Source of the DNA: Cytophaga aurantiaca DSM 3654
GTDB taxonomy: Bacteria; Bacteroidota; Bacteroidia; Cytophagales; Cytophagaceae
Assembly: GCF_000379725.1 (NCBI RefSeq)
Contig: NZ_KB903662.1
Location: forward strand, 65,144 to 129,143
DNA: 64,000 nucleotides
Direction: 5' to 3'
In this document: in pieces, positions 1 to 64,000 of the stretch
How positions within the stretch are numbered: position 1 is the first letter of the stretch
Layout of the letters: every line of letters starts with the position of its first letter
Translations under genes and position numbers: made by a program
The notes under the pieces: model-generated
What the model was told of the DNA's origin: nothing
The model's input: the letters and a program-made list of their open reading frames with translations, nothing else
Databases searched by the model: none

Positions 1-237
1 ATTGTAAATTCTCTGAAACAAAGCAATAATCCACGTAAAGGTATAGAGCGTATTGAAAATGATCAATATGACCAGCATAAGCATATTGGAATTCAGCGAA
101 AAAAATCCATCATCATCTGTATTGGATGACATTGTTGGTAGCGGCTGAGAACTCAATAACAGCATGAAAGAAATAATGATAATATTCATCGGTATTCGAT
201 GAATTTCCCAAAACAAAATCTTTTTATACCATCTCAT
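1..237 (-). CDS. Small membrane protein, C-terminus cut by window edge
   Basis: The frame is open from an ATG at 237 to the window edge, giving 79 visible residues. It starts MRWYKKILFWEIHRIPMN, followed by a hydrophobic stretch (about residues 17-30), a polar Asn/Asp-rich loop and a second hydrophobic helix (about 54-75) containing IIFNTLYTFTWIIALF. Start and second helix are nearly the same as in the gene at 718..1062, so these are tandem paralogues with a HigA-type gene between them. I do not recognise the family. The charged N-terminus followed by helices suggests an inner-membrane protein. Real gene judged very likely from the paralogue; function unknown. Confidence 0.75.
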   Translation of the reverse strand, partial: MRWYKKILFWEIHRIPMNIIIISFMLLLSSQPLPTMSSNTDDDGFFSLNSNMLMLVILIIFNTLYTFTWIIALFQRIYN

Positions 238-302
238 AAAAAAGTTTATTTAGAGTTGTTCGGTTATTTCGAACACCAGTTAGGAGTTATAAATCCCACG
301 CC

Positions 303-370
303 GTTGTTGGTGTTTCGGCCAGAACAAATATAAAAATAATGAACAAATATTCAAGCCGATCACCAACAAC
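303..370. repeat. Inverted repeat (hairpin) downstream of higA-like gene
   Basis: GTTGTTGGTG at 303-312 is exactly complementary to CACCAACAAC at 361-370; the pairing continues imperfectly inward (TTTCGGCC against GCCGAT) and an outer CACCAG (274-279) faces CTGGTG (376-381). It lies between the stop of the HigA-like gene (390) and the start of the truncated membrane gene (237). It could be a terminator-like hairpin or the remnant of a recombination site; GTTAGGA and GTTATAA cores lie side by side at 279-292. No gene is seen in 238-389. Confidence 0.5.
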
Positions 371-389
371 TGATGGCTGGTGATTAATT

Positions 390-680
390 CTAAGCCACTA
401 CTTTTTTAATCGCTTTTAACTCCTCGACTATCAACTGGCTTTCTTCTTCTATATCATAATCATCCTGCAAGCCAAGCCAGAACTTAGGACTGTTGCCAAA
501 GTATTTGCTTAGACGTAAAGCAGTATCTGCAGTGATACGTCTGCGGCCTTTGGTAATTTCACTCACACGTGTTTGCGGAATGCCGATTTCTTTCGCTAAT
601 CTATAAGAAGTAATTTCCATGGGAATTAAAAACTCTTCCATCAATACTTCTCCGGGATGAATGTTTGGTAGCTTTTTCAT
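390..680 (-). CDS. HigA-family antitoxin / XRE regulator, no toxin beside it
   Basis: A 96-residue HTH protein of the HigA (VapI-like) antitoxin family. MKKLPNIHPGEVLMEEFL is the characteristic HigA opening; the helix-turn-helix follows at about 21-55 (SYRLAKEIGIPQTRVSEITKG), then TALRLSKYFGNSPKFWLGLQ, the usual C-terminal signature. In classical higBA loci the toxin lies directly upstream of the antitoxin; here the upstream neighbour (718..1062) is a membrane protein with no RelE fold. So this is either an orphan antitoxin acting as a regulator or part of an unusual pair with the membrane protein. Family call is firm; partnership is open. Confidence 0.9.
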   Translation of the reverse strand: MKKLPNIHPGEVLMEEFLIPMEITSYRLAKEIGIPQTRVSEITKGRRRITADTALRLSKYFGNSPKFWLGLQDDYDIEEESQLIVEELKAIKKVVA

Positions 681-717
681 ACGTTTTTGTTTCGATCAGA
701 ATGAATTCAAAAATATT

Positions 718-1062
718 TTAATAAAAAATAAAAGCAAGTAAATATCTTAAAATTGGTTCAGTAAAGAAGGACAGCAGGCAAATAAAATAGATAATCAATA
801 AAATGATCACTGAATATTTGCGAGTATTGATAGTTAAGAACAATGAGATGATCCAAGTAAATGTATATAGAATATTGAAAATAGTCAGAAGGTACAGAAT
901 GATAATCTGTATTATATTATAATCATTGAAATATACATTATCAGCTGGGATTGATGAAACTGAAGAAAATAAATGAAATCCGAAGAAAATCATTAAACAG
1001 ATAATGATGTTCAGCGGTATCCGATGGATTTCCCAGAATAAAATCTTTTTATACCATTTCAT
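718..1062 (-). CDS. Small membrane protein, paralogue of the gene at 1..237
   Basis: 114 residues starting MKWYKKILFWEIHRIPLN, with about three hydrophobic helices (roughly 17-34, 50-78 and 84-112) and little soluble sequence. The first 18 residues differ from the truncated neighbour only at conservative positions, and the motif FNILYTFTWIISLF recurs. The stop lies 37 bp upstream of the HigA-like start on the same strand, so the two could be co-transcribed. No family recognised. A membrane-embedded toxin paired with the HTH protein is possible but only inferred from position. Confidence 0.75.
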   Translation of the reverse strand: MKWYKKILFWEIHRIPLNIIICLMIFFGFHLFSSVSSIPADNVYFNDYNIIQIIILYLLTIFNILYTFTWIISLFLTINTRKYSVIILLIIYFICLLSFFTEPILRYLLAFIFY

Positions 1063-1102
1063 AAAAATGATGTTAATAACCGCTAATCAAGCAACGCAAA
1101 AC

Positions 1103-1175
1103 CCTCCAAGGGTTTGATTCCATCACCTCGTATATAATTATTATGAGGGTATTTCTAATAAGAAACCCTTGGAGG
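1103..1175. repeat. Long-loop inverted repeat, CCTCCAAGGGTTT family
   Basis: CCTCCAAGGGTTT at 1103-1115 pairs exactly with AAACCCTTGGAGG at 1163-1175 across a 47-nt loop. The stem word is the same as in the tighter hairpins at 27833, 39482 and 41577, so it belongs to that dispersed family. It lies between hemB (minus, ends 1199) and the membrane gene (minus, starts 1062) and may terminate hemB. Confidence 0.6.
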
Positions 1176-1198
1176 ATTCATTAGTTGAGTAAGCCTCC

Positions 1199-2167
1199 CT
1201 AAAAATACTTCATCTTACTCGCAAACTCCTTCGCAAAATACGTAAGGATAATTTTTGCACCGGCACGTTTCATGCTCAACAACGTTTCGAGCATTACTTT
1301 GTCGTTATCAATCCAGCCGTTTGCTGCAGCAGCTTTCACCATTGCGTATTCACCGCTCACGTTGTAGGCTGCAATCGGTACATCAAACTGATCGTATAAT
1401 GTTTTAATTACATCTAAATAGGCAAGGGCAGGTTTTACCATAATGATATCAGCACCTTCCTGTACGTCCAGTTCTGCCTCAAGCAACGCTTCCGTAACAT
1501 TTGCCGGATCCATCTGGTAGGTTTTTTTATCACCTGCTTTCGGAGCAGAGTCTAATGCATCTCTAAACGGACCGTAAAACGCGCTTGCATACTTGGCTGT
1601 GTATGCCATGATCGATGTGTTCTTGAAATCATTATCATCCAGCATATCGCGGATAAAACCAACACGACCGTCCATCATGTCGGATGGTCCAACGATGTCT
1701 GCACCGGCTTGTGCTTGTGCTACGGCCATCTTACCTAACACGATTAATGTTTCGTCGTTTACAATTTCGCCGTTCACAACAATGCCATCGTGTCCGTCAG
1801 AAGAGTAGGGGTCAAGCGCCACATCCGTCATCAAGCAACATTCAGGGAAACGTTTCTTGATTTCACGCAAGGCTTTCAGATACATATTCTCCTGATAGCT
1901 GATGGTTGCGTATTTGTCTTTTACTTCCTCCGGGAAATGCGGGAACAATACAAACGAACGCAAACCCAGATTCATGCAGCTGTCAATTTCGCGCAGCAGA
2001 TTGTCTTCTGAAAAACGGAAGATACCTGGCATGGAAGCAATTTCAGTTTTAATACCATTACCACCCGTTAAAAAAAGCGGGAACATAAGATCTTCAGTAT
2101 ATACTCTGTGTTCTTTTACCAACTGACGAACAGCTTCTGATTTACGGTTTCTTCTTGGACGGCGCAT
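1199..2167 (-). CDS. hemB: Delta-aminolevulinic acid dehydratase (porphobilinogen synthase)
   Basis: HemB condenses two 5-aminolevulinate molecules to porphobilinogen in cytosolic tetrapyrrole synthesis. At 322 residues it is full length. The Schiff-base region IIMVKPALAYLD places the catalytic lysine at K245, and AKYASAFYGPFR holds the second active-site lysine (K192). The metal loop at about 113-130 reads DVALDPYSSDGHDG, without the three cysteines of zinc enzymes, which in this family indicates a Mg-dependent form (known of the family, inferred here). It starts RRPRRNRKSEAVR, typical of the N-terminal arm. It lies downstream of rocD on the same strand, separated by a hairpin. Identification is secure. 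Confidence 0.97.
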   Translation of the reverse strand: MRRPRRNRKSEAVRQLVKEHRVYTEDLMFPLFLTGGNGIKTEIASMPGIFRFSEDNLLREIDSCMNLGLRSFVLFPHFPEEVKDKYATISYQENMYLKALREIKKRFPECCLMTDVALDPYSSDGHDGIVVNGEIVNDETLIVLGKMAVAQAQAGADIVGPSDMMDGRVGFIRDMLDDNDFKNTSIMAYTAKYASAFYGPFRDALDSAPKAGDKKTYQMDPANVTEALLEAELDVQEGADIIMVKPALAYLDVIKTLYDQFDVPIAAYNVSGEYAMVKAAAANGWIDNDKVMLETLLSMKRAGAKIILTYFAKEFASKMKYF

Positions 2168-2227
2168 AATTAACTAGTTACTAGGCGCTAGTTACTAGTT
2201 GCTAGACTAGCACCTGATGTGTTTTAA
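2168..2227. repeat. CTAGTTACTAG-rich short repeats
   Basis: The gap between hemB and rocD carries repeated ACTAGTTACTAG / CTAGTTGCTAG words at 2174-2208, and the complementary-looking CTAGAAACTAGTACCTAG word at 2309-2326 touching the rocD stop. The words are self-complementary and occur on both sides of the terminator-like hairpin at 2228-2260. Their origin is unclear. Confidence 0.45.
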
Positions 2228-2260
2228 AAATGGGTGATAGTTTTAATCTATCACCCATTT
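2228..2260. terminator. Hairpin terminator between rocD and hemB
   Basis: A perfect 13-bp stem: AAATGGGTGATAG (2228-2240), a seven-base loop, CTATCACCCATTT (2248-2260). A-rich and T-rich flanks on both sides make it plausible in either direction; for the minus-strand rocD it lies 63 bp past the stop. Confidence 0.75.
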
Positions 2261-2322
2261 AAGTATATTTTTATATGTAATAATTGTTGTGTTTCCTTCG
2301 TCTAGAAACTAGTACCTAGTAA

Positions 2323-3555
2323 CTAGAAACTAAGCAACGTTTTCTCAATAATATCGCAGCACTCATTCACCTGATCTTCTGTGATGATCAATGGCGGTGC
2401 AAAGCGAATGATGTCACCATGGGTTGGTTTTGCAAGCAAACCATTTTCCATAAGCTTGATGCATACATCCCATGCGGTACGACCGTCAGCTGTAGGCTTA
2501 ATAATGATTGCATTCAACAAACCTTTGCCACGTACCAATGTTACGTGCTCACATTTGTCTTTTAATGCATTCATGCGATCTCTGAATAATTCACCCATCG
2601 CCGCAGCATTGTCGATCAAACCTTCATCCATTAACACGGCTAACGATTCAGTCAATACAGCACATGCAAGAGGATTGCCACCAAAGGTAGAACCATGTTC
2701 GCCTGGCTTGATCGTTAACATGATCTCATCGGAAGTAAGCACACACGATACCGGATACGTTCCGCCTGATAGTGCTTTTCCTAAGATCAACATATCCGGA
2801 TGTACACCTTCGTGGTTTGAAGCGATCAGTTTACCCGTTCTGCCGCAACCCGTCTGGATCTCATCCATCATTAAGATCACATTGTATTTTGTACACAGTT
2901 CCTGTGCTTTTTTCAAATAACCATCGCCCGGTACAAACACACCTGCTTCGCCTTGAATAGGCTCTACCCAGAAGCCGCATACGTTTGGATTCTTCAGTGC
3001 TTCTTCCAATGCAGCTACATCGTTGTAAGGAATGATTTGGTAGCCCGGCATAAACGGTCCGAAATTATTTCTTGAATCCGGATCGGTAGAAGCAGAGATG
3101 ATCCCTGTCGTACGACCGTGGAAATTCCGTTCAACCGCAACGATCACCGCCTGGTCCGTTGGTATACCTTTAACCGTATAGCCCCATTTGCGCGCTAATT
3201 TTATAGCAGACTCGTTTGCTTCCGCACCTGAGTTCATCAACAACGCTTTGTCGTAACCAAACAGATCGCAGATGAATTTTTCTGCTTCACCTAATTTATC
3301 GTTATAAAAGGCTCTTGAAGTAAGCGTTAAGGTTTTAGCCTGATCAATCAGTGCATTGATAATACGCGGGTGACAGTGCCCCTGGTTTACAGCGCTGTAC
3401 GCAGAAAGAAAATCGAAATAATGTTTGCCTTCCACATCCCATAAATGTACACCTTCACCTTTAGCCAAAACCACCGGAAGCGGATGATAGTTATGTGCGC
3501 CATATTTATCTTCAAGTTCGATAGCCTGCTGACTAAGAGATACAGTAGTGTTCAT
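2323..3555 (-). CDS. rocD: Ornithine aminotransferase
   Basis: A 410-residue class-III PLP aminotransferase moving the delta-amino group of ornithine to 2-oxoglutarate, giving glutamate-5-semialdehyde. Diagnostic features: the OAT-like opening ([18 protein letters not shown]), [41 protein letters not shown], and [14 protein letters not shown] followed by the PLP lysine in ILGKALSGG (about residue 257). Length and motifs match rocD better than acetylornithine aminotransferase. Its product is the substrate of the P5C dehydrogenase (pruA) cut by the right window edge, about 60 kb away, so the organism probably catabolises arginine or ornithine to glutamate. Confidence 0.95.
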
Positions 3556-3991
3556 AATGTGATTGTTTTTAAAGGTATTATAATTAGTTAACCGCCGACC
3601 AAAACGGTCGAAACAGCTTACAAAGGTAATAAAAATAGCGTTAAATACCTTGGAGTACAGCTTTGCATAGCCCGCGATTTCAATCGTGGGATTTAAATAG
3701 TTGATTAAACATCATGGAAATTAACTATTCGATTTTAAAGGTGAGAATCTATGGTTATCCCATAGTTAAGCCACCCTTATCCCATATATATTCCACCTCA
3801 TTGGATCCGGCACATTCCGATTCGTGTGGATTTTCAAAAGAGGAGGCAATAATTAACCTGCAGATGCAGACCCTGAATTCAGATTGATAGAAACTTTTTT
3901 ACCTTAAAACAGCTCATTTTGAGTTATAACAGCTATTTTTGCTATCACTTTTCCACAAAAAGAGATTTTTTAGAATAATTTTAGGGGATGG
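3556..3991. other. Intergenic region before the rpmB operon
   Basis: About 440 bp without a convincing gene between the divergent rocD and rpmB. It holds a small hairpin, CCCGCGATT (3671-3679) against AATCGTGGG (3682-3690), an imperfect CTATGGTTATCCCATAG palindrome near 3749-3765, and AT-rich DNA. The promoter of rpmB is annotated separately; that of rocD must lie at the left end but I could not place it. Confidence 0.5.
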
Positions 3992-4023
3992 TTTGTTCTT
4001 TAATGGATTTATTCAGATATTTG
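3992..4023 (+). promoter_or_regulatory. Bacteroidota-type promoter of rpmB operon
   Basis: TTTG at 3992-3995 and GATATTTG at 4016-4023 (one mismatch to TAnnTTTG) are 20 bp apart, the spacing of -33/-7 elements known for Bacteroidota sigma-ABfr. Transcription would start near 4030, about 26 nt before the rpmB ATG. Confidence 0.55.
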
Positions 4024-4055
4024 CAACCCTATTACAAAGTAAGAATAGTATTGTC

Positions 4056-4298
4056 ATGGCCAGAGTTTGTCAAATAACAGGAAAGAAAACAAGAACAGGG
4101 TTCAATGTTTCTCACGCAAATAATAAGACGAAGAGAACATTCGCTCCGAACATTCAGAAGAAGCGTTTCTTCCTTTCCGAAGAAAACAGATGGATAACAT
4201 TGAAGTTATCTACAAAAGCAATTAAGACCATTAGTTCAAAGGGTTTGTCTGCAGTTTTGGAAAAAGCTACAGCAGCAGGTTACCTTAAAAAATATTAA
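4056..4298 (+). CDS. rpmB: 50S ribosomal protein L28
   Basis: Structural protein of the large ribosomal subunit. The start [20 protein letters not shown] at 4056 is the canonical L28 N-terminus; the frame is open upstream to 3939, but that stretch contains the promoter and is not conserved L28 sequence. 80 residues, basic, with [19 protein letters not shown] as the family core. First gene of rpmB-rpmG-DUF4295, 6 bp from rpmG, followed by one terminator, so they are probably co-transcribed. Confidence 0.95.
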
Positions 4299-4304
4299 TA
4301 GATC

Positions 4305-4487
4305 ATGGCAAAAAAAGGAAACAGAATCCAGGTTATCTTGGAATGTACTGAACATAAAGCTACAGGGTTAGCTGGTACAAGCCGTCACATAACAACTAAA
4401 AACCGTAAGAATACGCCAGAGCGTATCGAGTTGAAAAAATACAACGCGGTTCTTAAGAAATATACAGTTCACAAAGAAATTAAATAA
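4305..4487 (+). CDS. rpmG: 50S ribosomal protein L33
   Basis: 60-residue basic L33: [17 protein letters not shown], then the [20 protein letters not shown] core. There is one cysteine (C14) and no second CxxC pair, so it appears to be the zinc-free form (inference). It lies between rpmB and the DUF4295 gene with 6-bp and 12-bp gaps, the usual Bacteroidota order. Confidence 0.95.
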
Positions 4488-4499
4488 TCACTTACTACT

Positions 4500-4655
4500 A
4501 TGGCAAAGAAAGTAGTTGCGTCTCTAAAAAGTACAGATCCTGCAAAAGGCTTCTCTAAAATTATTAGAGCGATAAAACTAGAAAAAACTGGTGCATATAC
4601 CTTCAAAGAAGAGATTGTTCCTGTTACAGACGTACAAGAAGCTTTAAAGAAGTAA
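4500..4655 (+). CDS. DUF4295 small protein of the rpmB-rpmG operon
   Basis: A 51-residue protein starting at the ATG at 4500: MAKKVVASLKSTDPAKGFSK and ending PVTDVQEALKK. DUF4295 proteins are tiny, basic and occur in Bacteroidota immediately after rpmG, exactly as here, so a ribosome-associated role is suspected from context, though no function is established to my knowledge. The next element is a strong terminator, so it closes the operon. Confidence 0.9.
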   Translation: MAKKVVASLKSTDPAKGFSKIIRAIKLEKTGAYTFKEEIVPVTDVQEALKK

Positions 4656-4683
4656 TTCTTTTACGGTTCTATAATCTTATGAG

Positions 4684-4705
4684 AAAAGTCCCTTTAGGGA
4701 CTTTT
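4684..4705 (+). terminator. Rho-independent terminator of rpmB operon
   Basis: AAAAGTCCC (4684-4692), loop TTTA, GGGACTTTT (4697-4705), followed by more T residues: a textbook intrinsic terminator 28 bp after the DUF4295 stop. Confidence 0.9.
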
Positions 4706-4763
4706 TTTGTTTTATATTTGTTATAGAGCTTGAAACAGCTTAGTGATTTAGAAACAAGGAATT

Positions 4764-5726
4764 ATGGGGTTATTCGGTTTTTTTTCAAAAGAAAAAAAAG
4801 AAACACTTAATAAGGGGTTAGAGAAAACCAAAACCAGTTTTTTTTCAAAACTGAGCAAAGCTATCTTGGGGAAATCTCAGGTAGACGATGAGGTTTTAGA
4901 TAATCTGGAAGAAGTATTGGTAAGTTCGGATGTAGGTATTGAAACGACACTTAAAATTATTGGCCGTATTCAGGACCGTGCCTCCAAAGATAAATATGTA
5001 AATACAAGCGAACTGAATAGAATCTTAAAAGAAGAAATTGTAAGTCTGCTTGTTGGAGATACAGTATCCGATTCTCAGGAGTTTGAACTTCCTGAAACAA
5101 ACGGTGTACCTTATGTAATTATGGTTGTTGGTGTGAATGGAGTAGGTAAAACGACTACGATTGGAAAACTGGCTTCGCATTATCATAAGCATGGTAAAAA
5201 GGTGGTGCTTGGTGCTGCCGATACATTCAGAGCTGCAGCTGTTGAACAATTGCAGTTGTGGGGCAAACGTGTTGGTGTACCTGTTATTGCGCACGGAATG
5301 AATACAGATCCCGCGGCAGTTGCATTTGATGCGGTTAAGCAGGCAGTAGATATGAAAGCAGATGTAGTGATCATTGATACAGCAGGAAGACTTCATACAA
5401 AAGTAAATCTGATGAATGAACTTTCGAAGATCAAACGTGTGATCCAGAAATTTATTCCGGAAGCACCGCATGATGTAATGCTGGTGCTGGATGGCAGTAC
5501 AGGGCAGAATGCAGTGCTGCAAGCCAGAGAATTTACAAAAGCTACAGATGTTACTTCTTTAGCTATTACAAAATTAGATGGAACGGCTAAAGGTGGTGTA
5601 GTGATCGGAATCTCTGATCAGTTTCAAATCCCTGTACGTTACATAGGTGTTGGTGAGAAGATGGAAGATCTTCAAGTATTTAATAAGCATGAATTTGTTG
5701 ATTCGCTGTTTGAAAGCGCTGAATAA
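4764..5726 (+). CDS. ftsY: Signal recognition particle receptor FtsY
   Basis: SRP GTPase that docks ribosome-nascent chain-SRP complexes at the inner membrane. The NG core is complete: N domain helices (about 20-100), P-loop VVGVNGVGKTTT (G1, about 121-132), AADTFRAAAVEQL (G2/insertion box), DTAGRLHTKVNLM (G3), TKLDGTAKGG (G4) and GVGEKMEDLQVF at the C-terminus. At 320 residues it lacks the long acidic A domain of the E. coli protein and begins with a short amphipathic MGLFGFFSKEKK that could bind lipid. A TATATTTG -7 box lies at 4713-4720. Its end overlaps the start region of the lipoprotein gene. Confidence 0.96.
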   Translation: MGLFGFFSKEKKETLNKGLEKTKTSFFSKLSKAILGKSQVDDEVLDNLEEVLVSSDVGIETTLKIIGRIQDRASKDKYVNTSELNRILKEEIVSLLVGDTVSDSQEFELPETNGVPYVIMVVGVNGVGKTTTIGKLASHYHKHGKKVVLGAADTFRAAAVEQLQLWGKRVGVPVIAHGMNTDPAAVAFDAVKQAVDMKADVVIIDTAGRLHTKVNLMNELSKIKRVIQKFIPEAPHDVMLVLDGSTGQNAVLQAREFTKATDVTSLAITKLDGTAKGGVVIGISDQFQIPVRYIGVGEKMEDLQVFNKHEFVDSLFESAE

Positions 5727-6204
5727 TACACGCATTATTTTTTTAGGATTGATTCTTTTTGTTTCGTGCAGAGAGAGTCAATTGCCGTTTAATACAAGTA
5801 AAGAAACAGAGCCGGCTGAACCAAAACAAGGTGTAAAAGGTAAAGTGATTTACAAAGAAGGAACCTTCGATGCACGTGGAAATCTCTTAAGTAATGGAAC
5901 AGTAATAGGTGTAGCGCGCAAGATCTATTTCTATGAACTTACTGGTTTAAAAGAAGTAGAGCTTGACGGTGGAACCTTTGTTAGTAACATTCATACAGAT
6001 GTGATCGACTCGGTTAAATCAGATAAGAACGGAAATTTCGCAGGCACACTACAGCCAGGAATATACTCCATATTTATAAATGAAAACGATCGCTTGTACT
6101 CAAACATCAATGATGATGGGTTGTTCATGCCGATTAAAGTATACAAAGATTCCGTTACGGAAATGAATGTATACATTGATTACAACGCGAATTACACAGA
6201 ATAA
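5710..6204 (+). CDS. Predicted lipoprotein with an Ig-like/Cna-B-like region
   Basis: Placed between ftsY and rimO. The most reasonable start is TTG at 5710, inside the end of ftsY, giving MKALNNTRIIFLGLILFVSC, a short signal peptide ending in a lipobox cysteine; ATG at 5689 is the alternative, and the open frame reaches back to 5647. The mature part contains GVKGKVIYKEGTFDARG, then DSVKSDKNGNFAGTLQPG, the pattern of carboxypeptidase-regulatory-like (transthyretin-type) beta-sandwich domains. About 145 mature residues, function unknown. Overlap with ftsY and a 12-bp gap to rimO suggest co-transcription. Confidence 0.75.
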   Translation: MKALNNTRIIFLGLILFVSCRESQLPFNTSKETEPAEPKQGVKGKVIYKEGTFDARGNLLSNGTVIGVARKIYFYELTGLKEVELDGGTFVSNIHTDVIDSVKSDKNGNFAGTLQPGIYSIFINENDRLYSNINDDGLFMPIKVYKDSVTEMNVYIDYNANYTE

Positions 6205-6216
6205 AAAACGCATACC

Positions 6217-7530
6217 GTGAAAGTAAAAGGAAACACACGAACAAAAGTTAATATCGTAACACTGGGATGTTCTAAAAATTTAGTGGACTCAGAAAATCTG
6301 TTGACGCAATTACGCGGCAATGGAATTGATGCGGAGCACGAATCTAAAAAAGACAATTCGAATGTTGTTGTGATCAACACGTGTGGATTTATTGATAATG
6401 CAAAACAGGAATCGATCGATACCATTCTTCGTTACATTGATGCGAAAGAAAACGGATTGATTGACAAGATCTATGTTTCAGGTTGTTTGTCGCAGCGCTA
6501 CAAAGACGACATGGAGCGTGAGATGCCTCAGGTAGACGCCTTCTTTGGTTCGAATGAATTGCCTGCGATTCTGAAAAAATTCAAAGCAGATTATAAGCAT
6601 GAATTGATTGGCGAACGTTTGCTTACAACACCTTCGCATTATGCATATGTAAAAATTGCAGAAGGATGTGATCGTCCGTGTTCGTTCTGCGCCATTCCTG
6701 TAATGCGTGGCAAACACGTCTCTACTCCAATGGAAGATTTGGTGAAGCAGGCAAAAGGTATGGCTGCGAAAGGCACAAAAGAATTGATTTTGATTGCACA
6801 AGACCTTACGTATTACGGTCTGGATATTTATAAGAAAAGAAATCTGTCTGATCTCTTAAAAAATCTTTCAGACGTAGAAGGCATTGACTGGATCCGTCTG
6901 CAGTACGCCTATCCATCAGGCTTCCCGCTGGATGTACTGGATGTGATGGCAGAACGCAGCAATATCTGTAAGTACATCGATATGCCGTTGCAGCATGCGT
7001 CAAGCGATATGCTGAAGCTGATGCGCAGAGGAATTGATCGTCCAAAAACAGAAGATCTGATCAAAACCATTCGTGATAAAGTTCCGGGTATTGCATTCAG
7101 AACAACGATGATCATTGGTCACCCGGGTGAAACAGAAAAAGATTTTGATGAACTATGTTCATTTGTTGAAGAGCAACGCTTTGATCGTTTAGGTGCATTT
7201 ACGTATTCACACGAAGAGCATACACATTCTTATTCTATGGAAGATACAATTCCACAGGAAGTGAAAGAAGAACGACAGGCTGAAATCATGGCGATTCAGG
7301 AAGGAATCTCTGCTGAATTGAACGAAGCGAAAATCGGCAATACCTATAAAGTATTATTTGACCGCAAGGAAGGCGGCTATTTTATTGGTCGTACAGAGCA
7401 CGATAGTCCGGAGGTTGATAACGAAGTTATGGTTTCTGCAAAAGATCAGTATGTGCGTATCGGTGATTTTGCAAATGTAAAAATCAACGATGCAGCGGAG
7501 TTCGACTTATTTGGCGATATCGTTAAGTAG
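6217..7530 (+). CDS. rimO: Ribosomal protein S12 methylthiotransferase RimO
   Basis: Radical-SAM methylthiotransferase that modifies the conserved aspartate of ribosomal protein S12. Start GTG at 6217. MTTase N-terminal domain: VTLGCSKNLVDSE, NTCGFIDNAKQESID and VSGCLSQRY provide the three cysteines for one 4Fe-4S cluster. The radical-SAM CxxxCxxC is in EGCDRPCSFCAIP (about 149-161), followed by LIAQDLTYYG and the long TIM barrel. The C-terminal TRAM domain (about 370-437) binds the target. CSKNLVDSE and AIPVMRGKH are typical of RimO rather than MiaB. Length 437 is normal. Confidence 0.95.
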   Translation: MKVKGNTRTKVNIVTLGCSKNLVDSENLLTQLRGNGIDAEHESKKDNSNVVVINTCGFIDNAKQESIDTILRYIDAKENGLIDKIYVSGCLSQRYKDDMEREMPQVDAFFGSNELPAILKKFKADYKHELIGERLLTTPSHYAYVKIAEGCDRPCSFCAIPVMRGKHVSTPMEDLVKQAKGMAAKGTKELILIAQDLTYYGLDIYKKRNLSDLLKNLSDVEGIDWIRLQYAYPSGFPLDVLDVMAERSNICKYIDMPLQHASSDMLKLMRRGIDRPKTEDLIKTIRDKVPGIAFRTTMIIGHPGETEKDFDELCSFVEEQRFDRLGAFTYSHEEHTHSYSMEDTIPQEVKEERQAEIMAIQEGISAELNEAKIGNTYKVLFDRKEGGYFIGRTEHDSPEVDNEVMVSAKDQYVRIGDFANVKINDAAEFDLFGDIVK

Positions 7531-7536
7531 TTCTAT

Positions 7537-7721
7537 AAATTCCAAATAACAAAAAACAAATTCCAAACGGAAGAAATAAACTTACTCACTAGATTTTAAT
7601 TTAGGCAAACAAATTAAAATATAGTGAGTTTTAAATTTAATTAGGATCTGTAATAAACGATTCCATCAACGAAAAGCCTTATTCCCGCTGTTTGGAATTT
7701 GTTTTTTGTTATTTAGAATTT
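7537..7721. repeat. Inverted-repeat element, AAATTCC/GGAATTT family, with inner hairpin
   Basis: A 32-base arm at 7537-7568 (AAATTCCAAATAAC ... AAATTCCAAAC) is complementary, with one mismatch, to 7690-7721. Inside it, ACTCACTAGATTTTAATTT (starting near 7584) pairs with AAATTAAAATATAGTGAGT (ending near 7629), making a cruciform-like structure. It fills the whole gap between rimO and the helicase gene. Single-arm copies of the same word occur near 38740, 40311, 40619, 41830 and 58255. Confidence 0.7.
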
Positions 7722-7757
7722 AGTAACAGCAGTTTAATATCAAAGAAAGAATAAGTA

Positions 7758-9137
7758 ATGCAAGATAAACCCACCATTGAGCAACTGCTCAACAATGTAT
7801 CCATCGAATCATTAAATCAAATGCAGGAAGATTCGCTTGCTGCAAATGCAAAAGCAAGCGATGTGATTTTGCTTTCACCAACAGGCTCAGGAAAAACATT
7901 GGGATTTTTATTGCCTGTTTTTGAAAAGCTATCTGTTTCATCAAATTCGATACAGGCATTGGTGTTAGTACCTTCCAGAGAATTAGCACTGCAGATTGAA
8001 TCCGTATTTAAAAGTCTGAAGACAGGATTTAAAGTGACCTGTTGTTATGGCGGACACCCGATGGATGTAGAAGAAAATAATCTTGCGCAGTCGCCTGCTA
8101 TATTGGTCGGTACTCCGGGAAGAATTGTAGATCACATCAATCGAAAAAATATCAATCTGGATGATGTAAAAACATTGGTACTGGATGAATTTGACAAATC
8201 TCTTGAAATGGGTTTTCAGGAAGACATGGCAATCATCATCGGTAAGTTGACAGGGGTAAAAAAACGTATATTGACTTCCGCAACACAAGCAATCAAGATC
8301 CCTGATTTTACAGGCATGCAATCGCCTGTGACCTTGAATTACATCACCGGTCAGGCGAGTGGTTTGTCTGTTAAAACGGTACTTTCAGATTCAAAAGATA
8401 AATTTGACACACTGCTGCGTTTGATCTGTCAGATCGGAAATGAATCGGTGATTGTGTTTTGCAATCAGCGTGATGAAGTTGAAAATGTTTGCAGCTATTT
8501 GACAGAGCATGGAATCATCAATAATAATTTTCACGGAGGTTTAGAGCAGCGCTATAGAGAAAGTACCTTAACGAAATTCAGAAACGGAAGTACGAATGTA
8601 TTGGTAACAACCGATCTTGCTTCAAGAGGTCTTGATATACCGGATGTGAAACATGTGGTACATTATCAGATGCCGCATAAGATCGATGCATTTACACACC
8701 GCAACGGACGTACTGCCCGTATGGGTTCTACAGGAACTGCATATATGCTGTTGCATAAAGATGTACTGCTGCCGGATTACATTACTTCAAAACCGGATAT
8801 TTTTAAATTGTCTGACGAAAAAATAAAACCGTTGTTGCCGCAGTGGGAAACGTTATTTATCAGTGCAGGTAAAAAAGATAAGATCAATAAAATTGATATT
8901 GTAGGGTTCTTATCTAAAAAAGGTTTGTTAGAGAAAGACGAACTCGGCTTGATTGAAGTGAAAGACGAGTTTGCATACGCTGCTGTAAAACGTAGTAAAG
9001 TAGAGTCTGTGATTAAATTGGTTAAGGAAGAAAAAATCAAAGGCAGAAAAGTTAAAATTGAAATTGCCCGCGAGACTCCAAAGTTTGAAAGTGAAAAAGC
9101 TGTAACTATTAATAAACCGAATAAATTTCAAGGTTAA
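7758..9137 (+). CDS. DEAD-box-type RNA helicase, DbpA-like
   Basis: ATP-dependent RNA helicase with the two RecA domains and a C-terminal DbpA RNA-binding (RRM-like) domain. Motif I is SPTGSGKT (about 41-48), Ia PSRELALQ, Ib TPGRIVDH, II is LDEFD instead of the canonical DEAD, III is SAT, IV-V IVFCNQRDE and TTDLASRGLDIPDV, VI HRNGRTARMG. The last 75 residues (KIDIVGFLSKKGLLEKDELG ... GRKVKIEIAR) match the DbpA domain that targets 23S rRNA in the E. coli protein, so a role in 50S assembly is plausible. The A-to-F change in motif II is unusual; the catalytic D and E are kept. 459 residues. Confidence 0.9.
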   Translation: MQDKPTIEQLLNNVSIESLNQMQEDSLAANAKASDVILLSPTGSGKTLGFLLPVFEKLSVSSNSIQALVLVPSRELALQIESVFKSLKTGFKVTCCYGGHPMDVEENNLAQSPAILVGTPGRIVDHINRKNINLDDVKTLVLDEFDKSLEMGFQEDMAIIIGKLTGVKKRILTSATQAIKIPDFTGMQSPVTLNYITGQASGLSVKTVLSDSKDKFDTLLRLICQIGNESVIVFCNQRDEVENVCSYLTEHGIINNNFHGGLEQRYRESTLTKFRNGSTNVLVTTDLASRGLDIPDVKHVVHYQMPHKIDAFTHRNGRTARMGSTGTAYMLLHKDVLLPDYITSKPDIFKLSDEKIKPLLPQWETLFISAGKKDKINKIDIVGFLSKKGLLEKDELGLIEVKDEFAYAAVKRSKVESVIKLVKEEKIKGRKVKIEIARETPKFESEKAVTINKPNKFQG

Positions 9138-9159
9138 ATAAATCTTCTTTTGTTTGAAA

Positions 9160-9200
9160 AACCTCACATTGTTTAGACCAAATCTAAATAATGTGAGGTT
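9160..9200 (+). terminator. Terminator hairpin after the helicase, with an operator-like core
   Basis: AACCTCACATT (9160-9170) pairs exactly with AATGTGAGGTT (9190-9200), followed by TTTCAATTTT; the stem continues inward as TTTAGA (9172-9177) against TCTAAA (9183-9188). The inner part has the same 6-5-6 layout as the palindromes at 9230 and 9993, so the element may be only a terminator or may also bind the same regulator. Confidence 0.8.
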
Positions 9201-9229
9201 TTTCAATTTTAAATACTAAATTGCGTCCG

Positions 9230-9246
9230 TTTAGAATTATTCTAAA
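9230..9246. promoter_or_regulatory. Palindromic operator TTTAGA-N5-TCTAAA before regulator gene
   Basis: TTTAGA (9230-9235), ATTAT, TCTAAA (9241-9246), a perfect 6-5-6 palindrome ending 4 bp before the ATG at 9251. Identical half-sites occur before the TonB receptor (9993-10009). The haem context suggests a metal-responsive repressor of the DtxR/MntR or Fur type, which is an inference; the protein that binds is not in the window. Confidence 0.65.
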
Positions 9247-9250
9247 TAAT

Positions 9251-9889
9251 ATGAATAAGATAAAAGTATACATAGCGGACGATTATTACCTTATCAGAGA
9301 GGGAGTTAAGAGGTCATTAAAGCAAAGCAAGGACATCGAAGTTGTTGGTGAATCGAATAATTTAAACCATTTAAGAGGTTCAATAGAAGAGTGTAAGCCG
9401 GATGTATTGATTTTTGAACTGAATCTTTGCCAACAACCAGTGCGGGATCTAATCCAGGATCTTAAACAGGTAAATTCAAATGTGAAATTTCTTATCATTT
9501 CAGATTGCGATTGTGAATTGCCTTTGGTAATGGCTGTGCGTGCAGGTGTTACCGGTTTTGTTCGTAAAAATGTTTCAAAAGATGAATTGCTGCATGCTGT
9601 TCAGCAAGTATATAATAATAAGGAATACTATGTGAGTGAAATTACTCAGCTTTTGTTGAAAGGTTTTCTAAATAACGATCAATCAAATGGTGTGTTTTCT
9701 GATAGAGAATTAGAAATTCTCAGATACATATGCAAAGGCAGATCAAATGAACAGATTGCTGATATTTTATTCATTAGCGAAAAAACTATTGCCACACACC
9801 GCAGAAATATTATGAAAAAGGCTGGTGTTAAAAAATCTACAGATTTGATTATTTGGGCATTAGATAATAAAATTGTTTCGCGCGATTAG
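9251..9889 (+). CDS. LuxR/NarL-type response regulator with Glu in place of phospho-Asp
   Basis: Receiver domain (1-120) plus LuxR-type HTH (about 148-205: FSDRELEILRYICKGRSNEQ, ISEKTIATHRRNIMKKAG). I prefer ATG at 9251; the frame is open to a TTG at 9221, but the operator lies in between. The receiver keeps the acidic pair D10-D11 and the lysine in FVRKN, but the phospho-acceptor position reads PDVLIFELNL: residue 56 is Glu, not Asp. Such a change often mimics phosphorylation, so the protein may act constitutively or be controlled by its own amount. No histidine kinase is adjacent. It precedes the haem receptor and shares its palindrome, so it probably controls haem uptake. 212 residues. Confidence 0.88.
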   Translation: MNKIKVYIADDYYLIREGVKRSLKQSKDIEVVGESNNLNHLRGSIEECKPDVLIFELNLCQQPVRDLIQDLKQVNSNVKFLIISDCDCELPLVMAVRAGVTGFVRKNVSKDELLHAVQQVYNNKEYYVSEITQLLLKGFLNNDQSNGVFSDRELEILRYICKGRSNEQIADILFISEKTIATHRRNIMKKAGVKKSTDLIIWALDNKIVSRD

Positions 9890-9956
9890 TTTGATACTGC
9901 TTTCAAAGTAATCGCGTACCATTTTTTAAGTATTGAAAAACACACATTTCTTAGTA

Positions 9957-9987
9957 TTGTAGACCCCACAGTAAGCCTGTACCTTTG
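9957..9987 (+). promoter_or_regulatory. Promoter of haem uptake operon
   Basis: TTG at 9957-9959 and TACCTTTG at 9980-9987 (exact TAnnTTTG) are 20 bp apart, matching the Bacteroidota -33/-7 promoter. The transcription start would fall near 9992-9995, at the left edge of the palindrome 9993-10009, an ideal place for a repressor. Confidence 0.7.
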
Positions 9988-9989
9988 TA

Positions 9990-12329
9990 TTGTTTAGAAT
10001 TAGTCTAAATAATAGAGCTATCAAAAATCTCCCGACATATATAATCTTATTAATTACCCTTTTCGTTTCTTTTTCTGCTATTGCTCAGAAAGGAATCATC
10101 AAAGGGCAAGTTGTTGCAGATAGTTCGCAGCCTGTTGAATATGCTATGGTGTATTTGAAAGGAACGTCTTTGGGTACGGTCTCAGATGAAGAGGGGATGT
10201 TTTGTTTTACAAGCGTTACTCCGGGAACCTATACAATTGTTTTTTCACATGTAAATTTTCAGCCTGTTGAACAGACCATTATTGTTACAGCCGATCAGGT
10301 TACAGATGTTGTCATTCAAACAAAATCAAATCACGACGAGGTTGTTGTAACAGGTACACTAACTGAAAAAAATATTCAGGATTCTCCGATACCTGTTACT
10401 GTAATTACAGATGCTCAAATAAAACAAATGGGCTCTATGCGTTTGAGTGATGTCTTACAAGAGCAAACAGGTTTAGCTATTGTCAACGATCATGGAACCG
10501 GAATTCAGCTGCAAGGTTTTAATCCGGAATATACGATGATCATGATTGATGGATCCCCATTGATTGGAAGAACGGCCGGAACCTTTGACCTGACACGCAT
10601 TACAGTTGGTAACATCAAACAAATCGAAATTGTAAAAGGCCCTTCATCCAGTTTGTATGGCAGTGAAGCGCTGGCCGGTGTAATCAATATCATCACACAA
10701 GATCCTAAAGAAAAGACTGGTATTGGTTTGCGCACACGATATGGAACAAATAATACCGCAGACATTTCGCTTGATGGATTTATAAATACAAAACGTTTGA
10801 GCTATTCTGTTTTTGCAAACAGATACAGTACGTCGGGGTATGATCTCATTCCGGATACAGAAGATAAAACGGTTGCACCTTATCATAATTACACTCTACA
10901 GCAAAAGATCGGTTATCAATTCAACACGTGTTTAAAGGCTACCTTGTTTGCACGTGGATTTTATGAAAATCAAAATACCATCATCACATTTTCAGAGAAC
11001 GGAACAGACTACCGCGTAAATCAGGTAGGCAGTCAGTACGACTGGAACCTGCTTCCGCAATTGTCTTATGCGGTCAATCAGAAGACACGTGTTCTTGCAA
11101 AACTTTACTCGACCTATTATCATACAGATGCGATCATGACGAATACATACGATGGCAGTCTGTATGATGACAGTTATTTTAATCAAACATTCAACAGACC
11201 TGAAGCAATTGGTTACAGAACGTGGAATAAAAAAAATGAAACGATTCTTGGCTTAGGTGTTACGCTTGAATCAATTAATTCTACACGTTATACAGACAAA
11301 CAAAAATTCAACAGTACTTTTTATTACATACAACACGACTGGAAACCGACTTCGAAATTAAACATTGTCGGCGGTTTTAGATTTGATGCACATAGTGTGT
11401 ACGGTCATCAGTTAAGTCCGAAACTGTCGGTAAAATATGATGCAACAAAAACAATTTCTTTTAGAGCCTCTGTAGGTAAAGGATTTAAAGCCCCGGATTT
11501 TCGCCAGCTATATCTCAACTTCACAAACCCGGTTGCCGGTTACAGTGTATTTGGGTCGGAGGAGGTCTTGGCACAATACAACAAGCTGAACGACCAGGGA
11601 TTGATCGCACAAACATTTATAGATCCTACAACACTTGCGCCCATTACCGCAGAGCGTTCCATTGCTGTGAACATTGGTTGGTCGATGAAGGTGGGCAAGA
11701 AAATAAACTGGCAGTTCAATGTATTCCGAAATGACATCAGTAACATGATTGAAACGTCTGCCATTGCAATGAAAACAAATGGTCAATCGGTGTATACGTA
11801 TTACAATGTTTCGAAAGTATTTACAGAAGGTTTTGAAACAAGTGTTGAGGTCATGATGCATAAAAATTTAACATTCAGTGCAGGCTATCAATATCTGATT
11901 GCTAAAAACAAAGAAGTAATTGAAGATATTAAAGAAGGAAAATATTTTGCCCGAGATCCTTCAACGCTTGTAACATCTATGGTTACAGAACAGCAGTATG
12001 GAGGTTTGTTCAATCGATCCAAACACATGGCCAATTTTAAATTGTTCTATCTAAATAAGAAGAACGGTTGGAACGGCACAATCAGAGCCATATACAGAGG
12101 TCGATACGGTTTTGGAGACATGAATGGAAATTTAATTCTGGATGCAGATAATGAATATGTGAGTGGCTACTGGCTTGCAAATGTTTCTCTTGGTAAATCC
12201 ATCACTCCCTGGTTTAATCTTCAGCTGGGCGTAGATAATGTATTTAATTATACAAACCCTCAATACATTTCATCTATTCCTGGAAGATTGTATTACACAT
12301 CCATTCAACTAAAGATCCATAAAAAATAA
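9990..12329 (+). CDS. TonB-dependent outer-membrane haem receptor (HmuR-like)
   Basis: Outer-membrane active transporter, likely for haem given the downstream genes. Order: signal peptide (IILLITLFVSFSAIAQ), a carboxypeptidase-regulatory-like domain (about 35-115, GIIKGQVVADSS), TonB plug (about 120-230; EVVVTGTLTEKNIQDSPIPV, IQLQGFNPEYTMIMIDG, GPSSSLYGSEALAGVINI), then a beta-barrel to the C-terminus. GKGFKAPDFRQLYLNF corresponds to the FRAP-box region of haem receptors. The start is unclear: the longest frame begins at TTG 9990, but that is at the predicted transcription start, and no ATG/GTG/TTG follows before the mature domain; ATC at 10020 would give a good signal peptide (MKNLPTYIILL). 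First gene of the hmu operon, 7 bp before the HmuY lipoprotein. Confidence 0.92.
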   Translation: MFRISLNNRAIKNLPTYIILLITLFVSFSAIAQKGIIKGQVVADSSQPVEYAMVYLKGTSLGTVSDEEGMFCFTSVTPGTYTIVFSHVNFQPVEQTIIVTADQVTDVVIQTKSNHDEVVVTGTLTEKNIQDSPIPVTVITDAQIKQMGSMRLSDVLQEQTGLAIVNDHGTGIQLQGFNPEYTMIMIDGSPLIGRTAGTFDLTRITVGNIKQIEIVKGPSSSLYGSEALAGVINIITQDPKEKTGIGLRTRYGTNNTADISLDGFINTKRLSYSVFANRYSTSGYDLIPDTEDKTVAPYHNYTLQQKIGYQFNTCLKATLFARGFYENQNTIITFSENGTDYRVNQVGSQYDWNLLPQLSYAVNQKTRVLAKLYSTYYHTDAIMTNTYDGSLYDDSYFNQTFNRPEAIGYRTWNKKNETILGLGVTLESINSTRYTDKQKFNSTFYYIQHDWKPTSKLNIVGGFRFDAHSVYGHQLSPKLSVKYDATKTISFRASVGKGFKAPDFRQLYLNFTNPVAGYSVFGSEEVLAQYNKLNDQGLIAQTFIDPTTLAPITAERSIAVNIGWSMKVGKKINWQFNVFRNDISNMIETSAIAMKTNGQSVYTYYNVSKVFTEGFETSVEVMMHKNLTFSAGYQYLIAKNKEVIEDIKEGKYFARDPSTLVTSMVTEQQYGGLFNRSKHMANFKLFYLNKKNGWNGTIRAIYRGRYGFGDMNGNLILDADNEYVSGYWLANVSLGKSITPWFNLQLGVDNVFNYTNPQYISSIPGRLYYTSIQLKIHKK
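9993..10009. promoter_or_regulatory. Palindromic operator TTTAGA-N5-TCTAAA at haem receptor promoter
   Basis: TTTAGA (9993-9998), ATTAG, TCTAAA (10004-10009). It starts 5 bp after the -7 box, so a bound protein would cover the transcription start. The match to 9230-9246 extends beyond the palindrome (AATAATA follows both). Confidence 0.7.
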
Positions 12330-12336
12330 TAATCCT

Positions 12337-12930
12337 ATGAATACATATATTTCAATACTGGCGTGCTGCATTGCACTAACAACCTTTTCCTGCAAAGAGG
12401 AAGATGCTCCGGCACCTGCGTCTACCAAGCAAACCATTATGGTTAAAAATCTGCCTGCCAATCCTGAAACAGGTGGGACAGGACATTATACATTTTTCAA
12501 TTTAAAGAATAATGCAATTGTTCCGTTGGCGGATTCGGCAACAACCAAATGGGATATTGCATTTAATGCAACTACCATCATTACAAACAGCGGCTCAAGC
12601 GGTCCCGGAACAGTTGGCGTACAGATCTACACCGGTTTGTTTGATAATCTAACAGATGCGCCTGAAACAGGATATACACAAGATGCAGCTTCAGCTCATG
12701 CAATATCAACGGGTTCAGGAAATGGCTGGTATAATTACAATTCAACAACACATGTTATTTCATCTATTCCCGGTCGCGTTATTGTTGTGAAAACAAATGA
12801 CAATACGTATGCAAAAATTGAGATTCTAAGCTATTATCAAAATGCTCCTGCAGCACCTGTGAATACAGACATTTCTCGCTACTATACCTTCAGATATGTA
12901 TATCAGGGTGACGGAACAAGAAAATTTTAA
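12337..12930 (+). CDS. hmuY: HmuY-family haem-binding lipoprotein
   Basis: 197 residues with a lipoprotein signal peptide (MNTYISILACCIALTTFSC; lipobox cysteine 19). The mature domain follows the HmuY pattern: GGTGHYTFFNLKNNAIVPL, ADSATTKWDIAFNATTI, the repeated WYNYN segment, GRVIVVKTNDNTYAKIEILS and a final RYYTFRYVYQ strand. HmuY proteins are surface-exposed haem-binding proteins that hand haem to the HmuR receptor; the gene lies 7 bp after that receptor. Whether the haem ligands of P. gingivalis HmuY (two His) are kept is doubtful: I see few histidines here, so ligands may differ, as in other members of the family. Confidence 0.88.
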   Translation: MNTYISILACCIALTTFSCKEEDAPAPASTKQTIMVKNLPANPETGGTGHYTFFNLKNNAIVPLADSATTKWDIAFNATTIITNSGSSGPGTVGVQIYTGLFDNLTDAPETGYTQDAASAHAISTGSGNGWYNYNSTTHVISSIPGRVIVVKTNDNTYAKIEILSYYQNAPAAPVNTDISRYYTFRYVYQGDGTRKF

Positions 12931-12964
12931 ATCAAACTTTAATTCATACTAACTATATATCACA

Positions 12965-14299
12965 ATGAAAAAAAAATTACACGCCATCTTATTCATAATG
13001 GTGTCTGTATATGCGTCAAACGGACAAACATTTAACAATACATATACTATCTCTGATCTTGCAGCTACAAAAGGAACGAATAAATTTACGTTCTTTAATT
13101 TCACTACAGGAACTGAAGTTGCAGTTGCAGATTCAGCAACAGCAGCCTGGGATATTGCATTCAGTGGTACAACAATAATTTTTAACGGTGGAGTAAAAGG
13201 TCCAAGCACAGTAGCTGCTCAATACGTTACTCCGTCTACATTTGATGCAATTACAAAAGCACCTGAAACAGGTTACACATTAACTATTTTAGGTGGTTCC
13301 GGAAGCTGGTATACCTATTATCCGGGTGCTGATTTCAGCGGTCCACACACAATTTTACCAATCGAAGGTAAAATGATCGTTGCAAAATTGGCGAACGGAA
13401 GATATGTAAAGCTTCAGATTTTAAATTACTATCAGGGTGCACCTACTGATGTACCTACTACAGGTGCTCCATACGCAGGAGTTGGTAAATACTATTCATT
13501 TAAATATGAGATATCAAATGCTGCGGCTGAATTAAATACTACCTATGCAGCTTCTGATTTTGCTGCAACGAGAGGCACTGGTAAATTCACCTACTTTAAT
13601 TTTACAACCGGTGAAGAAGTAGCGGTAGAAGATTCTGCAACCACAAAATGGGATATTGGTTTCAGCGGTACAACGGTAATATTTAATGGTGGTACAAAAG
13701 GCCCGGGTTCAGTAGCTGCTCAATATGTTACTTCAACATATGATGATGTTACAGAAGTACCTGCTTCAGGTTATGCATTGAATGTTGTAAGCGGATCAGG
13801 AAGCTGGTATACATACTACCCGGGAGCTGCGAATGAAGGTCCGCATACAATTGTACCGATCGAAAATAAAATCATCGTTGCTAAATTGTCGGCTACAAAA
13901 TATGTAAAAGTTCAGATCTTAAGTTATTACCAGGGTGCACCGACAAATGTACCAACTACAGGTGCTGACTATACAGGAGTTGGAAAATACTATGCATTCC
14001 GTTATACACTAATGGATGTGGTTGCGGAAGAAATAGCAACAGGTGTGTTAACTGCAGCTACCAAAACAATTTCTATTTATCCAAACCCGATCTCATCTAC
14101 ATCGGCTGACTTAACTATTGGTTCAGAGATCAGCGCTGGAACAGTAAAGATTATGGATTTAGTAGGTAATCAAGTTTATACTGGTTCTGTTACACATTCA
14201 AACATGCAGTTAACAAATTTGAATCTGACACAAGGTATTTATGTAGTTGTGTTGGAATCGGATGGTATGGTATACCAACAAAAATTAGTCGTTAAATAA
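12965..14299 (+). CDS. Tandem HmuY-domain protein exported by T9SS
   Basis: 444 residues. Signal peptide MKKKLHAILFIMVSVYASNG. Two HmuY-like domains follow (about 22-185 and 190-350); each has KFTFFNFTTG / KFTYFNFTTG, ADSATAAWDIAFSGTTI / EDSATTKWDIGFSGTTV, NGG-KGP, GSGSWYTYYPGA, GPHTI-P-E, KYVKVQILSYYQGAP and GKYY-F-Y. The C-terminal 75 residues (ISIYPNPISSTSADL ... GIYVVVLESDG ... QKLVVK) are a type A T9SS sorting domain, so it should be secreted or attached to the cell surface. It is a fused relative of the preceding lipoprotein, 34 bp downstream. Likely an extracellular haem scavenger with two sites (inference). Confidence 0.87.
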   Translation: MKKKLHAILFIMVSVYASNGQTFNNTYTISDLAATKGTNKFTFFNFTTGTEVAVADSATAAWDIAFSGTTIIFNGGVKGPSTVAAQYVTPSTFDAITKAPETGYTLTILGGSGSWYTYYPGADFSGPHTILPIEGKMIVAKLANGRYVKLQILNYYQGAPTDVPTTGAPYAGVGKYYSFKYEISNAAAELNTTYAASDFAATRGTGKFTYFNFTTGEEVAVEDSATTKWDIGFSGTTVIFNGGTKGPGSVAAQYVTSTYDDVTEVPASGYALNVVSGSGSWYTYYPGAANEGPHTIVPIENKIIVAKLSATKYVKVQILSYYQGAPTNVPTTGADYTGVGKYYAFRYTLMDVVAEEIATGVLTAATKTISIYPNPISSTSADLTIGSEISAGTVKIMDLVGNQVYTGSVTHSNMQLTNLNLTQGIYVVVLESDGMVYQQKLVVK

Positions 14300-14320
14300 G
14301 TACGTTGAACAAAAAATAAA

Positions 14321-14686
14321 ATGAAACATTTTGCGATACCTGTTTTACGCATCTTTGATTATCAAAAGGCATTAGACTTCTATATAAATTGGTTGGAATT
14401 TAATATAGACTGGGAGCATCAACAAGCTCCCGGGATGCCTAAATACATTCAGATCTCAAGCGATTCTATAAAAATACATTTAACAGAACATCACGTTGAT
14501 TGCAGTCCGGGTGCAAAAGTATTTATTGAATTTTCTTTTCTGAAGGAATTCCATAAAGAGCTGATTGCTAAAAAATATCCGTTTAATAAACCTACAATCG
14601 AAATGGCGCCCTGGAATGCAATGATCATGGAGGTTACAGATCCGTTTGGAAATAAATTATTATTCAACGAAAGTATTCAGCGTTAA
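14321..14686 (+). CDS. Glyoxalase/bleomycin-resistance (VOC) superfamily protein
   Basis: A 121-residue single VOC module: MKHFAIPVLRIFDYQKALDF, FYINWLEFNIDWEH, YIQISSDSIKIHLTEHH and the closing EVTDPFGNKLLFNES. VOC proteins bind metals or small ligands (antibiotic resistance, lyases, dioxygenases); the substrate cannot be read from sequence. No signal peptide, so cytosolic. It sits in the haem operon and its stop shares one base with the next start (TAATG), which implies translational coupling. Its job in haem handling is unknown. Confidence 0.85.
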   Translation: MKHFAIPVLRIFDYQKALDFYINWLEFNIDWEHQQAPGMPKYIQISSDSIKIHLTEHHVDCSPGAKVFIEFSFLKEFHKELIAKKYPFNKPTIEMAPWNAMIMEVTDPFGNKLLFNESIQR

Positions 14687-15030
14687 TGGGAATGGGGGAG
14701 TTCTGTTCAATGAAGATTCTTTGCGAAACCGAACATGGTAAAATCTATACCTGTTCCGGCTGCGATGGAAAGATTGTGTTTGTATTTAAGAATATAACAC
14801 AGTCGATGGAGAAAGAATATTTTCACAAGTTTGAGACAAATATTTCTGCACTTCAATTTGAACAGTACTTCCACGATTTTCCCAATGAAAAACAAATACA
14901 CATTCGTACAGAATGGAACACCTTGTTCTATTCATTTACAATAAAGGAGATAAGTGAAGTAAAATCACTTTTCCAACAGGCAAATTTCAAAATTAAATTA
15001 TTCGAGCGTTATGCGTTATTTCTCAATTAA
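14686..15030 (+). CDS. Small CxxC protein in the haem operon (unknown function)
   Basis: 114 residues from ATG 14686; ATG 14692 or 14710 are alternatives. The N-terminus has MKILCETEHGKIYTCSGCDG, with a CxxC pair and a preceding Cys, followed by IVFVFKNITQSMEKEYFHKF. It resembles small Bacteroidota proteins carried as a DUF (perhaps DUF6686; from memory, not checked). The cysteines could bind metal or act in redox chemistry. It overlaps the VOC gene by 1 nt and hmuT by 20 nt, so it is clearly part of this operon. Confidence 0.72.
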   Translation: MGMGEFCSMKILCETEHGKIYTCSGCDGKIVFVFKNITQSMEKEYFHKFETNISALQFEQYFHDFPNEKQIHIRTEWNTLFYSFTIKEISEVKSLFQQANFKIKLFERYALFLN

Positions 15031-15880
15031 AAAAACAGGTGCTTCAACAGCTCATGCATGGAGAGTACTTCCTGTGGTATGTATCGTTTTCCTGCTTACC
15101 GCATTTCGCTCAGGCGAATCTGCATCTATGAAGATTGTTTCCGTGAATGGAACAATGAGTGAGATCATCTGTAGCCTGGGTTTAGAAAGTTCGCTGGTTG
15201 GGATTGATGTTACAAGTACCTATCCAGCCTCATTGGATAAGGTTGCGAAGATCGGGCATAATCGTTCGGTATCTTCGGAAGGCATTGTTGCACTTGCACC
15301 CTCATTGGTTGTAGGTATGCAAAATGATTTGAAACCTACCATCATCGAACAGTTGACATCATCCAACATCAAAACAAAATTGTTTACGCAGGATCTTTCT
15401 ATCGAAGGAACTAAAAAATTGATTACCGAAGCGGGTGTTTATTTTAATCAACCTGCAAAAGCAGCAGCATTGATCGCACAGCTTGATAAAGATATTGCAT
15501 CGGTTAAAAAGCCTTCGGTTAAAAAGAAAGTGTTATTCATTTATGCACGTGGCGCAGGAAGCATGATGGTTTCCGGGACAGGTACTTCGGTTGATAAGAT
15601 CATTCAGCTTTCAGGCGGACAAAATGCGGTAACATCTTTTGTAGATTATAAACCTTTGACTGCTGAAGCCTTACTTGCTGCGAATCCCGATGTAATCTTA
15701 TTATTTGATAGCGGTCTGGAAAGCGTTGGAGGTGTTGAGGGATTATTAAAAGTACAAGGCATTGCACAAACCAATGCAGGTAAAAACAAAAAGATCGTCA
15801 CAATGGATGGACAATTGCTTACAGGTTTTGGTCCGCGTTTGGGTAAAGCCATGATCGATCTTTCGTCTAAGTTGCAATAA
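15011..15880 (+). CDS. hmuT: Haemin ABC transporter substrate-binding protein
   Basis: Periplasmic haem-binding component delivering haem to HmuUV. An N-terminal hydrophobic segment (about 17-32, WRVLPVVCIVFLLTAF) serves as signal peptide. The class III binding-protein fold is shown by KIVSVNGTMSEIICSLGLES, GIDVTSTYPASLDKVAKIGH, GIVALAPSLVVG and AANPDVILLFDSG. 289 residues, close to the family's usual length. It overlaps the upstream CxxC gene by 20 nt and is followed 7 bp later by the permease gene. Confidence 0.92.
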   Translation: MRYFSIKKTGASTAHAWRVLPVVCIVFLLTAFRSGESASMKIVSVNGTMSEIICSLGLESSLVGIDVTSTYPASLDKVAKIGHNRSVSSEGIVALAPSLVVGMQNDLKPTIIEQLTSSNIKTKLFTQDLSIEGTKKLITEAGVYFNQPAKAAALIAQLDKDIASVKKPSVKKKVLFIYARGAGSMMVSGTGTSVDKIIQLSGGQNAVTSFVDYKPLTAEALLAANPDVILLFDSGLESVGGVEGLLKVQGIAQTNAGKNKKIVTMDGQLLTGFGPRLGKAMIDLSSKLQ

Positions 15881-15887
15881 AACGTTT

Positions 15888-16958
15888 ATGAAAACTACTT
15901 CGAAACAACGGATCATTCTCATTACACTTTCTTTCCTGCTACTGACCTTCGTTGTGCTGTCTGCAGGAAATGGTGCTTTACATATTTCACCTATACAGGT
16001 TATATCCATCATCTTACACAAAGTTGGAATATCGGATATTGCAGCATTTGATGAAGGTCAATACAATGTATTCTGGATCATTCGTTTTCCTCGTGTGATG
16101 TTAGGTTTACTGATCGGGGCAGGACTTGCTTTGTCGGGTGCAGCGTTGCAGGGCTTATTCCGTAATCCGCTTGCAGATCCAGGTTTGATAGGTATTTCAG
16201 CAGGTGCTTCGTTAAGTGCAGTTCTTGTAATTGTTTTTTTATCGATGCTTTCTTCTACGCCATACTTTGCGTTGGTGGAGGGTATGGTTGGTTATTATAC
16301 ATTAAATATTGTAACCTTCATCGGTTCATGCATTACCTCTTTCATTGTATTCAGTGCATCGCGTACAAATGGTAAAACGAATGTAACTACAATGTTATTG
16401 GGGGGCATTGCAATCAATGCCTTGTGCGGCGCAATGATTGGTTTGATCACCTATTATGCTACAGATGCAGAATTACGCAACATTACCTTCTGGACATTGG
16501 GAAGTTTAGGCGGAGCAAGCTGGAACACCGTATTTACCGTGCTTCCGTTTATACTTATTCCGGTTGTGATGTTACCGCGTTTATCAAAAGCATTGAATAC
16601 ATTGGCTCTGGGAGAAAAAGAAGCTTCGTATTTAGGGGTATCGGTAGATAAATTAAAAATTCAGATCATTATCTTCTCTACTATGGCTGTAGGTTCAGCA
16701 GTTGCAGTAGCCGGTATAATATCCTTTGTAGGTTTAGTTGTGCCGCACGTATTGCGTATGATGGGAGGTCACAATCAACGTTACATTCTGATCGGCTCTT
16801 CGCTGGCAGGAGCATTGCTGTTAACCGGTTCAGATTTGTTGGCCCGCGTGATCGTTGCTCCGGCTGAATTGCCTATAGGTGTAATAACTGCATTGATTGG
16901 TACACCGGTATTCGCGTGGATCTTGCTTAGACATAAAAAAGAAAGTCAGTTTATATAA
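15888..16958 (+). CDS. hmuU: Haemin ABC transporter permease
   Basis: 356-residue FecCD-family inner-membrane permease with about ten membrane segments. Typical motifs: FWIIRFPRVMLGLLIGAGLA, LSGAALQGLFRNPLADPGLI, GISAGASLSAV, the cytoplasmic LGEKEASYLGVSVDKLK (coupling helix to the ATPase) and ISFVGLVVPHVLRMMGGHNQ. Its stop overlaps the start of hmuV (TAATG at 16956-16960). Moves haem across the inner membrane with HmuV. Confidence 0.95.
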   Translation: MKTTSKQRIILITLSFLLLTFVVLSAGNGALHISPIQVISIILHKVGISDIAAFDEGQYNVFWIIRFPRVMLGLLIGAGLALSGAALQGLFRNPLADPGLIGISAGASLSAVLVIVFLSMLSSTPYFALVEGMVGYYTLNIVTFIGSCITSFIVFSASRTNGKTNVTTMLLGGIAINALCGAMIGLITYYATDAELRNITFWTLGSLGGASWNTVFTVLPFILIPVVMLPRLSKALNTLALGEKEASYLGVSVDKLKIQIIIFSTMAVGSAVAVAGIISFVGLVVPHVLRMMGGHNQRYILIGSSLAGALLLTGSDLLARVIVAPAELPIGVITALIGTPVFAWILLRHKKESQFI

Positions 16959-17836
16959 TGTTAGAAGCAGTTAACATATCGGTATCGATCGGTTCAAAAA
17001 AAATATTGAATGCTGTTTCGATGCGAGCGAAACCAGGAGAGCTGCTTGTAATCGCAGGTCCGAATGGAGCGGGCAAATCAACACTGTTAAGAGTTCTATC
17101 TGAAAAAACAAAACTGGACACTGGTTTCGTGAGCATTAACGGCGAAGATATGTACACACAAGATGCGAAGCAACTTGCAAAAATTCGTGCGGTACTTGCT
17201 CAATCCTATGTAACAGGCTTACCTTTTCAGGTAGAAGAAATTGTAATGATGGGAAGGTATCCGTATTTTAAAGAACATCCCAATCCGGAAGATACACACA
17301 TTGTTCAGGAAGTATTAGAAGTTCTGGACATTGCCCATTTATCAAATCGCGTATATGCAACCTTATCGGGAGGAGAACAGCAACGCGTTCAATTGGCTCG
17401 TGTGCTTGCGCAGATCTGGATAAACGAAAAAGACAAAACTGAAGAAGTGAATTATTTATTTCTGGACGAACCCGTTTCAAGTTTAGATCTGTACCATCAG
17501 CAAGTAGTCCTGCAGACAGCAAAACGCATGGCTGCAAAGGGATTTTGTGTAATAGCTGTACTGCATGATCTGAATCTAATTTCTCAATATGCAGATAATG
17601 TATTGCTCTTAAGCAAAGGATATGTAGAAGCCTACGGTACTCCTGAATTCGTTTTTACGAAAGAACGTATCAAGTATGTGTATGGCCTGGATGTTCATCT
17701 GATCCGAGATCCTGTTTCAGAACAATTACTCATCATACCTGATTCAACATCATTTAAAATAAATCCAACAAATAATACTAAATACTATGACAACAACAAC
17801 TCAATTAACGCTGACAGAGCGCTGGAATCAATTTAA
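16958..17836 (+). CDS. hmuV: Haemin ABC transporter ATP-binding protein
   Basis: ATPase of the haem importer. Walker A GPNGAGKSTLL (about 35-45), Q-loop LAQSYVTGLPF, signature LSGGEQQRVQLARVLAQ, Walker B YLFLDEPVSSLD, H-loop LHDLN. The wider Walker B and the AQIWINEKDKTEEVNYL insertion are usual for HmuV. 292 residues. The last 17 codons overlap the start of hmuS by 50 nt in another frame, an unusually long overlap that codes for an Asn-rich tail (NPTNNTKYYDNNNS). Confidence 0.95.
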   Translation: MLEAVNISVSIGSKKILNAVSMRAKPGELLVIAGPNGAGKSTLLRVLSEKTKLDTGFVSINGEDMYTQDAKQLAKIRAVLAQSYVTGLPFQVEEIVMMGRYPYFKEHPNPEDTHIVQEVLEVLDIAHLSNRVYATLSGGEQQRVQLARVLAQIWINEKDKTEEVNYLFLDEPVSSLDLYHQQVVLQTAKRMAAKGFCVIAVLHDLNLISQYADNVLLLSKGYVEAYGTPEFVFTKERIKYVYGLDVHLIRDPVSEQLLIIPDSTSFKINPTNNTKYYDNNNSINADRALESI

Positions 17837-18821
17837 AATTGAATTTCCTAAAAAACGTATCCGTGAAGCTGCTCAAGCACTTGATGTAAGCGAAGCAGAA
17901 TTGCTAGCAACGGAAGTAGGTGCAGGAACAATTAAATTAGAAGGAGATTTTTCTGAATTATATAAACAACTACCAACGTTGGGTCGTGTGATGTCTTTAA
18001 CACGTAACGATGGCTGTGTATTGGAGCACAAAGGTCTGTTTGAAAATATCAATGTACAAGGCGAAGCTCATAAAGTTGGTACGTTGATTGGTTCTATTGA
18101 AGCGCGTGCTTTTTTCAATTTCTGGAAATTTGCATTCGCAAGTGAAGTGAAAACTGCTCATGGTTCAATGAAGAACATACAATTCTTTGATGCGGCAGGT
18201 GTTGCAGTTACAAAGATCTATCTGTTAGAAGAAGGTGGAAATTCTGTCGCCTATCAAAAGATCGTTGATACCTATAAAGCTGCAGATCAAACAACGGAGC
18301 TTGAGATCACACCGGAACTTGCTCCAACGTATGTGGAGCATATTGACGAAGCAGCTTTCATTGCAGACTGGACTGCATTAAAAGACACACACGATTTTTT
18401 TATGATGCTTCGAAAGTATAAAGTAAACCGCATGCGTGCGCTTGAAATTGCCGGCAATACATTCACACGTAAATCCGATAAGTCTAAATTAACTGCAATG
18501 CTTGAGGCAGCAGCAAAAGATACATTGCCGATCATGATCTTTGTTGGAAGCAAAGGAAATATTCAAATCCACCAAGATGTAATAAAAACGGTTCGCGTGA
18601 TGGACAACTGGTTAAATATTTTAGATCCGAATTTCAATATGCATTTAAACCTGGATGAAATTGCAGATACATGGGTTGTTAGAAAACCAACAACGGATGG
18701 AGAAGTAACGTCGATCGAATGCTTTAATAAAGACCGTGAATTAGTCGTTCAGTTCTTTGGTTTACGCAAACCTGGTAAGCCAGAATTGACAGAATGGAGA
18801 GAATTGGTAAATACGATTTAA
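17787..18821 (+). CDS. hmuS: Haemin-degrading / haem-trafficking protein HmuS
   Basis: 344-residue HemS/ChuS-family cytosolic protein with two related halves: about 1-165 (RWNQFKIEFPKKRIREAAQA, LGRVMSLTRNDGCVLEHKG) and 175-344 (DWTALKDTHDFFMMLRKYK, PIMIFVGSKGNIQIHQDVIK, WLNILDPNFNMHLN). HemS-type proteins receive imported haem and pass it on or open the ring. Last gene of the operon, followed by two terminators. The ATG at 17787 lies inside hmuV. Confidence 0.93.
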   Translation: MTTTTQLTLTERWNQFKIEFPKKRIREAAQALDVSEAELLATEVGAGTIKLEGDFSELYKQLPTLGRVMSLTRNDGCVLEHKGLFENINVQGEAHKVGTLIGSIEARAFFNFWKFAFASEVKTAHGSMKNIQFFDAAGVAVTKIYLLEEGGNSVAYQKIVDTYKAADQTTELEITPELAPTYVEHIDEAAFIADWTALKDTHDFFMMLRKYKVNRMRALEIAGNTFTRKSDKSKLTAMLEAAAKDTLPIMIFVGSKGNIQIHQDVIKTVRVMDNWLNILDPNFNMHLNLDEIADTWVVRKPTTDGEVTSIECFNKDRELVVQFFGLRKPGKPELTEWRELVNTI

Positions 18822-18841
18822 TTTTTGAAATAAAAAAGTTT

Positions 18842-18881
18842 GACATTCGTCAGACCACCTTTTTGTGGTCCGACGAATGTC
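18842..18881 (+). terminator. Terminator hairpin, GTCaGACCAC family
   Basis: A 17-bp stem: 18842-18858 pairs with 18865-18881 (GACATTCGTC-A-GACCAC against GTGGTC-C-GACGAATGTC) with one A/C mismatch. It ends the hmu operon, 20 bp after hmuS. The same sequence with the same mismatch is found at 27206 and 51798. Confidence 0.85.
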
Positions 18882-18919
18882 GTTAATCATCTTTCGTTTT
18901 AATTTTTTTATTAATTGTT

Positions 18920-18955
18920 AAAACCGCTCTTTTTAGAAATAATAAGAGCGGTTTT
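18920..18955 (+). terminator. Second terminator after hmuS
   Basis: AAAACCGCTCTT (18920-18931) pairs exactly with AAGAGCGGTTTT (18944-18955), followed by ATTTT. An intrinsic terminator behind the first one. Confidence 0.8.
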
Positions 18956-18983
18956 ATTTTGTAGAGGTTAATCTCATTCAACT

Positions 18984-19092
18984 CTTGGGACGCTGCCCCA
19001 AGTTCTGATATATCAGGCTTTCAGCCTCTGTGTGTTTTATCATTCGATAAGCCTGTAAGGCTTAAACAGAATAGCTTAGGGTATGCCCCAAG
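18984..19092. repeat. Hairpin-rich repeat, CTTGGG...CCCCAAG
   Basis: CTTGGGACGCTGCCCCAAG at 18984-19002 and CTTAGGGTATGCCCCAAG at 19075-19092 are each self-complementary and similar to each other; between them CAGGCTTTCAGCCTCTG and GCCTGTAAGGCTT form further small stems. It looks like a dispersed non-coding repeat. No gene lies in 18822-19180. Confidence 0.5.
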
Positions 19093-19180
19093 AAGAAAGA
19101 GCCAATTGTAAATTTTTAAGTATCTTTACCGGTGCGCTTATTTAGACGCAAATTTCCCGAATAATAATACTGCCACATTC

Positions 19181-20161
19181 ATGTCTGATAAAAAAAAGAA
19201 AAAAGAACATCCTGCTGTTAAGCATCAAATGCATCCGAATAATAAACATCGCGAGCGTTATGATTTTCCTGCATTGATTTCTTCTGTACCTGAATTGGCA
19301 GAATACGTAACAACAAATATTTATGGCGATGAGTCGATCGACTTTTTTAATCCCGCTGCTGTTACCTGTTTGAATAATGCCTTGTTAAAACATTATTACG
19401 ATATAACCGAATGGAGTATTCCGGAAGGATATTTATGTCCGCCTATACCCGGGCGTGCAGACTACATTCATCACATTGCAGAGTTATTAGGTACAAGCAA
19501 TAAAATGAGAATACCCAAAGGAAAACATGTTCGATGTCTGGATATTGGTGTAGGCGCAAATTGTGTGTATCCGATTATTGGAAGTAAAGAGTACGATTGG
19601 AGTTTTGTTGGTTCGGATATCGATCCGGTTTCAATTGCTTCTGCTAAACATATTGTTGAATCGAATGCAGTTCTTAAAGATCATGTGACACTGCGTTTGC
19701 AAAAACATCCGGAAGATATATTTTTCGGGATCATTGGAGAAGGAGAGAAGTTCGATCTGACAATTTGCAATCCTCCTTTTCATGTATCTGCTGAAGCTGC
19801 TGCCGAAGGTACCTTACGTAAATTAAGCAATCTGCAACATAAGAAAGTAACCGAAACGAAATTGAATTTCGGGGGACAAAAAAATGAGTTGTGGTGCGAA
19901 GGTGGCGAACTGTATTTTGTTCGTAATATGATTCGTGAAAGTAAAAAGTTTGCAACATCCTGTTTGTGGTTTTCAACCTTGGTTTCAAAACAAGCTAACC
20001 TGGAAAAGTTCTACAGTCAATTAGAATTGCTGGCGCCCTTTGATGTGCGTACGATACCGATGGGACAAGGCAATAAATCCAGTCGTTTAATCGCATGGAC
20101 TTTTCAATCTAAAGAAGCTCAGGCAAAATGGCGAAACGAACGTTGGAAAGAATCGGTTTAA
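19181..20161 (+). CDS. rlmF: 23S rRNA (adenine(1618)-N6)-methyltransferase
   Basis: SAM-dependent methyltransferase for A1618 of 23S rRNA. 326 residues. HPNNKHRERYDFPALISSVP is the RlmF signature near the N-terminus; LDIGVGANCVYPIIG is motif I for SAM binding; LTICNPPFHVSAEAA is the N6-adenine NPPF catalytic motif; IAWTFQ closes the domain. It begins with a Lys-rich tail (SDKKKKKEHP), common in this family. Single gene with its own upstream region, 17 bp before the symporter gene. Confidence 0.95.
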   Translation: MSDKKKKKEHPAVKHQMHPNNKHRERYDFPALISSVPELAEYVTTNIYGDESIDFFNPAAVTCLNNALLKHYYDITEWSIPEGYLCPPIPGRADYIHHIAELLGTSNKMRIPKGKHVRCLDIGVGANCVYPIIGSKEYDWSFVGSDIDPVSIASAKHIVESNAVLKDHVTLRLQKHPEDIFFGIIGEGEKFDLTICNPPFHVSAEAAAEGTLRKLSNLQHKKVTETKLNFGGQKNELWCEGGELYFVRNMIRESKKFATSCLWFSTLVSKQANLEKFYSQLELLAPFDVRTIPMGQGNKSSRLIAWTFQSKEAQAKWRNERWKESV

Positions 20162-20178
20162 CAATTTATAATTCATAA

Positions 20179-21168
20179 ATGACTTCATTCTTCAGCACCT
20201 TATCAAAAGCCGGACTCAACGGATTCTTTTTTTGTCTGATCGCTGTCGTTGCATTGGCGTTTCAGTTTCCTGCATGGGGCGCAGAAGATAGTCTTATACC
20301 ACTTTCTGAAATTGCCCAATATGGTGTATCGATTATTTTCTTTTTTTACGGATTGAAATTAAGTCCGGAGAAATTAAAAGCAGGCTTGTACAATTGGCGC
20401 TTACATTTGTTGATTCAATCCAGCACGTTTATTTTCTTCCTGCTGCTTATTTTACTTGTGCATTATGCATTTGGCAATGAAAACAATCCGTTGTTGTGGC
20501 TGGGTGTTTTTTATGTTGGTGCATTGCCCTCTACCGTATCATCATCTGTTGTAATGGTTTCTATTGCAGGAGGCAACATGCCTGCAGCCATTTTCAATGC
20601 AAGTATTTCAAGCATACTTGGGGTATTTATCACACCGATCTGGATGACACTTTTCATTGGAGAAATGGATTCAGAAATGGATACAACTCAGGTGATTATT
20701 AAATTGTGCTTTCAGGTATTGGTGCCAGTTATGATTGGGTTGTTTTTACATAAATGGCTCGGTCATATTACAGAGCGCTTCAAATTGGCATTGCGTGTAT
20801 TTGATCAGACAATTATTTTATTGATTGTCTTTACGTCTTTTTGCGAATCGGTTGCCGGAAAAATGTTTGAGCATCTGCCTCTTTCACAGATAGTGCTTTT
20901 GGGTATCGCAATGCTCTTATTGTTTCTCACGATGTTTGGAATCATGTACGGATTTTCTTTTGTTCTGAAATTGAACAGAGAAGACCGGATCGCGGTTTTG
21001 TTTTGCGGTTCAAAAAAATCACTGGTGCAAGGTGCTGTAATGGGAAAAGCATTGTTTCCCGATCCCTTAATTTTTGGAGTGGTTTTGCTGCCATTGATGC
21101 TATATCATGCCCTTCAATTGATAGCCAGCAGTATTATTGCTGAAGCAATAGGCTCTTCAAAGCACTAA
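20179..21168 (+). CDS. Bile acid:sodium symporter family protein (SBF-like)
   Basis: 329 residues, about nine to ten hydrophobic helices. FFFYGLKLSPEKLKAGLYNW, GALPSTVSSSVVMVSIAGGN, AAIFNASISSILGVFITPIW and FCGSKKSLVQGAVMGKALF are hallmarks of the SBF_like branch related to the bacterial ASBT/BASS fold; the crossover region with TVSSSVVM is typical for sodium binding. The transported substrate is not predictable from the sequence. 17 bp after rlmF, so possibly co-transcribed. Confidence 0.85.
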   Translation: MTSFFSTLSKAGLNGFFFCLIAVVALAFQFPAWGAEDSLIPLSEIAQYGVSIIFFFYGLKLSPEKLKAGLYNWRLHLLIQSSTFIFFLLLILLVHYAFGNENNPLLWLGVFYVGALPSTVSSSVVMVSIAGGNMPAAIFNASISSILGVFITPIWMTLFIGEMDSEMDTTQVIIKLCFQVLVPVMIGLFLHKWLGHITERFKLALRVFDQTIILLIVFTSFCESVAGKMFEHLPLSQIVLLGIAMLLLFLTMFGIMYGFSFVLKLNREDRIAVLFCGSKKSLVQGAVMGKALFPDPLIFGVVLLPLMLYHALQLIASSIIAEAIGSSKH

Positions 21169-21186
21169 TCTTAATTTCAAATATTT

Positions 21187-21208
21187 AATAATCAGTATAT
21201 TGATTATT
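21187..21208. promoter_or_regulatory. Palindrome before imelysin gene, possible iron box
   Basis: AATAATCA (21187-21194), six bases, TGATTATT (21201-21208): a perfect AT-rich palindrome. Further down, TCTAAA at 21242-21247 with a weak partner resembles a half of the hmu operator. It could instead be a weak terminator for the symporter gene. Confidence 0.4.
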
Positions 21209-21292
21209 TATTGAAAAAATTATTCTACTATTTTTAATAAGTCTAAATTAATATAATTAAATTTGAGCAACCTACAACTCATAATTATATTA

Positions 21293-22480
21293 ATGAAAAA
21301 TATTTCTCTTTTAATGCTTGCAGGTGTCTTGTTGACACAGGTCTCCTGTAAAAAGGACGACGATGCAGCAGCACCGGATGTTCAGGCTCAAGTTGTTCAA
21401 ACGTATGCAGATGTTGTTTTTGCAACGTATGAAGATTCATGGATCACAGCTAAAAATTTAAAAGCTACAGCAGCAGCTTTCGTTGCGGATCCATCTCAAG
21501 CAGGTTTAGAAGCTACCCGCGCTGCTTATCTTGCAGCACGTACTCCATACATTCAAAGCGAAGCATTCCGTTTTTATGCCGGTCCGATCGATGATGACAG
21601 AGGCCTGGAAGGTTTGTTAAATTCCTGGCCGCTTGATGAATCGTATATTGATTATGTTCAGGGAAATGCTGGTGCAGGTATCATTAATGATGCAACAACA
21701 TTCCCTTCAATCAACACAACGGTTATTGCTGCGAACAATCAACCGGAAGGTGCTGGTGAAGAAAGTGTAAGTTGCGGATATCATGCAGTTGAGTTTTTAT
21801 TATGGGGTCAGGATTTTTCGGTAGATGGCCCGGGCAACAGACCATATACAGACTACATCGTTGGTACAGGTGGTACTGCTACGAATCAGGCAAGAAGAGC
21901 TCAATATTTATTAGCATGTATTGATTTACTTATTGAAAATCTAAACACGTTAAAAGAAGAATGGAAAGCGGGTGGTGGTCAGAATTACAGAGCCACATTT
22001 GTTTCTACACCAAATGCATCCATTTCAAATTTCTTAACGGGTGTATTCAGATATACAGATGGAGAATTATCTGTAGAACGTATGTATGTTGCTTTACATT
22101 CTGAAGATGGTGATGCTAATAGACAGGAAAACGAACAATCATGTTTCAGTGATCAGACGAACAACGATATCATCCTTGGTCAAAAAGGAATCAGAAATGT
22201 TTACCTTGGGAAATATGTACGTATCGATGGTTCAGTAGTAGAAGGTAAAGGGTTAACGGATCTGGTGTCTGTTGCTGATGCAACTACAAATACAGCGGTT
22301 CTTGCTGCAATTTATGATGCAGATATTAAAGTGAATGCCATTCATGCTCCGTTTGATAATGAAATTGTAAGCACAAATCCTGCAGGGAATATTCGTGTAC
22401 AAAATGCAATTGATGCCTTACATGCGGAAGCTGCTCAATACCAGACTGCAGGTGGGAAGCTGGGTATGATCATCAACTAG
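21293..22480 (+). CDS. Imelysin-family iron-regulated lipoprotein (IrpA-like)
   Basis: ATG at 21293 gives MKNISLLMLAGVLLTQVSC, a lipoprotein signal peptide (TTG 21263 in the same frame lacks sense upstream of it). The imelysin fold shows two helical bundles with the GxHxxE-type site SCGYHAVEFLLWGQD (about residue 160) and the later segment ALHSEDGDANRQENEQSCFSD, typical of IrpA. Imelysins (once called peptidase M75) are linked to iron acquisition; protease activity is doubtful. It forms a pair with the di-haem oxidoreductase gene behind it. 395 residues. Confidence 0.9.
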   Translation: MKNISLLMLAGVLLTQVSCKKDDDAAAPDVQAQVVQTYADVVFATYEDSWITAKNLKATAAAFVADPSQAGLEATRAAYLAARTPYIQSEAFRFYAGPIDDDRGLEGLLNSWPLDESYIDYVQGNAGAGIINDATTFPSINTTVIAANNQPEGAGEESVSCGYHAVEFLLWGQDFSVDGPGNRPYTDYIVGTGGTATNQARRAQYLLACIDLLIENLNTLKEEWKAGGGQNYRATFVSTPNASISNFLTGVFRYTDGELSVERMYVALHSEDGDANRQENEQSCFSDQTNNDIILGQKGIRNVYLGKYVRIDGSVVEGKGLTDLVSVADATTNTAVLAAIYDADIKVNAIHAPFDNEIVSTNPAGNIRVQNAIDALHAEAAQYQTAGGKLGMIIN

Positions 22481-22570
22481 TTATCAGATCAATTGAATAT
22501 AAATTCAATAAAAAGAATTTTTTGAACGGATTATAAAAAACATAATTCGAACATATTAATATATTAATTT

Positions 22571-22605
22571 AGCCGTCGAGTTACATAAATTGTAATCCGA
22601 CGGCT
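22571..22605 (+). terminator. Hairpin between imelysin and di-haem oxidoreductase genes
   Basis: AGCCGTCGAGTTACA (22571-22585) pairs with TGTAATCCGACGGCT (22591-22605) with one mismatch, then AACTTG. The GTCG/CGAC part recalls the GTCaGACCAC terminator family. It may attenuate or end transcription from the imelysin gene. Confidence 0.6.
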
Positions 22606-22652
22606 AACTTGCTGAAATGCCTTTATGAATTCCGGTGATATAGAGTACGTGT

Positions 22653-24095
22653 ATGTTTAAAAAATCGAGTTTAATTCTTTCTGTAATCTTGTTTGTATCT
22701 GTTACAACGATGCAGTTCTGTCATCACAATAACGATGCGCCAGCTCCATCGAATTCAGGTACGGCAGAAGTGGATGAAGAATATTCCGGAGGCACTACCA
22801 CCATCTTTGATGCTACAATGAATGCATTTGGTTTTCCTGCACAAAATTTATCTCAGTTTGAAAAAAATAAATTTTCTTTAGGCAATTCTGTTTTTAAAGC
22901 CAATTGGGTTGTAGCGCCGGCATCAACAACTTCACTTGACGGTTTAGGTCCTTTGTTTAATTCACGTTCCTGTTCAGGTTGTCATACCTTAGATGGCAGA
23001 GCCACACCTCCGGTAAATGCGGGTGATGATTTGGGCGGCTTATTATTCCGATTAAGTATTCCGGGTGATGACGGACATGGAGGTCCCTTGGGTGATCCGC
23101 AATACGGTGGACAATTAAGCAATCACGGTATCTATGCCGGAGCAAGTATGACAGCTGTTGCGGAAGGCACTGTTGATGTTACATATAGTATGATCACCGG
23201 TACCTATAACGATGGAACGAGCTACGAATTAAGAGATCCCCACTATACCTTCCGGGATTTGGGTTATGGGCCTTTCAGTACAGGCATCATGTATAGTCCG
23301 CGTCTGGCGCAGCAAATACCTGGTTTAGGTTTGCTTGAAGCAATCAGCGAAGCAGATATTCTGGCCTTGGCCGATCCTTCGGATGCCAATGATGATGGTA
23401 TTTCGGGCCGACCGAATTATGTGTGGAATTATAAGACAAGTACTACAGATATAGGTCGCTTTGGATGGAAAGCCAATCAGCCTACATTGCTGCAACAAAC
23501 AGCTGGTGCGGCGATGGGCGATATGGGACTAAGTACTACCTTATTTCCGGATCAGAATTTAACCGGACAGCAAGTAACAGATTACGGTGCATGGACTACA
23601 GGTGGTACACCCGAAATGCAGGTGAATGATTTTGATCAGTTGGTATTTTATTGTCAGACCTTAGCTGTGCCAGCGCGCAGAAACTGGGAAGATGCAGAAG
23701 TGTTGCGTGGTAAAGTATTATTTACGCAAGCAAAATGTGCATCGTGTCACACACCTTATTTTCAAACGGGAACACATCCGATCACAGCCCTTAGCAATCA
23801 AAAAATCCGTCCGTATACAGATCTGCTATTACATGATATGGGAGCGGGACTGGCGGATGGAAGACCGGATTACTTAGCAACAGGAACCGAATGGAGAACA
23901 CCGCCGCTATGGGGCATAGGCTTGATCCAAACCGTAAATAACGGAGGTCGTTTCTTAATGCACGACGGTAGAGCGCGTAGTGTAGCAGAAGCAATTTTAT
24001 GGCATGGAGGCGAAGCCCAATTTTCTCAAAAAGCATTTATAAAAATGAATGCTGCTGATAGAGCGGCCTTGCTGAAATTCGTAAATTCCTTGTAA
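22653..24095 (+). CDS. Di-haem oxidoreductase family protein (c-type haem thiol oxidoreductase)
   Basis: 480-residue exported protein of the DHOR/DUF1111 family. An N-terminal hydrophobic segment with a cysteine (SVTTMQFC) suggests a lipoprotein. Two CxxCH haem c sites: RSCSGCHTLDG (about residue 110) and CASCHTPYF (about 365). GRFGWKANQPTLLQQTAGA, WRTPPLWGIGL and FLMHDGRARSVAEAILWHGG are conserved family blocks. Such genes regularly accompany imelysins in iron loci, as here. The redox partner and substrate are unknown. Confidence 0.92.
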   Translation: MFKKSSLILSVILFVSVTTMQFCHHNNDAPAPSNSGTAEVDEEYSGGTTTIFDATMNAFGFPAQNLSQFEKNKFSLGNSVFKANWVVAPASTTSLDGLGPLFNSRSCSGCHTLDGRATPPVNAGDDLGGLLFRLSIPGDDGHGGPLGDPQYGGQLSNHGIYAGASMTAVAEGTVDVTYSMITGTYNDGTSYELRDPHYTFRDLGYGPFSTGIMYSPRLAQQIPGLGLLEAISEADILALADPSDANDDGISGRPNYVWNYKTSTTDIGRFGWKANQPTLLQQTAGAAMGDMGLSTTLFPDQNLTGQQVTDYGAWTTGGTPEMQVNDFDQLVFYCQTLAVPARRNWEDAEVLRGKVLFTQAKCASCHTPYFQTGTHPITALSNQKIRPYTDLLLHDMGAGLADGRPDYLATGTEWRTPPLWGIGLIQTVNNGGRFLMHDGRARSVAEAILWHGGEAQFSQKAFIKMNAADRAALLKFVNSL

Positions 24096-24122
24096 GGTTT
24101 ATTTTATTCAATTGGTATAAAA

Positions 24123-24161
24123 AATAATCCCTGAATATCCTTACGATTCTCAGGGATTATT
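24123..24161 (+). terminator. Terminator after di-haem oxidoreductase
   Basis: AATAATCCCTGA (24123-24134) pairs exactly with TCAGGGATTATT (24150-24161), followed by TTTTT. It also lies 32 bp past the idi stop on the other strand, and may serve both convergent genes. Confidence 0.85.
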
Positions 24162-24192
24162 TTTTTGAGTCAGCTTTGCTAAACAAAAGCCA

Positions 24193-24735
24193 TCAGTTAT
24201 TTTTTTGTATGAACTTTTTAAGATCGTTAAAGGTGATCAAAAACCACTTTGTGAATTGCTCCGGATCTTGGCTGAGTTCTTTTTCAAGTTGATCGAATGA
24301 AACGTATTTGAAGGCATGTACTTCATCACGGTTAAAAGGAATATCATTCCCATCAAAATGCCCGATTAATACGTGGTCGAATTCGTGCTCAATTAAACCC
24401 TGGCCAACATCAGCTTTGTATATAAAGGTATACGCCGTTGCTACATCGCATTCAATACCCATTTCTTCTTTCAGTCGGCGTTTGGCTGCATCAATAGTTG
24501 ATTCACCTTTGCGTTGATGACTGCAGCAGGTATTGGTCCATTTTAAAGGCGAGTGGTATTTTGAGGACGCACGTTGCTGAAGCAACAGTTCACCTTTGCT
24601 GTTAAAAATGAAAACAGAAAAAGCACGATGCAGCAAGCCTTTTTCATGCGCTTCCATTTTTTCCATCAAGCCTGTTTCATTATCCTGCTCGTCAACTAAT
24701 AATACGTACTCGTTTGTATTCACTTTAAATTTCAT
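24193..24735 (-). CDS. idi: Isopentenyl-diphosphate delta-isomerase, type I
   Basis: Interconverts IPP and DMAPP in isoprenoid synthesis. 180-residue Nudix-fold enzyme: LVDEQDNETGLMEKMEAHEK, then the catalytic cysteine in WTNTCCSHQRKGE, the Nudix-like AAKRRLKEEMGIE and the second active-site block EHEFDHVLIG with the catalytic Glu. RAFSVFIFNSKGELLLQQRA is the usual core strand. Single gene, convergent with the DHOR gene. Confidence 0.95.
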   Translation of the reverse strand: MKFKVNTNEYVLLVDEQDNETGLMEKMEAHEKGLLHRAFSVFIFNSKGELLLQQRASSKYHSPLKWTNTCCSHQRKGESTIDAAKRRLKEEMGIECDVATAYTFIYKADVGQGLIEHEFDHVLIGHFDGNDIPFNRDEVHAFKYVSFDQLEKELSQDPEQFTKWFLITFNDLKKFIQKNN

Positions 24736-24739
24736 TCGA

Positions 24740-24835
24740 ATGGTAAACGAATATACCGTAATTCTTGCTTATCTAGTACTGGTCGGAATTTATTTTTTGC
24801 GTTTATTCTATAAATGGAAATATTGGAAACAATAA
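24740..24835 (+). CDS. Possible 31-residue membrane peptide (doubtful)
   Basis: An ATG at 24740, 4 bp from the divergent idi start, opens a frame for MVNEYTVILAYLVLVGIYF and a charged, aromatic end (LFYKWKYWKQ). One membrane helix with a basic tail is the layout of small membrane proteins, but there is no second line of evidence and the region must also contain the idi promoter. Confidence 0.3.
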   Translation: MVNEYTVILAYLVLVGIYFLRLFYKWKYWKQ

Positions 24836-24943
24836 CAATGCAGTTGGTGTAATTTTCTTACGCGTATGGGCGTTTTATGAAATGAAATGCTATATTTAAT
24901 TAATAGCATAGAATAAGGTTTTTAAGTCTTAATGGAATGGTGA

Positions 24944-26884
24944 ATGCAGTTATGGATCGGTAGATATTATCTGAACAGTGAAAAATCCTTTTTAATAAAA
25001 TGGATGGGGATACTTTTTTTTCAGATGCTGATCATTGGGAACATGGCTCAGGCCGAAACACCAGTTTATTTAACAGGGAAAGAAAATCTCTTTATCATTG
25101 ACAGCGCAAATTTTCAGGAATGGAATCCCATTAATAAAACCGCTTCTCCGGCAACAACGAAATTTTTCAGGAATAAAAATGTCAAGCAATCTGCCTGGTA
25201 TGTATTTAAGATCACCAATACAACAAAAACCTCTCTTGAATGGTATTTGGTGTCCTATAATTATTCCATCAATTTAATTGATCTGGTTTCAATTTCGGAT
25301 GGCGGACAAACTGAAGAGTTTCATTTTCGGGATACAACAAGTATTTACAACCGCATCATTAAACATAAGCAACCTGTTTTTAAAATCGCCTTAAAAGCAA
25401 ACGAGACAAAAACGTATTACTTACGACTGAAAAATGAGTCGACATACAACTATGTATTTGCGTTGTATTCACATGAAAAATTTTTGTCACACTTTTTTAT
25501 CGAATACATTGAATTCGGGATTTTCTATGGGTTCGTCTTTTTTGCTTTTATATACAGTCTTATTTATTATGTATTGCTGCGCGAAAAGGTCGTATTGTTT
25601 TATTGTCTGTTCGTCTTATCTCAATTGATCTTTATGTTATTCAGAGATGGCAACGGATTGTTTGTGGTTCCAAGTTTTCCTGAATATGCAGATCTGATAA
25701 AAAACATTTCACGTGGTTTTTTGAGTGTTACGATGCTGCTTTATACAACCTACTTTTTGAAAATACCAACAAAAGGCAACTTGTTTAAAGGCATTGTAGT
25801 TGTTATTGTTCTGCGGATGGCATACACATTTTTTATGCTGAACGATACAACAGAGTATACCTATCACATTGAGTTCTTTATTATTCTTTTATGTATTTAT
25901 TTATCTGTCCGTTCGTATAAGGAGAATTCAGACACGCGTTACATGGCAGTAGGTTTGATTCTGTTGGGTATCTCATATCTGGTTTATTATGAATCCATCA
26001 TTATTACCCGTTCCTATAGTTCGGTTGGTTTTTTTGCATTGTATTATGGAGTAGCTGCTGAATGTATTTTCATGACACTTGCATTGACCGAACGTTTTAA
26101 ACGTCTTCGAATCGAAAGCTTTAAGCAGGTTCAAATGAATAAGGATCTTGAAGAGATGGTTGGAAAGCGTACCGAAGTTATTGCTGAACAGAATAAATTA
26201 TTGGAAGAACGTTCAAACGAATTGAATTTGTTTTTGTACAGTGTATCGCATGACCTGAAAGGTCCGCTGAAAACCATAGAAGGCTTGTGCAACATTGGAG
26301 AACACGATGCTACAACCAATCATGTTGAAATATTTGAATTGATCAAACGTAAATTGAAAAATCTGGAATCGAATATTTCGGATCTGAATGTTGTTACAAA
26401 ATTAAAGAACGAAGCCTTACCAAAAGTTCAGATCCATTTTGATTCTATACGTGCAGAGATGGAAGATCGTTTTCAATTTTATGAGGGCTATGATTCCATA
26501 CAGATCAATTATTCAAACAGTCTGAAACGGCCGTATTGGGCAGATCTGTTTTCGATAAAATGTATCTATCAGAATATTTTTGAAAATGCATTGAAGTATC
26601 GGGATGTAAATAAAAAAGCACTCATATCCATTTCTATTTCGCAAGATGACAATTATCTGAAAATTAAAATTGCAGATAATGGTGTGGGTATTTCTGAAAA
26701 CGTATTGCCTAAAATATTTAATATGTTTTACAGAGGCAATGAAAAGTCAAGAGATGACACAGGCTTGGGATTGTTTATTGTGAACCTGGCAGTCGAACGA
26801 TTAGACGGAACGATTTCAGTTGAAAGTACCGAGCATATCGGTACAACGTTTACAATTATGCTTCCCTTTGATCCTGAAAAATAA
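24944..26884 (+). CDS. Sensor histidine kinase with 7TMR-DISM input module
   Basis: 646 residues. After a signal/membrane segment (WMGILFFQMLIIG) comes a periplasmic 7TMR-DISM extracellular domain (about 45-180; SAWYVFKITNTTKTSLEWYL), seven membrane helices (about 190-385), a short coiled coil (QVQMNKDLEEMVGKRTEVIA), the HisKA box VSHDLKGPLKTIEG (His about 435) and the ATPase with NIFENALKYRD (N box), IADNGVGIS (G1), DDTGLGLFIV (G2). Senses an unknown, perhaps carbohydrate-like, ligand outside the inner membrane. No response regulator gene is next to it. The closest regulator in the window (9251) has no phospho-Asp. Confidence 0.92.
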   Translation: MQLWIGRYYLNSEKSFLIKWMGILFFQMLIIGNMAQAETPVYLTGKENLFIIDSANFQEWNPINKTASPATTKFFRNKNVKQSAWYVFKITNTTKTSLEWYLVSYNYSINLIDLVSISDGGQTEEFHFRDTTSIYNRIIKHKQPVFKIALKANETKTYYLRLKNESTYNYVFALYSHEKFLSHFFIEYIEFGIFYGFVFFAFIYSLIYYVLLREKVVLFYCLFVLSQLIFMLFRDGNGLFVVPSFPEYADLIKNISRGFLSVTMLLYTTYFLKIPTKGNLFKGIVVVIVLRMAYTFFMLNDTTEYTYHIEFFIILLCIYLSVRSYKENSDTRYMAVGLILLGISYLVYYESIIITRSYSSVGFFALYYGVAAECIFMTLALTERFKRLRIESFKQVQMNKDLEEMVGKRTEVIAEQNKLLEERSNELNLFLYSVSHDLKGPLKTIEGLCNIGEHDATTNHVEIFELIKRKLKNLESNISDLNVVTKLKNEALPKVQIHFDSIRAEMEDRFQFYEGYDSIQINYSNSLKRPYWADLFSIKCIYQNIFENALKYRDVNKKALISISISQDDNYLKIKIADNGVGISENVLPKIFNMFYRGNEKSRDDTGLGLFIVNLAVERLDGTISVESTEHIGTTFTIMLPFDPEK

Positions 26885-26909
26885 AAATAGTCGTTGATTC
26901 CCTTTTTTT

Positions 26910-27082
26910 AATCCCGTTAGGGATATAATATCTGTAGCAAAAGATTAATTCGCATCAAAACATGTACAAGTCCCCTCGGGACGATATGGTGAAATCATTA
27001 CAAGTCGCTCCTATACGGAGCTCCGCGCGTAAGTAGTTGATGTTTGTTTTGTTTCTACAGATATGTTACTCCGCTGGAGTAA
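26910..27082. repeat. REP-like palindrome cluster
   Basis: A set of short stems: AATCCC/GGGAT (26910-26924), GTCCC/GGGAC (26970-26982), AGCTCC-like CTCC/GGAG near 27008-27021, TTACTCC/GGAGTAA (27066-27082), wrapped by ATATCTGTAG (26928-26937) and its complement CTACAGATAT (27055-27064). The stems keep the CCC/GGG or CTCC/GGAG pattern while the sequence varies, as in the REP-like repeats common in Bacteroidota (from memory). No gene seen in 26885-27253. Confidence 0.55.
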
Positions 27083-27205
27083 TTACTGGGATTGATAAAG
27101 TCGATGTTAATTTTAGCCTCTTGGATATAATAATTCCTTAGATTGACGGTTGGCTGTATTCAGAATAGCAGCATAATGTTACTAATATAGTATACGATAT
27201 TAGTA

Positions 27206-27239
27206 AGTCGTCAGACCACTTTTTTGTGGTCCGACGACT
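27206..27239 (-). terminator. Terminator hairpin after yceI gene, GTCaGACCAC family
   Basis: AGTCGTC-A-GACCAC (27206-27219) pairs with GTGGTC-C-GACGACT (27226-27239), with the A/C mismatch of the family. It follows the stop of the minus-strand YceI gene by 14 bp. Confidence 0.8.
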
Positions 27240-27253
27240 GGATATAAACTAGC

Positions 27254-27778
27254 TTATTGTTTCAATAACTGCACGTTTGCAATCAATTTTACTTCATCAC
27301 TTACCAATACACCACCCGCTTCTGTTGGTGCGTTCCATGTTAAACCGAAGTCTTTGCGATTGATTTTTCCGGTTACTTCGAAACCTGCTTTTGTATTACC
27401 CCATGGATCTTTAGCTGTACCACCGTATTCAACAGCAAGTGTTACGGAGTTTGTAACATCTTTGATTGTTAGATCACCAACCAATTCAAAGCCGTCGCCT
27501 TTTTTAGCAAACTTCGTTGCTTTGAAACTTAGTTTAGGGAATTTTTCAACGTCAAAGAAGTCGCCGCTTTTTAAGTGGCCATCGCGTTGGTCGCTGTTCG
27601 TATTGATCGAAGCTGTATTTGCTTCAAAAGATATTTTTGCGTTTTCAAAAGTATCTCCTGCTTCAACTGTACCGCTGAATTCGTTAAAGCTACCTGTAAC
27701 AGTAGTAATTACTAAGTGTTTTACTTTGAACTGAATTTCAGAGTGAGAAGCGTCGATTATCCAATTTGTAGTTGCCAT
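27254..27778 (-). CDS. YceI-family protein
   Basis: 174-residue lipocalin-like YceI protein: TNWIIDASHSEIQFKVKHLV (start), FEANTASINTNSDQRDGHLK, SGDFFDVEKFPKLSFKATKF, LTIKDVTNSVTLAVEYGG and FEVTGKINRKDFGLTWN are all family blocks. The fold binds polyisoprenoid or other lipidic ligands. There is no signal peptide, unlike many YceI proteins, so it should be cytosolic. It lies between a family terminator and the repeat at 27833. Confidence 0.93.
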   Translation of the reverse strand: MATTNWIIDASHSEIQFKVKHLVITTVTGSFNEFSGTVEAGDTFENAKISFEANTASINTNSDQRDGHLKSGDFFDVEKFPKLSFKATKFAKKGDGFELVGDLTIKDVTNSVTLAVEYGGTAKDPWGNTKAGFEVTGKINRKDFGLTWNAPTEAGGVLVSDEVKLIANVQLLKQ

Positions 27779-27832
27779 GATTGTATGTATTTAAATTGTT
27801 ATGTATATGATTTATTATGAATTATTTTTTTG

Positions 27833-27865
27833 AACTCTCCAAGGGTTTAAAACCCTTGGAGAGTT
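27833..27865. repeat. AACTCTCCAAGGGTTT palindrome, copy 1
   Basis: AACTCTCCAAGGGTTT (27833-27848), one base, AAACCCTTGGAGAGTT (27850-27865): a perfect 16-bp stem. Located between the pirin stop and the YceI start (both minus), it may terminate pirin. Nearly identical copies at 39482 and 41577. Confidence 0.75.
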
Positions 27866-27889
27866 ATATTTTGAATTATGAATATATTT

Positions 27890-28792
27890 TTACTGAACAC
27901 TGTCCACCGACAACTGACCACTTGAGTAATCAATCGTCCCGTAATCTCCGTTGAAGAAATCTCTGTATGCATGGGCGATCTCCAAACGACTGTTCATTAC
28001 AAACGGACCTTCTGCATAGATCGCTTCGGTATAGGGTTCTCCGCCGAATAGAATGATATCAATTTCGGTGATGTTGTTATTGGTAAACGTGATGCTTCCA
28101 TTATCTCTACCAAATGCAACGATCTCACTTTTACTTACAGCTTGTCCGTTAATAATTGCTTCATCAGAAGGAACAAATGCCGCATATTCCAAATGGGGTT
28201 TCGTTTCATAGCTGAAGCTTGATTTTGGATTCAGCTTGATGTGGTAGATAAACTGTTCTGTAAATGTTTTTACAGGAGAACGGTTGTCTCCGCATGCACC
28301 GATCACAATACGCATCACACCTGCTTCGTTCGGAAGAACTACTTCAGGAATTTCACTTGCCTGCACTGCCATATAATCCGGATTCTCTGCTTTGTTTAGA
28401 GCAGGAAGATTGATCCAGAATTGCAAGCCATGCATGATACCGCCACGCTCCTGAAAGTCCGGACTGAAATGCTCGTCATGTATAACACCCTTACCGGCTT
28501 TCATCCATTGTGCGCCACCTGCTTCAACAATGCCATGCTGACCGTTGCTGTCAAAGTGCTCCAACGCTCCGCTGAATAGATAACTGAAAGTTGCAATGCC
28601 ACGGTGCGGATGCGCATCTTTTCCGTTTGGTGCAGAAGGTGTTTTGGGCTTCTGAACAGTAGGGTATAAGTGATCCAGAAACACAAACGGACCCACTGCT
28701 TCAATATATCTGTTCGGTACCAATCGATTCACTAAAAGTTCTCCAACTTTGGAATTGATGCCACCATATTTGGTTACGATTGTCTTTTCCAT
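27890..28792 (-). CDS. Pirin family protein
   Basis: Bicupin of 300 residues from ATG 28792 (MEKTIVTKYGGINSKVGELL); the frame extends to 28912 but the added residues do not resemble pirin. Cupin 1 metal site: AHPHRGIATFSYLFSGALEH with HPH and later His/Glu ligands, GGAQWMKAGKGVIHDEH. The C-terminal cupin carries HLEYAAFVPSDEAIINGQ and FGGEPYTEAIYAEGPFVMNS, the usual pirin_C end. Pirins bind Fe and may act as quercetinase-like dioxygenases or redox sensors; the role here is unknown. Confidence 0.92.
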   Translation of the reverse strand: MEKTIVTKYGGINSKVGELLVNRLVPNRYIEAVGPFVFLDHLYPTVQKPKTPSAPNGKDAHPHRGIATFSYLFSGALEHFDSNGQHGIVEAGGAQWMKAGKGVIHDEHFSPDFQERGGIMHGLQFWINLPALNKAENPDYMAVQASEIPEVVLPNEAGVMRIVIGACGDNRSPVKTFTEQFIYHIKLNPKSSFSYETKPHLEYAAFVPSDEAIINGQAVSKSEIVAFGRDNGSITFTNNNITEIDIILFGGEPYTEAIYAEGPFVMNSRLEIAHAYRDFFNGDYGTIDYSSGQLSVDSVQ

Positions 28793-28981
28793 TTTCGTAG
28801 TACTTATTTCTCCAAAACAGGAAAAGCATTTTACTTTCCCTTTTTGTTGATACAAAGTAACAGTGGAAAAAGAAGATTCGGATTGATAAATGACAAGAAA
28901 GAGACTTGACAAATGTCAAGAGGAGGGAATTTTGAATTATGACTTATAAATTATGAATTGTTCGAAAGGAGGAGAGGATTT

Positions 28982-29053
28982 CGACCCCAGCGGGGTCGCA
29001 TGTCTATAGAAAAAATAATATAGATATATTATACGCACAATCCCGCAGGGATT
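28982..29053. repeat. REP-like palindromes at left end of the cassette region
   Basis: CGACCCC-agc-GGGGTCG (28982-28998) and AATCCC-gca-GGGATT (29039-29053), with an AT-rich spacer. Same style as 26910-27082. They lie in a 318-bp gene-free stretch (28793-29110) which also holds the pirin promoter and a GAATTATGA-type word at 28933-28957. Confidence 0.55.
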
Positions 29054-29110
29054 TTATTAATGTGATATGTTAAAATCAACATAATAAAAATATGGGGTAG
29101 GTAGCTTTTA

Positions 29111-29632
29111 TTAAATTTTATTTAAGTCCGTTAACATTGTATTCAAGATATTGTTATGCTCTGTCGTTATCTCGCCATCATACTGTCTATTTAAAATCAA
29201 CTGTCGTTGGATCGCAATTTTCGCAAGATCTTTTAATTCAGTATCAACCTGACCGGATATTTTTATCTGTCCAAAAGCCGCGGCAATGATTGTATTGTCC
29301 ATACAAGTAATAAAATGAGGGTCTTCTTCTTGCAGTTTTTTTAACGTTGCTTCGTCAAGATTTTTTGAGCATCCCTCACTCACATACTTAAAGCCAAATT
29401 CATCAATTGTCTTAAACAACCATTTAATAATTCCTTTTCCTTTTTTCTCCTGATAGAATTCTTCAAGGTTAAACAATAAGTCAGCTCCATCGTCATTACC
29501 AAACGGAGAAAAGTCGTACGTGCAGTCATAATAAAAATCTGCCGTCATGTTTTTTACAAAGTTCGGATGGCTTGTCTCTTTCGCCAACGCGTCACCTTCG
29601 GGGTCGTCATAATAAAATTTTTTTCCAAACAT
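29111..29632 (-). CDS. Uncharacterised acidic cytosolic protein
   Basis: 173 residues, MFGKKFYYDDPEGDALAKET, acidic in the first half (DDGADLLFNLEEFYQ), with two cysteines (SEGCSKNL, FITCMDN). No signal peptide, membrane helix or motif that I recognise. It is the last gene of the four-gene unit, 15 bp after the next one, so co-transcribed. Small acidic proteins in such accessory units are often immunity-like or antitoxin-like, but nothing in the sequence proves that. Confidence 0.75.
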   Translation of the reverse strand: MFGKKFYYDDPEGDALAKETSHPNFVKNMTADFYYDCTYDFSPFGNDDGADLLFNLEEFYQEKKGKGIIKWLFKTIDEFGFKYVSEGCSKNLDEATLKKLQEEDPHFITCMDNTIIAAAFGQIKISGQVDTELKDLAKIAIQRQLILNRQYDGEITTEHNNILNTMLTDLNKI

Positions 29633-29647
29633 AACTTGTGCACTGTT

Positions 29648-30049
29648 CTATTTCCCTACCCTGGTTTTATACTTAGAGTCAAAAGACTTTATATCCATCA
29701 TCCAATATTCGATCCTGTCACGTATTTCAAACCTATTTGCACAGTCAAATTTTTCTATCTCAAACATCTCGTCTATTGCCATCCAGCTAAGTTTAGCGTA
29801 ATATTTTCCATTGATATCGTTACCTGGCAACCAACTTATATCAATATTAAAATGATTTGTTTTTGGAATTGCATATTCTCCTTGTTCGTTTACGAGACAT
29901 TCCTGAATCCACAATACATCGTCCGTAAATCCCTCGTACCAATTATTTATAAAACTTCTTCCGAAATCAGCTTGTGGGTCTGAGTCATATAGTTTATTGT
30001 CTAAGACTACCCAGCCATAAGGTATTCCGATTCTTAACAACTCTGCCAT
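29648..30049 (-). CDS. Uncharacterised Trp-rich protein, accessory
   Basis: 133 residues with a high share of aromatic residues (IPYGWVVLDN, FINNWYEGFTDDVLWIQE, IEYWMMDIKSFDS). Predominantly polar and cytosolic. The size, acidity and aromatic content recall immunity proteins of polymorphic toxin systems, but I cannot assign a family. 35 bp downstream of the TPR protein gene and 15 bp upstream of the 29111 gene on the same strand. Confidence 0.7.
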   Translation of the reverse strand: MAELLRIGIPYGWVVLDNKLYDSDPQADFGRSFINNWYEGFTDDVLWIQECLVNEQGEYAIPKTNHFNIDISWLPGNDINGKYYAKLSWMAIDEMFEIEKFDCANRFEIRDRIEYWMMDIKSFDSKYKTRVGK

Positions 30050-30084
30050 ATTTGTATTTGTTTGAATAATGCAAAACCTGAGTT

Positions 30085-30927
30085 CTATAATTCTTCTATC
30101 ATTTTGTAAAAATCTGTTTGCTTAATTTCTTTGATGGCTTCATTCTGGTTAAATTTTCTCTTCTCATCATAGTTATAGTCACTGGGAACTTCAATTTCTG
30201 CGTTCATGAATTTGAAGTAGTACGTTTGGTAGATATAATTATCTTCACGTTTAAATGTCTTCGAGTACATATTTGTCAACGCAAGATCGAGGTCTTTTTT
30301 AACATTTTTCTTTTTCTTCAGTAAACTTTTAAGCTCAGATAAAACGCTTGTATTGTCTGTGAGTGTTATGAAAACAGCAGGTAATAGAGATTCAATTGCT
30401 TTGTCGTCGTTGTCCAGTTTCTGGTATAGGTCAGCATATCTTAAAGCCGTTTGAAGTTTGTTTTCCTCAAGTGCATTGCCGCAAAAATGAAGATAGGGGT
30501 ATAGCGTATCGGACAATGCGAAGTAATGCAAAGCGGTTCCGTATGCCTTCTTATTGTAATATATCTCGCTGAGAATTTCACTTGCTCTGTGCCGGTAGTT
30601 CGTGTATGGATCAGCCATGATATCACCACCTAAATTTTCTTTTTCGTTGAAGTTGCTTTCCAGAATAGATTTGAAAATCACAATTGAACTGTCGAATTGC
30701 TTGTCTATGAAATACAGGTATCCCAGATTGTAAAAAGCCCTTGGATACAAGGTGTTTTTGGGGTAGTGTTTTACAAAGTATTGAAATGAAATGATTGCAT
30801 TCTTATTGTCTTGTGCTTTTGCATACTTTTCTCCTTCGTCAAAATAATCGGACGCCATTTTTTGACCGTACAAGTTTTGACTTGAAAGACTGCAAACTGT
30901 AAGAAGTATAAAGAATAGTTGCCTCAT
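30085..30927 (-). CDS. Exported TPR-like protein
   Basis: 280 residues. Signal peptide MRQLFFILLTVCSLSSQNLYG. The first half has TPR-like helical pairs: YFDEGEKYAKAQDNKNAIIS with FVKHYPKNTLYPRAFYNLGY, then FDSSIVIFKSILES. The second half is charged and helical, ending with IKQTDFYKMIEEL. Its start overlaps the stop of the upstream propeller-like gene by 4 nt (ATGA), so both are translated together. The cell-surface or periplasmic TPR protein may scaffold partners; no specific function visible. Confidence 0.75.
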   Translation of the reverse strand: MRQLFFILLTVCSLSSQNLYGQKMASDYFDEGEKYAKAQDNKNAIISFQYFVKHYPKNTLYPRAFYNLGYLYFIDKQFDSSIVIFKSILESNFNEKENLGGDIMADPYTNYRHRASEILSEIYYNKKAYGTALHYFALSDTLYPYLHFCGNALEENKLQTALRYADLYQKLDNDDKAIESLLPAVFITLTDNTSVLSELKSLLKKKKNVKKDLDLALTNMYSKTFKREDNYIYQTYYFKFMNAEIEVPSDYNYDEKRKFNQNEAIKEIKQTDFYKMIEEL

Positions 30928-32552
30928 ATCGTTAATGTGTATTGGTAAAATGAAAGTCCTTTGATACCAAAAAATACCAACTCTTTTCCATCAAAGTAAC
31001 AGCTATCTTCGAGTATCTTCTGAATTCCATCAACTTCTTTGAAGATTTTGTTATTGATATTTATCAGAAATTTATTTTTCCCTGTTTTTTGAATTGCAAA
31101 AAAACCTTTATCCGAAAAATTTCCGTAAACTATTTCTCCTATTTTCTTTTCTTCAAAAGAACGATTCGGTGCAGGTCTCATTGGTTTTGAAAACACACCA
31201 TTATAAACAAGATAACCTGCCGTATCAATCACAATATAAAGTAGACTGTTGCCAGTACTTGCTTCTCCTCTTACAAAGTCACGTGAAAGAATGTCAGAGT
31301 AAGGATGAACAGAAAAATATGTTGAATTACTGAATGCAGGGAATAATAGTTTGTCATCTTGATACAAATATGTTGAATCGTCTGTTTTGAAATAGTGTAA
31401 CGATACACCTATTGGGCTTATATATATTGGTGTTGCTCTTACATCATATTTGCTGATAGGGTCCGGATCTTGTTTTCCATTTACAAATTTGTAGAGGAAA
31501 AAGTCTTTCAATCCGTATAAAGAAAAATTTCCGTTTCCATCAAGTGATGGGTAGTATATTTTTTCGAATGAATAATCGAACACTTTTCCATTTACATTGA
31601 TTTTATTTGTTTCATTTTCCTTGTACGTAAATAAATAATTTTTCTTGTCAACAATGGTAATGTTCGAAATAGATCTTAGATTTTTATGCAAGGTATTATT
31701 GATTGCAATGTATTGAGGTCCATTATCGTCTCCGCTGTAATAGTAAGCACCATTTTCCTTGAGATCACAATACCAAACTGTTCGAACATGTTCAAGAACG
31801 GTATCTTTCGTGTGAATAAAGAACATGAAATTGTATTTCTTGTCTTCTCCAGGCAATGGATATCTCCCTTTGCCGTAGCAATAATCGCCATTGTCATTTA
31901 TTTTTAACTGCGAAAACGTACTTGTAGACGAATCTATTTGCTTGCCATTTACATACAATCTATGCAGTGAATTATTCTCAACGGCAAAAATGTAATTTCC
32001 GTTATTACTAAAACTCATCCAGTCACTGGATTCAAAATATTTTTTCTTAGCGGCAAATGAACTTGCTTTTTTTGAATTGATGATCATTTGAACATTAGAG
32101 AAGGTGTCGATTTTTAGTTTCAATTCTCCGTCAATGTAAATAGCAATACTATCTTTCAGTAAGCATGGAATAGCTATATGCTTTGAATTTGCTGATTCCG
32201 GGTGTCTGAAATGGGCAATATCAGTTCCGGTGATTGGTCCAAAAAGTGTAGTGGATGAACATTGATAAAATTTTTGGTTTACATCTTTCTTGCTTGTGAA
32301 TTGAGAAACAGAACTGCCCCAATTAAATTTTAAAGGCTGTGTTTTGCCGCATTTGCTGATGAAATAGTAATTGTCCTTGTTCTTTATTTCAAAAAGATAA
32401 TCTCCATTAATGTCAAAGCTCATGGATTCTGCTTTCAACAACGTTGAATCTTTTGTATCTGTAAGGATAAGACGTTCAGTTAACGTTTGACCGTTAACAA
32501 TGCTGCTGTTAAGAAGTATGATGAAAAATAGTATTGCTGTTGCTGTTTTCAA
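30924..32552 (-). CDS. Exported beta-propeller-like protein, TTG start
   Basis: I place the start at TTG 32552, giving MKTATAILFFIILLNSSIVNG, a good signal peptide; the frame is open to an ATG at 32630, but that stretch is repeat DNA (32607-32739) and adds implausible basic residues. The mature part has recurrent short strands with aromatic/NG turns (NNGNYIFAVENNSLHRLYVN, NDNGDYCYGKG, LKENGAYYYSGDDNGPQ, DGNGNFSLYGLKDF), which suggests a WD40/PD40-like propeller. About 542 residues. Ends in a 4-nt overlap with the TPR gene. Confidence 0.75.
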   Translation of the reverse strand: MKTATAILFFIILLNSSIVNGQTLTERLILTDTKDSTLLKAESMSFDINGDYLFEIKNKDNYYFISKCGKTQPLKFNWGSSVSQFTSKKDVNQKFYQCSSTTLFGPITGTDIAHFRHPESANSKHIAIPCLLKDSIAIYIDGELKLKIDTFSNVQMIINSKKASSFAAKKKYFESSDWMSFSNNGNYIFAVENNSLHRLYVNGKQIDSSTSTFSQLKINDNGDYCYGKGRYPLPGEDKKYNFMFFIHTKDTVLEHVRTVWYCDLKENGAYYYSGDDNGPQYIAINNTLHKNLRSISNITIVDKKNYLFTYKENETNKINVNGKVFDYSFEKIYYPSLDGNGNFSLYGLKDFFLYKFVNGKQDPDPISKYDVRATPIYISPIGVSLHYFKTDDSTYLYQDDKLLFPAFSNSTYFSVHPYSDILSRDFVRGEASTGNSLLYIVIDTAGYLVYNGVFSKPMRPAPNRSFEEKKIGEIVYGNFSDKGFFAIQKTGKNKFLININNKIFKEVDGIQKILEDSCYFDGKELVFFGIKGLSFYQYTLTI

Positions 32553-32606
32553 TGTTGTTGCTATTTTATGTTTGAACGTTCTTTTGGGGAATGTTATAAT
32601 GTGTGT

Positions 32607-32739
32607 TCTTAACGGTTTACGGCTTGGCAATGGTGAGGAATTTTATGCACTTCAGTTCAAATTATTACCGAAGTTGATTGGAATTCCCGAAGCTGAAATT
32701 TAGCAGTTCAGCTCCACTATTGCCTAACCGATGTTGTGC
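32607..32739. repeat. attC-like element A
   Basis: Left end TCTTAAC (32607-32613), right end GCCTAAC-CGAT-GTTGTGC (32722-32739). The arms GGCTTGGCAATGGTG (from 32621) and CACTATTGCC (32715-32724) are complementary in part, and an inner pair CTTCAGTTCAAAT / GAAGCTGAAATTT is weaker. It separates the 32749 gene from the propeller-like gene. Confidence 0.5.
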
Positions 32740-32748
32740 TTTTGTTTT

Positions 32749-33453
32749 TTATTTGCCAAATAGTTTATTCCAAAAACCACCATTTCCTTTAGGTTTTTCA
32801 GACTTTATAACTGTGGCAATATTCAATTCTGTGTCTTTTGTCAATTTGAAAATAGCATTGTACAAGGGAATTGCTTGTTGGAAAACTTCTTCTGTAGGAT
32901 TTAATGAGAAAAATTCATTATTGTTGTCCAGACCTATTGGGAAATTTGTTCTTTCATTCCACGCTTGCTCTTCAAGCACTGCTATAGAATTCATTTCCAT
33001 TTTTTGGTCAAAACTAATTCTTGATTTTTCAATAATTTGTTCTTCTAAATTTTGACCACCCAAGTTCAAAACGGTGTTTCTAAAAAAGTCTATTCCTTTT
33101 GCTGGTATATGTAGAAGGAAAAATTGAATTTTGTCTCCTTTCCGGTAAATATCAAGAACTTTAAAGTAACTGTTTGCATTTATCGTATGTAATTTCCACT
33201 TTTCAGTATCAGGATTTACTTTATATAAAGGTGCTGCTTTGTTTGTAGCAAATATAAATCTGCAATTTTTTGTCAGTTTACCTGCAAAGTCCGAAATATC
33301 TACGAATGTTTGAGAGCGAAAAATTTGTCCTACTTCATATTTGGAAATTTGGTCATCTGATAGTTGAGTATCCCTGTAATACATGGTTAGTCCAGAAAGA
33401 GTCCAATTGACAATTTCTTCTATTTGTTCATTCGAAAATTTAAAATCTTCCAT
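32749..33453 (-). CDS. Uncharacterised protein of a cassette unit
   Basis: 234 residues, MEDFKFSNEQIEEIVNWTLS, mixed alpha/beta, no signal peptide or membrane segment. A central region (CRFIFATNKAAPLYKVNPDT, YFKVLDIYRKGDKIQFFLLH) has alternating strands; the end KGNGGFWNKLFGK is a basic, glycine-containing tail seen on many small Bacteroidota proteins. Family not recognised. Single gene in its unit, its stop 10 bp from element A. Confidence 0.7.
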   Translation of the reverse strand: MEDFKFSNEQIEEIVNWTLSGLTMYYRDTQLSDDQISKYEVGQIFRSQTFVDISDFAGKLTKNCRFIFATNKAAPLYKVNPDTEKWKLHTINANSYFKVLDIYRKGDKIQFFLLHIPAKGIDFFRNTVLNLGGQNLEEQIIEKSRISFDQKMEMNSIAVLEEQAWNERTNFPIGLDNNNEFFSLNPTEEVFQQAIPLYNAIFKLTKDTELNIATVIKSEKPKGNGGFWNKLFGK

Positions 33454-33487
33454 TTATTCTTAAGGTTTCGGTTTTTGTAAAATGGCT

Positions 33488-33505
33488 TCCTAACTATTGT
33501 TATAG
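33488..33505. repeat. Core-only junction between two cassettes
   Basis: On the minus strand CTATAAC-AATA-GTTAGGA (33505-33488): two cores of the kind that end the larger elements are only four bases apart, with no hairpin arms between. It lies 7 bp after the nitrilase stop and 34 bp before the next start. It looks like the product of arm deletion or of direct core-core fusion. Confidence 0.45.
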
Positions 33506-33512
33506 CCAGTTT

Positions 33513-34250
33513 TTATTTTGATTCTATTATGGTACTAATCCAGTGATTGTTTTCTTTTTTAGCAATTAATAGACCACATCCGGTTCCTATAAAGTGCGAT
33601 TTTAGCTCACCTTTATTTGTCCAAAATGCACTTTTCCCGGCTGATTCAAATTGATAAGATTTACCGCCATAATTTACCATCAAGATATTCATAGAATATA
33701 TTTTAGCATATTCTCTTAGCATTTCATATCCATCATTAATCCCATTTGGTGTATAAAAAATACTTGCTAAATATGTTGTACAGTTTACTTTTGATGCATT
33801 GTTCGGATGCACAGGATTAGCAATATCAGAACAGATTGCTAATGAAAATATCTCTTCTTTAATTTTTATTTGAGGATTATAATTTGAATTTGGTTCGAAA
33901 AAAAGCTCTTCACCTGAATGCAAAAACTGCTTTGTGTAAATCTCAACAGAAGTTTCAGGCGATATAATAAATGAGCAAATGTAAAGTTTATTATCAACTT
34001 GTAAAGGTGCACCAACAATTATTACTATTTTTCTCTTCTTTGCAAATTCTTTTAACCTATTTAGTCTAGGGTCATTAAGTTTAAAAGAATACTTTTCAGC
34101 TTCCTCTCGTTGGTATCCTGTCAATGATAGTTCAGGGAAGATGATTAATTGAGCATTGTTATCCGCTGCTAGCTCAATGAGTTTATAATGTTCTTCCAAA
34201 TTTTCATTAATACTATCCTTTGGTATAGTTTGACCAGCTGCTATTATCAT
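33513..34250 (-). CDS. Nitrilase-superfamily carbon-nitrogen hydrolase
   Basis: 245 residues with the Glu-Lys-Cys catalytic triad: Glu in IIFPELSLTGY (about residue 40), Lys in IYTKQFLHSGEE (about 105), Cys in AICSDIANPVH (about 138). MIIAAGQTIPKDSINENLEE is the canonical first strand and helix. Predicted to hydrolyse an amide or nitrile; the substrate is unknown and differs from the omega-amidase at 53696 by sequence around the Cys (CSDIANP against CYDLRFP). Sole gene in its cassette-like unit, which makes a catalytic function in mobile cassettes likely. Confidence 0.85.
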   Translation of the reverse strand: MIIAAGQTIPKDSINENLEEHYKLIELAADNNAQLIIFPELSLTGYQREEAEKYSFKLNDPRLNRLKEFAKKRKIVIIVGAPLQVDNKLYICSFIISPETSVEIYTKQFLHSGEELFFEPNSNYNPQIKIKEEIFSLAICSDIANPVHPNNASKVNCTTYLASIFYTPNGINDGYEMLREYAKIYSMNILMVNYGGKSYQFESAGKSAFWTNKGELKSHFIGTGCGLLIAKKENNHWISTIIESK

Positions 34251-34287
34251 TATTATGATTGTATACTTGAGTTGTTTTCAAAATTGG

Positions 34288-34448
34288 CTATAACGGTTAG
34301 TATTGTTTGTTGATGCAGGGGTTAGTGATTATATCTTCCCACAAACACAAACGAAAGTATGCTTTAATATACAAATTATTCATGCGGGTTTGACGCACTG
34401 AAATCTCCTTGGATGCGAACCTGCATTAACAACAATACATTGTTAGGC
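34288..34448. repeat. attC-like element B
   Basis: Ends CTATAAC (34288-34294) and GTTAGGC (34442-34448), the latter a perfect GTTRRRY core. Inner arms: TATTGTTTGTTGATGCAGG from 34301 pairs with CCTGCATTAACAACAATA ending at 34437. Between the nitrilase start (38 bp) and the stop at 34455 (6 bp). Confidence 0.55.
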
Positions 34449-34454
34449 ATAGTT

Positions 34455-34685
34455 TTATCTTTTTCCTTCTATAAATTCAATTGTCGCATAGTGTGTAACA
34501 AATTTCGATAGCTCAAAAATTTGTTCAACGTCATTGGTAGTTGATACCTTAGCAAAAATAACTTCCCAGTCTAACATCTCTTCAATTTTGAAATTTGTCC
34601 CATTTGTGGAATTGAAATCGTTTATGACTTTTATCAACCAATCTTCGTCATTGCAACCAATGTTAAAAGTTATTTTTTCTCCCAT
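34455..34685 (-). CDS. Uncharacterised 76-residue protein
   Basis: MGEKITFNIGCNDEDWLIKV followed by INDFNSTNGTNFKIEEMLDW and FVTHYATIEFIEGKR; acidic, cytosolic, alpha/beta. Its ATG overlaps the end of the 34670 gene by 16 nt, so both are translated as a pair; the stop is 6 bp from element B. No family recognised. The overlapping pair of a larger and a small acidic gene is a layout also used by toxin-antitoxin and effector-immunity pairs, but there is no motif to support that. Confidence 0.7.
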   Translation of the reverse strand: MGEKITFNIGCNDEDWLIKVINDFNSTNGTNFKIEEMLDWEVIFAKVSTTNDVEQIFELSKFVTHYATIEFIEGKR

Positions 34686-35254
34686 TTTACTTCTATAATA
34701 GAGTCTAATACGATTTTTCTCTTTTGATTGAAAGTTTTGAAAAATATCAAGTTTCCATCAATAATTCGATAAGATATATTATAATCTGGATGAACAAAAG
34801 ATGTTTTGTAATGATACTCTTTGATTCCTACAAAATTTTCAATTTGAAGTTTATCTTCATTGTTCATTACGGCAAAAACTCTATCGAATTGAGATGAATC
34901 TGATAAGCCTATTAATGCAAGATGAAAATTTATCTTCTTTCCATTTATTAATTCAATTTCTTTAGATGATTTTAAAAAAGCATCCTGTTGATTACTTTCA
35001 AAAAACACTTTCTCGATTTTCCTCTTTTGTCCAGTAAGCTTAATCTTATTGGTTTCTAAAAATAATTTATACGAATACTGTCTCCCGAGTTCATAAAAAG
35101 TGTTTATTTTTTCAGGGTCAATTTTTCCTATAAATAAATTCTCATTTAGTCGATCTTGGTGAAAATTGAAATTCTCCTTATAGATATTCTCAATTTGATC
35201 AAGAGCACTTTTGAACAAGATTGGTTTCTCAATATACAGATTAACTGGTATCAT
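34670..35254 (-). CDS. Uncharacterised cassette protein
   Basis: 194 residues: MIPVNLYIEKPILFKSALDQ, then ENIYKENFNFHQDRLNENLF and KVFFESNQQDAFLKSSKEIE; no signal peptide, no membrane helix. Lys/Glu-rich and mixed alpha/beta. It begins 22 bp from element C and overlaps the 34455 gene at its end. I cannot assign a family. Confidence 0.7.
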   Translation of the reverse strand: MIPVNLYIEKPILFKSALDQIENIYKENFNFHQDRLNENLFIGKIDPEKINTFYELGRQYSYKLFLETNKIKLTGQKRKIEKVFFESNQQDAFLKSSKEIELINGKKINFHLALIGLSDSSQFDRVFAVMNNEDKLQIENFVGIKEYHYKTSFVHPDYNISYRIIDGNLIFFKTFNQKRKIVLDSIIEVKWEKK

Positions 35255-35276
35255 TGTATGTCCTTAGAAATTGTGC

Positions 35277-35440
35277 CCATAACGGTTGTAGTGGCTTTTG
35301 TTGTAGGCTTTAAAAGAGCTGCGCTTTCCTCAGCACCAAACCTGCATAACCTTTTAAAATTAATCAATTTGTGCGGTCTTATAAGCACCAATCACAATAT
35401 TAACAAAGAAGCCTACAATAAATGCTACTAAGTGTTAACA
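35277..35440. repeat. attC-like element C
   Basis: Ends CCATAAC (35277-35283) and GTTAACA (35434-35440). Inner arms GTAGTGGCTTTTGTTGTAGG (from 35288) and GCCTACAATAAATGCTAC (ending near 35428) are complementary with few mismatches. A central GCACCAAACCTGCA / GTGCGG pair adds a second stem. Clearly homologous to element D. Confidence 0.6.
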
Positions 35441-35447
35441 ACAGGTA

Positions 35448-36368
35448 TTATTTACATTTCCCATCTAAAATTAATATTGCGTTAGAATACTCTTCTGTTA
35501 ATAGAAAACTTGGACTCTTAACTGCTTCATTGAAATATTCGCATGCTCTGATATTATTTTTAATTTTCATTGAGCTATCAATTAAAAAAAAATATGTATC
35601 ACCATTATCAATTACTCCTACAGCTTTTTCTAAGTCAGGTATTGCTTTATTAAAATCCCCTAATTTGTAATAACAAATCCCTCTTCCTTTGTATCCTAAG
35701 CCTGAAGGATTAATTTTAATTGATTTCGTGTAATAATTAATTGCTTCTAAATACTTTTGTTGTTTAAATGAAATTCTTGCCATATCATCATAATACGCAA
35801 AATCATAACCACCTAGGCTATATGCTTTTTTAAAGTCCAAAATAGCTAAATCATAAAGTTTTAAATCTTCGTAAATTAATCCACGATAAAGATATCCATC
35901 TAAACTTAATAGATTAAGATTTATATATATAGAAATATCATCTAAAGATTTTTTTGAATCAATAAATCGTAAAAAATTTGATCTTTCTAAATATGATTCG
36001 GATAAAAAACTATCAAGCAGGATTGACTTATTTAAATCATTTAAATATTGAACTGTATCAAATCCAGAATAAGATATAGTTATTATGGAATCAATACGAT
36101 AAGGGGTTTGTATTTTTTCATAGTTCACTGATTCAGTTCTAGGAATTCTTTTTAAACAAAATGCCCTAAAAAAATATGCAAAACCATCATTTGGATTTAC
36201 ATTAATTAATGAATCCGATTTTTCATATCCAATAGCATATAATTTTGAATCAGACGAATCAAAAGAATAATAAGAATCAATTAGATAGGTATAATCTTCC
36301 TTTAAGGTTTGAGAATACCCCCTAATAATTAAAAAAGAATGTAATATTATTAGTAAACGTATTTTCAT
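35448..36368 (-). CDS. Exported TPR protein of a cassette unit
   Basis: 306 residues from ATG 36368: MKIRLLIILHSFLIIRGYSQ is a signal peptide. The frame runs to 36527 upstream, but that is element D. TPR repeats are evident: LDGYLYRGLIYEDLKLYDLA, YDDMARISFKQQKYLEAINY, GYKGRGICYYKLGDFNKAIP, each about 34 residues, with the conserved Y/G-A-pattern. Exported, so likely periplasmic or surface scaffold. AT-rich even for this region. Starts 6 bp from element D and stops 7 bp from element C. Confidence 0.82.
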   Translation of the reverse strand: MKIRLLIILHSFLIIRGYSQTLKEDYTYLIDSYYSFDSSDSKLYAIGYEKSDSLINVNPNDGFAYFFRAFCLKRIPRTESVNYEKIQTPYRIDSIITISYSGFDTVQYLNDLNKSILLDSFLSESYLERSNFLRFIDSKKSLDDISIYINLNLLSLDGYLYRGLIYEDLKLYDLAILDFKKAYSLGGYDFAYYDDMARISFKQQKYLEAINYYTKSIKINPSGLGYKGRGICYYKLGDFNKAIPDLEKAVGVIDNGDTYFFLIDSSMKIKNNIRACEYFNEAVKSPSFLLTEEYSNAILILDGKCK

Positions 36369-36374
36369 ACTTGT

Positions 36375-36561
36375 TGCTAACGTTTGTGGTTGCATTTGTT
36401 GTAGGCCTTGAAAGCGCCGAAGCTTCCTTAGCACCGAACCCGCACCATTTATCCCGCCCTTCAGCGGGAACCTATTAAATTTAATTATTTCGTGCGGACT
36501 TGAAAGCACCGCTATTAATATTATCAAAGAAGCCTACAATTAATGCTACTTATTGTTAGCT
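36375..36561. repeat. attC-like element D
   Basis: Ends TGCTAAC (36375-36381) and GTTAGCT (36555-36561). Arms GTGGTTGCATTTGTTGTAGG (from 36386) and GCCTACAATTAATGCTAC (ending near 36549). It shares long stretches with element C (GTTGTAGGC, TTAGCACCGAACC, CGTGCGGACTTGAAAGC, AAAGAAGCCTACAAT) and has an extra CCCGC/GCGGG hairpin near 36453-36470. Confidence 0.6.
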
Positions 36562-36567
36562 GCCTTA

Positions 36568-37125
36568 TTATTCGTATTCTTTTACATCGTCAATAAGAAG
36601 TTTGTTGTCCTTAGAAATAATTGTAATGTCTCGCACAAAATTTGTTTTCCAGCGAAGATCACGAATAACAACATGGAAAATTTGAGCAGTGTCCCCCAAA
36701 GACTTTAAAAGTGTGCAAGTAGGAATATCTATTGTTCCATTGTCCTGTGTTGGGATAAAAAAACCACCTTTACCTACAAACTTGGTGTCATAAATCGATT
36801 TCCATTTCTCATGAAATTCTTCTTCTGTCATCTCTTCACCATATTCTAAATTTATCGCGTTTTGCTTATAGTTATAATATTTATCAGTCAATGCTAATCG
36901 CATATTATTATAAGCTACTTTTCCATCTTCACTATTTACATAGTCGATAATAACTTTTGTTAACCAGTCTTTTATTAGTGTCGTGTCTTGGATGCTGTTA
37001 GTCTTTTTTATAGCACTGTCTTGTTTTGATGAAGTCGTCTTAATTTGGTCAGACTTTGCTGAAAAATCCGTCTCACAACTAAACAATACAAATAAAATTG
37101 TTGGTATAATTAAAACTTTTATCAT
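36568..37125 (-). CDS. Predicted lipoprotein of a cassette unit
   Basis: 185 residues, signal peptide MIKVLIIPTILFVLFSC with a lipobox cysteine at 17. A Ser/Lys-rich linker (SAKSDQIKTTSSKQDSAIKK) leads to a globular part with LIKDWLTKVIIDYVNSEDGK and FVGKGGFFIPTQDNGTIDIP, then VIRDLRWKTNFVRDITI. Exposed at a membrane, function unknown. Its stop is 6 bp from element D, its start 24 bp from the terminal TGCTAAC core. Confidence 0.8.
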   Translation of the reverse strand: MIKVLIIPTILFVLFSCETDFSAKSDQIKTTSSKQDSAIKKTNSIQDTTLIKDWLTKVIIDYVNSEDGKVAYNNMRLALTDKYYNYKQNAINLEYGEEMTEEEFHEKWKSIYDTKFVGKGGFFIPTQDNGTIDIPTCTLLKSLGDTAQIFHVVIRDLRWKTNFVRDITIISKDNKLLIDDVKEYE

Positions 37126-37162
37126 AATCTATATGGTCTCAAATATGGCTGCTAACTAGTGG

Positions 37163-37186
37163 ATACATGCACCTACTTGCATGTAT
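37163..37186. repeat. Small hairpin at the right end of the cassette region
   Basis: ATACATGCA (37163-37171), six bases, TGCATGTAT (37178-37186): a perfect 9-bp stem 6 bp after the last TGCTAAC core. It could be the shortened arm of a terminal recombination site. Confidence 0.55.
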
Positions 37187-37199
37187 ATTTCATATGTTG

Positions 37200-37255
37200 A
37201 TTCGGTATCCGTTTCATTAAACGTATATATACGTTTAATGAAACGGATACCGAAT
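37200..37255. repeat. 56-bp perfect palindrome
   Basis: The 28 bases at 37200-37227 are followed with no loop by their exact complement at 37228-37255 (ATTCGGTATCC ... GGATACCGAAT). Such a long uninterrupted palindrome is prone to cruciform extrusion and deletion. It lies in the 355-bp gap between the lipoprotein and the Crp-type gene. The rest of the gap, 37256-37480, shows no gene; it should hold promoter elements for the lipoprotein only on its left side. Confidence 0.85.
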
Positions 37256-37480
37256 TTTGAATTATATTGATTTTCAGATAAATCAAGCGTGTATAAATAT
37301 CTATTCTTTTGCCTTGAAAAACAACCGGTGCAATAAATTAATTGGGGATGTTTGCTATTGATATAATCCTGTTCGTGTTATCGCGGGTGCATTAATTTAG
37401 ATAAAAAGTTTGTCGGCGAATTGTACAAATACATGTGTGTAATATAAGCATGTCTCATGTAGTAATACCGATTCACAATT

Positions 37481-38062
37481 CTACTTCAACGCCTTCTTCC
37501 GAATCCTGCTATATGTTTCAGCAGTAATTCCTAAATAAGATGCAAGCATTGTTTGCGGGAAGCGCTGTAAAAAATCCGGATGGTTTTTCTGTAATTCAAG
37601 AAAACGATCTTCCGCTGTTAGGCTCAGTGCATCGTGTATGCGTTTTTGCGAAGCGATAAAATTCCGTTGATTCATTGTGTTGATCATCTTTCCGATTGTT
37701 GGAAGTTGATCACCCAGTTGCTGTAAATCTTCGGAAGTAATTAAAAGTACTTCTGAATCTTCGATCGCATCGATGTTGTATTTAGAAGGAGTAAGCATGG
37801 TAAGACTTTCACGGTCGCCCACCCACCAGTTTTCAATACCAAAATGAATTACGTGTTCTATACCCTTTGCATCTACAGAGAATTGTCGCATTGAACCTTT
37901 CAGAATAAATGCACTGTATTTACAGACTTCACCTTCCTGTAAAAGATATTGACCTTTTTTATATCGCTTAAAAATGAACGATTTTTTTACCAGTTCAAAA
38001 TCTGCATCGGTAATTTTATCGGAGGCGTATTTTTCAATGTAAGCTCGTAGTGCTTCGTGCAT
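37481..38062 (-). CDS. Crp/Fnr-family transcription regulator
   Basis: 193 residues. The cyclic-nucleotide-binding fold spans about 10-130 (FKRYKKGQYLLQEGEVCKYS, FILKGSMRQFSVDAKGIEHV, DRESLTMLTPSKYNIDAIED). The C-terminal HTH (about 150-193) includes RFPQTMLASYLGITAETYSR. This is the short Bacteroidota type, without the conserved cAMP-binding arginine block RTA and without Fe-S cysteines, so the signal is not evident. The HTH ends with the recognition helix and only a few residues more, as in many Bacteroidota members. Confidence 0.88.
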   Translation of the reverse strand: MHEALRAYIEKYASDKITDADFELVKKSFIFKRYKKGQYLLQEGEVCKYSAFILKGSMRQFSVDAKGIEHVIHFGIENWWVGDRESLTMLTPSKYNIDAIEDSEVLLITSEDLQQLGDQLPTIGKMINTMNQRNFIASQKRIHDALSLTAEDRFLELQKNHPDFLQRFPQTMLASYLGITAETYSRIRKKALK

Positions 38063-38131
38063 ATTGATTTAACATATTCTTCTTAAAGATAATTAAAGAA
38101 TCGGATTCTATTATATTGAAATAAAAAAAGT

Positions 38132-38156
38132 AGGGGCAGGCTTTACGCTTGCCCCT
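38132..38156 (-). terminator. Terminator of the DinB gene
   Basis: AGGGGCA (38132-38138) and TGCCCCT (38150-38156) form the stem; on the minus strand the hairpin is followed by CTTTTTTTATTT, so it terminates the minus-strand DinB gene 10 bp after its stop. Confidence 0.8.
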
Positions 38157-38166
38157 AAAGAAACGT

Positions 38167-38652
38167 TTATTTTTTGAGATAAGCCATTTGACCCAAATGA
38201 TAGGCCATGTGATTTGTCCGGTTGATCAAGACGCTCAATTTATTTCTATGAGGTTCTTTTGAGAAATCTTCCTGCGAGATCGTTGCATGTTTCTTAAACC
38301 AGTCTTCTGCGGGAAGTTCAGTAAAGTGGTTTGCTAAAACAGACTGTATGGTGTTCCAGTATAAGCGGAGATCTTGTGGGAAGGGTTTGTCAAGTCCGGA
38401 TTTGTCGGGATTTTTAAGAAAAATCGTTTCTAATTCGGGATATAGTTTGTCACCAAAACCTAGCAATGGAATCATCGCATCATGCACTGCTACCAGGTGT
38501 CCCAATAGATATGTTCCGGTATTCCTACCCGGAGCAGTCTCCTGCGTCAATGCTTCGTCGCTTAACGATTGAATGAGTTTAGTTGTTCTGCTTGATTGTG
38601 TGTTCCAGGCATCTAATGCCATTTTTACAAATAATGCGTGTTGTGTTTCCAT
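38167..38652 (-). CDS. DinB-family protein
   Basis: 161-residue four-helix bundle of the DinB superfamily. Metal-ligand histidines: LGHLVAVHDAMIPLLGFG (H at about 52) and NHMAYHLGQMAYLKK at the C-terminus, the typical HxxxH-type end. DinB-like proteins are often thiol-dependent enzymes (in bacillithiol or mycothiol organisms), and bshC is encoded further on. Divergent from the WYL regulator gene with a 128-bp gap, and DinB-like again on its other side at 39628, so the three may be linked in regulation. Confidence 0.85.
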   Translation of the reverse strand: METQHALFVKMALDAWNTQSSRTTKLIQSLSDEALTQETAPGRNTGTYLLGHLVAVHDAMIPLLGFGDKLYPELETIFLKNPDKSGLDKPFPQDLRLYWNTIQSVLANHFTELPAEDWFKKHATISQEDFSKEPHRNKLSVLINRTNHMAYHLGQMAYLKK

Positions 38653-38780
38653 TTTAAAAAGAGTACGTATGGATAATTGACAAATTATTACTGCGAATAG
38701 TTCACATAGTTCAAGCCTTAATGATATTCTCTTTTGTTTGTGTTTTGTTTTTTGTTATTTGGAATTTCAAATGAAATGAC

Positions 38781-39470
38781 ATGAATCGAATCGACAGACT
38801 CCTAGGAATGATCACCTTACTGCAGACAAAGAAATTTGTTTCGGCAGAAAAAATTGCAGATAAATTCAAGATCAGCAAACGGACTGTTTATCGTGATATG
38901 AAAGCGATTTGCGAACAAGGAATTCCGGTTGGTGTTGAACCGAATAAAGGATATTTTATTGTAGATGGATATTTTTTACCCCCTGTCTTATTTAGTAATG
39001 ATGAAGCAAATGCATTGCTGTTGACGGAATCGTTGGTGAAGGGATTTGCAGACAAATCCATTAGTAAACATTATTCCAATGCCCTGGATAAAATAAAGGC
39101 AGGTTTGAAACAGGTTGATAAAGATAAACTTGAAAGCATGCAGGATGCGATTAAATTTCAGTTGCCTGCCCGTATGAATAATGACTTTGAATATTTGTCG
39201 GTGCTGCAGGCCGCTGTTTCAGATAAGAAGATCATTTCCATTGAATATAAAAACAATAAAGAGGAGCATAGTAAAAGGGAAGTAGAAGCGATTGGTTTGA
39301 TCTTTTATGCATTTAGCTGGCATCTGATTGCATGGTGCCATCATCGCAAAGCTTATAGGGATTTTAAAGTTTCCAGAATTGTCAGTGTGCGCAATATGGA
39401 AGTTCCATTTAAAAAGAATAAACACATTCCGCTGTCGGAGTATATGAAAGAGTTGCCGGTGAATTATTGA
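38781..39470 (+). CDS. HTH-WYL transcription regulator (YafY-type)
   Basis: 229 residues. N-terminal HTH (about 1-60): RIDRLLGMITLLQTKKFVSA, EKIADKFKISKRTVYRDMKA. A linker is followed by the WYL domain (about 140-220): KKIISIEYKNNKEEHSKREV, then LIFYAFSWHLIAWCHHRKAY in place of the W-Y-L core, RDFKVSRI. WYL domains sense small ligands or nucleic acids. Divergent to the DinB gene at 38167 and followed by the second DinB gene 157 bp on. An AAATTCC-family word ends 20 bp before the ATG (about 38740-38770). Confidence 0.9.
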   Translation: MNRIDRLLGMITLLQTKKFVSAEKIADKFKISKRTVYRDMKAICEQGIPVGVEPNKGYFIVDGYFLPPVLFSNDEANALLLTESLVKGFADKSISKHYSNALDKIKAGLKQVDKDKLESMQDAIKFQLPARMNNDFEYLSVLQAAVSDKKIISIEYKNNKEEHSKREVEAIGLIFYAFSWHLIAWCHHRKAYRDFKVSRIVSVRNMEVPFKKNKHIPLSEYMKELPVNY

Positions 39471-39481
39471 TTCTTGTACGG

Positions 39482-39514
39482 AACTCTCCAAGGGTTTTAA
39501 ACCCTTAGAGAGTT
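39482..39514. repeat. AACTCTCCAAGGGTTT palindrome, copy 2
   Basis: AACTCTCCAAGGGTTT (39482-39497) and AAACCCTTAGAGAGTT (39499-39514) form a 16-bp stem with one mismatch (G to A). It follows the WYL stop by 11 bp and can act as its terminator. Confidence 0.75.
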
Positions 39515-39627
39515 GGATTTGAATATTAATATTAACTATTTTTAAAAGCGGTGACATAGGGTTGTCACTCGGTGGTATTTTCTTTGTGTTATCATTAAAA
39601 CGATTCACATTTAACCACTATTATTTT

Positions 39628-40119
39628 ATGGAACTGATCCCGATCTTTTTAAAAGAATTCGAAGCCGAAGCGCTTACTACCCGCAACATGTTGTCCCGTA
39701 TTCCGGATGATAAATACGACTGGCAGCCACATCCTAAAAGCATGACTATTCGAAGCCTTGCAACACATATTGCAGATTTGCCTGGTTGGGTCAATATGGC
39801 ACTTACTACAGATGAACTGGATTTTGCAACAGCACCATACAATCCTCCTACAATTAATACAACCAAAGATGTTCTTGAAATGTTTGAACAACGTGTTGTT
39901 GATGGTCGCTCGCAATTAATATCTGATAATGAACATAAATTAGGTGAAAGCTGGACACTTCGCGATGGAGAAACGATCCTCTTTGTAAATACAAAGGCTG
40001 AAACCGTTCGGGTATCACTGTCTCAATTAATTCATCATCGTGCACAACTAGGCGTATTCCTGCGCTTGCTGAATATTCCGATTCCGGGGTCATATGGACC
40101 GAGCGCAGACGAAAATTAA
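39628..40119 (+). CDS. DinB-family protein, second copy
   Basis: 163 residues from ATG 39628 (MELIPIFLKEFEAEALTTRN); the frame reaches to 39562 but the DinB fold starts here. Helical bundle with metal histidines in SLATHIADLPGWVNMAL (about residue 51) and the C-terminal QLIHHRAQLGVFLRLLNI. PIPGSYGPSADEN is the typical end of this DinB subgroup. Paralogous in fold, not closely in sequence, to the 38167 gene. Confidence 0.88.
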   Translation: MELIPIFLKEFEAEALTTRNMLSRIPDDKYDWQPHPKSMTIRSLATHIADLPGWVNMALTTDELDFATAPYNPPTINTTKDVLEMFEQRVVDGRSQLISDNEHKLGESWTLRDGETILFVNTKAETVRVSLSQLIHHRAQLGVFLRLLNIPIPGSYGPSADEN

Positions 40120-40152
40120 TTATGAATTATTCATGTGCTTTTCATACAAGCC

Positions 40153-40299
40153 TATCTTTAGAGTTAGCGAAGCAGTCTAAGGATTTATAATACGTTAGAG
40201 TCTTTGACTCGATTCGATAATTTAGATCCAACTTTAAAAACGAGTCAAAGACTCTCTTTCATTTGAGATCCTTAGAGCGCTTCGCTAACTCTAAGGATA
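40153..40299. repeat. 147-bp imperfect palindrome
   Basis: Outer arms 40153-40184 (TATCTTTAGAGTTAGCGAAG ...) and 40268-40299 match in 29 of 32 positions; inner arms AGAGTCTTTGACTCG (40197-40211) and CGAGTCAAAGACTCT (40241-40255) match perfectly. MITE-like or the stem of a structured RNA; the inner TCTTTGACT word also occurs in the CTGGCGCCAG repeats. It fills most of the 232-bp gap before the 40352 gene. Confidence 0.7.
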
Positions 40300-40351
40300 G
40301 AAGTGGTTCTATTTGGAATTTGATTTTTGTTTTTTGAAATTTTACGAAGTT

Positions 40352-40570
40352 ATGGTTGAAGTATATAAAACATCCGTTCAGGATCAGCTGCAGGCTGGTA
40401 TTGTAAAGCAATTGCTGCTGGTGCAGAATCCATTATTGGAAATTAATTTTGATCTGGAAGATTGCGATAAAATTCTTCGGATTAAAAATATAGAAGATGC
40501 CGTGGATATATCTTCTGTGTTAAAAGTATTGAACGAAACGGGGATTTATGTTGAGGTACTGACTGATTAA
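40352..40570 (+). CDS. Small uncharacterised protein (HMA-like size)
   Basis: 72 residues from ATG 40352: MVEVYKTSVQDQLQAGIVKQ, then LLEINFDLEDCDKILRIKN and LKVLNETGIYVEVLTD. The beta-alpha-beta pattern resembles a ferredoxin-like fold as in HMA domains, but no CxxC is present (single Cys). The open frame starts at 40313, but the first 13 codons are part of a repeat word. Followed by a strong terminator. No family recognised. Confidence 0.75.
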   Translation: MVEVYKTSVQDQLQAGIVKQLLLVQNPLLEINFDLEDCDKILRIKNIEDAVDISSVLKVLNETGIYVEVLTD

Positions 40571-40576
40571 AAACAA

Positions 40577-40606
40577 AAAGCGCAGCTAAAGGTTTAGCTG
40601 CGCTTT
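40577..40606. terminator. Terminator between the 72-residue gene and cysM
   Basis: AAAGCGCAGCTAAA (40577-40590) pairs exactly with TTTAGCTGCGCTTT (40593-40606). AAAACAAAAA before and TAATTT after make it usable by both convergent genes. Confidence 0.85.
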
Positions 40607-40659
40607 AATTTATAGGTGTTTGGAATTTATTTTTTTGTTATTTGAAATTTGCCAAAGGC

Positions 40660-41544
40660 TTACACCCCAAACAAATCGCTCGACAAATAACGATCGCCAC
40701 GATCGCAAACGATGCTTACGATCACGCCTGATTCAAGCTGGTTCGCTAATTTAATTGCAGAAGCCATTGCGCCGCCGCTGCTTGTTCCGCCAAAGATACC
40801 TTCTTCGCGAGCTAATCTACGTGTCATTGCAACCGCTTCTTCTTCGCTTACATCCATCTTCACATCCACACGAGAGTCGTCGTAGATCTTTGGTAAATAT
40901 TCGATCGGCCAGCGACGGATCCCCGGAATCTTAGAACCTTCTGTTGGTTGCACACCAACGATCTGTACCGCAGAGTTTTTTTCTTTTAAAAATTTAGATG
41001 TGCCCATGATCGTACCCGTTGTTCCCATAGAAGAAACAAAGTGCGTTACCGTACCATTCGTATCTCTCCAGATCTCCGGACCGGTAGAGTGGTAGTGCGC
41101 CATGTAGTTATCCGGATTCGCAAACTGATTCAGCATGAAATAGCCGCCTTTCGCTACCTGAGCTTCGGCATAATCACGCGAACCTTCAATGCTAATAGCA
41201 GCAGGAGTAAGCGTAACTTTTGCACCGAATGCTTCCATTGTCAATACACGTTCGCGTGTAGAGTTATCCGGCATTACCAGTTCAATATCTAAATTGTATA
41301 AACGTGCGATCATTGCTAAAGCAATACCTGTGTTGCCGCTTGTTGCTTCGATCAGTTTCATGCCCGGCTTGATTTCACCGCGCTCCAGTGCACCTTTGAT
41401 CATGCCGTATGCAGCACGGTCTTTTACACTTCCGCCCGGATTGTGACCTTCAAGTTTTGCGTATATTTTAACATTGGGTTTGTTGAAAATGCGGGTGATC
41501 TCAACAAGAGGCGTGTTGCCGATAAAATCGAGTAATGTTGCCAT
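40660..41544 (-). CDS. cysM: Cysteine synthase (CysM-type)
   Basis: PLP enzyme making cysteine from O-acetylserine (or phosphoserine) and sulfide. PLP lysine in GGSVKDRAAYGMIKGA (about residue 41), substrate loop EATSGNTGIALAM, and GTTGTIMGTSKF for the phosphate. EYLPKIYDDSRVDVKMDVSEE and IFGGTSSGGAMASAIKLA follow. At 294 residues, with a RRWPIEYLP stretch, it fits CysM better than CysK. Just upstream lies the serine acetyltransferase gene in the same direction. Confidence 0.93.
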   Translation of the reverse strand: MATLLDFIGNTPLVEITRIFNKPNVKIYAKLEGHNPGGSVKDRAAYGMIKGALERGEIKPGMKLIEATSGNTGIALAMIARLYNLDIELVMPDNSTRERVLTMEAFGAKVTLTPAAISIEGSRDYAEAQVAKGGYFMLNQFANPDNYMAHYHSTGPEIWRDTNGTVTHFVSSMGTTGTIMGTSKFLKEKNSAVQIVGVQPTEGSKIPGIRRWPIEYLPKIYDDSRVDVKMDVSEEEAVAMTRRLAREEGIFGGTSSGGAMASAIKLANQLESGVIVSIVCDRGDRYLSSDLFGV

Positions 41545-41576
41545 ATTCTAAAAGAAATAATAAATATTATAAATGA

Positions 41577-41609
41577 AACTCTCCAAGGGTTTTAAACCCT
41601 TGGAGAGTT
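41577..41609. repeat. AACTCTCCAAGGGTTT palindrome, copy 3
   Basis: AACTCTCCAAGGGTTT (41577-41592) against AAACCCTTGGAGAGTT (41594-41609), a perfect 16-bp stem, identical in sequence to the copy at 27833. It lies upstream of cysM and downstream of cysE. Confidence 0.8.
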
Positions 41610-41640
41610 AGGGTTGCAAGAATAATTAAACTTTCTTATT

Positions 41641-41826
41641 CTGGCGCCAGTCTTAGCGTAGCGGGGACTGGTGCCATTTAGTTTCCAGTCTTGACTGGTT
41701 TTATTTTAATGCAGTCAAAGACTGCCGAATGATAGACACCAGTCTGAAGACTGGCGCCAGTTGCGTAGACACCAGTCTGAAGAATGGCGCCAGTTGCGTA
41801 GACACCAGTCTGAAGAATGGCGCCAG
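41641..41826. repeat. CTGGCGCCAG element with 33-bp tandem repeats
   Basis: Begins CTGGCGCCAGTCTTAGCGTA at 41641, contains GCAGTCAAAGACTGC (41711-41725), and ends in a tandem: 33-bp units at 41735-41767 and 41768-41800 plus a 26-bp partial at 41801-41826 (GACACCAGTCTGAAGA ... GGCGCCAG ... TTGCGTA). Same family as 56344-56490 and 58089-58219. Non-coding; it fills the cysE-cysM gap together with the palindrome before it. Confidence 0.7.
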
Positions 41827-41859
41827 CGTTAATTTGTTTTTTGTATTTTGGAATTTTAC

Positions 41860-42666
41860 TTAAACCTTCTTCGTACTTACCTCTATCTGCGCCTTGTGAT
41901 ATACACGTGTAAAAGGAGGTACAGATTCCGTAAGCCATACGTTACCACCGATAATACTGCTGTGGCCTACAACCGTTTCACCACCTAAGATGGTAGCACC
42001 GGAATAGATGATCACATTGTCTTCAATCGTAGGGTGACGTTTGGTATCTGCTTTGTCTTTTGAAACACTTAGTGCACCTAATGTTACACCCTGATATATT
42101 TTCACATCGTTGCCGATATGCGCCGTCTCACCGATTACAATTCCTGTGCCGTGATCGATGTAAAAGTTTTTGCCAATCGTTGCACCCGGGTGAATATCAA
42201 TACCTGTTTTGCTATGCGCAAATTCCATGATGATGCGTGGGATCAACGGAATATTCAGATGATACAATGCATTTGCCATACGGTAAAATGCAATCGCATA
42301 GAAACCCGGATATGCACGGATCACTTCAAACTCCGAACGTGCTGCGGGATCACCATTTAATATTGCCTGTATATCGTGTAATAGTTTTTCATATATTACA
42401 GACAGTTCATTCATAAATGCATCCGACAATTCACTTGCAGGTGCAGGCAGATCGTTTTGCATCGAGGTTAATAAGCGTGTCAACTCTTTTTGATAGACAC
42501 CCATTTGTATTTCTACATCCGCAACATCTTTATATTTCGATTGCGTCTGCTCCGGAAATAAAACCAATAGAATGCGCGTTACCAACGTGCAGATATCCGA
42601 AGTAGATGGGAATGTTCCTGCCTGCTGATGTTTTTGTAAGAGCGTTTCTAAAAAGAGCTTATTCAT
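41860..42666 (-). CDS. cysE: Serine O-acetyltransferase
   Basis: Makes O-acetylserine for cysteine synthase. 268 residues from ATG 42666 (MNKLFLETLLQKHQQAG); ATG 42693 is the alternative. The N-terminal helical domain is followed by the left-handed beta-helix (about 165-260): GIDIHPGATIGKNFYIDHGT, GIVIGETAHIGNDVKIYQGV, TLGALSVSKDKADTKRHPTI. His in IDHGTG and the RHP loop are catalytic-site features. No CysE-type C-terminal Ile that would dock into CysK is evident (it ends STKKV). Same strand and order as cysM. Confidence 0.93.
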   Translation of the reverse strand: MNKLFLETLLQKHQQAGTFPSTSDICTLVTRILLVLFPEQTQSKYKDVADVEIQMGVYQKELTRLLTSMQNDLPAPASELSDAFMNELSVIYEKLLHDIQAILNGDPAARSEFEVIRAYPGFYAIAFYRMANALYHLNIPLIPRIIMEFAHSKTGIDIHPGATIGKNFYIDHGTGIVIGETAHIGNDVKIYQGVTLGALSVSKDKADTKRHPTIEDNVIIYSGATILGGETVVGHSSIIGGNVWLTESVPPFTRVYHKAQIEVSTKKV

Positions 42667-42794
42667 AATCGATTTGTTGTTATTATATGGCAATTTATTG
42701 TTTTATTTATAGGCTAACAAATACCTGGTATCTTAGTTCCCAAATAAACTTTTATAGTAACTTAGTTGTTGCAAGCTAGTATTAAATCACAATT

Positions 42795-44363
42795 ATGAGT
42801 TCATTTTCCGTAGAAAAGATTGGTTTACAGGATTCTCAACAGTTTAGTAAATTATTCATAGATTATTTAGCTCAGCAAGAGCAGGTTCAGTCCTTATATA
42901 ACTTTTATCCCGATCTGGCCGGACTGGATGCAGCGATAGCGAAACGCAGCACACAACCCATTAACAGACAGGTATTGGTTGAACGTCTGCAGGCTCAATA
43001 CAAAGGCCTTCCGGTTTCTTCAACAGTACAGAAAAACATCGATCTGTTGTCAGGTACAAATACCTTTACGATCACAACCGGACATCAGCTTTGTTTGGGT
43101 ACCGGCCCGCTGTATCTGATCTTAAAGACTTTGAGCTGTGTGAAGTTGTGTGAGACACTAAAAGCAAAACATGCAGATAAAGAATTTGTTCCCGTTTTCT
43201 GGATGGCTTCGGAAGATCACGATGCGGCAGAGATAAATCATTTTTATGTATTCGGTAAAAAGTATACCTGGGAAACTACACAGACAGGTGCTGTTGGTCG
43301 CTTCATCACAACAGGAATTGAAGAAGTATTGGATACCATTAAAGATATTCCGGTGTGGCTGAAAGAAGCCTATCAATCTTCTGCTACATTGGCAGAAGCA
43401 ACACGTAAAGTAATGCATCACTTGTTTGCAGAGTATGGCGTGGTTGTCATTGACGGCGATGATGCAGCCTTGAAAAAAGAATTCTCCGGTATTATTGAAA
43501 AAGAATTGTTCAATCAATCTGCTGTGGGTGTGATGAATCAGACCAATAAAGCGATTGAAGGTTTTGGTTATGCCACGCAGGTACATCCCCGCGACATCAA
43601 TTTATTTTATATCAAGGATGCGATACGCGAGCGGTTAGAGAAACAAGGTGAACGTTTTGTGGTACTGCATACAGAGCTTTCTTTTTCTGCAGAAGAAATT
43701 AAAAAAGAATTAGCAGAGCACCCCGAGCGATTCAGTCCGAATGTAGTGTTACGTCCCTTGTATGAGAGTACCATTCTTCCGGATATTGCTTATGTAGGTG
43801 GACCTGGAGAGATTGCATATTGGTTGCAGTTGAAAGAAGTGTTTGCAGTGTACAATACATTTTTACCTGCGATCTTTCCGCGTATGTTTTCAGGAGTTGT
43901 TACCAAACAACAATGTGTTAAACTGGAGAAAGCGAATGTGTCGATTGCAGAATTGTTTTTAAATGAATTTGATCTGAAACAGTTAATTGTTTCACGTTCT
44001 GTTCAAGAAGAAATTTCCATTGAAGCACATGCGAAAGAAATCATTACGGCATTTGATAAGATTGCTGAAATAGCGACAACTGTTGACGGATCATTGCAAT
44101 CGTGGGCACAGGCAGAGAAAGCAAAAGCATTGAAGCAAATCGATGATATTGAAAAGAAAATCCGCAAAGCCGAAGAACGCAAACACGAAGACGCAATTAA
44201 AAGTGTATTAGGGATTCGGGAAAAAATATTGCCAAACGGAAAATTGCAGGAGCGTCAGGAATCGGTGTTTACATTTTTAGTAAACGATGCAGATCTGATT
44301 CAGAAATTATATCAGTCGCTTGATCCCTGTACATTCAACATACAGATGTGTTGTTATGAATAA
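42795..44363 (+). CDS. bshC: Bacillithiol biosynthesis cysteine-adding enzyme
   Basis: BshC adds cysteine to GlcN-malate in the last step of bacillithiol synthesis. 522 residues with all the marks: TGHQLCLGTGPLYLILKTLS, FWMASEDHDAAEINHFYVFG, VLRPLYESTILPDIAYVGGP, GEIAYWLQLKEVF, then a long coiled coil (about 420-475: KAKALKQIDDIEKKIRKAEE) and the C-terminal ILPNGKLQERQESVF. bshA and bshB are not in the window. Its last 8 nt overlap the 5-FTHF cyclo-ligase gene (ATGAATAA). Confidence 0.94.
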   Translation: MSSFSVEKIGLQDSQQFSKLFIDYLAQQEQVQSLYNFYPDLAGLDAAIAKRSTQPINRQVLVERLQAQYKGLPVSSTVQKNIDLLSGTNTFTITTGHQLCLGTGPLYLILKTLSCVKLCETLKAKHADKEFVPVFWMASEDHDAAEINHFYVFGKKYTWETTQTGAVGRFITTGIEEVLDTIKDIPVWLKEAYQSSATLAEATRKVMHHLFAEYGVVVIDGDDAALKKEFSGIIEKELFNQSAVGVMNQTNKAIEGFGYATQVHPRDINLFYIKDAIRERLEKQGERFVVLHTELSFSAEEIKKELAEHPERFSPNVVLRPLYESTILPDIAYVGGPGEIAYWLQLKEVFAVYNTFLPAIFPRMFSGVVTKQQCVKLEKANVSIAELFLNEFDLKQLIVSRSVQEEISIEAHAKEIITAFDKIAEIATTVDGSLQSWAQAEKAKALKQIDDIEKKIRKAEERKHEDAIKSVLGIREKILPNGKLQERQESVFTFLVNDADLIQKLYQSLDPCTFNIQMCCYE

Positions 44364-44931
44364 AGAAACTGCACGCAAGATCTACATTGCCAAGCGCAAC
44401 GAACTTTCTGCTGACGAGATTCAGGCGAAAAGTAAGTTAATTGCCGAAACGTTTATTGGTTCTGATCTCTGGAAAGATGCAAAGTTCATTCATATTTTTA
44501 TTTCTATTCCAAACAAAGGAGAAATAGACACTTCTTTTTTACTGAACTTTTTTTTAAAACAACATCCTGAAATTAAGATCTGTACATCCATTGTTCATGC
44601 AAACGGCCAGGATTTACTTCATACCTGCATCACTTCTGAAACAACATATCTTCCGAATAAATGGAATATACCCGAACCTGTGGAACGCCTTGAAGTAGAT
44701 GAAAAGAATATTGATCTCGTATTGCTACCACTGTTAGCTTTCGATACTAAAGGGAACAGAGTAGGGTATGGCAAAGGTTTTTACGATCGGTTTTTAAGAA
44801 AATGTAAACCGGATGTAGTAAAAGTTGGTTTGAGTTTATTTGAACCGACAAAGGACTTGATTGATGCCGATGCCTGGGATGTTCCATTGGATTGGGTCTT
44901 GACGCCGGAGCAGATATACGGATTTAACTAG
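44356..44931 (+). CDS. 5-formyltetrahydrofolate cyclo-ligase
   Basis: Converts 5-formyl-THF to 5,10-methenyl-THF with ATP. 191 residues from ATG 44356: KETARKIYIAKRNELSADEI, the strand FIHIFISIPNKGEIDTSFLL, and the signature LLPLLAFDTKGNRVGYGKG with FYDRFLRK, which binds ATP-phosphate. The ATG lies inside the bshC stop region; a start at 44320 in the same frame would overlap more of bshC. Likely translated with bshC. Confidence 0.92.
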   Translation: MNKETARKIYIAKRNELSADEIQAKSKLIAETFIGSDLWKDAKFIHIFISIPNKGEIDTSFLLNFFLKQHPEIKICTSIVHANGQDLLHTCITSETTYLPNKWNIPEPVERLEVDEKNIDLVLLPLLAFDTKGNRVGYGKGFYDRFLRKCKPDVVKVGLSLFEPTKDLIDADAWDVPLDWVLTPEQIYGFN

Positions 44932-44941
44932 AGATGTACTT

Positions 44942-45763
44942 ATGAAAATTATTTTCACTTCAGTTATTTTTATTTTCGCTCTTATTTATTCACAGGTTGA
45001 AGCCTGTTCCATTTTTTATTACATCGACAAAGCAACAGGCAAGATCTATGTAGTCAATAATGAAGATTATTACTACAATGTAAAAGCTTACATTCAGATC
45101 AATCCTAAGACAGATAAAAGCTACGCACGTTTGTGGTATGGCTGGAATGACTTTGCACAAGGAGGAATCAATCAGCACGGTTTGTTTTTTGATGGCGCGA
45201 CAACTCCCAGGCAAAAAATCGATCAAGCCTATCACGATCCCAAAGGCAGAAACGTAGGCGACGAAATCTTAGCCGTCTGTAAAACCGTTGATGAAGCCAT
45301 TGCATATTTAGAAAAAGAAAAAATTGCCATTGCAGAAGGGCACATCATGTTTGGAGACTCTACAGGTAATGCTGTAGTGATCGAATGGGTTCAGGGAGAG
45401 AAAAAGATTGTACACATTACAGATAATATGCTGATTGCGACTAATTACTTATTGACAGATACAACAGCAGGTAATTATCCTTGCTACAGATATAATTCTA
45501 TTGAAGAACGCTTAACCAAACTCAATGAAAGTACTGACAGTTTGAATATGAAGGTTGTTGGCAATGCGATTGGTGGCGCTGTGCAAGTTCCCAACAAAGA
45601 TGCAGAAGGGAAAGAAGGCGGCACCTTATATACCAGTTTTATAAACATCAGCGACATGGAATTGATCATTATTTATAAGCTGGACAATTCAAAAATGATC
45701 AAACTTAAGTTGAACGAAGAGTTTGAAAAGCGAAAGCCGCAAAAGATTTACTTAGGGAATTGA
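44942..45763 (+). CDS. Exported Ntn-hydrolase (linear amide C-N hydrolase / acylase-like)
   Basis: 273 residues. Signal peptide MKIIFTSVIFIFALIYSQVE, followed by A-C-S: if processed after EA, Cys22 becomes the N-terminal nucleophile, as in choloylglycine hydrolase/penicillin V acylase and the IAT-like Ntn families. Supporting parts: VVNNEDYYYNVKAYIQINP, GGINQHGLFFDGATTP, VDEAIAYLEKEKIAIAEGHI, MFGDSTGNAVVIEWVQ and LIATNYLL. Predicted to cut amide bonds (acyl-homoserine lactone, peptide or N-acyl substrates) outside the cytoplasm. The substrate is not defined. Confidence 0.83.
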   Translation: MKIIFTSVIFIFALIYSQVEACSIFYYIDKATGKIYVVNNEDYYYNVKAYIQINPKTDKSYARLWYGWNDFAQGGINQHGLFFDGATTPRQKIDQAYHDPKGRNVGDEILAVCKTVDEAIAYLEKEKIAIAEGHIMFGDSTGNAVVIEWVQGEKKIVHITDNMLIATNYLLTDTTAGNYPCYRYNSIEERLTKLNESTDSLNMKVVGNAIGGAVQVPNKDAEGKEGGTLYTSFINISDMELIIIYKLDNSKMIKLKLNEEFEKRKPQKIYLGN

Positions 45764-45820
45764 CGTGGTTTTAAATCATTTGTATAGAAACATATAATAA
45801 TTTTTAATCGACAGTTTTGA

Positions 45821-46591
45821 TTAAGCACTAAAATGATTTTTAGAATGGATATTTTTTATCAATTCATCTACACTTCTTTTTATATTTTCTTCTTGTAAAT
45901 TGCCTAAAGAAAAAGTGATTAGCATTAAAGTACTGTATAGGACAAACGAGAACCTTTTTGTAAGGATTTCGGTATATAAATTTCTTGTAAATTCATAAGA
46001 GTACCATCCTAGATGCTCATATTTGCTTAGTAAGAGCCATGTGTCATAGCTCTTAATGATTTGAATATCATAAAAATCTTGAGATTCCTTCTCAGAAAAT
46101 TTCTTATGTATTTCAGAGATAATAAAGTTGGTATTAGTTTTTGAAGATTTACCAGTATTTATATTAGTGCGAACATAATTGAGTACTGAATTATCAGTTA
46201 AATATTTATTAAGATGATGTTCTTGCAAGCCTTCAGGAGCAATTTTTAATTTTTTAAGCGTTTCTATATAAGTATCTACTTTTTTTAAATCAGCATTGTA
46301 AAAATTATTAAGCATGTCGATCATATCATCTTCGTTTTTAGAAAATTTGGATATATACCCAACTATAATAAAGTCCGAAAGTATATTTCTGCTTAATAAA
46401 CCAATTGCATGATCGTGAGCACTAATTCCTGATTTCATAAGAATTCTAATTGATTCGAGTGAAACAGTCGTCCTTTCTAATACATGATGGAAAGTGAATT
46501 GTATAGGGAAATTAAGAGTGCTAGATTCATCTTTAATTAAAATAGGATTAATTAAATTGAGAATTTCGGTGATAGATTTATCTAAATCCAT
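45821..46591 (-). CDS. Uncharacterised protein, possibly DUF5677-like
   Basis: 256 residues, mostly helical; MDLDKSITEILNLINPILIK, HHVLERTTVSLESIRILMK, AIGLLSRNILSDFIIVGYIS. The arrangement of helices with an H/E-rich core (YEHLGWYSYEFTRNLY) recalls DUF5677-type proteins, but I could not confirm this. AT-rich compared with its neighbours and inserted alone between housekeeping genes, so probably acquired. One strong terminator separates it from ctpA. Confidence 0.7.
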   Translation of the reverse strand: MDLDKSITEILNLINPILIKDESSTLNFPIQFTFHHVLERTTVSLESIRILMKSGISAHDHAIGLLSRNILSDFIIVGYISKFSKNEDDMIDMLNNFYNADLKKVDTYIETLKKLKIAPEGLQEHHLNKYLTDNSVLNYVRTNINTGKSSKTNTNFIISEIHKKFSEKESQDFYDIQIIKSYDTWLLLSKYEHLGWYSYEFTRNLYTEILTKRFSFVLYSTLMLITFSLGNLQEENIKRSVDELIKNIHSKNHFSA

Positions 46592-46627
46592 ATTTCGATA
46601 TAAATTAATATTTTGTTTTAGGGAATT

Positions 46628-46661
46628 AAAAAGCCTTCTTAAAAATTTAAGAAGGCTTTTT
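46628..46661. terminator. Terminator between ctpA and the 45821 gene
   Basis: AAAAAGCCTTCTTAAA (46628-46643) and TTTAAGAAGGCTTTTT (46646-46661), a perfect 16-bp stem with A/T tails on both sides. It follows the minus-strand ctpA stop by 25 bp. Confidence 0.9.
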
Positions 46662-46685
46662 GCATAATAAAATTAAGAAACTTCC

Positions 46686-48314
46686 TTACTCCGAAATCTT
46701 CGCAGCTTCTTTGAATGAGCTTAAGCCTTTGTTGTAGATCTCATCTTTTTGATTGTAGATCTGGTAGAAGCCTTTGTTGCCCCATGCGCTACGTGCGATA
46801 TACGCTTTCACGTTATTTTGTATAAATGATTTAGAACGTTTATACTGAACGTCGTTATAGGTTACACCATTTTTCGTTGCAAGTGCAATCACGTCTTTCA
46901 ACATGGCATCCGTTACCACAAACGATTTGAAATACTCTTCGTACGTCATTTTGCTTAATATTGCTTTGTTTTCCTGATAATAATTCAAAGTGTATTCTCT
47001 GATTACATTTTCATTGAACAGTTCCATTAAATACTTCGTGTATTCAGATGTGTCTCTGCCTACAAAGACATCCGGCATAATACCGCCACCACCATAAACA
47101 GTTCTACCTTTTGAAGTTTCATATTTCAATGAATCATTGAAACGGATACTGTCTGCATGGAAGAATTCACCGTGCTGGTAGCGTGCCAATAGATCTGAGT
47201 CGTATGCGGAAGCATCTTCTTTATCATACGGCTTTTGTATACTTCTTCCGCTTGGAGTATAGTAACGTGAAATCGTAATACGCAATTGAGAACCATCGTT
47301 TAAGGTAACCGGCATTTGTACCAAACCTTTACCAAACGATCTTCTTCCCACGATCAATGCGCGGTCGTTATCCTGTAATGCACCGGATAAAATTTCAGAA
47401 GCAGAAGCACTTCCTTCGTTAATCAATACCACAACCGGACCCGTTTCAAATGCACCTGCAATACGTGCACGAAACTCCTGATCGTATTTCGTTCCTTTAC
47501 CATCTGTATAAACAATCATTTTATTTCCGGAGATCAATTGATCGGCAATGTTGGTTGCCCGGTCTAAATATCCGCCGCCATTATCTTTCAAGTCGATCAT
47601 TAAGCGCTGCATACCTTGTTTCTTCAAGTCGTTCAACGCTTCCAGGAATTCGTCGTATGTTTTATCTCCAAAACGACTGATCTTAATGTAGCCTGTAGTT
47701 TTATCGATCATGTACGCTGCATCAATCGAGTAGGTAGGTATTTTATCGCGAATGATTGTGTAGGTTAATAATTTTGCAGAACCTTTACGTTTGACAGTTA
47801 GCAATACTTTAGTGCCTTTTGGTCCGCGTAATCTTTTAAATACGTCAGCAGAAGTAACACCATTACCTGCCATTTGTATCGTATCAACTTTTACAATTTT
47901 ATCTCCGGCCATTAGTCCAGCTTTTTCAGACGGGCCGCCACTGATAGGGGATACAACATAGATGGTATCTTTAATGATATTGAATTCAATACCGATCCCC
48001 TCAAAATTACTTTCAAGCTGCGCATCCGCGATCTGACGATCTCTTGCCGGAATATAAGCTGTATGCGGATCTAATTTTTCCAGCATCTGTGTGATTGAAT
48101 AATCTACCAGCTTGTCAACATCTACCGTATCTACATAGTCTTGCTGAATGTAATTCAGAATTTCAGCGAAACGTAAATAGTTCCCTGCTATGTTTTGTTC
48201 GCTGCCTTTTTTGGACATGGCAGCGCCGATGAAAATTCCGCAGATCACGGCTAAAGCCAAAAATATCGGCAAACGCATTTGAAAGAGGGTATTTTTCGGT
48301 TTTTGGTCTTCCAT
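46686..48314 (-). CDS. C-terminal processing peptidase, S41 family
   Basis: 542 residues. One membrane anchor (PIFLALAVICGIFIGAAM), a PDZ domain (about 95-180: FEGIGIEFNIIKDTIYVVSP, GLMAGDKIVKVDTIQMAG), then the S41 catalytic domain with Ser in INEGSASASEILSGALQD (about residue 310) and Lys in VGRRSFGKGLVQ (about 335). GGGIMPDVFVGRDTSEYT and the helical end are usual for Bacteroidota CtpA. Degrades or trims envelope proteins in the periplasm. Followed by a terminator. Confidence 0.93.
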   Translation of the reverse strand: MEDQKPKNTLFQMRLPIFLALAVICGIFIGAAMSKKGSEQNIAGNYLRFAEILNYIQQDYVDTVDVDKLVDYSITQMLEKLDPHTAYIPARDRQIADAQLESNFEGIGIEFNIIKDTIYVVSPISGGPSEKAGLMAGDKIVKVDTIQMAGNGVTSADVFKRLRGPKGTKVLLTVKRKGSAKLLTYTIIRDKIPTYSIDAAYMIDKTTGYIKISRFGDKTYDEFLEALNDLKKQGMQRLMIDLKDNGGGYLDRATNIADQLISGNKMIVYTDGKGTKYDQEFRARIAGAFETGPVVVLINEGSASASEILSGALQDNDRALIVGRRSFGKGLVQMPVTLNDGSQLRITISRYYTPSGRSIQKPYDKEDASAYDSDLLARYQHGEFFHADSIRFNDSLKYETSKGRTVYGGGGIMPDVFVGRDTSEYTKYLMELFNENVIREYTLNYYQENKAILSKMTYEEYFKSFVVTDAMLKDVIALATKNGVTYNDVQYKRSKSFIQNNVKAYIARSAWGNKGFYQIYNQKDEIYNKGLSSFKEAAKISE

Positions 48315-48577
48315 AAATAAGGTTAATTAAATGTAATTCAGTATGATATGTTTTATTTGAATTAAGTCTAAATAAGATTGTCAATCTCTAACAACCTTGC
48401 TAACTTTAAGTTCAATTTGAGCAGTAATTTACATTTCTGCTTGTATAAGCAAACATAATACTTTTAACACATACTTGTATGTTGAAAGGAAGTTTATTCA
48501 GGCAGAGATTTCGCAATCGTTTTAATTGAAAGAACAACGTACGTTCGCGTGTTTATATTCTTCCTTAAGATCAATTA

Positions 48578-49726
48578 ATGAAAAAATCAATAATGAATAC
48601 CTTCTCAATCCTTTTGGCAGGAATAGGTATATGTGTTTTGTCTTGTAAATCAAAGGACGATAAGTCTTCAAATCTTGTTCAGGCAGACCGTAAACCTTTG
48701 GTTGAAAATTTAGGGAACAATGTAATTTTGCCACGTTATGAAGCATTGAATACATCGATTAATACGTTTGATACAGAGGTGCAATCGTTTGCATCTTCGC
48801 CTTCGCTTAGTGGTTTACAGGCATTGCGTACAAAGTTTTTTGACGCATATAAAAAATGGGAATACACAGCACAATTTAATTTTGGTCCGGCAAGTGCCAG
48901 CACAGTGATGCTGCAAACAGAAACCATCAATGTGTTTCCATCGGATACCACATTGATCCGAACGAAGATCGCACAAGGTATCACAAGCATTCCTTCTACA
49001 GGCAGTACAACGTATTCAGGTTTTCCAGCAATCGATTATTTACTGTATGGAAAAAGTTTAACAGCGCAGCAGATCGTTGATTCCTTCACTGTTTCAGCAA
49101 ACGCCTCAAAACGTTGTGATGTATTAAAGGCAGTAAGCACAAATCTTAAAACGAAGATCAATACCACGTACACAAACTGGACTTCAACCGGTTCAAATTT
49201 TGTGAATTTGTATACCAATAATACCGGTCTTGACCTGGGAAGTTCTACTTCTCAAACCATTAATATGATGGTTGCAGATCTTGAAAATTGCAAAAATTAT
49301 AAATTGGGTGTACCTCTGAATATTGTGCATAATGTAGTGGTCGATGCCAATGTGGTGTATCCGTTTAAAACCGAAGCGTTTTATTCCGATTCCTCTCTGG
49401 TATTGTTGAAAGCCAGTGTTGAAGCTATTCGTCAGCTGTATATGGGGATTTCGACGCAGGGAGTAGATGGAAAAGGGTATGACGATTATCTGGAAGCGAT
49501 TGGTCGTACGGCATTGAATACGCAGATCAAGAATCAAATCGAATTGGTGCAGATAAAACTGGATAATATTGGAGAGCCAATTTCTCTAGCAGTTACTACT
49601 CCGGCAGGAAAACAAAAAGTTACGGACGCATACAACGAAGCTCAGAATTTATTGACGGTATTAAAGGTGGATTTTGCATCGGCAATGGGCATAATTATCT
49701 CTTATGGCGATACAGATGGCGACTGA
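48578..49726 (+). CDS. Imelysin-family lipoprotein, second copy
   Basis: 382 residues. MKKSIMNTFSILLAGIGICVLSC is a lipoprotein signal peptide (ATG 48578). The core has FPAIDYLLYGKSLTAQQIVD, where the usual H of GxHxxE is replaced by P-A-I-D (as in the EfeM/IrpA-like branch), and YDDYLEAIGRTALNTQIKNQ. The end AMGIIISYGDTDGD matches imelysin C-termini. Compared with the 21293 gene it lacks the SCFSD block. Iron uptake role known for the family. A TCTAAA half-site (48367-48372) lies in the upstream gap but is 200 bp away. Confidence 0.87.
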   Translation: MKKSIMNTFSILLAGIGICVLSCKSKDDKSSNLVQADRKPLVENLGNNVILPRYEALNTSINTFDTEVQSFASSPSLSGLQALRTKFFDAYKKWEYTAQFNFGPASASTVMLQTETINVFPSDTTLIRTKIAQGITSIPSTGSTTYSGFPAIDYLLYGKSLTAQQIVDSFTVSANASKRCDVLKAVSTNLKTKINTTYTNWTSTGSNFVNLYTNNTGLDLGSSTSQTINMMVADLENCKNYKLGVPLNIVHNVVVDANVVYPFKTEAFYSDSSLVLLKASVEAIRQLYMGISTQGVDGKGYDDYLEAIGRTALNTQIKNQIELVQIKLDNIGEPISLAVTTPAGKQKVTDAYNEAQNLLTVLKVDFASAMGIIISYGDTDGD

Positions 49727-49835
49727 TTGTTGAATAAAATTCATTGTGTGGCACTGTTTATAACTAAGTGATGCGGATCATTGTCGATAAAAGACCATTT
49801 TGGTATATTTATCTGTGAACTTTAAGTTGAAACAT

Positions 49836-50579
49836 ATGCAGACTATACAACTAAGCAAGAAATTGTTTGATCTTGTTGAGCATGATTATGTTTTTGCAAA
49901 TGCCTTATTTTTTTTAGGAATAAAGTTTTATAACTATAAAACCGAAACTCTTGGAGAGGTTTTAGCATTGACAGGCATTTCTCTGGATCAGGTAAATCGA
50001 AAAGTAAAGGAACTTCATAAAGAAGATTTTCCAGGACCGGCTTTTTTCGAATTCTTTGAAGTAGATGCGATCGTTGAATATCTGAGACATGCGCATTTCT
50101 TATACATAAAAGAAAAAATTCCGTACATCTCCCGTTTGATAGAAGATCTGGAAGATCGTGATAAATTATCACACGATCTGAAACTGATTTTCCCATACGT
50201 TACAGAAGATTTTATTAAGCATATTTATCATGAAGAAGATTCATTATTTTATTATGTAATGAAGCTGCATGCTGCAAATAGAGGCACATTCAATGAGTCT
50301 GTTATGCTGGAAGTAATGAATAAATATTCGATCAAGGCGATGTCTGCGCATCACGAAGAAGACGATGATGAAATGAAAGGGATACGCGACCTGACCAATA
50401 ACTACAACATTGTAGGTATGACCAATACCCATTTGAAAGTTATTTATCAGGAATTGCAGGCTTTTGAAAAAGACTTATTTGTACATGCACGCATTGAAAA
50501 TGAAGTATTGTTTCCCAAGGCTTTAAATCTTGAAGCCAAAGTGGCAAAGATGGTTGCAGAATCTCTTAAAACATATTAA
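49836..50579 (+). CDS. Hemerythrin-domain protein (RIC/YtfE-like)
   Basis: 247 residues from ATG 49836 ([20 protein letters not shown]); the frame extends to 49800. N-terminal short domain (LIKHD-like part replaced by [17 protein letters not shown], then [19 protein letters not shown]) similar to the ScdA/RIC N-terminal domain, then a hemerythrin bundle: [57 protein letters not shown] provide His/Glu ligands for a di-iron site. Di-iron RIC proteins repair Fe-S clusters after nitric oxide or oxidative damage. The stop shares one base with ruvX. Confidence 0.85.
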
Positions 50580-51052
50580 TGGCGCGGATCTTAGCTTTTG
50601 ATTTCGGCACAAAACGAATAGGTGTTGCCACTACCGATCCCTTACAAATTATTGCAAATGCCCTGGATACGGTTCATCCCAAAGATGTAGTCGTTTTTTT
50701 GAAAAAATATTTAACAACCGAAGTTGTAGAAGCTTTTGTAGTCGGACTTCCCCGGACATTGCAAAACGAAGAATCTTCCAATGCACCCAATGTAAAAGCA
50801 TTTATCAATCTTATAAAAAAGAACTTTCCCGAAGTTCCGATTTATGGTATTGACGAACGATTCACGTCGTCGATGGCATTCGATACAATGATTGCAGGCG
50901 GTGTAAGCAAGAAGGGAAGAAGAGACAAGGCTACGATAGATAAGATCAGCGCAACCATTATTCTGCAATCGTTTATGGAGCAGAAGCAGAATGGCACAGC
51001 AACGATGATTTTTAAACCGGAAGACGCGGAAGGCGAAACGCCTAACGCCTAA
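50579..51052 (+). CDS. ruvX: Putative Holliday junction resolvase / pre-16S rRNA nuclease
   Basis: 157-residue YqgF-family RNase H-like nuclease: [20 protein letters not shown] (catalytic Asp), [26 protein letters not shown] (Glu), [20 protein letters not shown] (Asp). The end of the protein (EGETPNA) is encoded by GCCTAACGC (51040-51048), a word that is repeated in inverted form at 51114-51122, so the tail may result from repeat insertion. Overlaps the stop of the hemerythrin gene. Confidence 0.92.
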
Positions 51053-51159
51053 AGCTATCCTTTCTCTTTTCAATCTTTGTTATTAAAGTTTTGCCTTTAA
51101 ATTTCCACTTTTAGCGTTAGGCATTAAGCCTTTAGCCTTCGGCTTTTAGCAAAAAATCG

Positions 51160-51167
51160 TATATTTG
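51160..51167 (+). promoter_or_regulatory. -7 box of the def gene
   Basis: TATATTTG at 51160-51167 is a perfect TAnnTTTG; a start near 51173 would leave about 20 nt before the def ATG. No clear -33 TTG. Confidence 0.45.
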
Positions 51168-51191
51168 GCAAAATACTCAATTTTATAAAAT

Positions 51192-51746
51192 ATGATTTAT
51201 CCGATTGTGGCGTACGGGGATCCGGTGTTGAAGAAAGTAGCCCAAGATATTGAAAAAGGAAGTTTAGATGTCAAAAAGATATCTGAAGACATGTTTGAAA
51301 CCATGGAGAATGCACACGGTGTTGGCCTTGCTGCTCCTCAGGTAGGTTTAAACATTCGTTTATTTATTATTGATACAGCTGTATTTGATGATAAAGAAAT
51401 TACTCCCGTTCGTAAAGTATTTGTGAATCCAATCATTGAAGAAGAATGGGGCGAAGACTGGCCGTATGAAGAAGGTTGTTTAAGCATACCTGGTGTACGT
51501 GCAGAAGTATACCGTCCTGCCAATCTGCGCATCCGTTATTTTGATACCGAATGGAAAGAACATGTGGAAGAATATGACGGTATGTGCGCGCGAGTGATCC
51601 AGCATGAATACGATCACATCGAAGGCGTGTTATTTGTTGATTATTTGTCGTCTATTAAAAAACGTTTACTGAAAGGTAAACTTACCAATATCAGTAAAGG
51701 CGAGTGCGATGCATCGTATAGGATGAAATTTCCATTGAAGAAATAA
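51192..51746 (+). CDS. def: Peptide deformylase
   Basis: Removes the N-formyl group from nascent chains. 184 residues; three signature motifs: GVGLAAPQVGL (about 45), EEGCLSIPGV (about 98, metal Cys) and QHEYDHIEGVLFVD (about 139, His-Glu-His). The start MIYPIVAYGDPVLKKVAQDI is the usual one. Single gene ended by two hairpins. Confidence 0.96.
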   Translation: MIYPIVAYGDPVLKKVAQDIEKGSLDVKKISEDMFETMENAHGVGLAAPQVGLNIRLFIIDTAVFDDKEITPVRKVFVNPIIEEEWGEDWPYEEGCLSIPGVRAEVYRPANLRIRYFDTEWKEHVEEYDGMCARVIQHEYDHIEGVLFVDYLSSIKKRLLKGKLTNISKGECDASYRMKFPLKK

Positions 51747-51750
51747 GTAT

Positions 51751-51783
51751 GTGTTCGGACGACTGAAAAAGTCGTCTGAACAC
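51751..51783 (+). terminator. First terminator hairpin after def
   Basis: GTGTTCGGACGACT (51751-51764) and AGTCGTCTGAACAC (51770-51783) pair with one mismatch. It lies 5 bp after def. Related in style to the GTCaGACCAC family but not the same sequence. Confidence 0.7.
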
Positions 51784-51797
51784 TGTCCGATAAACTG

Positions 51798-51833
51798 CAT
51801 TCGTCAGACCACTTTTTTGTGGTCCGACGAATG
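51798..51833 (+). terminator. Terminator hairpin, GTCaGACCAC family
   Basis: CATTCGTC-A-GACCAC (51798-51812) against GTGGTC-C-GACGAATG (51819-51833), loop of six T. The A/C mismatch is again present. Upstream of the 51875 gene. Confidence 0.75.
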
Positions 51834-51874
51834 GTCACCACTTACAAAAGTTAACTTTTAAAATATCTACACGA

Positions 51875-52513
51875 ATGAAACGTATTTTTATCTCCGCATG
51901 TATTCTATTAGCGAGCTTTATCGTGTTCGCACAGACAACAACTTTTTTCGAAGGAAAGATTGTTTATCAGAACACCTTCAAAAGTAAAAATCCTCAGATG
52001 AAGGACGAGCAGTGGACAGCCATGTTTGGTTCAACACAGGAGTTTTATGCGAAGGGAAACAATTACAAAAGCGTATCAAACGGATCCTTGTTTTTATGGC
52101 AGATCTATTCCGCTAAAGAAAATAAGATCTATAGCAAAATGTCGAACTCGCCATCTGTATACTGGAACGATGCTGCAGTAAATACCGACACCATCTTGAA
52201 AACCGAACTTAAGAAAGCTACTACAGTGATTTTAGGTTATACCTGCGACGAACTTACGTTAACTTGCAAATCAGGCATTCAGAAATATTATTACAATTCG
52301 AAATTAGGCGTTGATCCGAAATTGTTTTCGCTTCATAAATATGGAAACTTTGCGTACTACTTAGCCAAATCAAAAGCATGGCCGCTGAAATCGTATATTG
52401 AAACAGATCAGTTCACCATAACAAGTACGGCCACAGAAGTAAAGCCCATGGTTGTAGACGTTAATATCTTTAAATTACCTGCGGGTGTTAAAATTGAAAA
52501 AAGTCCTTATTAA
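51875..52513 (+). CDS. Exported protein of unknown function
   Basis: 212 residues with a signal peptide MKRIFISACILLASFIVFAQ. The mature protein is rich in beta strands: FFEGKIVYQNTFKSKNPQMK, EQWTAMFGSTQEFYAKGN, YSKMSNSPSVYWNDAAVNTD, GYTCDELTLTCKSGIQKYYY (a Cys pair, perhaps a disulfide), then VDVNIFKLPAGVKIEKSPY. The pattern resembles the GLPGLI/DUF4412-type periplasmic beta proteins of Bacteroidota, but the match is loose. Its last codons form the left arm of the terminator. Confidence 0.8.
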   Translation: MKRIFISACILLASFIVFAQTTTFFEGKIVYQNTFKSKNPQMKDEQWTAMFGSTQEFYAKGNNYKSVSNGSLFLWQIYSAKENKIYSKMSNSPSVYWNDAAVNTDTILKTELKKATTVILGYTCDELTLTCKSGIQKYYYNSKLGVDPKLFSLHKYGNFAYYLAKSKAWPLKSYIETDQFTITSTATEVKPMVVDVNIFKLPAGVKIEKSPY

Positions 52514-52522
52514 GGGCTTTTT
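52497..52522 (+). terminator. Terminator overlapping the end of the 51875 gene
   Basis: AAAAAGTCCTT, ATT, AAGGGCTTTTTTT: the stem begins inside the last codons of the coding sequence (the stop is in the loop) and is followed by a T run. Confidence 0.8.
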
Positions 52523-52541
52523 TTATTTAGAGTAAAGTGTA

Positions 52542-53708
52542 ATGAGCGAAACATTAATCGAACAAACGATGATTTCCAAACTGCCGAATATAGGAGTAAA
52601 TATTTTTTCGACTATGTCGGCATTGGCACAGCAGCACAAAGCTGTAAACCTTGCACAGGGATTTCCCGATTTCTCTCCTTCAGCAGAATTGATTCAGCTG
52701 GTGCATGAGTATATGCTGAAAGGATTTAATCAGTATGCACCTTTGGCAGGAGTGAGATCTCTGGTAGAAGGGCTTGCTGAAAAAACAGAAAAATTATACG
52801 GTGCTGTTTACAATCCCGATACAGAGATCACGATTACCTGCGGCGCTACAGAAGCCTGTTACACGGCTCTTACATCCATTCTGCATGCAGGCGATGAAGT
52901 CATCATTCCGGAGCCAAGCTTTGATGTGTATCTGCCTGCGATTGAATTAAGCAAAGCAAAACCAGTATTTGTTCCGCTTACCTTTCCGGATTTCAGTTAC
53001 GATTGGGAGTTGATCCGTTCAAAGATCACGACTCGTACCAAACTGATCATCATCAACTCTCCGCACAATCCTACCGGTTCTATTCTTACAGAAAATGATG
53101 TTGTTCAGCTTCAGAAGATCGTGGAAGAATATCCGAACGTGTATGTATTGAGCGATGAAGTATACGAACACATTGTGTTTGATGGGAAAAAACATTTAAG
53201 CATTTCGAGCAATCCTGTTTTGAAAGAACGCGCCTTTGTGATCGGTTCATTTGGAAAAACCTATCATGTTACGGGATGGCGTCTGGGATATTGTTTGGCG
53301 CCTGCTAAGATGATGACCGAATTTAAAAAAGTGCATCAGTATAATACATTTTCGCCTGTAGCACCTATGCAGTTTGCTATAGCAGACTTTATGAAAAAAC
53401 CGGAACAGTATGAATCGCTGCCTGTATTTTTTCAGAACAAACGTGATCTGTTTTTAAGTCATATCAGAGAAAGTCGTTGGGAAGTAGTACCAGCAAGCGG
53501 AACGTATTTTCAAATGCTTTCCTATAAGAATATTTCAGATGAAAACGATCTGGAGTTTGCCGCCCGGATCACACGGGAGTTTGGTTTGGCATCTATTCCC
53601 GTATCTGTTTTCTACAACGATAAAACCGATCATAAGCTGCTGCGTTTTTGCATCGCTAAAAAAGAAGAAACCTTATTAAAAGCAGCCGAAATATTATGCA
53701 GGATCTGA
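52542..53708 (+). CDS. PLP aminotransferase (KAT/glutamine transaminase K-like, YbdL-type)
   Basis: 388-residue class-I aminotransferase. VNLAQGFPDFSPSAELIQLV, FNQYAPLAGVRSLVEGLAEK, ITCGATEACYTALTSILH, INSPHNPTGSILTENDV, LSDEVYEHIVFDGKKHLSIS and the PLP lysine in GSFGKTYHVTGWRLGY are the usual blocks of the kynurenine/methionine transaminase group. Together with the omega-amidase gene, which overlaps by 13 nt, it forms the transaminase-omega-amidase couple: glutamine-dependent transamination of ketomethiobutyrate (methionine salvage) followed by hydrolysis of 2-oxoglutaramate. Substrate assignment inferred from the pair. Confidence 0.9.
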   Translation: MSETLIEQTMISKLPNIGVNIFSTMSALAQQHKAVNLAQGFPDFSPSAELIQLVHEYMLKGFNQYAPLAGVRSLVEGLAEKTEKLYGAVYNPDTEITITCGATEACYTALTSILHAGDEVIIPEPSFDVYLPAIELSKAKPVFVPLTFPDFSYDWELIRSKITTRTKLIIINSPHNPTGSILTENDVVQLQKIVEEYPNVYVLSDEVYEHIVFDGKKHLSISSNPVLKERAFVIGSFGKTYHVTGWRLGYCLAPAKMMTEFKKVHQYNTFSPVAPMQFAIADFMKKPEQYESLPVFFQNKRDLFLSHIRESRWEVVPASGTYFQMLSYKNISDENDLEFAARITREFGLASIPVSVFYNDKTDHKLLRFCIAKKEETLLKAAEILCRI

Positions 53709-54472
53709 CCGTATCGCTCATTCAAACACCTTTGTACTACGAAGATCCGGTGGGTAACCGTGCTATGCTGGAAGAGAAGATCGCAGGCATCGGTAAGACC
53801 GATGTAATTGTGTTACCTGAAATGTTTACGACAAGTTTTACCAACGATGCAGCAAAGTTTGCTGAACCAGCCAATCTGCATACGTTCAAATGGATGAAAC
53901 AATTGTCTGCTCAAACAGGTGCATGCATCGTAGGAAGCTATGCCATAAAAGATGGAACGAACTTTTATAACCGATTGCTGTGGATGCAGCCCGATGGCAA
54001 GTTTTATACCTACGATAAACGTCATGCATTCCGTATGTCGGACGAACACAAAGTATATACATCAGGTAATAAGCAATTGGTAGTAGAATTCAAAGGTTGG
54101 AAGATCGCACCCTTCATCTGTTACGATCTGCGCTTTCCGGTATGGTCCAGAAATACAAACAACAAATACGACCTTGCTATTTACGTTGCCAATTGGCCCG
54201 CAGCGCGTGCACATGCCTGGAAGAGTTTATTGCCGGCACGTGCCATTGAAAACATCAGTTACGTAATCGGTTTGAACCGTATCGGTACCGATGGCCTCGG
54301 ACTTGTATACTCCGGTGATTCGATTGTGCAGGATTTTAAAGGTATGCCTTTAGCTGAATTGCATAGTGAAGAAAAAATAGCAACCGTTGTTCTTTCTAAA
54401 AAAGACCTGAACGAATTCAGAGAAATTTTTCCTGCGTATTTGGATGGAGATGGGTTTGAATTGAAGTTATGA
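53696..54472 (+). CDS. Nitrilase-family omega-amidase (YafV-like)
   Basis: 258 residues with Glu in VIVLPEMFTTSFTND (about residue 42), Lys in YDKRHAFRMSDEH and Cys in ICYDLRFPVWSRN (about residue 142), the catalytic set of carbon-nitrogen hydrolases. The CYDLRFP motif and MSDEHKVYTSG fit the NIT2/YafV omega-amidase type acting on 2-oxoglutaramate. Translationally coupled with the preceding transaminase by a 13-nt overlap. An alternative would be a general amidohydrolase with broader substrates. Confidence 0.9.
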   Translation: MQDLTVSLIQTPLYYEDPVGNRAMLEEKIAGIGKTDVIVLPEMFTTSFTNDAAKFAEPANLHTFKWMKQLSAQTGACIVGSYAIKDGTNFYNRLLWMQPDGKFYTYDKRHAFRMSDEHKVYTSGNKQLVVEFKGWKIAPFICYDLRFPVWSRNTNNKYDLAIYVANWPAARAHAWKSLLPARAIENISYVIGLNRIGTDGLGLVYSGDSIVQDFKGMPLAELHSEEKIATVVLSKKDLNEFREIFPAYLDGDGFELKL

Positions 54473-54505
54473 TTAGTAAGTTTTAAGAATAAAAGTAATT
54501 GTAAA

Positions 54506-55399
54506 ATGGATATAGAAATACCAAAATTTCATGAAACGTTTAATCCAATACTTGAAATATTGAGTAACGAAGAAACAATTCATACAAGAGAATTACAAAA
54601 GAAGGTAATTGAAAAATATTTTTCTGAACTGACTCAAGAGCAATTAGCAGAGAAAACAAAATCTGGCGAAAATTTAATAAACAATAGAATTGCCTGGGGA
54701 AAATCATATTTAAAAAAAGGTGGGTATATATTTTATCCAGAAAGAGGTAATGTAAAAATTACTAGTAAAGGCCTAAATCAAAAAGCAGAATTGTCATTAA
54801 AAAACCTTGTTGATGCGTCAGGAATTGTAGAGTTTTATTCTGAGGAAAATCAAAAAAATAATTTTTCAAAATCGGTGATTAAGGAGATTGTAAATTCTTC
54901 CCCCCAAGATTTGATAGATAAAGGTTTTACGCAAATAGAAAATGAAGTTAAAAATGAATTATTAGAAAAGCTTAAAACAATTGATCCATATTATTTTGAA
55001 AAGGTGATTCTTATTTTATTGAAAAAAATGGGATATGGAGAATTTGTCGAAACTTCTAAATCAGGAGATGGTGGAATTGACGGGATTATTAATGAAGACA
55101 AATTAGGTTTGGATAAAATTTATATCCAAGCTAAAAGATTTAATGAAAATAAAGTTAGGGAGAAAGATATTAGAAATTTTATTGGTGCAATGAGTGGTGA
55201 TACAAATAAAGGTGTATTTGTAACAACTTCTTTATTCGATTTAGGAGCAATAGAAAAAGCAAGAAATGCCCATCATAAAATTATTCTTTTAGACGGTAAT
55301 AAATTGGTTGATTTAATGCATGAATTTAATGTTGGAATACAAACAAAGGCTACTTATCTAGTAAAGCAATTAGATGAAGATTTCTTTGAAGAACAGTAA
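54506..55399 (+). CDS. Mrr-type restriction endonuclease (solo)
   Basis: 297 residues. N-terminal Mrr_N winged-helix region (about 1-95: TIHTRELQKKVIEKYF, NRIAWGKSYLKKGGYIFYPE, GNVKITSKGLNQ) for DNA recognition; C-terminal Mrr_cat nuclease (about 165-290): YYFEKVILILLKKMGYGEF, GDGGIDGIINEDKLG and IYIQAKRFNENKVR show the D...QxK catalytic motif of PD-(D/E)XK enzymes. With no methylase or specificity gene next to it, it is a candidate type IV enzyme cutting modified DNA. It sits in an AT-rich stretch together with higBA. Confidence 0.9.
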   Translation: MDIEIPKFHETFNPILEILSNEETIHTRELQKKVIEKYFSELTQEQLAEKTKSGENLINNRIAWGKSYLKKGGYIFYPERGNVKITSKGLNQKAELSLKNLVDASGIVEFYSEENQKNNFSKSVIKEIVNSSPQDLIDKGFTQIENEVKNELLEKLKTIDPYYFEKVILILLKKMGYGEFVETSKSGDGGIDGIINEDKLGLDKIYIQAKRFNENKVREKDIRNFIGAMSGDTNKGVFVTTSLFDLGAIEKARNAHHKIILLDGNKLVDLMHEFNVGIQTKATYLVKQLDEDFFEEQ

Positions 55400-55416
55400 A
55401 TATATTCTCCAGGGGT

Positions 55417-55604
55417 AAAATGCATATAGCTTTTCTAGATTATTAAGGAATATTTAACACCTTTTTTGAATCCAGCTCTTCCGGATTTGTAATCCGGAAG
55501 CCAGATAATGTGGATTTAAAATCCATTTTATAATACATACTCACTCAATAAAATGGCTTATTTACTAGATTACCTAGGCTATTTTAATGCCTTTTTTGAA
55601 CCAA
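55417..55604. repeat. Duplicated 55-bp word with a hairpin between Mrr and higB
   Basis: 55417-55474 (AAAATGCATATAGC ... CCTTTTTTGAATCC) and 55550-55604 (AAAATGGCTTATT ... CCTTTTTTGAACC) are diverged direct copies. Between them CTTCCGGATT (55478-55487) and AATCCGGAAG (55491-55500) form a perfect hairpin, followed by GGATT/AATCC. The arrangement looks like a small inserted element; 55400-55655 has no gene. Confidence 0.5.
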
Positions 55605-55620
55605 TTACTAATTTTTAAAG

Positions 55621-55651
55621 TTGTACTATAGTGAAACTTTTTATATATTTG
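55621..55651 (+). promoter_or_regulatory. Promoter of higBA pair
   Basis: TTG at 55621-55623 and TATATTTG at 55644-55651 with 20 bp between. Transcription should begin near 55657, which coincides with the GTG start of the toxin at 55656. Confidence 0.6.
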
Positions 55652-55655
55652 AAAC

Positions 55656-56006
55656 GTGGGAGAAAGTCGTAAAATTCGCACAATTATATTCTATAAAGAC
55701 TATTTTTCAGAATTCTTTGTTAAGCAAAAAAGTAAAGTAAAAGATAAAATTATCTGGACGCTTGAATTGATTGAAGAACTACATCGGGTTCCGGAAAGCT
55801 ATCTAAAGCACATGGAAAATACGGATGGCTTATATGAGATTCGTATTCAACAAGGAAGTGATATATATAGAATATTCTGTTTTTTTGACCAGGGAAAATT
55901 AGTTGTACTGGCCAATGGTTTTCAAAAGAAAACGCAAAAGACGCCGAAGCAAGAAATTGAAAAGGCATTAAAAATTAAGGAGGAATATTTCAATGAAAAA
56001 AAGTAA
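55656..56006 (+). CDS. HigB/RelE-superfamily toxin
   Basis: 116 residues (GTG start). Phage-derived Gp49-like/HigB2 family of RelE-type mRNA interferases: IRTIIFYKDYFSEFFVKQKS, KIIWTLELIEELHRVPESYL, KHMENTDGLYEIRIQQGSDI, YRIFCFFDQGKLVVLANGFQ, KKTQKTPKQEIEKALKIK. The E-R-G-Y-R-I-F core and the K-rich end fit the family; it would cut mRNA in the ribosome A-site. The toxin comes first and overlaps the antitoxin by 14 nt, the usual hig order. Confidence 0.9.
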   Translation: MGESRKIRTIIFYKDYFSEFFVKQKSKVKDKIIWTLELIEELHRVPESYLKHMENTDGLYEIRIQQGSDIYRIFCFFDQGKLVVLANGFQKKTQKTPKQEIEKALKIKEEYFNEKK

Positions 56007-56292
56007 CACAAAAACCTTAGAGCAGTTCAAAGAGCAACATTACGGAAAAAAAGGAACTGTAAAACGTGATACACTTGATGCAGGGTATGAGACCTTTCGG
56101 ATTGGGGCATTGATTCAGGAAGCAAGAATTGAAAAGGGTATGACCCAAGAAGAACTTGCAATAAAATGCGGTACTACTAAATCATATATTTCGCGCATTG
56201 AAAACAATATAAAAGAAGTCCGAATCTCTACCTTACAAAAAATTGTTGAGCTTGGTTTTGGAGGCAAACTTCAGCTGTCTATAAAGCTTTAA
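55993..56292 (+). CDS. HigA-family antitoxin
   Basis: 99 residues. A short N-terminal arm (TLEQFKEQHYGKKGTVKRDT) leads to an XRE HTH domain at about 35-90: RIGALIQEARIEKGMTQEEL, AIKCGTTKSYISRIENNIKE, VRISTLQKIVELGFGG. Binds the toxin and presumably its own promoter. ATG at 55993 overlaps the toxin end. No relation beyond the fold with the HigA-like gene at 390. Confidence 0.92.
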   Translation: MKKSNTKTLEQFKEQHYGKKGTVKRDTLDAGYETFRIGALIQEARIEKGMTQEELAIKCGTTKSYISRIENNIKEVRISTLQKIVELGFGGKLQLSIKL

Positions 56293-56343
56293 TACAGTTT
56301 TTCTATTTTAAAAATTAAAAAACTCTACACCATACTTTTACTG

Positions 56344-56490
56344 CTGCCAGTCTTAGCGCAGCGGTGACTGGTGTCCATCATTCGGCAGTCTTTGACTGCA
56401 TTTATAATTAACTTCACAATACAATTAAATGCTACTCAGAGACTAGAAAATAAAAGGTAAGAGTCCCCGCTTCGCTAAGATTAACGCCAG
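56344..56490. repeat. CTGGCGCCAG-family element, copy 2
   Basis: Starts CTGCCAGTCTTAGCGCAGCG near 56344, contains GGCAGTCTTTGACTGC (56384-56399) and AGAGACTAGAAAATAAAAGG (56438-56457), and ends CGCTTCGCTAAG ... ACGCCAG at 56490. Same orientation as copy 3 (58089-58219), so the T9SS gene at 56636 lies between direct repeats. The remaining gap to 56635 has no gene. Confidence 0.65.
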
Positions 56491-56635
56491 ATAATTTTTT
56501 TATAATTAATAAGCTCGGCTGAATTTTTAATGGATCAATATTAATTCAAAATATTGTATTTGAATATTGTAAAGAGTATATTACAATGCTCAAAATTTTT
56601 ATCAAACCGTATAACCGTCTTTTTAATTTACCAGT

Positions 56636-57997
56636 ATGAAAAAACTTTTATTAAACTATGTAATCCTTGCATGCATTCTGTTTGCTCATGCAGTTCATGC
56701 TCAAAACTGGACACAATTGGGCACAGGAACGAATCGTCTCAAAACAGATTTTATCTTATGTGTAAGTTCCGATTCGAGTGGTAATGTATATGCCGTAGAA
56801 GATCGGGATGCATTTGACACAAGATCTTGTGTCATGAAATGGAACGGCACAAGCTGGTCTCAGCTTGGTGACCTTGTCGGGCGTATGGGCGACATTGGAG
56901 CTCTTTCTACAGATAAAGACGGCAATGTATACGCAACAGGTGCTTTGAAGAATTCAGAGGACTATTATTATGTAACTAAATGGAACGGTACTTCATGGTC
57001 CGAAGTCGGCGGCTTGAGTGCTTTAAAAGCAAATGATCTTATTGAACATTTGGTTGCGGATGATGCCGGAAACATCTATGTTACTGGTCGCTTTAGAGAT
57101 CAAAACAATAAACACTATGTTGCTAAATGGGACGGTACATCCTGGACAAAATTAGGAGACTTGAATTCGGATGGAGCAATCTCAGCAATGACGGTTGATA
57201 GAACAGGGAATATCTATGTTGCAGGAGAAACGACAAGTCAGGTAAATTCAAGCCGTAATGTTTTTAAATGGAATGGAACAACATGGAGCGAGATTGGTAG
57301 TTCTTCGAATGCAACTGTGTTTAATTCCGACACGTATTTTACATCCATTGGTGTTACACCTACAGGAGAAATATATGTAGGAACTATAGTACAAGGTACA
57401 TTTGATAATAATAATATTGTTAAATGGAATGGTACAACATGGAGTAAAGTACCTGTTGTTTCAACCAATGGTGATGAACCATCATTAGTTCATGTAGATT
57501 ATTATGGAAATGTGTATAGTTCTTATAGCGTAAATAATACAATAACACATACAGAATCAGTTAATATTATTAAACTAGAAGGTACAACCTGGAATCAATT
57601 AGGAAGCCTGAATGCAAATAATGAAGTGAGCGTAATGTACAGCGATAAAAAAGGTAGTTTGTTTGTAACCGGTTATTTCAGTGATGAGAATTCCAGCAGA
57701 TATGTTTCGGAGCTAACAAATGCTTCGTCGATCGCTACATCTACTATTTCCGGTACATATGCTGCGAACAATATAAAAATATACCCCAATCCTGCGCAGG
57801 ACATTGTTACAATAGATGTGCCGGCAGACTTGATCGGCACAACGTATTCTGTATATGATTCAAGAGCAATTTTGTGCGCTTCAGGTACTTTAACAGAAGG
57901 ATCAAGTACACTCGCTATTGAAAAGTTAACAGCAGGACTTTATTTTATTCAATTGGGAGATTTGTCTGCAAATGCATTTAAGTTAGTGATCAAGTAA
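56636..57997 (+). CDS. T9SS-exported beta-propeller-like repeat protein
   Basis: 453 residues. Signal peptide MKKLLLNYVILACILFAHAV. Six or seven repeats of about 50 residues, each ending with KWNGTSWSQLGDL-type units (KWNGTSW, KWDGTSW, KWNGTTW twice, KLEGTTW) after GNVYATG/GNIYVAG strands, probably forming a propeller. The last 75 residues (IKIYPNPAQDIVTIDVP ... GLYFIQLGDL ... KLVIK) are a type A T9SS sorting domain. Predicted on the cell surface or secreted; adhesion or carbohydrate binding possible but not shown. Flanked by direct copies of the CTGGCGCCAG repeat. Confidence 0.85.
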   Translation: MKKLLLNYVILACILFAHAVHAQNWTQLGTGTNRLKTDFILCVSSDSSGNVYAVEDRDAFDTRSCVMKWNGTSWSQLGDLVGRMGDIGALSTDKDGNVYATGALKNSEDYYYVTKWNGTSWSEVGGLSALKANDLIEHLVADDAGNIYVTGRFRDQNNKHYVAKWDGTSWTKLGDLNSDGAISAMTVDRTGNIYVAGETTSQVNSSRNVFKWNGTTWSEIGSSSNATVFNSDTYFTSIGVTPTGEIYVGTIVQGTFDNNNIVKWNGTTWSKVPVVSTNGDEPSLVHVDYYGNVYSSYSVNNTITHTESVNIIKLEGTTWNQLGSLNANNEVSVMYSDKKGSLFVTGYFSDENSSRYVSELTNASSIATSTISGTYAANNIKIYPNPAQDIVTIDVPADLIGTTYSVYDSRAILCASGTLTEGSSTLAIEKLTAGLYFIQLGDLSANAFKLVIK

Positions 57998-58020
57998 TCA
58001 CTTTTATTCAAGATTAATCT

Positions 58021-58065
58021 GAAACAGGCTGCCGCCCCTATTACTATGGGGCGGCAGCCTGTTTC
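58021..58065 (+). terminator. Strong terminator after the T9SS propeller gene
   Basis: GAAACAGGCTGCCGCCCC (58021-58038) is complementary over 18 bp to GGGGCGGCAGCCTGTTTC (58048-58065), followed by ATTTA. Confidence 0.85.
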
Positions 58066-58088
58066 ATTTAGTGCAGAATCTTTATCAC

Positions 58089-58219
58089 CTGGCGCCAGTC
58101 TGAGCGCAGCGGGGACTGGTGTTCATCATTCGGCAGTCTTTGACTGCAAATTTATATTACTAGTCAGAGACTAGAAAATAAAAGGCACCAGTCACCACTG
58201 CGCTCTAGCCTAGCGCCAG
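58089..58219. repeat. CTGGCGCCAG-family element, copy 3
   Basis: CTGGCGCCAGTCTGAGCGCA at 58089, GGCAGTCTTTGACTGC at 58132-58147, AGAGACTAGAAAATAAAAGG at 58166-58185, closing CTAGCGCCAG at 58210-58219. Ends are inverted (CTGGCGC/GCGCCAG), inner words pair, which is MITE-like. It lies in the gap between convergent genes. Confidence 0.7.
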
Positions 58220-58268
58220 AGAACTTCAGAACTAAAGTGAAAAAGGAAGCTTTTGAATTTGTTATTTG

Positions 58269-58649
58269 TTATTTGGAATTTGCTAAAGCCACTGCTTCTT
58301 CCTCCGTCGCCACTACCTGATACTCCGCAAAGGCCCGCACGTATTTTTCAATCCCGGAATGTTTGCCCTGAAGTGTAACTAAAACAGGCGACTTCTTCTG
58401 TAAAACATCCTGTAAAAAACGCAGCATACTTCCGGTAGAAGCCTCCGGGTCGAGGCTGTGTATGTGCAGTACAAGCGGCTCGGACGACTGCAGTACCCAT
58501 TTCAGAATCTGCTGATATAGATATACTTCGGAGTGATTGTCTGCCTCCATGATCTCAACATCCGGACGTGATTTTTGAACGGCTGTGATCCAGTTCGATT
58601 GATTGAAGGAAGGGGTATCAGGACTTAGCGTCAATTGAAGAAATAACAT
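58269..58649 (-). CDS. Uncharacterised 126-residue protein
   Basis: MLFLQLTLSPDTPSFNQSNW, ITAVQKSRPDVEIMEADNHS, EVYLYQQILKWVLQSSEPLV, LHIHSLDPEASTGSMLRFLQ, a fold of alternating helices and strands; no signal peptide. Divergent from murF with a 58-bp gap. Its last codons (ALANSK, stop) merge with an AAATTCC-family word. Family not recognised. Confidence 0.75.
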   Translation of the reverse strand: MLFLQLTLSPDTPSFNQSNWITAVQKSRPDVEIMEADNHSEVYLYQQILKWVLQSSEPLVLHIHSLDPEASTGSMLRFLQDVLQKKSPVLVTLQGKHSGIEKYVRAFAEYQVVATEEEAVALANSK

Positions 58650-58657
58650 ACACAGTT

Positions 58658-58690
58658 TTTGAAATCTTTAAGTAATATCTGTTATTTTTG
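58658..58690 (+). promoter_or_regulatory. Promoter of murF
   Basis: TTTG at 58658-58661 and TATTTTTG at 58683-58690 (TAnnTTTG) with 21 bp between; the start would be about 10 nt before the murF ATG. Confidence 0.5.
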
Positions 58691-58707
58691 GTAAAATACA
58701 ATAGAAT

Positions 58708-59988
58708 ATGGAGTTAGCATTTTTGTATGAAAGCTTTTTAGAAAGCCGTTCCGTTACCACAGATACAAGAAAAGTAAAAGCAGGCGATCTGTTTTTTGCA
58801 TTGAAAGGTCCGACCTTTAACGGCAATACCTTTGCAGAAAAAGCCCTTGAAATGGGTGCATCTTATGTGATCGTAGATGAAGCAGATGTTGTAAAAGACG
58901 ATCGTTATGTATTGGTAGACGATGTATTGACAACCTTACAGCAACTCGCTAACCTGCACCGCAGAACACTCGGCATTCCGATCCTTGCCATTACAGGTTC
59001 TAATGGAAAGACGACGACCAAAGAGTTAGTAAATGCGGTGATGAGCAAAAAATATAAAACGTATGCCACCGTCGGTAATCTCAATAACCACATCGGTATT
59101 CCCTTGACTTTATTGGCAATGGATGAAAGCATCGAGTTTGGTATTGTTGAAATGGGAGCGAATCATCAGAAAGAGATCGCTTCGTATTGCAGTTTTGCTG
59201 AACCGAATTATGGTTTGATCAACAATGTCGGCAAGGCACACCTGGAAGGCTTTGGCGGATTTGAAGGCGTGAAAAAAGGCAAAGGTGAATTGTATCAATA
59301 TTTACTTGAAACCAACGGCATTGCATTCATCAATTCCAGAAATGAAGATCTGATGGGCATGTCTCCTTTTGAATCTCCTGTTTTATATGGCCGCAGCAGT
59401 GATTTCTACAATGCGAAATTTTTGAAAAGCGATCCGTTCGTAACATTTATTGCAGGCAATGAAGAACTGGTTGAAACAAAACTGATCGGTGATTATAATT
59501 TTGATAACATCTTAGCAGCGTTGTGTATCGGTAAATATTTTGGTGTGCCTTCAATCGCTGCAAATAAAGCCATTGAAGAATACGATCCGACGAACAACCG
59601 TTCGCAGATCATGAAGACAGAGAAGAACGAACTGATTCTTGATTCATACAATGCAAATCCAACTTCCATGCGCGCAGCAATTGAAAATTTTGCTTCGCTA
59701 CAAAAAGCAAACAAAGTACTTATTCTGGGAGATATGTATGAATTGGGCGAAGAAAGTGAGCAGGAACATGCAACCATCGGTGCCTTGTTAAATCTGTTGA
59801 CAGATACCAAAGTGATTTTGATCGGTAAATACATGCATGCTGCACACAAAGAATGTGCTTCTGCACAACATTATGAAACCAAAGATGCAGCCGTGGAATA
59901 TTTTAAAGAACATCCGATCGCGGAGAGTACTATACTGTTGAAAGGCTCAAGAGGGATGGGGCTGGAGACATTAGTACCGCTGTTTTAA
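58708..59988 (+). CDS. murF: UDP-N-acetylmuramoyl-tripeptide--D-alanyl-D-alanine ligase
   Basis: Adds D-Ala-D-Ala to the UDP-MurNAc-tripeptide in peptidoglycan synthesis. 426 residues. N domain: SRSVTTDTRKVKAGDLFFAL, KGPTFNGNTFAEKALEMGA; central ATPase: AITGSNGKTTTKELVNAV (P-loop, about 96), NLNNHIGIPLTLL, GIVEMGANHQKEI, NVGKAHLEGFGG; C domain: DSYNANPTSMRAAI and ILGDMYELGEES. Single gene. Length is slightly short of E. coli MurF (452) but complete. Confidence 0.95.
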   Translation: MELAFLYESFLESRSVTTDTRKVKAGDLFFALKGPTFNGNTFAEKALEMGASYVIVDEADVVKDDRYVLVDDVLTTLQQLANLHRRTLGIPILAITGSNGKTTTKELVNAVMSKKYKTYATVGNLNNHIGIPLTLLAMDESIEFGIVEMGANHQKEIASYCSFAEPNYGLINNVGKAHLEGFGGFEGVKKGKGELYQYLLETNGIAFINSRNEDLMGMSPFESPVLYGRSSDFYNAKFLKSDPFVTFIAGNEELVETKLIGDYNFDNILAALCIGKYFGVPSIAANKAIEEYDPTNNRSQIMKTEKNELILDSYNANPTSMRAAIENFASLQKANKVLILGDMYELGEESEQEHATIGALLNLLTDTKVILIGKYMHAAHKECASAQHYETKDAAVEYFKEHPIAESTILLKGSRGMGLETLVPLF

Positions 59989-60059
59989 GGAATTATAAAT
60001 TATGAGTTATGAATTCATAATTGGAATTTGAACATTTGATCGTAAAAAAAAATAACATC

Positions 60060-60092
60060 ATTCGTCCGGCCACTTTATTGTGTCCGACGAAT
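60060..60092. terminator. Hairpin after murF, diverged GTCaGACCAC family
   Basis: ATTCGTC-C-GGCCAC (60060-60073) against GTG-TCCGACGAAT (60080-60092), a degenerate copy of the hairpins at 18842 and 51798 (CCAC lost its partner). Between murF and the CxxCH gene. Confidence 0.6.
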
Positions 60093-60117
60093 TCTCACTA
60101 GTTAAAATTAATTACTC

Positions 60118-60564
60118 ATGAAGAAAAAAATACTTATCGGCTTACTGGTACTCCTTGTTGTAATACAATTCATTCGGGTTGATAAAACAAATCCACCGGT
60201 TGATGTAACGCAGGATTTTATCACAATCACAAAACCACCTGTTGAAATTGTTTCCTTATTAAAGACGGCTTGCTACGATTGTCATTCAAACGAAACAAAC
60301 TATCCATGGTATTTCAATGTTGCACCATTTTCCTGGTGGGCGAAAGATCATGTGAATGATGGTCGCAAACATTTGAACTATTCCATCTGGGCTACCTACA
60401 ACAAAGAAAGGCAAACGCACAAGCTGGATGAAATGTATGGTGAAGTGGAAGAAGATCAAATGCCTTTATCTTCTTATGAACTTATGCATAATGAAGCTGA
60501 ATTGACAACAGAACAAAGAATTACATTGGTGAATTGGCTACGAACACTTGATGTTGTGGAATAA
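60118..60564 (+). CDS. Haem-binding domain protein (CxxCH)
   Basis: 148 residues. N-terminal membrane anchor/signal (ILIGLLVLLVVIQFIRV), then the Haem_bd domain: CYDCHSNETNYPWYFNVAPF gives the CxxCH haem c site (about residue 53), SWWAKDHVNDGRKHLNYSIW follows. The C-terminal part (EVEEDQMPLSSYELMHNEAE) is helical with Met/His residues that could provide the sixth ligand. Bacteroidota homologues are periplasmic small cytochrome-like proteins; function not known. Adds to the haem-related gene set of the window. Confidence 0.9.
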   Translation: MKKKILIGLLVLLVVIQFIRVDKTNPPVDVTQDFITITKPPVEIVSLLKTACYDCHSNETNYPWYFNVAPFSWWAKDHVNDGRKHLNYSIWATYNKERQTHKLDEMYGEVEEDQMPLSSYELMHNEAELTTEQRITLVNWLRTLDVVE

Positions 60565-60607
60565 TCCATACTGAATCAAACGATCTCTTTTTAAAATCAG
60601 GAATGGA

Positions 60608-62245
60608 ATGCAATTAAATAATACCAATACGCTTGTAAATAATTTTCTTTGGCCAATCATTCTATTTGTATTTGGGATGAGTATGGTGATCTATCAAACG
60701 CTGGGTTTTGATTTATCTGTAATGCCGGGAGATTTAGGTGATGGTAGATTTAATAGTTACATCCTCGAGCATGGTTATCAGTATTTGATTCAGGATAATC
60801 TCCCATATTGGAATGCGCCATTTTTCTTTCCTGAAAAAGATGTGATTTCGTATTCTGATAATTTGTTTGGAGCATTGCCTATTTATGTGTTGTGCCGGTT
60901 TTGGACAGATAGAGAAACAGCTTTTCAATTATGGTATTTAATATTGATCGGTCTTAATTTCTGGGGAAGTTATTATGCAATCCGAAAACTGAATTTTTCT
61001 GTGTATGCATCTTCAGTAGGCGCATTCATCTATACATTCTCATTGATCATTGCGATACAGACGGCCCATATCCAAATGCTGCCAAGGTTTACGGCGCCGT
61101 TCGCAATCGTTAGTTTTTATTTATGGCTGCATCAAAAGAACAATAATTATTTTTATATAGCTATCTTTTTATTAGCGTATCAATATTACTGCGGTGTTTA
61201 TCTAGGATATTTTTTGTTATACATATATATTATAATCGCAGCGATCTATTTCGTAAAAGAACAAAAGGTGGATGTGTTACTACAGCTAGTAAATACAAAA
61301 TCAGCTGCTATTCGCACAACGATTGTTCTGTTTGGTGCTCTATGTTTAATGGCTATTTTCTTTTATCCCTATTACCTTCGTTCACTTGATGGAGGCGGCT
61401 ATCCGTCCTTTAGTGACATAAAATATTATTCCCCTAGATTGTGGAGCTATTTTTATGTTCATGAACGTTCAGTACTCTGGGGCTGGTCGTCTGTATTCAT
61501 TGATAGTGCCTTTAACCTGAGTGGTAACGGCAGTGATAAAAGTTGTATTTTTATAGGGGCTTTGCCATATGTCTTTCTTGTTGCAGCATATGTTATGTAC
61601 AGAAGAGATGGACTATTGAAATTTTTCCTGATAGCTCTACTTGCCATTTTTCTCTTTACACTTATCTTCTTCGATATAAGTTTATATGCGTTTATCATTT
61701 ATCTTATTCCTGGAGCAAGAGCAATACGGGCAGTTTCAAGATTTATTACCATAGCAATATTTCTGTGGAGTATCATCGCTGCTTTTTTTCTGGATCGTTT
61801 TTTATCAAACCTGAATACGTATAAGATCGTTTTAATTTTCGCATTGCCGTTGTTGTTGGTGTTGGATAATATGTATTTGACTAAACCTATTCCTGCCTTA
61901 AAAAGCAATTTTCAAAAGCGAAGCCGGATGGTTGTTGAGAAATATGAAAAATTGAAACATACCAATCCAGGTGCAAAGGCCTTCGCCTTGAATCTTTCAA
62001 ATACAGCAGTAGATGATCATAAATACAATAAAAGACGGGTACACTTCCATTTAGATGCAATGATGGCATCGTTGGTAATTGGCCTGCCATGCGTAAACGG
62101 ATATTCGGCTAAAACACCGCCCGATTATCTGGAATATTTTCTTAGTCCGAATAAAAAAAATCTTGATGCCTGGCTGCAGTCGGATCGTGTTCGAATTACT
62201 GTGAAAGAAAAGTATAAACAGGAAGATATTTTGATATTGGAGTAA
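60608..62245 (+). CDS. Polytopic membrane protein, GT-C-like
   Basis: 545 residues, about 11 to 13 membrane helices, with a first extracytoplasmic loop containing PGDLGDGRFNSYILEHGYQY and the segment VYASSVGAFIYTFS. The D-rich first loop after helix 1 and the alternating long helices suggest the GT-C class of lipid-linked sugar transferases or the related YfhO/DUF6541-type membrane proteins, which also starts with such a loop. The end (about 455-545) is soluble: VNGYSAKTPPDYLEYFLSPN. Lone gene, 43 bp after the CxxCH gene. Specific function unknown. Confidence 0.75.
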   Translation: MQLNNTNTLVNNFLWPIILFVFGMSMVIYQTLGFDLSVMPGDLGDGRFNSYILEHGYQYLIQDNLPYWNAPFFFPEKDVISYSDNLFGALPIYVLCRFWTDRETAFQLWYLILIGLNFWGSYYAIRKLNFSVYASSVGAFIYTFSLIIAIQTAHIQMLPRFTAPFAIVSFYLWLHQKNNNYFYIAIFLLAYQYYCGVYLGYFLLYIYIIIAAIYFVKEQKVDVLLQLVNTKSAAIRTTIVLFGALCLMAIFFYPYYLRSLDGGGYPSFSDIKYYSPRLWSYFYVHERSVLWGWSSVFIDSAFNLSGNGSDKSCIFIGALPYVFLVAAYVMYRRDGLLKFFLIALLAIFLFTLIFFDISLYAFIIYLIPGARAIRAVSRFITIAIFLWSIIAAFFLDRFLSNLNTYKIVLIFALPLLLVLDNMYLTKPIPALKSNFQKRSRMVVEKYEKLKHTNPGAKAFALNLSNTAVDDHKYNKRRVHFHLDAMMASLVIGLPCVNGYSAKTPPDYLEYFLSPNKKNLDAWLQSDRVRITVKEKYKQEDILILE

Positions 62246-62315
62246 GAATTATGAATTATGAATTATGAATTATGAATTATGAATTATGAATTATGAATTA
62301 TGAATTATGAATTAT
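62246..62315. repeat. GAATTAT heptanucleotide tandem repeat, ten copies
   Basis: Seventy bases made of ten perfect copies of GAATTAT, starting 1 bp after the stop of the 60608 gene. Related shorter words (AATTATGAATTA) appear at 27816, 28933, 40121, 60000 and inverted at 20164 and 62345. A tract of this length should vary in copy number. The rest of the gap to 62360 is AT-rich. Confidence 0.85.
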
Positions 62316-62360
62316 TCTAATTGAGGGGTTTTTTATTTTTTTATTTATAATTTATAACTC

Positions 62361-63248
62361 TTAATTTATAATTCCCTTTCTATAATCACTTGGAGATACT
62401 CCAGTGATCTTTTTAAAATATTTTGAAAAATAAGATTGGTCTGCAAAATTCAATTGAAACGCAATTTCCTGAACGGTGTATTGTGTATGCGTTAGCAGAC
62501 GTTTAATTTCCAATACCATTCGGTCGTTAATAAAATCCGTAGGTGTACGGCCGGTAAACTCTTTTACGGTTTCGCTCAAATGATTTGCTGTCACCTTCAA
62601 GGCGTCAGCATATTCTTTAACACCAATATTCTCTGTGCATTTTTCTTCGATCAATTGTTTGAAGCGCTTAATGAGGATATGTCCTTTTTTTAACTGCGTG
62701 CCTTCGGGTTGCGGATACAAACGTTTGCAGCAGATCAAGATCAGATCCAGTAATGCATGTGTTGCTTCTTTACTGTCAATGGCATTCGTATTCACTTCGA
62801 TCAATGTTCTTTTAAATAACGCAATCAGTTCCTCTATAGAGTCTTCATGCTGAAGGTATAAAGGTGGATTGTTGTATTTCAATGAATAGAAAAAAGGGAA
62901 TTCAAATAGTTTATAGGGATCGGATTTATTGGATAAATAAAAAGCAGAACTGAATAAAAAAATATACCCGTTTATATCTTCTGAAAATTCGATCTCGTGG
63001 ATTTGTCCGGGTGAAAGAAAAAAAACCGTATTGGGTTTTATCTTGTATTCCTGTAAGTCAATGGTATATGTACCTGTGCCGTGTGTCACAAAAAGAATTT
63101 CATAGAAATCATCGTGCCTGTGTGGGTACGCAACTTTGAAGTCTCTGTCTTTATTAAAGATCTCAACATTGTATAAAGTCTCCGCGTTCGTCTTTTTTGA
63201 AAACGTATCAATGGAATATACAGGAATATGTTGAAGTTCTTTTTTCAT
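62361..63248 (-). CDS. AraC-family transcription regulator
   Basis: 295 residues. N-terminal cupin sensor (about 25-130): RHDDFYEILFVTHGTGTYTI, FFLSPGQIHEIEFSEDINGY; C-terminal double HTH (about 190-295): GVKEYADALKVTANHLSETV, FTGRTPTDFINDRMVLEIKR, EIAFQLNFADQSYFSKYFKK, ITGVSPSDYRK. Begins 5 bp after the pruA stop on the same strand, so it is probably co-transcribed with pruA; regulation of proline or arginine catabolism is likely but only from position. Confidence 0.92.
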   Translation of the reverse strand: MKKELQHIPVYSIDTFSKKTNAETLYNVEIFNKDRDFKVAYPHRHDDFYEILFVTHGTGTYTIDLQEYKIKPNTVFFLSPGQIHEIEFSEDINGYIFLFSSAFYLSNKSDPYKLFEFPFFYSLKYNNPPLYLQHEDSIEELIALFKRTLIEVNTNAIDSKEATHALLDLILICCKRLYPQPEGTQLKKGHILIKRFKQLIEEKCTENIGVKEYADALKVTANHLSETVKEFTGRTPTDFINDRMVLEIKRLLTHTQYTVQEIAFQLNFADQSYFSKYFKKITGVSPSDYRKGIIN

Positions 63249-63253
63249 TCAAA

Positions 63254-64000
63254 TCATTTCATGAAATCGTATCTGTAATCGTGCGGCGGTGTGAAATTTT
63301 CTTTGATCACCTGCGGACTCACCCAACGCAATAAGTTCAGAATGGAGCCGGCCTTATCGTTGGTACCCGATAAACGTGCACCGCCAAAAGGTTGCTGATC
63401 TACTACAGCACCCGTAGGTTTGTCATTGATGTAAAAATTTCCGGCGCTGTAATACAGTGCTTTTTTTACTTCTTCGATTACCGCAGCACTTTTTGCAAAG
63501 ATGCTTCCGGTTAATGCATACGAAGTTGTTGTGTCAACCAATTGCAATACCTGATTCCATTCTTTGTCTTCGTAGATATATATAGTAAGCACCGGACCGA
63601 AGATCTCTTCCTTCATGGTTTTATAAGAAGGATTTTTAGTAACGATGATGGTTGGGTCAATAAAATATCCAATTGATTTATTGTAGCTGCCGCCTGCTAG
63701 GATGGTTGCATCTGAATCAGCTTTTGCTGCATCGATGTATGAAGTGATTTTATCAAATGCTTTTTCATCGATCACCGCATTTACAAAATTAGAAAAGTCT
63801 TCTACCGAACCGGTTTTTATTTCCTGCAGCATGGCAACAATACGTTGCTCTACTTCAGGCCAGATGCTCTTGGGTATATATGCTCTTGAAGCTGCAGAAC
63901 ATTTTTGTCCCTGATATTCAAATGCGCCGCGCACCAAGGCAACAGATAAGGCCTGTATATCACAGTCTGCATGTGCCAGTACAAAATCTTTTCCGCCTGT
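63254..64000 (-). CDS. pruA: L-glutamate gamma-semialdehyde (P5C) dehydrogenase, N-terminus outside window
   Basis: Oxidises glutamate semialdehyde to glutamate with NAD. The 249 visible residues run in frame to the window edge; an internal TTG at 63937 is not a start. GGKDFVLAHADCDIQALSVA, then VRGAFEYQGQKCSAASRAYIP with the catalytic cysteine, DPTIIVTKNPSYKTMKEEIF with GPVLTIYIY, and NFYINDKPTGAVVDQQPFGG, ARLSGTNDKAGS, are specific to the PruA/PutA-type dehydrogenase rather than general aldehyde dehydrogenases. Couples with rocD (2323) and, in the genome, with PutA-like proline dehydrogenase. Followed closely by the AraC gene. Confidence 0.95.
   Translation of the reverse strand, partial: TGGKDFVLAHADCDIQALSVALVRGAFEYQGQKCSAASRAYIPKSIWPEVEQRIVAMLQEIKTGSVEDFSNFVNAVIDEKAFDKITSYIDAAKADSDATILAGGSYNKSIGYFIDPTIIVTKNPSYKTMKEEIFGPVLTIYIYEDKEWNQVLQLVDTTTSYALTGSIFAKSAAVIEEVKKALYYSAGNFYINDKPTGAVVDQQPFGGARLSGTNDKAGSILNLLRWVSPQVIKENFTPPHDYRYDFMK

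Follow-up and report, generated by a model that had tools for sequence, protein, structure and literature searches.

The window, a 64,000-nucleotide stretch of contig NZ_KB903662.1 of Cytophaga aurantiaca DSM 3654, contains a block of co-oriented genes punctuated by long palindromic separators. Its features are as follows; for the separators S1–S5, plus denotes the modelled strand.

28930..37475, no strand: inserted block (cassette array plus attI), not present at the corresponding intergenic position in two genomes of the genus
29111..30927, minus: further co-oriented distal genes (ORFs of 280, 133 and 173 aa), inside the insertion
30924..32630, minus: first distal gene of the inserted block (568-aa ORF), inside the insertion
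32607..32739, plus: S1, divergent attC-like site (R2 34.1 bits, E=8e-4)
32749..33453, minus: cassette 5 gene, 234 aa, no family found
33488..33505, plus: S2, collapsed core (CTAAC TATT GTTATAG) without stem-loop, by eye
33513..34250, minus: cassette 4 gene, 245 aa, carbon-nitrogen hydrolase family (PF00795, E=8.8e-16)
34288..34448, plus: S3, attC-like site of cassette 3 (R2 123 bits)
34455..34685, minus: cassette 3 second gene, 76 aa
34670..35254, minus: cassette 3 first gene, 194 aa
35277..35440, plus: S4, attC-like site of cassette 2 (R2 165 bits)
35448..36368, minus: cassette 2 gene, TPR protein, ~306 aa
36375..36561, plus: S5, attC-like site of cassette 1 (R2 154 bits)
36568..37125, minus: cassette 1 gene, 185 aa, no family found
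37153..37199, minus: attI-like site, comprising the first cassette border GCTAAC and the conserved block TAACTAGTNNATACANGCACCTACTTGCATGTATATTTCAT
37200..37255, no strand: perfect 28+28 palindrome beyond attI

Direct reading of the letters bore out the five separators and terminal core that the initial annotation had placed here, as well as its statement that the cassette genes all lie on the minus strand. By our reading the cores fall at TAAC 32610 and GTT 32733 in S1, CTAAC 33490 and GTT 33499 in S2, TAAC 34291 and GTT 34442 in S3, TAAC 35280 and GTT 35434 in S4, and TAAC 36378 and GTT 36555 in S5, with the end core of the array at AAC 37154. S2 retains the core only, its loop having been lost; a by-eye comparison of S2 (GTTATAGCCAGTTTT) with the start of cassette 4 (GTTATAGCCAATTTT) gives 14 matches in 15 bases. 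S4 and S5 are 78–81% alike, and the folding of S3 and S5 outperforms 197 of 200 shuffles. On the distal side the 568-aa ORF probably has its true start nearer 32571, and no recognised sites lie between the ORFs at 29111..30927. A phage or ICE integrase element, which would be a single element between one pair of att sites with phage or transfer genes, was considered and rejected: the array consists of many independent units, and neither its ORFs nor a family search revealed phage or transfer genes in it.

The separators between 32607 and 36561 are attC-like hairpins. A covariance model (R1), the first to be built, was seeded with four sites (three of them from the window); at E<1e-6 it detected 25 sites in the genome, mostly on other contigs. 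A second model, R2, recovers S1 as well, at E=8e-4. Sites in this genome are mostly 130–200 bp long. Since window sites went into the seeds of both R1 and R2, own-genome E-values are partly circular; the held-out loci discussed below are not. An early hand-written hairpin scanner was discarded as too lenient, since shuffles gave as many matches. The architecture is that required of attC: an imperfect hairpin with R''(..AAC) and R'(GTT..) cores and two stems split by an asymmetric loop, here with conserved G.T mismatches. Across 68 sites 89.4% of paired cells hold standard pairs, 334 cells are changed on both sides (105 in shuffles), and double changes occur in 17 of the 18 pairs of the main stem. 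Stability favours the modelled strand over its complement by a narrow margin only (41 of 68 sites).

Each site is also tied to its own cassette. Complementarity between the 1L core and the start of the same cassette is a criterion for integrons, and it is met: 47 of 78 units match at six or more of eight bases, against 3.3% at random, and of the 31 sites in the held-out loci, 16 have an exact 10-mer no more than 3 kb away on the side predicted, and none has one on the opposite side (chance expectation ~0.003 per site). The window units do not all obey this rule, S1 and S3 being poor. The longest ORF runs in the expected direction in 53 of 54 units, as the criterion of genes in one direction with the site just past the stop demands; repeats elsewhere sit among cassette-like genes, and their isolation from such genes, which would have told against the initial annotation, was not what we found.

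The borders of the units are exact. An 800-bp cassette, 100% identical in two arrays of one complete genome, stands beside attI in one and beside another attC in the other; recurring whole cassettes have base-exact AAC/GTT borders. Platforms bearing attI are 97–99.6% identical up to the core and then continue into different cassettes; in the duplicate platforms of genomes G007 and G053 identity stops at the core. Cassette 2 of the window recurs together with its site in genome G001, at 89% DNA identity. The comparison that the initial annotation had called for – gain, loss and movement of units at AAC/GTT borders – was run and gave a positive answer, which satisfies the integron criterion of cassette turnover with exact core borders. 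Moreover, two relatives of the same genus lack the whole block 28930–37475 at this position: the window flanks 28922|37481 adjoin at 14056|14165 in one (L135), and nearly adjoin at 11869|11614 in the other (L136).

At its right-hand end the array abuts an attI-like site. The TGCTAAC core at 37150 had been correctly positioned, but it is the edge of this attI-like block and not another attC. The genome has three copies of attI, one of them on contig C11 beside a 473-aa tyrosine recombinase; attI adjoins the integrase and the cassettes begin at attI, as in a canonical integron. The C11 integrase locus is syntenic with genome G002, where attI and the last 47 integrase codons are kept and the cassette set is different. 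In G001 no attI was recognisable by sequence. A search of the genome contig collection for the exact attI 23-mer gave no match, and because own-genome records were possibly excluded this shows only that attI is not widespread. The palindrome at 37200..37255 resembles, by eye, the stretch that precedes the C11 integrase gene (L012:2629-2682, L019:8770-8830), and may therefore be a remnant left after loss of an integrase gene – a suggestion based on sequence resemblance alone.

The absence of an integrase, as first reported, holds at the window locus and fails for the genome, in which a matching integrase lies beside the same attI on C11. Its catalytic residues (R329, K354, H418, R421, H444, Y453) are invariant in 16 integrases, so that the RKHRH...Y criterion is met. 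The criterion of an IntI-specific domain is not: the linked integrases lack the ~40 residues that contain it, the span from KDR to HxxR measures 58–67 residues in the Bacteroidota integrases versus 101–103 in ten classic IntI, and residues 181–245 of IntI4 align to only 22 residues. This domain is reported, in PMC8138268 (citing MacDonald 2006), to be essential for integron recombination. Nor is the profile criterion met, for no protein of the C. aurantiaca genome passes the cut-off of the IntI profile TIGR02249 (best 201.6 bits, cut-off 265). The best-scoring profile for the C11 integrase is NF040815 (208.9 bits, cut-off 220). The linked Bacteroidota integrases form a clade separate from IntI and carry N-terminal HARP/XPB-like modules, and in some loci an ssb gene adjoins the integrase. 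For the predicted fold of a C11-integrase homologue, the best solved-structure match is 2a3v, the IntI4 integron integrase bound to attC DNA. A search of phage records for the integrase returned only distant integrases.

The association between site and integrase extends across the phylum. A covariance model found sites in 66 of 296 Bacteroidota genomes and 44 of 140 genera, a lower bound; arrays are located in Cytophagales, Flavobacteriales and other groups, may be plasmid-borne, reach ~75 kb in the largest case (G007), and include toxin-antitoxin genes (ParE) among their cassettes. In 16 order-level loci the sites lie beside homologues of the C11 integrase on one side and in one orientation, and in 12 held-out, independently fetched named loci all 31 of 31 site matches show the same side and orientation; the non-Bacteroidota loci of the held-out set gave no site matches. 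The exception is a pair of related plasmids (Flagellimonas, Arenibacter), whose integrase is shorter and has the sites on its opposite flank. Counting GTT-cored unit ends without any model gave 38 downstream of the integrase, where 7.2 were expected, and 6 upstream, where 8.6 were expected.

Could the repeats be something other than recombination sites? They are palindromic, intergenic and just 3' of genes, as might be terminators, RNA structures or a dispersed repeat family whose link to the integrase is incidental. Yet an Rfam search gave no match, every repeat bears a 7-base tag particular to the unit it belongs to, the boundaries of cassettes and attI coincide to the base with cores, and side and orientation relative to the integrase are fixed in 28 loci; this reading was already strongly disfavoured, and we give it next to no credence. 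If the sites are real, the enzyme acting on them might still be XerC/XerD or some other recombinase of the cell, with the linked integrase moving only the platform. XerC/D-like recombinases are indeed present in the genome, and the window array, the C4 array and all arrays of G002 lack an intact adjoining integrase. We nonetheless consider it extremely unlikely: in genome after genome arrays start at attI directly downstream of a C11-type integrase, and contigs of draft genomes end sooner on the array side of it, 19 to 2.

It is also conceivable that the window holds a fragment of a canonical integron (a CALIN), with cassettes that owe their formation and movement to an ordinary IntI of outside origin. 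The AAC/GTT core, the hairpin site, the co-oriented cassettes and the own-tag complementarity are all as in integrons, but no gene of the genome reaches the IntI cut-off, and the linked integrases, phylum-wide, all lack the IntI-specific stretch and fall in their separate clade, which makes this origin very unlikely.

We hold with high confidence that this genome carries an integron-type cassette system with three attI platforms, the window array being one of them. The integron-like interpretation of the initial annotation is supported by exact borders, the empty locus and the integrase–array linkage, all of them observed, as are the structure and covariation of the sites, the tag rule and the attI copies; recombination itself is inferred, without an assay. 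The other possibility it had raised, a different cassette mobilisation system, is partly right, in that the integrase is not a canonical IntI. In its workings the system resembles an integron, yet it does not pass one of the tests that define canonical IntI integrons.

In this system a cassette is a mobile unit with one gene or a few, starting with GTT and a 7-base tag and ending in a long attC-like hairpin, the last core of which carries the complement of the start tag. The site is presumed to fold as single-stranded DNA, with the plus strand in the window corresponding to the bottom strand relative to the genes. Under the mechanism that we propose, a Bacteroidota tyrosine recombinase would then join the site to attI beside the first cassette, or to another site, by exchange within the shared GTT/AAC core, the crossover position being inferred. 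The cognate enzyme is probably the C11 integrase, which we infer to act in trans on the platforms of the window and of C4, where the local integrase gene has apparently been lost. More tentatively, and without claiming that the balance of evidence yet favours it, we suggest a separately evolved class of integron in which recognition of folded attC has moved from the IntI-specific insertion to the N-terminal HARP/XPB-like DNA-structure-recognition modules, with an SSB encoded on the platform assisting in some lineages, and which forms a major gene-capture route of the phylum Bacteroidota.

Integrons are a main engine of bacterial gene capture. Sedentary chromosomal integrons (IntI/attI/attC), such as the Vibrio cholerae superintegron, share with the present system an integrase beside attI, co-oriented arrays of small genes, hairpins that combine AAC/GTT cores and a second stem with an asymmetric inner loop and a variable terminal loop, a 1L core that complements its own cassette start, and toxin-antitoxin cassettes. 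They differ from it in that the Bacteroidota integrase lacks the IntI-specific domain, has N-terminal modules and is encoded, in nearly all loci, upstream of attI and co-directionally with the cassettes; the length of the C. aurantiaca sites, the G.T mismatches and the ssb genes that adjoin some of the integrases are further differences. IntegronFinder requires the IntI-specific domain, which would explain why surveys find almost no integrons in Bacteroidota. The integrase family is Bacteroidota-wide and standard integron searches would be expected to miss it; a widespread gene-capture system thus seems to have gone largely unnoticed.

With at least two attC-like sites and no adjoining integrase, the window meets the definition of a CALIN (an attC cluster without integrase; IntegronFinder, PMC9024848), but unlike a CALIN it keeps attI, and its cognate integrase lies on another contig of the genome. 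The best match of the C11 integrase, NF040815 ('site-specific tyrosine recombinase/integron integrase' at NCBI), relates it to the integron-like and Xer-like simple tyrosine recombinases (Smyshlyaev et al. 2021, PMC8138268), in whose integron-like subgroup the IntI insertion is not fully conserved. In the literature searched, which included no preprints and few subscription journals, we found no description of insertion-less members running attI/attC cassette arrays nor, in work on integrons and HARP, of the present Bacteroidota clade doing so. Integrons reported from Bacteroidetes were earlier integrase-only elements (In0) and then a complete canonical integron in Salinibacter ruber (PMC9024848); the present arrays belong to the same phylum, but are found in Cytophagales, Flavobacteriales and further groups, and have a different integrase.

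The system offers a way to test how folded DNA is read by a recombinase that has no IntI domain. With such sites in about a fifth of the sampled Bacteroidota genomes, it also represents a large store of unread cassettes. PADLOC assigned no defence family to the window cassettes; it gave one weak nuclease match in a cassette of contig C4.

The separators proposed in the initial annotation do lie where it placed them, and every one opens with TAAC and closes with GTT on the plus strand, as had been claimed. As attC-like sites they stand (S1-S5, 32607-36561); the supposed terminal core does not, being instead the edge of an attI. It adjoins a block of about 45 bp present in three copies in the genome (in the window and on contigs C4 and C11), always at that end of an array where the genes start. 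From 37154 the window array proceeds leftwards, in the direction of its genes:

36568-37125, minus strand, cassette gene, followed by site S5
minus strand, TPR gene, followed by site S4
minus strand, two overlapping genes, followed by site S3
minus strand, carbon-nitrogen hydrolase gene, followed by the core-only site S2
32749-33453, minus strand, gene, followed by site S1
leftwards to about 28930, minus strand, more co-oriented genes without recognised sites

S4 and S5 are 78-81% identical over their length, and for both S3 and S5 the native fold outdoes that of 197 of 200 shuffled sequences.

These sites belong to a structured family with strong covariation. The initial annotation had proposed searching the genome for further copies, and a covariance model built from four sites recovered 25 at E<1e-6, mostly outside the window's contig: an array on contig C8, with others on C4, C11, C19, C20, C35 and in the window. 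Across 68 sites, including matches from relatives, 89.4% of pairs are standard, doubly changed cells number 334 (against 105 in shuffles) and double changes occur in 17 of 18 stem pairs; sliding the pairing partner along destroys the covariation. A TAACG/TGTTA core leads through an asymmetric inner loop into an 18-bp stem topped by a large variable loop, with two conserved G.T mismatches (64 and 60 of the 68 sites), and this is the layout of integron attC: R box, unpaired spacer, L box and variable terminus. Folding energy gives only a weak strand preference (41/68). Site length varies widely across the class, from the roughly 60-bp sites of Hymenobacteraceae; those on Rufibacter tibetensis plasmid 1 (L229:11573-14841), at just ~60 bp, are close to classic attC size.

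A tyrosine recombinase, which the initial annotation had also suggested seeking, was found beside the attI copy on C11: the end of its gene (473 aa) lies about 30 bp beyond the block. Since C8 and C11 overlap (by the first 1106 bp of the latter) and are adjacent by synteny with the related genome G002 (one contig, 4,433,218 bp), they constitute one integron, with integrase, attI and some 18 sites. Past the attI of the window and of C4 lies palindromic sequence that, judged by eye, is similar to that upstream of the C11 integrase; from this we infer, provisionally, loss of the integrase gene from both platforms. The genome's three attI platforms (C4 and C42 versus C11) have a single intact linked integrase between them, which suggests that platforms are served in trans.

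A critical issue is whether the units are cassettes. An integron cassette begins with bases complementary to the 1L core of its own site. Here, the bases following a site's GTT matched the start of their own unit at a mean of 5.27 of eight positions (six or more in 47 of 78 units); between the two flanks of one and the same site the mean was 3.04, and for random comparisons 2.72. Among loci fetched independently, 16 of 31 sites had an exact copy of the 7-base tag plus AAC no more than 3 kb away on the side predicted, and none had one on the other. Counting without any site model gave 38 GTT-cored units downstream of integrases (7.2 expected) and 6 upstream (8.6 expected). Repeats elsewhere without cassette-like genes would have told against the initial annotation; the longest ORF has the same direction in 53 of 54 units, usually beginning no more than ~40 bp from one site and in many cases stopping no more than ~13 bp from the next. 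Large chromosomal integrons carry toxin-antitoxin cassettes, and likewise unit 8 of one array (L048) combines a ParE toxin and a putative antitoxin.

Comparison of relatives bore out the expected presence and absence: the window block is missing at the same place from G002 and from a second relative, G001, in both of which its neighbouring pirin-like and Crp-family genes lie side by side or almost so. The window's TPR cassette is present with its site in G001 (89%). At the C8/C11 locus both flanks are colinear with G002, which retains attI and 47 integrase codons (81% identical); no cassette gene is shared at 1e-8. That turnover respects the TAAC/GTT borders, as predicted, is evident from two other Bacteroidota genomes. 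Two arrays of the complete genome G007, separated by about 4 Mb, carry an 800-bp cassette with 100% identity from TAACGG to GCCTAAC; past it comes attI in one array and another attC in the second. The attI-integrase regions of these arrays, 97% identical, part ways precisely at AAC. G053 has a pair of platforms (integrase, ssb, attI) with 99.6% identity, which ends directly after AACAAGTT; their first cassettes differ. A cassette common to G007 and a genome of a different genus, G013, is 90% identical from the TAAC border.

The Bacteroidota integrases have all catalytic residues invariant and lack the IntI-specific domain of canonical integrons: KDR-to-HxxR spacing is 58-67 residues, against 101-103 in ten classic IntI, and in a tree insertion-bearing IntI form one group (100/100) apart from them. 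The predicted structure of an Algoriphagus homologue best matched IntI4 bound to attC (2a3v, E=5.5e-18). Many homologues carry one to three N-terminal modules of ~55-70 aa. Pfam HARP matched two integrases (6e-5 and 1e-3, both under the curated cut-off), a profile search with the module ranked the HARP structure 4o66 first (E=0.088), and the module, confidently predicted (pLDDT 94), retrieved 4o66 and XPB recognition domains among its top weak fold matches, none at E<=0.001. Given the role of HARP and XPB domains in recognising DNA structure, this weak evidence suggests a hairpin reader. An ssb gene directly follows the integrase at five loci in four genomes (PF00436, 1e-29 to 1e-35 in the four proteins tested). 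Its position between integrase and attI or array (L079:9365-9730, L080:10462-10827, L084:10573-10833, L086:9601-9933, L088:3422-3754) suggests that the platform includes a function for handling single-stranded DNA.

The logic of the system is that of integrons, although its enzyme lacks a defining IntI feature. Units, tags, attI, borders and integrase linkage are established at the level of sequence; without activity data, the mechanism is inferred. The site would be used in folded, single-stranded form, the integrase would insert cassettes at attI and excise them between sites, and the C11 enzyme may serve the window platform in trans. IntegronFinder requires the IntI-specific feature (PMC9668308), and in Bacteroidetes has yielded only integrase-only elements and one Salinibacter integron (PMC9024848). 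The NCBI family NF040815 already bears 'integron integrase' in its name, and a 2021 recombinase survey noted integron-like enzymes in which the insertion is not fully conserved (PMC8138268); no account of their arrays came up in the literature searched, which excluded preprints and most subscription journals.

The system is widespread. At 16 order-level loci the integrase is followed, beyond its 3' end, by sites in a single orientation, and in a held-out test of 12 named loci (among them Winogradskyella ursingii, Algoriphagus ornithinivorans, Seonamhaeicola aphaedonensis, Flavobacterium aciduliphilum, Algibacter onchidii, Aquiflexum and Pontibacter) side and orientation agreed in 31/31 matches; the non-Bacteroidota loci of that set gave zero site matches. 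At a threshold of 1e-4, sites turn up in 66 of 296 Bacteroidota genomes, from 44 of 140 genera, which is a lower bound. One G007 array spans ~75 kb with 57-58 sites, a second ~38 kb. In draft genomes the contig end is nearer on the array side (19 versus 2), as is expected of repeats. Plasmid examples come from Rufibacter tibetensis, Pontibacter kalidii, Chryseobacterium SNU WT5 and Persicobacter; matches to a second covariance model (R2, seeded partly with window sites) back the latter two, while the two Hymenobacteraceae arrays rest on gene layout, a few tag pairs and short ~60-bp sites, most of which R2 misses.

The exception is a pair of related plasmids, from Flagellimonas marinaquae (L228:7905-10819) and Arenibacter algicola (pSMS7, L231), with sites on the opposite, divergent side of a shorter integrase. 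The former has a DHFR-family gene bracketed by two sites, and erm(F) between sites and integrase. IS110-family transposases and group II introns target attC sites in classic integrons; the former lie in or beside three plasmid arrays (L226:14074-17856, L229:16785-17843, L232:12676-14031), one of which also has a group II intron maturase. The same N-terminal module is found in integrases from Spirochaetota (L167), Undinarchaeales (L169) and Firmicutes (L164) MAGs, on contigs that end soon after the gene, and binning error is possible. A shorter relative (326 aa, 40% identity), in about eight near-identical copies on contig C1 of a 9-Mb genome (G022), looks transposon-like.
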